From Anaerolineales bacterium (GTDB lineage: Bacteria > Chloroflexota > Anaerolineae > 4572-78 > J111): DNA of 11,307 nt. Within the stretch, counting starts at the first letter, position 1. Every line of letters starts with the position of its first letter. The translations under genes were made by a program, and so were the position numbers. The stretch lies in contig JAAUSP010000214.1 in the NCBI GenBank assembly GCA_012032575.1, forward strand, positions 1 through 11,307, written 5' to 3'. Below are positions 1 through 11,307 of this stretch, in pieces. The notes beneath the pieces were generated by a model. It had not been told where the DNA came from, searched no databases, and saw only the letters and a list, made by a program, of their open reading frames with translations.

Positions 1-318
1 GCCCATCATTTTGGCCGAGCGGATGACGGTTTTGGAGGGGACACAGCCGGTATTCAAACAGTCACCACCCAGCAGATGCCGCTCGATCACCGCCACTGTC
101 GCCCCCAATCCGGCCGCCGCCACCGCCGCCAGCAGCCCCGCCGAGCCACCGCCGATGACAACCAGGTTGTAAACCGGGGCTGGTTCGGGATTGCGCCAGT
201 CGGGGGGGTGAGTATTGGCAACCAGGATGTTGTTGTGTTCGTCCGTCGGTAAAATCTGCACGCCGTGGCCGGCGGGGGGGACGGGTCCATTTTTAGTTAA
301 TGCTGGTATTGAGGACAT
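1..318 (-). CDS. Mercuric-reductase-like FAD/NAD(P) disulfide oxidoreductase, N-terminal part
   Basis: This is the first 106 residues of a pyridine nucleotide-disulfide oxidoreductase; the rest lies beyond the window edge. Residues 49-61 hold the FAD-binding beta-alpha-beta start with GGGSAG (56-61). Residues 85-97 carry the redox-active disulfide in GGDCLNTGCVPSK (Cys87 and Cys92). Family members (mercuric reductase, dihydrolipoamide dehydrogenase) move electrons from NAD(P)H through FAD to this disulfide. There is no heavy-metal-associated domain in front of the FAD domain, so true mercury reduction is unproven. The chosen ATG (316-318) overlaps the end of the VTT gene by 26 bases and has AGGAG about 8 bases upstream. 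A later ATG at 290 is in another frame and does not lead into the FAD domain. The overlap implies translational coupling with the VTT gene, a pairing that recurs in bacteria. The protein's substrate is unknown. Confidence 0.9.
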   Translation of the reverse strand, partial: MSSIPALTKNGPVPPAGHGVQILPTDEHNNILVANTHPPDWRNPEPAPVYNLVVIGGGSAGLLAAVAAAGLGATVAVIERHLLGGDCLNTGCVPSKTVIRSAKMMG

Positions 319-988
319 GCGCCTGCTCCTGATCGTCTTGATTTTCTTGCTGTTCGCGCCGTTTGAAATAGCGGGAGATGGCAATACTGACCACCAGGAT
401 CACTACGCCAAAGCCCAGCACCCAGGGATTGGGCGGCGGCAAGCCCTGCGTTTCGAGCTGGGACAGGTCAACCGAGGCCCCAAAGGCTACAAAGGCAATG
501 GTGCCGGGAATCGAGCCGAGGGCGGTCGCCAGCAGAAACGACCGCCAGTTGATCCGCAGAAAGCCGCACAGATAATTGACCAGATCATACGGTAAAAAGA
601 TAAAGCGCATGATCATGACGGTTTCAAAGCTATTGCGGCGCAGGCGGCTGGTATACCGTTGCATCAAGTTGGTCGAGCCGCCCTGGTCTTCCTTGAGGAG
701 ACCCTGACCAAAATAGCGCCCGATGAGATAGGCGAGCATGGCCGAAATATTCGAGCCAATCACCGTGTAGATGACGGCCAGGGCAAAATTCAGGGCCGAA
801 CCCGCGCCAAACACTGCCCCGGCTGTAACGGTGAGCACAATGGCCGAAAAAAAGATGAGTGGGCGTAGCGTATAGATCAAAATGTAAAGGAGCGGGCCAT
901 AGGGTGTCTGGAGGAGGTCCACAATTTGCTGGACAGCTTTTAAGGGGGTCAGGTTGTGACTGGTGTAGTACCAGGCATACCCCCCCAC
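293..988 (-). CDS. TVP38/TMEM64 (VTT/DedA-like) family membrane protein
   Basis: The 231-residue frame has several hydrophobic segments and the VTT-domain core: a hydrophobic stretch ending in VTAGAVFGAG, then a long helix leading to YLIGRYFGQG, and downstream RFIFLPYDLVNYLCGF and GSIPGTIAFVAFG. Proteins of this family sit in the cytoplasmic membrane and are linked to lipid scrambling or small-molecule transport; the substrate here is unknown. The GTG at 988 is only the first usable start in this frame and would cut into the first membrane helix. The open frame continues upstream with NWQKLVALLFWAILVGGYAW but lacks a start codon. An ATG at 1065 with a good Shine-Dalgarno (AAAGG, 1073-1077) lies one frame away, so the true start is probably 1065 with a one-base indel near 1020-1032. 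The gene is followed, with overlap, by the flavoprotein gene. Confidence 0.85.
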   Translation of the reverse strand: MGGYAWYYTSHNLTPLKAVQQIVDLLQTPYGPLLYILIYTLRPLIFFSAIVLTVTAGAVFGAGSALNFALAVIYTVIGSNISAMLAYLIGRYFGQGLLKEDQGGSTNLMQRYTSRLRRNSFETVMIMRFIFLPYDLVNYLCGFLRINWRSFLLATALGSIPGTIAFVAFGASVDLSQLETQGLPPPNPWVLGFGVVILVVSIAISRYFKRREQQENQDDQEQAHVLNTSIN

Positions 989-1139
989 CAGAATGGCCCA
1001 AAATAGCAGAGCGACCAGCTTTTGCCAGTTTTGCTGGAGGAAATTTCCCGATGGTTTTGAGTCATAAAAGATCCTTTGTTTGGGGCTGAATTTCTTTCAG
1101 GGTAAAACAGGTTTCTTACAGAATCCTTAAATTTACCCA

Positions 1140-1148
1140 AGTATAGCA
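1140..1148 (-). promoter_or_regulatory. Possible extended -10 promoter for the VTT/flavoprotein pair
   Basis: On the minus strand the sequence reads TGC followed by TATACT, an extended -10 pattern, about 75 bases upstream of the likely VTT start at 1065. No convincing -35 hexamer is present at 17 bp, which is tolerated for extended -10 promoters. Inferred only from motif and position. Confidence 0.35.
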
Positions 1149-1248
1149 TCATTAAGTGCTTTTGGATGTAAGGAGACTTACAGACTTAAAGCTATGAGGG
1201 AAGATTTTATTGCCAAATGGTCTTCCCGCTGCAACTGTTTGAAGTACA

Positions 1249-1277
1249 GCCAGCAACCCGGTTAGCGGGTGGCTGGC
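1249..1277. other. Imperfect hairpin in the ClC leader
   Basis: GCCAGC (1249-1254) pairs with GCTGGC (1272-1277). After an A/G mismatch, ACCCG pairs with CGGGT (1266-1270), closing a GTTAG loop. There is no T-run, so it is not an intrinsic terminator. It ends six bases before the GAGG (1283-1286) that would serve a GTG start at 1294, so it could affect translation of the ClC gene or be a small palindromic repeat. Function unknown. Confidence 0.4.
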
Positions 1278-1293
1278 CTATCGAGGTAATTTG

Positions 1294-3444
1294 GTGATAC
1301 CCGCCAAAAAGAGTATTATGGGGGTGACATTCGTTGCAAAGGGTAAAAAGCGTACATTTTGCCATTCATTCTCTATTGTTAACACGATTTTAGGGGTAAT
1401 TTATCGCATCGGGTCAGTTAAGGTGAAGCAAAAAATTTCTTTGCCCGGACAGGTCAGCCGTTGGCTGGATCGCTGGCAGCCCTCCGAGTATGTAATTCTG
1501 GGTGGGGCGGCGCTGCTGGTTGGTCTGACAAGTGGAGCGGGGGTGTGGCTGTTCAAGCAGTTGATTGAGTTGGCTCACACCCTCGCCTTTGGCGAAATCG
1601 GCCCAGTTTTGACGGGGTGGGGTTACTGGACTGTTATGCTCATTCCGGTGCTGGGCGGTCTGGGGGTCGGTCTGATGCTGCACTTCTGGATCGGGCCGGA
1701 GCGCCATCACGGGGTAGCAGGGATTATGGAAGCTGTGGCCCTGGCCGGAGGCCGGCTGCGCTATCAGCGGATTCCGGCCAAAGCTACCGCCGCGGCTCTC
1801 TCCATTGGCTCCGGGGCGTCGGTGGGGCCGGAGGACCCATCGGTGCAGATTGGGGCGAACCTCGGCTCGATGTTTGGGCAACTGCTGCGTCTGTCTGACG
1901 ACCGGGTACGCGCTCTGGTTGCCGCCGGCGCGGCCGGCGGTATTGCCGCTGCCTTTAACGCGCCGATTGCCGGCCTCTTCTTTGCCCTGGAGATTATTTT
2001 GGGGGAAGTGGGCAGTAATGCGATGGGGGTGGTGATCCTGGCTGCGGTCATTTCGGCTGTCTTTACCCAGGCTGTATCCGGGCCTGAACCGGCTTTCCAT
2101 ATTCCAGCCTATGCCTTCCATTCGGCCTGGGAATTACCTTTGTATTTGGGGCTGGGTTTACTGTCCGGCCCGATTGCCGCCCTCTATATCCGCTTGATCT
2201 ATTTGGCCCAGGATATTTTTCACGGCTGGGCTGCGCCCCGCTGGCTCAAACCGGCCAGCGCCGGTCTGGCCGTGGGCCTGGTCGGTCTGTTTTTGCCCCA
2301 GGTGTTTGGCATAGGTTATGAAACTATTGAGCAAACACTGGGCAATGCTTCGCTGGCCGTGCCCCTGCTGCTGGTGCTGCTGGTGGCTAAACTCATCCTG
2401 ACGCCGGTTAGCATTGGTGGGGGTTTTCCCGGCGGTGTGTTTGCGCCCTCGCTGTTTCTGGGGGCCACTTTGGGCGCAGCTTATGGGCAGATGGTCGAAG
2501 GGTTGTTTCCCAATCTTCAGCTTGACCCGCCGGCCTTTGCCCTGGTCGGAATGGCAGCGGTGTTAGCCGGAACGGTCCACGCCCCTTTGACTGCGATTAT
2601 CCTCCTGTTTGAGATGACCAATGATTATCATATCATTCTGCCGCTGATGTTCGCGGTGGTAGTCAGCCTGCTTATCTCTCAACGCTTGCAGCCTGATTCC
2701 GTCTACGCTCTGGGCCTGGCTCGAAAAGGGATCCGGCTGCAACGCGGGCGCGATGTTGAAGTATTGGATGCCATCACGGTAGGCGAAGTGATGCAGACTG
2801 AAACGCCCTTTCTCCACGAGACCGACCCGGTCGAGACAGCCGCCGAGGTGTTGATGCAGACCCGCCATCACGGCTTACCCGTATTGGACGCAGCCGGAGC
2901 GTTGGCCGGTATCTTTACCGTGCAGGACCTGGAACAGGCCCAACAGATTGAAAGCAAGCAGCCTCTAACCGTGGGCCAGGTCTGTACCCGTGAGTTGCTG
3001 ACGGCTTACCCGGATGAAGCCATTGGCGTGGCGCTGCGGCGGATGGGCACACGCGATATTGGTCGCTTGCCGGTAATTGCCCGCAATAACCCCCGTCAGT
3101 TGTTGGGGCTGCTGCGCCGGGCCGATTTGGTCCGGGCTTACGACATCGCCTTGACTCGCCGGGCAGCGGTACGTCATCGGACGCAGCAGGTGCGGCTGGG
3201 GGCCTTCAGTGGGACCGAGGTTGAAGAATTTACGATAAAAGCCGGAGCGCCGTGCATCGGCCATTCTATCCACGAGGTTAACTGGCCGCGCAGTTGTGTG
3301 ATTGCCAGTATCCGGCGCGGACGCCAGCTCTTGATTCCGCACGGTGATACCGTGATCCAGGCAGGCGATGTGTTAATCACCGTCGTCGAAGGCCATGCCC
3401 ATGAGGAGCTACGGCGTCTCTGCCTGCCGGATAGTCGCAACTGA
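1294..3444 (+). CDS. ClC-family chloride transporter/channel with CBS pair and C-terminal RCK_C domain
   Basis: A voltage-gated chloride channel family protein of about 716 residues, expected in the cytoplasmic membrane. ClC core, roughly residues 65-480: GPEDP (178-182) is the G-x-E-x-P motif with the gating glutamate at 180; GVFAP (381-385) is the third anion-site motif; SVYAL (469-473) matches the conserved tyrosine region. The usual GSGIP serine motif reads HGVAGIMEA here, so the central serine is missing. The internal proton glutamate position reads ALEII, an isoleucine, so proton coupling is uncertain. Two CBS domains follow (about 493-550 and 558-615), then an RCK_C/TrkA_C ligand-binding domain (about 632-712), suggesting ligand control. 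Start: GAGG sits 7 bases before GTG 1294. ATG 1318 and GTG 1423 (22 residues before the first helix region) are alternatives, and the first 40 residues look unlike ClC. A strong terminator follows. Confidence 0.92.
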   Translation: MIPAKKSIMGVTFVAKGKKRTFCHSFSIVNTILGVIYRIGSVKVKQKISLPGQVSRWLDRWQPSEYVILGGAALLVGLTSGAGVWLFKQLIELAHTLAFGEIGPVLTGWGYWTVMLIPVLGGLGVGLMLHFWIGPERHHGVAGIMEAVALAGGRLRYQRIPAKATAAALSIGSGASVGPEDPSVQIGANLGSMFGQLLRLSDDRVRALVAAGAAGGIAAAFNAPIAGLFFALEIILGEVGSNAMGVVILAAVISAVFTQAVSGPEPAFHIPAYAFHSAWELPLYLGLGLLSGPIAALYIRLIYLAQDIFHGWAAPRWLKPASAGLAVGLVGLFLPQVFGIGYETIEQTLGNASLAVPLLLVLLVAKLILTPVSIGGGFPGGVFAPSLFLGATLGAAYGQMVEGLFPNLQLDPPAFALVGMAAVLAGTVHAPLTAIILLFEMTNDYHIILPLMFAVVVSLLISQRLQPDSVYALGLARKGIRLQRGRDVEVLDAITVGEVMQTETPFLHETDPVETAAEVLMQTRHHGLPVLDAAGALAGIFTVQDLEQAQQIESKQPLTVGQVCTRELLTAYPDEAIGVALRRMGTRDIGRLPVIARNNPRQLLGLLRRADLVRAYDIALTRRAAVRHRTQQVRLGAFSGTEVEEFTIKAGAPCIGHSIHEVNWPRSCVIASIRRGRQLLIPHGDTVIQAGDVLITVVEGHAHEELRRLCLPDSRN

Positions 3445-3457
3445 ATTAAACCATCCT

Positions 3458-3491
3458 AAAAAAGCCGGTTGTATCGCAACCGGCTTTTTTT
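3458..3491 (+). terminator. Intrinsic terminator after the ClC gene
   Basis: A perfect 8-bp stem, GCCGGTTG (3464-3471) with CAACCGGC (3477-3484), and a TATCG loop is followed by seven T residues (3485-3491) and preceded by an A-run, so it could also work in reverse. The heptamer array begins directly after the T-run. Confidence 0.92.
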
Positions 3492-3531
3492 CTTTAGGAA
3501 ACCTTTAGGTTTTCTTGAGGTCAACTTGAGG
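3492..3531 (+). promoter_or_regulatory. Operator array 1: four 11-bp-spaced heptamers (OmpR/PhoB-type site)
   Basis: The heptamers are CTTTAGG at 3492 and 3503 and CTTGAGG at 3514 and 3525, all in the same direction with exact 11-bp steps. The 4-bp spacers are AAAC, TTTT and TCAA. Direct repeats with 11-bp period are the known binding pattern of OmpR/PhoB-family winged-helix regulators, two monomers per pair. The array lies between the ClC terminator and the small membrane protein gene. Two further copies occur at 5514 and 7570. The cognate regulator is inferred to be the one encoded at 5673-6371. Confidence 0.8.
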
Positions 3532-3541
3532 TTAGCAGTTT

Positions 3542-3547
3542 TATTTT
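3542..3547 (+). promoter_or_regulatory. -10-like hexamer downstream of operator array 1
   Basis: TATTTT begins 10 bp after the last heptamer of array 1. The same 10-bp distance is found in the other two copies (TATTAT and CATTTT), and the following CGATTATCTT is also shared. In PhoB-type activation the direct-repeat box takes the place of the -35 element, which matches this layout. Transcription would start near 3554, about 50 bases before the GTG at 3604. Confidence 0.5.
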
Positions 3548-3603
3548 CGATTATCTTAAATAAAAAGCCAGGTCGCTTGCTGGGAGAAGTTGAGGTCAGT
3601 CTT

Positions 3604-3816
3604 GTGGAGCCAATGCCTGTTTTACTGATTGGGTTGATCGTCGTCATTGGTCTGTTAATTATGGCTGGTTTGTTTTCTAAACCACTGATGACCTTTATGC
3701 GCCATCATTTGCCCTACGATTCCACTGAAGGAGACACCTTTTTACTGTGGAGCGGGTTGGTTGTGACTGCTTTTATCCTGGGGTTGTTGGTAATGTACAT
3801 TATGCTGCGTTCCTGA
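3604..3816 (+). CDS. Small two-helix membrane protein of unknown function
   Basis: A 70-residue protein not recognised as a known family. It has one hydrophobic helix at the N-terminus (about residues 5-24), a short polar loop rich in His and acidic residues (FMRHHLPYDSTEGDTF, 31-46), and a second helix (about 47-67). The loop's two adjacent histidines and acidic residues are notable but prove nothing. GTG 3604 was chosen because GAGGT (3592-3596) lies 7 bases upstream; ATG 3613 is possible but its GGAG is only 3 bases away. The frame is open further upstream, into the terminator and operator, but those codons are not credible coding sequence. It is the first gene after operator array 1 and upstream of histidine kinase 1, so it may be a target or accessory of the two-component system. 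Confidence 0.65.
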   Translation: MEPMPVLLIGLIVVIGLLIMAGLFSKPLMTFMRHHLPYDSTEGDTFLLWSGLVVTAFILGLLVMYIMLRS

Positions 3817-3884
3817 GTTGCAAATGAGCGGCCCCAATTGACTGCTCTGGGTGCTGAGCGCGGTTTTAAGATTGATGAGTGAAA

Positions 3885-3913
3885 GTGACAATCAGGCTAA
3901 AATGAGTCATAAT
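3885..3913 (+). promoter_or_regulatory. Sigma70-like promoter upstream of histidine kinase 1 (repeat copy A)
   Basis: GTGACA (3885-3890) and CATAAT (3908-3913) are separated by 17 bp. The 31-base segment 3886-3916 matches 5590-5620, upstream of the response regulator gene, at 29 of 31 positions, including the spacer. The predicted transcript has a leader of about 110 bases before the kinase start at 4033. Confidence 0.6.
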
Positions 3914-4032
3914 TGACCTCCCGGCGGCATTAGCGAAGGGTATGGGTTAATCATTTCGACTTGATTACTGCCCCTGCTTCAGGTTCAAACCGCGCGGGCA
4001 AGTTTTAAGCGGGTAATCAAGGAGTGAGATGG

Positions 4033-5178
4033 ATGAAGCTAAACTTGCATGTCAAACTTGTGGTGAGCAACACCCTGCCCATCTTACTGCTGGCACCCTT
4101 CCTTAGCCTGTTTCTCTTTTATTCTCTGGAAGAACTTTTCTCCCAAACTTTGCTGCAACAACTCACCTTTCAGGCTCGGCTGCTGCTGGAACAGATTGAA
4201 CAGCAGCCGGAGTTAATCGAGGACCGTTCGGCGGCGCAGCGTTTTCTGGCCGAGGTCAGCCGTCTGACCGACGCCCGTGTGCTGCTATTATCGAAAGAAG
4301 GCAGGATCATAGCCTCAAACCGGGCCGAGGATATTGGTCGCGTGGGGCAGTCATACTTAGTTCCGTCCGTCCAGCAGGCCCTGCAAGGTCAAACGACGCA
4401 GGGATTTGGGCCTGGCTTCACCACGGAAGTGGCTTACGTAGTGCTGCCCTTACAACTCGACAGCAATGTTACCGGCGCATTGCGTGTTTCATACGAGGTG
4501 GCCTATATGCGTTCGGCGCTGAGCGGTTTACAATGGGTTATCTTGCAAGGTGTGATCTTGACGGTTGTGTTGGGCCTGGGCTTGAGCCTGGGGTTGGCCA
4601 CAACCATCGCCCGGCCCCTGCGGGAATTGACGGGACGGGTCCAGGACATCGCCCAGGGGAATTATCAGGCACGGGTGATCGTGCGCAGGCAAGATGAGAT
4701 TGGCATTCTGGCTCAAAGCTTCAACCAGATGGCGGCCCGGCTCGAAGAGGCCGAGCAGACCCGTGCCCGCCAACTGGCGGCAATTGCCCACGAATTGACC
4801 CGCCCGTTGACCGGAATCCGGGCAGCCGTGGAAACACTTCATGACGATGCGGATGCCGGTATCGAAATCCGTGAGATTTTGTTTACCGGCATCGAAGAGG
4901 AAGTAGCCCGGCTCGAACGGCTGGTCGGAACGCTCCAAAACCGGCATCATCAGGTGTTGCGACGGATTCAAGTAAGCCCGACTGAAATCTCGCTGGAGCG
5001 GGTCATTCGGGCCAGCGCCGCCAATTTCGAGCCGGTCGCCGCCCGTCAAGGGGTGGCTCTCTCGGTCGAGTTGCCCTCCGGTTTGGCCCGGATTCAGGCG
5101 GATGAGGATCGCTTAATTCAAGTTCTGACCAATCTGCTGGATAATGCGCTTAAGTTTACCCCGCGCGGGGCCAGGTGA
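4033..5178 (+). CDS. HAMP sensor histidine kinase 1, main part (frameshifted before the ATP-binding G boxes)
   Basis: Membrane sensor kinase, 381 residues in this frame. A helix at about 8-31 and another at about 166-190 flank an extracytoplasmic sensor region. HAMP covers about 190-242. The dimerisation/phosphoacceptor box is AHELTRPLTGI with His253; the order TR differs from the usual HELRTPL. The N box is NLLDNALKFTP (Asn371). The frame then stops at 5178, while the remaining ATPase domain (DTGVGI, F box, GMGLGL) continues in another frame from 5175. One extra G in the G4 run at 5167-5170 would join them as PRGGQVIVQV, the expected family sequence. The start ATG 4033 has GGAG 8 bases upstream. 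A sigma70-like promoter lies at 3885-3913. Either the gene is intact in the organism and the read is wrong, or the kinase is split. The cognate partner is probably the regulator at 5673. Confidence 0.88.
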   Translation: MKLNLHVKLVVSNTLPILLLAPFLSLFLFYSLEELFSQTLLQQLTFQARLLLEQIEQQPELIEDRSAAQRFLAEVSRLTDARVLLLSKEGRIIASNRAEDIGRVGQSYLVPSVQQALQGQTTQGFGPGFTTEVAYVVLPLQLDSNVTGALRVSYEVAYMRSALSGLQWVILQGVILTVVLGLGLSLGLATTIARPLRELTGRVQDIAQGNYQARVIVRRQDEIGILAQSFNQMAARLEEAEQTRARQLAAIAHELTRPLTGIRAAVETLHDDADAGIEIREILFTGIEEEVARLERLVGTLQNRHHQVLRRIQVSPTEISLERVIRASAANFEPVAARQGVALSVELPSGLARIQADEDRLIQVLTNLLDNALKFTPRGAR

Positions 5179-5459
5179 TCGTTCAGGTTAGTGAGCAGAC
5201 CGACGCGGTGTGGATTCAGGTAACAGATACGGGGGTGGGCATTGCCCGCGAGGAATTGCCTTTTGTTTTCCAACAGTTCTACCGGGGGGCTGATTCTCGT
5301 CCGCCCGAAAAACGGGGCATGGGCCTGGGCTTAGCCATCTGTCGAGAAATCATCACTGCGCACGGTGGGCAAATCTGGGTTGAGAATAACCCAGACCGAG
5401 GCGCTCGATTCACTTTCACCCTGCCCAAAGCTATAGAGATGGAAACCCCTCTGGCTTAA
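5175..5459 (+). CDS. Histidine kinase 1, C-terminal ATP-binding part
   Basis: This frame carries the rest of the HATPase_c domain of kinase 1: G1 box DTGVGI, F box FVFQQFYR, G2 box GMGLGLAI, and the closing strand ARFTFTLPK. It has no sensor or phosphoacceptor of its own. Its GTG overlaps the TGA of the upstream frame (GTGA, 5175-5178), so reinitiation is formally possible. The N box and G boxes belong to one fold, and joining the frames needs a single base in a G-run, so this is most simply the tail of one kinase of about 475 residues. It is followed by terminator 2. Confidence 0.8.
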   Translation: MIVQVSEQTDAVWIQVTDTGVGIAREELPFVFQQFYRGADSRPPEKRGMGLGLAICREIITAHGGQIWVENNPDRGARFTFTLPKAIEMETPLA

Positions 5460-5483
5460 TCAAAATGATTAGAATTGACTTAA

Positions 5484-5513
5484 GGGCTTGTTAGCTGTAA
5501 CAAGTCCTTTTTT
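5484..5513 (+). terminator. Intrinsic terminator after histidine kinase 1
   Basis: GGGCTTGTTA (5484-5493) pairs with TAACAAGTCC (5498-5507) over 10 bp including one G-T pair, with a GCTG loop, followed by six T residues (5508-5513). Operator array 2 begins at the next base, the same junction as in the other two copies. Confidence 0.9.
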
Positions 5514-5553
5514 CTTTAGGAAAGCTTTAGGTTTTCTTTAGCTCAACTTGAGG
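5514..5553 (+). promoter_or_regulatory. Operator array 2, upstream of the response regulator gene
   Basis: The heptamers are CTTTAGG at 5514 and 5525, CTTTAGC at 5536 and CTTGAGG at 5547, each 11 bp apart with spacers AAAG, TTTT and TCAA. It is nearly identical to array 3 (7570-7609), differing in one spacer base. It sits about 120 bases before the regulator gene, which suggests autoregulation by that OmpR/PhoB-type protein. Binding is inferred from repeat geometry, not shown. Confidence 0.8.
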
Positions 5554-5563
5554 TAAGGACGGT

Positions 5564-5569
5564 TATTAT
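5564..5569 (+). promoter_or_regulatory. -10-like hexamer downstream of operator array 2
   Basis: TATTAT, one mismatch from the TATAAT consensus, starts exactly 10 bp after the last heptamer. This is the best -10 of the three copies. It would give a start near 5576, upstream of the second promoter at 5589-5617, so the regulator gene probably has tandem promoters. Confidence 0.55.
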
Positions 5570-5588
5570 CGGTTATCTTCTGAGTAAA

Positions 5589-5617
5589 ATGACAATCCGG
5601 CTAAAACGAGTCATAAT
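5589..5617 (+). promoter_or_regulatory. Sigma70-like promoter upstream of the response regulator (repeat copy B)
   Basis: ATGACA (5589-5594) and CATAAT (5612-5617) lie 17 bp apart. The segment 5590-5620 repeats 3886-3916 with two substitutions. It likely provides basal expression of the regulator, with array 2 and its -10 as the activated promoter. Confidence 0.6.
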
Positions 5618-5672
5618 TGAGACGGGGTTTTGCGGTTGAATTGATTGAGCTGATAAGGATATATTTTCCCAA

Positions 5673-6371
5673 ATGGAAAAAATACTTGTCGTAGACGACG
5701 ATGCGCTGCTCCGGCGCAGCCTCAAGTACCGGCTTGAACGTGAGGGATATACGGCCATCACGGTCGAGAATGGCGAAGAAGCGGTGAGCATGGCTCGCAG
5801 TGATCCGCCCGACCTGATCTTGCTGGACATTGGTCTGCCTGACCGGGACGGTCTGGAGATTGCCCGGACCTTGCAGCGTGAATTGAGTGTCCCCCTTATT
5901 TTTCTGACCGGCCGCAGCCAGGAAAACGATATTGTCATCGGTTTGGAACTGGGAGCCGAGGATTATGTGACCAAACCGTTTGGGATGCGGGAATTGCTGG
6001 CTCGTATTCGAGTCGTTTTGCGCCGGATGACCCGTGAATCAATTCAGCCAGCCGATGACCCCCTGGTTGTCGGCGATGTTTGGCTTGATCCTGGGGGGCG
6101 TGAGGTACGGGTCCGGGGGGAGCCGGTAGACCTGCCGCCCAAAGAGTTTGAACTTTTGCGGCTGCTGTTGGCCAACGCCGGCACAGTCCTGACCACCAAC
6201 TATCTCCTCGATGCCGTGTGGGGCGAAGAATTTGCCGGGGCTGTACAGGTGCTCTACGTCCACATTGGCTGGCTGCGCGAACGAATTGAGCCAAATCCGC
6301 GCCGCCCCCAATATATTCAAACGGCACGGGGTGTGGGCTACAAGTTTGTTGTTCCAGAGTCTGAGCCATAA
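5673..6371 (+). CDS. OmpR/PhoB-family response regulator
   Basis: A 232-residue two-domain regulator. Receiver domain (about 1-118): acidic cluster Asp8-Asp10, phosphoacceptor Asp52 in LILLDIGLPDRDG, Thr79, and Lys101 in the YVTKPFG motif, so all phosphorylation residues are present. Winged-helix DNA-binding domain (about 130-226): LPPKEFELLRLLLANAG, the recognition-helix region VQVLYVHIGWLRERIE, and the wing ending TARGVGYKF, typical of Trans_reg_C. Such proteins bind direct repeats with 11-bp spacing as head-to-tail dimers, which is the geometry of the three heptamer arrays around it. The start ATG 5673 gives the standard N-terminus; only a weak, distant AAGGAT precedes it. Kinase 2 follows after 50 bases, probably in the same transcript, and kinase 1 lies just upstream. 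Which kinase is its partner cannot be told from sequence. Confidence 0.95.
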   Translation: MEKILVVDDDALLRRSLKYRLEREGYTAITVENGEEAVSMARSDPPDLILLDIGLPDRDGLEIARTLQRELSVPLIFLTGRSQENDIVIGLELGAEDYVTKPFGMRELLARIRVVLRRMTRESIQPADDPLVVGDVWLDPGGREVRVRGEPVDLPPKEFELLRLLLANAGTVLTTNYLLDAVWGEEFAGAVQVLYVHIGWLRERIEPNPRRPQYIQTARGVGYKFVVPESEP

Positions 6372-6421
6372 GCCACGAGTTTATTGCTGAATAATCGTTA
6401 CATCGGAGAAGTGAGACCTCA

Positions 6422-7477
6422 ATGGACAGGACGGCAAGGTACTTCAGCGGGCAACTCAGATTGCTTTTGATAATGGCCAGTTTTGTAGGGGCTATCTTGC
6501 TGGGGCTGCTTGATTACCTGACCGGGCCTGAAATCTTTGTCCCCACTTTTTATTTGATCCCGGTTTCCCTGGCAGCCTGGTTTGGAGGAAGATGGGCCGG
6601 GGGTTGGGTCGCTGTCGTATGCGCTCTGTCCGGCTTAAGTATTGATCTGATCTTGCGGTCACCTTATTCACATCCAGTCATCCCTTACTGGAACATGCTG
6701 GCCAGATTAAGCCTTTTTTTAATCGTCGCCTATCTGCTGGCAACATTGCAGGCGGCCCGACAAATCCGCGAGGAGTTGCAGAATTTCATTGTGCATGATC
6801 TCGGCACACCCTTAAGCGGGATTATTCTGGCACTGCATGCTTTACAGGTGGATGCTCACGAGATGAACCCAACGCAACAAATGCTAGTCAAGAGTGCAAT
6901 AGCCTCGAGCCAATGGATGTCCGGCCTCGTCAATTCTTTGCTCAATTTATCCCGGCTCGAAAGCGGCCGCATGCCGCTGCACACCAGTGACATTGAAGTG
7001 AAGGATCTAATTGAGGCGTCAGTAGAGCAAGTAGCCTTGCGAATGGAGCAGCATCAGCTTACCGTGGTTACTGAATTAGCAACAGATAAAAAATGTATAT
7101 ATGCCGATCGTGAACTGACGGTGCGGATTTTGGTTAATTTACTGGGTAATGCCATCAAGTTCAGTCCCCGTGGCTCGGTAGTTACCGTCCGCGTTGCTCT
7201 CAGTAGGGCGAACAGACTGGCTGTTAGCGTTACCGATCAGGGGCCAGGTATTCCCAAGCGGTGGGCTGGGAAGGTTTTTGATAAATTTACCCAAATTGAA
7301 GCGCGTCAGTCCGGTGTGGCCGTTGGCAGCGGCCTGGGTCTGACCTTTTGTAAGTTGGCCGTAGAAGCTCAAGGCGGTCACATTTGGCTGGAGAGCAATC
7401 CAGGCCAGGGAACCTCTGTAACTTTCACCTTGCCCATCCGTATGCGTCCCTCACCCGAACCCATCAAGGAAATCTAA
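6422..7477 (+). CDS. Membrane histidine kinase 2
   Basis: A 351-residue sensor kinase. The N-terminal third is hydrophobic, with about four helices between residues 12 and 108 and very short loops, so it is likely to sense something in or at the membrane rather than through a periplasmic domain. There is no HAMP or PAS domain; the last helix runs straight into the phosphoacceptor helix. H box: NFIVHDLGTPLSGI with His125; glycine replaces the usual arginine or lysine after HDL. N box NLLGNAIKFSP (Asn243), G1 box DQGPGI (272-277), G2 box GSGLGL (302-307), ending in TFTLP. All ATPase motifs are present in one frame. It lies 50 bases after the response regulator, the likely partner. No strong Shine-Dalgarno is seen before ATG 6422. 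Terminator 3 follows. Confidence 0.93.
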   Translation: MDRTARYFSGQLRLLLIMASFVGAILLGLLDYLTGPEIFVPTFYLIPVSLAAWFGGRWAGGWVAVVCALSGLSIDLILRSPYSHPVIPYWNMLARLSLFLIVAYLLATLQAARQIREELQNFIVHDLGTPLSGIILALHALQVDAHEMNPTQQMLVKSAIASSQWMSGLVNSLLNLSRLESGRMPLHTSDIEVKDLIEASVEQVALRMEQHQLTVVTELATDKKCIYADRELTVRILVNLLGNAIKFSPRGSVVTVRVALSRANRLAVSVTDQGPGIPKRWAGKVFDKFTQIEARQSGVAVGSGLGLTFCKLAVEAQGGHIWLESNPGQGTSVTFTLPIRMRPSPEPIKEI

Positions 7478-7538
7478 ACAACACCGATTCAGAAAATATA
7501 ACAAATCACACAGACCCTCACAAGATTTTCATAATGTC

Positions 7539-7569
7539 AAGGCTTGTTGCGCTCCAACGAGCCTTTTTT
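7539..7569 (+). terminator. Intrinsic terminator after histidine kinase 2
   Basis: GGCTTGTTG (7541-7549) pairs with CAACGAGCC (7555-7563), one G-T pair, loop CGCTC, extended by two A-T pairs and followed by six T residues (7564-7569). Operator array 3 starts at the next base. The stem sequence differs from the other two terminators although the position is the same. Confidence 0.9.
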
Positions 7570-7609
7570 CTTTAGGAAAGCTTTAGGTTTCCTTTAGCTC
7601 AACTTGAGG
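7570..7609 (+). promoter_or_regulatory. Operator array 3, upstream of the DUF4386 gene
   Basis: The heptamers are CTTTAGG at 7570 and 7581, CTTTAGC at 7592 and CTTGAGG at 7603, again 11 bp apart, with spacers AAAG, TTTC and TCAA. The -10 position 10 bp downstream reads CATTTT (7620-7625), the weakest of the three, then CGATTA as in copy 1. The next gene downstream starts at 7818, beyond a MITE-like element. Confidence 0.78.
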
Positions 7610-7641
7610 TAAGCCCGATCATTTTCGATTAACCTTTATTG

Positions 7642-7756
7642 GTGGCAAACAGGTACCTTACTCAATATGTAGGGGCGAACCCTTGCGGTCGCCCCGTGGG
7701 GCAGGCGCAAGGCCGTGCCCCTACCCCGAATTATTGAGAAGATACGTGGCAAACAG
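7642..7756. repeat. 11-bp direct repeats flanking a palindromic element
   Basis: GTGGCAAACAG occurs at 7642-7652 and again at 7746-7756, immediately outside the inverted-repeat element 7653-7745. This looks like a target-site duplication, though 11 bp is longer than usual for MITEs. Confidence 0.6.
7653..7745. mobile_element. 93-bp MITE-like double-hairpin element
   Basis: The terminal inverted repeats are GTACCTTACTCAATA (7653-7667) and TATTGAGAAGATAC (7732-7745), matching except for one substitution and one gap. Inside, GTAGGGGC (7669-7676) pairs with GCCCCTAC (7717-7724). The interior can also fold as two hairpins: GGGGCGA with TCGCCCC (7672-7695) and GGGGCA with TGCCCC (7698-7721). It has no coding capacity. 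Terminal repeats plus flanking direct repeats suggest a non-autonomous transposable element, and similar GC-rich double-hairpin elements are common in intergenic DNA of some bacteria. It lies between operator array 3 and the DUF4386 start, within the predicted transcript leader. Confidence 0.65.
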
Positions 7757-7817
7757 TAAATTAAGGCAAGTTGCTTATCAATGAAACGCCCGAAAGTCGT
7801 TCAAGAAAGGAGTAAAA

Positions 7818-8276
7818 GTGAGCACAAACAAAAAAACCGCCAGGGTTGCCGGGATACTGTATCTGACCATCATCGTCGCCGGTATTTTTGCCGAATTTTT
7901 TGTTCGCCAGAGTCTTATTGTGCCGGGGGATGCTACAACAACAGCCAATAACATTACGGCTTCTGAGGGATTATTCCGTATAGGGATTGCCAGTGATCTT
8001 ATCATGATTATGAGTGATGTGGCCCTGGCTTTGATCTTTTACGTATTGCTCAAACCGGTCAGTGATTCATTATCGTTGCTTGCGGCGTTTTTCAGGGTAG
8101 CACAAGCTGTTATTTTGGGGATCAACTTGCTTAACCTCTTCTTTGTATTACAGCTTTTAAGTGGTGCTGACACCCTGACCGTATTTAGCTCAGATCAATT
8201 GCATGCACTGGTGTTGCTGTTTCTCAATGGGCACAGTATTGGCTATGCTATTGGCCTGGTGCTTTTTTGGTCTTAG
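7818..8276 (+). CDS. DUF4386-family membrane protein, N-terminal part (frameshifted)
   Basis: The first 152 residues belong to a DUF4386-type protein of unknown function. It begins with a short basic stretch then RVAGILYLTIIVAGIFAEFF, the characteristic first helix, followed by an extracytoplasmic segment and more helices. The frame ends abnormally at IGLVLFWS; removing one T from the T6 run at 8263-8268 gives IGLVLFGLSLLVLGYLVFKS, the family sequence, continuing to 8538. The restored protein has about 239 residues, normal for the family. GTG 7818 has AAAGGAG (7806-7812) 5 bases upstream. It is the first gene after operator array 3 and probably heads a transcript with the next membrane protein and the MDR gene. 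Confidence 0.85.
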   Translation: MSTNKKTARVAGILYLTIIVAGIFAEFFVRQSLIVPGDATTTANNITASEGLFRIGIASDLIMIMSDVALALIFYVLLKPVSDSLSLLAAFFRVAQAVILGINLLNLFFVLQLLSGADTLTVFSSDQLHALVLLFLNGHSIGYAIGLVLFWS

Positions 8277-8538
8277 CCTCTTAGTGCTTGGTTATCTGGT
8301 TTTTAAGTCGGGTTATTTCCCCAGAATCTTGGGGGTTCTATTGATCGTTGCTGCATTGGGCTATTTAAGCGATAGTTTTGCACGCTTCCTTTTGCCCACC
8401 TACGACACCTACGAAGAAATATTTACCCTGGTTGTTTTCCTGCCGGCGTTTATCGGGGAATTGTCAATGTGCTTGTGGCTCTTGGTGAAGGGTGTAACCG
8501 TCAAGCAGACGCATTTGCGCCCCAGCCACGCTTCTTAG
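8203..8538 (+). CDS. DUF4386-family membrane protein, C-terminal part (second frame of the same gene)
   Basis: From about 8269 this frame encodes the missing C-terminal helices: GLSLLVLGYLVFKSGYFPRI, LGVLLIVAALGYLSDSF, then a final helix ending in LWLLVKG. The residues before 8269 (MHWCCCF and following) are a shadow of the upstream frame, so the true gene is 7818-8538 with a one-base insertion in the T6 run. The motif FKSGYFPRILGVLL is a typical DUF4386 signature. Confidence 0.75.
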   Translation: MHWCCCFSMGTVLAMLLAWCFFGLSLLVLGYLVFKSGYFPRILGVLLIVAALGYLSDSFARFLLPTYDTYEEIFTLVVFLPAFIGELSMCLWLLVKGVTVKQTHLRPSHAS

Positions 8539-8611
8539 CCAGAGATGGAAGACAATCGGCGCAGCAAAGTTATTTATGGCCGAACATAATACTCAAAATA
8601 AGGGGAGCTAA

Positions 8612-9270
8612 ATGACAAGTAGTTTACAGAAAATGGGGGGTATTGCCGCATTATATGAGGCAGCAGCCTACATAGTGGGTATTGTATTTTTATCTTAGTC
8701 GTAGACTTTACTGCTGTTGCCAATCCTACCCAAAAAGTGATTTTACTCTCAGACAACCAGGCCAGTATATACATAATGAACCTGGTGATCTACGTGATAT
8801 TTGGCGTCTTTTTGGTTATCCTGGCGCTGGCGCTCCACGAGCGATTGAAGACCGGCTCACCAGCAATAATGCAGACGGCAACCGCCCTCGGATTGATCTG
8901 GGCCGGCCTGGTGATTGCCGGCGGCATGATCTTTAATATCGGCACAGGGGTAGTAGTTAATCTCTACAACACAGACCCGGCTCAGGCCGCGACGGTTTGG
9001 ATGGCGATTGAGGCTGTGTTTAATGGCATAGGCGGCGGGAATGAGTTTGTGGGCGGGGCATGGCTTCTATTGGTAAGTTGGGCAGCTTTACACGCCAGAG
9101 AGCTGCTCAGACCGCTCAACTACCTTGGCCTGGTGGTCGGTGTGGCCGGTATCCTCTCGGCTGTTCCGGCGTTTGGCGAGTTGGGAGGACTGATTTTCGG
9201 ATTGGGTCAGATTGTTTGGTTTGTATGGCTGGGAGTCGTCATGATGCGCCATAGCCCAAGGGCAGCGTAA
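8612..9270 (+). CDS. Polytopic membrane protein of unknown function, frameshifted near its N-terminus
   Basis: The frame starting at ATG 8612 (AGGGGAG at 8601-8607) reads MTSSLQKMGGIAALYEAAAY and stops at 8698. Adding one T to the T5 run at 8687-8691 restores an open frame through VVDFTAVANPTQKV to the end at 9270, about 220 residues. Without correction the first start in the long frame is GTG 8737, which loses the first helix. The protein has about five to six hydrophobic segments, including NLVIYVIFGVFLVILALAL and LGLIWAGLVIAGGMIF, with small-residue-rich helices and few charges. The N-terminus resembles DUF4386-like proteins, and I do not recognise a function. It lies 73 bases after the DUF4386 gene and 65 bases before the MDR gene in the same direction. 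Confidence 0.78.
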
Positions 9271-9335
9271 CTACCAGGCGCAATGATTGCATATCCATAC
9301 TATTTTAGAAATTGCTCAAATAAGGAGGAAGAGTG

Positions 9336-9800
9336 ATGAAGGCTGTTATATACACAGAATATGGACCACCGGACGTTCTTCAGCTTAAAGAGGTAGAAAA
9401 ACCGGTTCCCAAGGACGATGAAGTTCTGATAAAAGTACACACGGCAACCGTAACGGCTACGGACTGCATCTTTCGAAGGGGTAATAAATTTAGTGCAAGG
9501 TCTTTTACGGGTCTCATCAGACCCAAAAATGCCGTGCCAGGGGATGCGCTGGCCGGAGAAATTGAGGCAGCCGGCAAAGCTGTAACATCGTTTAAGCCAG
9601 GAGACCAGGTTTTTGGCTCCACCGATACCGGTTTTGGGGCTTATGCTGAGTATAAATGTCTATCTGAGGGAGCGCCGCTGGCTATAAAACCGGCCAATAT
9701 TACCTATGGTGAAGCTGCCGCCATCTGCGATGGCGCTTTAACAGCGTTACCTTTCCTTAGAGATAAGGCAAATATACAGAACGGTCAAAAAATCCCGTAA
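9336..9800 (+). pseudogene. MDR-superfamily NAD(P)-dependent oxidoreductase, truncated by an insertion sequence
   Basis: The first 154 residues are the GroES-like catalytic domain of a medium-chain dehydrogenase/reductase (quinone oxidoreductase or alcohol dehydrogenase type): MKAVIYTEYGPPDVLQLKEV, VTATDCIFRRG, PGDALAGEIEAAGKAVTSF, KPGDQVFG, GAYAEY, and TALPFLRDKANIQNGQKI. The next element should be a strand leading to the GxGxxG of the nucleotide-binding domain. Instead the frame ends at a stop at 9798-9800, and transposase-associated sequence follows. Normal length is about 320-340 residues, so the cofactor domain is lost and the product is almost certainly inactive. ATG 9336 has AAGGAGG (9322-9328) at 7 bases. 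It is probably the third gene of the unit headed by the DUF4386 gene. Confidence 0.88.
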
Positions 9801-9878
9801 CCGCAAAAGGAACGTACAAGCAAGAATGAGAACAAATGTAGTAGAATAAGGGGCACACCAAGTTGGAGTAAGAGGAAG

Positions 9879-11192
9879 ATGAAAACGAGTAAGCATTATG
9901 AAGAGTTGCCCCGTTATTATTTTCGACCGGAATTGGACCGGTGTATTGACTGTGGAACCCCCTTGAAACGTAGCCATACGGCCTGGCATAAAGTGATAGC
10001 GAGCCTGGAAGGGATGGCCGAAGTGTACAATCAAGCCTATCGGTGTCCAGAGGGGGCCTTGTGTCCTCATCCGCAGCGGGTCTACCGGTCGGCCTATGCC
10101 GATGGGCTGAGTTTGCCCTACTATACCTATGGGCTGGATGTCATTGTTTACATTGGTCAACAACGCCTCCGCCAGCATCAGACCATGCCGGCGATCCATC
10201 GAGCCTTGAGCGAAGGCGAAAAAGCCGTTCAAATCAGTGAGCGGACGGTTGAAGCGTTATTTGATGTCTACTTGACCTTGTGCGCTTGTAGTCAGGGTTT
10301 CCGGCTGGCTCGGTATCGACCTCAAATCGAAGCCAATGGGGGGATGATCTTGGCGATTGATGGGGCCAAACCGGAAAAAGGGCAGCCCGGTCTGTATATT
10401 TTTCGGGATGCCTTGACCGGGTGCCGGCTCCACTCGGCCTTGTTGTACAGTGCCGATAGCGATAGTCTGGCCATTGAACTGCGCGAAGTGGCAGCTTTAG
10501 GCTTGCCCATCCAAGCGGTCATCAGTGATGATGAACCGGCGACCCAGGCGGCAGTGAAAGAAGTGTTACCTGAGTGTCCACACGGCTTATGTCACTTGCA
10601 CTTTTTGCAGGCGGTGCAGGAGCCGGTCCGACAAGCCGACAGTCAGTTAGCCTCGGCCTTGAAAAAACCTCTGCGCGCGATCAGCCGCTTGGAAAAAACC
10701 CTCGCGACGGACCCCAAGCCGACGGTGGAGTTGTCGGCTACCCAGAAAACGGCGTTGGGTCGGTATCTGGATGCCGGTCGAGCCATCTTGTTGACCAAAG
10801 GGCAGGCCCCGTTTCGGTTAGCCGGAGTACCAATCTTTGAAGCCTTGGACCAACTCACCGCTTCGTTGCAGCGGGCCCAGGTCCAGCATGCGTCCCCGCT
10901 GTTGGCCCACTTATTAACCTTAACTCAGCCCGCTGACCAACATCACCCGATCTATGAACAGGTGCGAGGTCAACAGGAATGGTTTTTGGGCTTGGCCGAC
11001 TTGCTCAATGTCCCAGAAGGGCCAACCTTTGGCTGGTCAACCCAGACCGGGGCCGAAGTCGCCCAGGCCGTGGACGATTATTTGGAGCAACTTGAAGGCT
11101 TGCGGGATGAACTCCCTGGGGCTGCCGCTTTCTTTGACCATCTCCAACGCCGTTGTCACCACTGGGCCCCCCGGCTTGTTTTGGACTTATGA
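9879..11192 (+). CDS. DDE transposase with zinc-ribbon-like N-terminus and C-x2-H motif
   Basis: A 437-residue frame that holds most of a transposase. The N-terminus has a Cys cluster (C22, C25, C56, C62, H64) likely to bind zinc. A helix-turn-helix-like stretch ISERTVEALFDVYLTL lies near 119-134. First catalytic aspartate: Asp161 in ILAIDGAKPEKG. Second: ISDDEP, Asp217 or Asp218. Then LCHLHFLQAV carries the C-x2-H motif (Cys238, His241) seen between the second and third catalytic residues in the MULE/IS256 group. The third catalytic residue, expected in RTNNDLE, lies after this frame's stop, in another frame. Removing one C from the C6 run at 11167-11172 joins them as WAPGLFWTYE. A purine-rich AGAGGAAG directly precedes the ATG. 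I cannot assign an IS family name with certainty. Confidence 0.85.
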   Translation: MKTSKHYEELPRYYFRPELDRCIDCGTPLKRSHTAWHKVIASLEGMAEVYNQAYRCPEGALCPHPQRVYRSAYADGLSLPYYTYGLDVIVYIGQQRLRQHQTMPAIHRALSEGEKAVQISERTVEALFDVYLTLCACSQGFRLARYRPQIEANGGMILAIDGAKPEKGQPGLYIFRDALTGCRLHSALLYSADSDSLAIELREVAALGLPIQAVISDDEPATQAAVKEVLPECPHGLCHLHFLQAVQEPVRQADSQLASALKKPLRAISRLEKTLATDPKPTVELSATQKTALGRYLDAGRAILLTKGQAPFRLAGVPIFEALDQLTASLQRAQVQHASPLLAHLLTLTQPADQHHPIYEQVRGQQEWFLGLADLLNVPEGPTFGWSTQTGAEVAQAVDDYLEQLEGLRDELPGAAAFFDHLQRRCHHWAPRLVLDL

Positions 11193-11307
11193 AATCCCCG
11201 AGTTACCCCGCACCAATAATGACTTGGAAGCAGATATCGGTGATATTAAAGAACAATACCGTCGGATTACGGGACGGCGAACCTTAAGGATTACCTGATG
11301 CGCTATG
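11173..11307 (+). CDS. Transposase C-terminal part with the catalytic glutamate (second frame, runs off the window)
   Basis: This segment reads GLFWTYEIPELPRTNNDLEADIGDIKEQYRRITGRR in the shifted frame. NNDLE supplies the expected third acidic residue of the DDE triad, and RRITGR is a common transposase tail motif. The frame then stops at 11296-11298. If one A is missing from the AA at 11286-11287, the sequence continues as TLKDYLMRY to the window edge, a more natural continuation. Both indels lie in short homopolymers, and the two shifts cancel each other. Confidence 0.65.

Follow-up and report, generated by a model that had tools for sequence, protein, structure and literature searches.

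Tandem heptamer arrays predicted to be operators of an OmpR/PhoB-type regulator in an Anaerolineales bacterium and its relatives

CutR is an OmpR-type regulator. CssRS and CutRS of Streptomyces are described as secretion-stress two-component systems, with htrA3 and htrB as targets of CutR; this regulator is reported to be a repressor at sites −17 to −28 and an activator at sites about −62 and −69 (PMC12802291). The box of PmrA (BasR), an OmpR/PhoB-type regulator, is described as a pair of head-to-tail half-sites with a CTTAAG core and a 5-bp gap, that is, an 11-bp period (PMC3973317). The pho box of PhoB is given as units of a 7-bp direct repeat and a 4-bp A/T-rich region, bound by a dimer upstream of the −10 box (PMC4971064). 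In the part of the open-licence literature that our searches covered, no OmpR-type regulator of Chloroflexota came with a described operator or regulon.

The window considered here (the whole 11,307-nt stretch of Anaerolineales DNA that was analysed) contains three 40-bp arrays, each of four CTTKAGS heptamers in direct orientation with an 11-bp period. The earlier note did not know this motif as the site of a described regulator, but it is not without known counterparts, the period and the CTTNAG core being common to the arrays and the described PmrA box; the latter, however, has two half-sites instead of four, and in the window arrays the fourth letter is T or G. The described pho box likewise combines 7-bp repeats with 4-bp regions, but its heptamer is different, and in E. 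coli it is placed near the −10 box, replacing the −35 region (PMC4971064), whereas the window arrays end 20 nt before the −10 box. The reported CutR site, TAWATAAA (PMC12802291), differs from the CTTNAGG arrays, and a link between arrays and htrA is seen only in relatives of the window's regulator. Tandem direct half-sites with a 10–11-bp period, a trait of OmpR/PhoB-type operators, are present in the arrays of both the window and its relatives, the putative operators. The features of the window are as follows:

3458–3490, + strand: terminator-like hairpin with T-tract before array 1, at the end of the ClC gene (RNA fold −20.8 kcal/mol)
3492–3531, + strand: array 1, CTTTAGG-N4-CTTTAGG-N4-CTTGAGG-N4-CTTGAGG, exact match
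3552–3557, + strand: −10-like TATCTT, 20 nt past array 1
3613–3816, + strand: small membrane protein, 67 aa from ATG, in ORF 3469–3816; two hydrophobic stretches by eye
3886–3916, + strand: 31-bp duplicated element, copy 1, TGACA-N17-CATAAT, upstream of kinase 1
4024–5459, + strand: kinase 1 (HAMP, HisKA, HATPase_c), in overlapping frames 4024–5178 and 5175–5459
5482–5509, + strand: terminator-like hairpin before array 2 (−15.3 kcal/mol)
5514–5553, + strand: array 2, exact match, four heptamers, 11-bp period
5574–5579, + strand: −10-like TATCTT, 20 nt past array 2
5590–5620, + strand: 31-bp TGACA-N17-CATAAT element, copy 2, upstream of the regulator
5673–6371, + strand: OmpR/PhoB-type response regulator (REC and Trans_reg_C, by domain search)
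6422–7477, + strand: kinase 2 (DUF4118, HisKA, HATPase_c, by domain search)
7539–7565, + strand: terminator-like hairpin before array 3 (−14.8 kcal/mol)
7570–7609, + strand: array 3, exact match, four heptamers, 11-bp period
7630–7635, + strand: −10-like TAACCT, 20 nt past array 3
7818–8538, + strand: DUF4386 gene, proposed target of array 3, in frames 7818–8276 and 8203–8538

The positions, orientation and spacing of all twelve heptamers are exactly as the earlier note had given them. With up to three mismatches, the four-heptamer pattern matches only the three array sites and one overlapping out-of-register position in the window, compared with a mean of 0.00 matches in 200 dinucleotide shuffles. 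The weight that the note had placed on twelve of twelve heptamers in register is another matter: the count is right, but the three arrays are mutually identical in 36 of 40 columns, with the likeness continuing into the flanks on both sides, and they thus represent one duplicated motif and not twelve independent observations. Independent support has to come from relatives. Two features absent from the earlier note are the −10-like TAnnnT hexamer starting exactly 20 nt past each array and the T-tract of a terminator-like hairpin immediately before it; among 200 shuffles, 0, 1 and 1 folded at least as stably as hairpins 1, 2 and 3, respectively. The regulator matches Response_reg and Trans_reg_C above the cut-offs (103.7 and 87.5 bits), and residues 191–203, VQVLYVHIGWLRE, form its recognition-helix stretch. 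Its scores against the NCBIfam equivalogs PmrA/BasR (150.7 bits, cut-off 330), PhoB (195.8, cut-off 296.2), YycF/WalR (210.6, cut-off 340) and CpxR (148.6, cut-off 341) all fall below threshold.

Regulators 68–71% identical to that of the window are encoded at five loci in three genomes, and all five carry an array, that of L156 being diverged and that of L158 matching only if a 1-nt spacing change is allowed; the fixed-period scan alone detects four of the five, L158 being the exception. These arrays lie 2.1–2.2 kb after the regulator start, just beyond the kinase stop, and each is preceded by the hairpin that closes the regulator-kinase operon (fold −13.5 to −25.4 kcal/mol), whose T-tract adjoins the array in L155, L157 and L158, is 8 nt away in L156 and overlaps it in L159. 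In all five cases a homologue of kinase 1 (51–58% identical) directly follows the regulator, and therefore the partner of the regulator is most likely kinase 1, upstream in the window, and not kinase 2. Searches of the G311 family (14 genomes) and of the order (20) returned the same three genomes only, and a phylum sample of 400 genomes, queried with P0013, gave none. Viral contigs yielded 15 stretches with the pattern and no relative of the regulator.

Among 8000 database proteins scored, 287 are relatives of the regulator at E ≤ 1e−80. In a fixed-period scan, arrays are present at 8 of 35 loci with 49–56% identical regulators and at 0 of 20 loci of other OmpR-type regulators (Fisher p = 0.04), the controls being slightly shorter (119 kb for 20 versus 238 kb for 35) and including L224, which was kept although it carries the sister-group helix (YVHIRWLRE). 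For both sets of relatives together p = 0.0027 (13/40 versus 0/20), where the 13 include L158 via the 1-nt change that was not applied to controls. The scanned locus sequences read backwards contain no array. These counts agree with the earlier proposal of an OmpR/PhoB-type operator bound by the adjacent regulator, which is probably the binder. The expectation that arrays would cluster at such loci in related Chloroflexota is borne out at the orthologue and eight homologue loci, but not at the other 27, which have no array at threshold; in this arrayless set the contigs of L164, L165, L171, L173 and L198 stop before about +2.3 kb and L181 has masked bases. Array position at homologue loci varies, from directly after the regulator (L170) to the opposite strand at a distance of 4.4 kb (L166), with L190 on the opposite strand as well, and a terminator-like hairpin precedes the array in one of seven checked (L185).

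In a class-wide scan, 19 of 396 genomes yielded 23 matches at 22 sites, against none in the backward control. A regulator hit at E ≤ 1e−70, with seven candidates scored per genome, occurs in 37 genomes, and these include 8 of the 19 (1.8 expected, p = 1e−4). The earlier note had named arrays in genomes lacking the regulator as evidence against its reading, and arrays do occur to some extent where no orthologue was detected. In G306 an array scores 23 of 24 and has a −10 box at +20, while no orthologue was found there (best regulators 47–48% identical, 150 of 287 candidates scored) and no regulator above 54% identity in its family of 12 genomes. A loose CTTNAGS ×4 scan of all genome contigs returned at least 118 stretches from many phyla. 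Ten of the 118 listed tiles have a regulator hit, seven of them within 59–151 bp of the array, and in five of these seven the array orientation opposes the regulator. The arrays of L006, L024, L032, L039, L047, L089 and L114 (Betaproteobacteria/Actinobacteria), 59–151 bp upstream of an OmpR-type regulator start, have the same period and a similar core, but these regulators are only 33–35% identical to that of the window. The loose motif alone is therefore not diagnostic outside the clade.

The distance to a −10-like box indicates the kind of element. In the orthologue group, 10 of 11 arrays are followed by a TAnnnT that starts exactly 20 nt past their fourth heptamer, an offset first spotted on the initial arrays and counted afterwards. 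Further Anaerolineae arrays have it at +20 (11) or +21 (5), i.e. in 16 of 23, a set that includes near-identical promoters of related species (L196/L209; L211–L214) and becomes 16 of 24 when the L190 array, which has no +20 hexamer, is added; duplicate hits (L160, L162, L200, L203, L210, L217) and extra tandem copies in L159 were counted once or omitted. The hexamer is not typical of the look-alikes, occurring among the 118 listed once at +20 and once at +21, the latter a weak −10 in Thermanaerothrix daxensis, whose one array stands before an htrA gene; L104, another Chloroflexota stretch among the matches listed, has none at +20. Judged by this fixed spacing, the arrays are oriented promoter elements and probably activator operators ending near −33.

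Heptamer letter 4 follows the recognition helix. It is T or G in 32 of 32 heptamers where the residue aligned to position 199 is Gly, and A in 20 of 28 with Arg at that position, in a count that omits arrays not beside a regulator (L161, L163, L199 and others), L190, L204 and the second L174 array.

In relatives, the array with its −10 box precedes genes for small membrane proteins, HtrA proteases, c-di-AMP receptor-like proteins, D-Ala ligase-like proteins and DksA/TraR-type proteins. By Pfam, arrays stand before htrA in L166, L172, L182, L185 and L201, and the 11.3-kb window shows no htrA; linkage of htrA to the regulator alone (5/35 homologue versus 0/20 control loci, p = 0.15) is not significant. 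With such genes recurring downstream, stress on the envelope or in secretion is the probable signal of the system. The small membrane protein, one of the targets proposed in the earlier note, is recurrently array-linked in relatives as well (L155, L158, L163), whereas the DUF4386 gene, which array 3 does precede, was seen as a proposed array target in this window only. Autoregulation is plausible in the window and the more distant L204 has a fitting arrangement, but an array drives the regulator gene at none of the five orthologue loci, where the sole upstream array faces away.

We consider it likely that the arrays are oriented activator operators of the 5673 regulator, set in units composed of the terminator of the upstream gene, the operator array and a sigma70-like −10 box. 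Once phosphorylated, with kinase 1 as the most likely donor, the regulator would bind the four heptamers as two head-to-tail dimers and cover about −72 to −33. The fourth heptamer would then lie next to the weak −35 region, and RNA polymerase would be drawn to the −10 box exactly 20 nt downstream. Array 1 would serve the small membrane protein, array 2 the regulator and kinase 2 (autoregulation) and array 3 the DUF4386 gene. Arrays and regulator would make up a regulon that is new but of a familiar type. If so, they would offer a concrete operator with its promoter geometry fixed, and a short list of targets that can be checked and that points to envelope or secretion stress.

That the same promoters serve mainly a different OmpR-type regulator, the 5673 gene being a mere neighbour, seems unlikely. 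The G306 array, the CTTAAGG arrays that also accompany the 49–56% identical regulators and the many response regulators encoded by T. daxensis and G306 would suit such a binder, but the occurrence of arrays at 5/5 orthologue versus 0/20 other regulator loci and the shift of letter 4 with the helix of the adjacent regulator point to the neighbour itself. We also doubt that the regulator represses from the arrays by blocking RNA polymerase near −35, with phosphorylation relieving or strengthening the block. Although the last heptamer would abut the −35 region, as the 20-nt spacing implies, and CutR is reported to repress from its −17 to −28 sites (PMC12802291), the array lies upstream of the −10/start region and not over it, no good TTGACA is present at −35, as in activator-dependent promoters, and the same source has CutR activating from about −62 and −69.

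Very improbable is the view that the terminator-array unit has no regulatory role and is a repeat, mobile or tied to gene ends, that has been copied around the genome. Three near-identical copies within 4.1 kb, the tandemly repeated 33-bp unit of L159 and the one or two spacer kinds, minisatellite-like, of 93 of the 118 listed look-alikes are what such a repeat would produce; by contrast, the −10 box keeps its place at exactly +20 despite diverged spacers, the 20 control loci are free of arrays, and in L161, L199 and six sister-group loci arrays precede genes with no terminator-like hairpin in front. Least credible is an attenuator acting in RNA. Hairpin and T-tract do directly adjoin the arrays, but the arrays show no clear gain in folding stability over shuffles (z −1.2, −0.7 and −1.4) and have no Rfam match at the gathering score, for which reasons this mechanism was judged unlikely; moreover, with the −10 box downstream, the array would not be part of the new transcript.

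Returning to activation by the 5673 regulator, a bolder version of it, which we put forward only tentatively and think rather doubtful, is that terminator, operator and promoter form a portable cassette, with one helix residue, Gly199 in the window and Arg in the sister group, setting letter 4. Each copy placed at a gene end would then bring the following gene into the regulon. This would account for three near-identical units within 4 kb, for the tandem units of L159 and for the differing targets among relatives. If residue 199 sets T/G versus A, two insulated regulons could coexist in one lineage, and the covariation of heptamer and helix would provide a direct handle for a specificity test.

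The small membrane protein of the window has ten database relatives at 62–97% identity and no Pfam match; a GTG lies 9 nt upstream of its ATG. In L168 the small protein follows the kinase, yet no array is seen at threshold. The reading frame of kinase 1 is broken in the window. The two 31-bp TGACA-N17-CATAAT copies are identical at 29 of 31 bases, and the one at 3886–3916 is a probable array-independent promoter of kinase 1.

The earlier note had described three arrays, each of four CTTKAGS heptamers at an 11-bp period; all three were confirmed on the forward strand, and all 12 heptamers keep register. No such array is expected by chance in shuffled window sequence. Together with the genes, the three arrays give the following order (forward-strand coordinates):

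1423–3444, ClC channel gene with CBS and TrkA_C domains
3492–3531, array 1 (forward strand), followed by the gene for a 67-aa membrane protein
3886–3916, first copy of a 31-bp element
4024–5459, kinase 1 (two frames)
5514–5553, array 2 (forward strand)
5590–5620, second copy of the 31-bp element
5673–6371, OmpR/PhoB-type regulator
6422–7477, kinase 2 with DUF4118
7570–7609, array 3 (forward strand), followed by a DUF4386 gene (two frames) and a second DUF4386 gene
9333–11192, alcohol dehydrogenase fragment and transposase-like gene

The regulator matched no NCBIfam model at cut-off among the 25 of 106 listed. The three arrays agree in 36 of 40 columns, and in mutual comparison their flanks are similar as well, so they are not independent cases. 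Each is preceded by a terminator-like hairpin whose T-tract abuts the array start, and exactly 20 nt past arrays 1, 2 and 3 lie the hexamers TATCTT, TATCTT and TAACCT, respectively.

The spacing of this hexamer recurs in related genomes. With arrays selected by heptamers alone, a −10-like TAnnnT starts 20 nt past the end of the last heptamer (+20) in 10 of 11 arrays, three from the window and eight from genomes G311, G294 and G139, every other offset occurring at most twice. Among 23 further Anaerolineae arrays, which are partly orthologous promoters of related species and hence not independent, and from which the L190 array (without the hexamer) was left out, 11 have it at +20 and five at +21, again with at most two at any other offset. 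Among 118 look-alike stretches (loose CTTNAGS ×4 matches from many phyla) there is one case at +20 and one at +21, the latter from Thermanaerothrix daxensis; the +20 hexamer is not characteristic of this set. Judged by sequence, the arrays are oriented promoter elements that end at about −33 and adjoin the −35 region, which is the main new result. Such placement is as expected of activator sites, and activation itself is inferred.

The proposed OmpR/PhoB-type operator class holds. The PmrA box has the same period and core as the window arrays (PMC3973317), and in the pho box, too, repeats of 7 bp are set apart by 4-bp spacers (PMC4971064). In a limited literature collection no text combined CTTTAGG with 'response regulator', and among the papers listed none described such a regulon in Chloroflexota. 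The phylum is little studied; the arrays belong to an ordinary class of elements and have an unusually clear geometry.

Starting from an array match in T. daxensis, we searched 396 genomes of its class, Anaerolineae. With seven candidates scored per listed genome, the regulator has a match at E ≤ 1e−70 in 37 of the 396, and regulators 68–71% identical to it are present in G311 (three copies), G294 and G139. All five orthologue loci (L155–L159) have the order regulator, kinase 1 homologue (51–58% identical), hairpin, array; the T-tract abuts the array in three of them (L155, L157, L158), whereas in L156 it ends 8 nt short of the array and in L159 it overlaps the array. The L155 array reads CTTTAGG-N4-CTTTAGG-N4-CTTGAGC-N4-GTTGAGG; in L158 the step from heptamer 2 to heptamer 3 is 10 bp, and the array that has diverged furthest is that of L156. 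A further array in L157 lies upstream of the regulator, lacks a hairpin and is oriented away from the regulator toward a DksA/TraR-type gene. In L159 the array unit is in tandem, a 33-bp unit being repeated after the terminator (L159 5849–5915), which suggests array growth through unit duplication.

Assignment of the arrays to this regulator, as the earlier note had proposed, is likely. A locus scan (CTTNAGG ×4, at least 18 of 24 positions matching, fixed period) detected arrays in four of five orthologue loci and in 8 of 35 homologue loci (regulators 49–56% identical), but in none of the 20 control loci, which hold other OmpR-type regulators of G001, G306 and G209 and one of which, L224, carries the sister-group helix; the scanned sequences read backward gave none. 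Array positions in the homologue loci vary: most are at +2.2 to +2.8 kb, the L170 array comes immediately after the regulator, and the L166 array is on the opposite strand at a distance of 4.4 kb. Genome-wide, the 396 genomes gave 23 matches in 19 genomes (two matches being one site on both strands) and none in the backward control. Eight of these 19 are also among the 37 regulator genomes, versus 1.8 expected (p = 1e−4). G306 has an array and no detected regulator orthologue. That array (L199) and its promoter are nearly identical to those of array 1 and stand ahead of a glycosyltransferase gene. In Betaproteobacteria and Actinobacteria, four-heptamer CTTNAGS arrays lie 59–151 bp from the start of an OmpR-type regulator (L006, L024, L032, L039, L047, L089, L114).

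In its recognition helix the window regulator has the stretch VQVLYVHIGWLRE; orthologues are similar, many homologues have QVVYVHIRWLRE, and other regulators mostly differ. At loci whose helix has Gly at the residue-199 position, letter 4 is T or G in all 32 heptamers; at loci with Arg it is A in 20 of 28, and L156, the sole Asn locus, is mixed. The link between letter 4 and residue 199 is a correlation across 16 regulator-adjacent arrays, of which the window's near-duplicates make up three.

Autoregulation, also proposed earlier, is plausible given the position of array 2 upstream of the regulator gene, and it fits L204 (regulator ~50% identical), where an array lies 58 nt upstream of the regulator frame. 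In the orthologue loci, however, the array follows the kinase and is directed at the next gene, so autoregulation in the window may be a by-product of changed gene order. Moreover, array 2 is separated from the regulator gene by a second promoter-like element, the 31-bp TGACAATCMGGCTAAAAYGAGTCATAATTGA, which contains TGACA-N17-CATAAT; its other copy, with 29 of 31 bases identical, lies upstream of kinase 1.

The predicted regulon is partly supported. Its small membrane protein, starting 82 nt past array 1, has counterparts after relatives' arrays: small proteins in which two hydrophobic stretches can be made out by eye begin 59–84 nt past the array in L155, L158, L163, L166, L172, L174 and L182. 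DUF4386, by contrast, is absent among the annotated downstream genes of relatives' arrays. HtrA-type proteases (Trypsin_2 and PDZ) follow arrays in L166, L172, L182, L185 and L201 (T. daxensis), and in L190 by a tblastn match; in L166 the array–small protein–HtrA unit is oriented opposite to the regulator. Of the 35 homologue loci, 5 have an HtrA gene next to the regulator, versus 0 of 20 controls (p = 0.15), so the plausible envelope-stress role draws on array linkage and not on this count. Two-component control of htrA genes is described for Streptomyces CutRS and CssRS, but the CutR motif differs from the array heptamers (PMC12802291). Other downstream genes encode c-di-AMP receptor-like proteins (L158 by Pfam, L157 and L159 by tblastn), D-Ala ligase-like proteins (L157 and L163, the latter 67% identical to the former), DksA/TraR-type proteins (L157, divergent array, and L159) and, in L196, a secreted repeat protein and a DUF5666 protein. 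The ClC channel gene precedes array 1, and a turgor or ion theme shared with the c-di-AMP receptor-like genes near the arrays of L157, L158 and L159 is possible.

The reading frames of kinase 1 and both DUF4386 genes are interrupted (5160–5178, 8203–8276 and 8650–8737), each near a single-base run; the breaks may be genuine decay or errors made in sequencing or assembly. A GC-rich palindromic stretch that by eye resembles a dispersed repeat lies past array 3, ahead of the DUF4386 gene (7670–7735). The alcohol-dehydrogenase-like gene ends early, at 9800, and its neighbor has a weak MULE/IS256-type transposase match (MULE below the Pfam cut-off), which together suggest an insertion.
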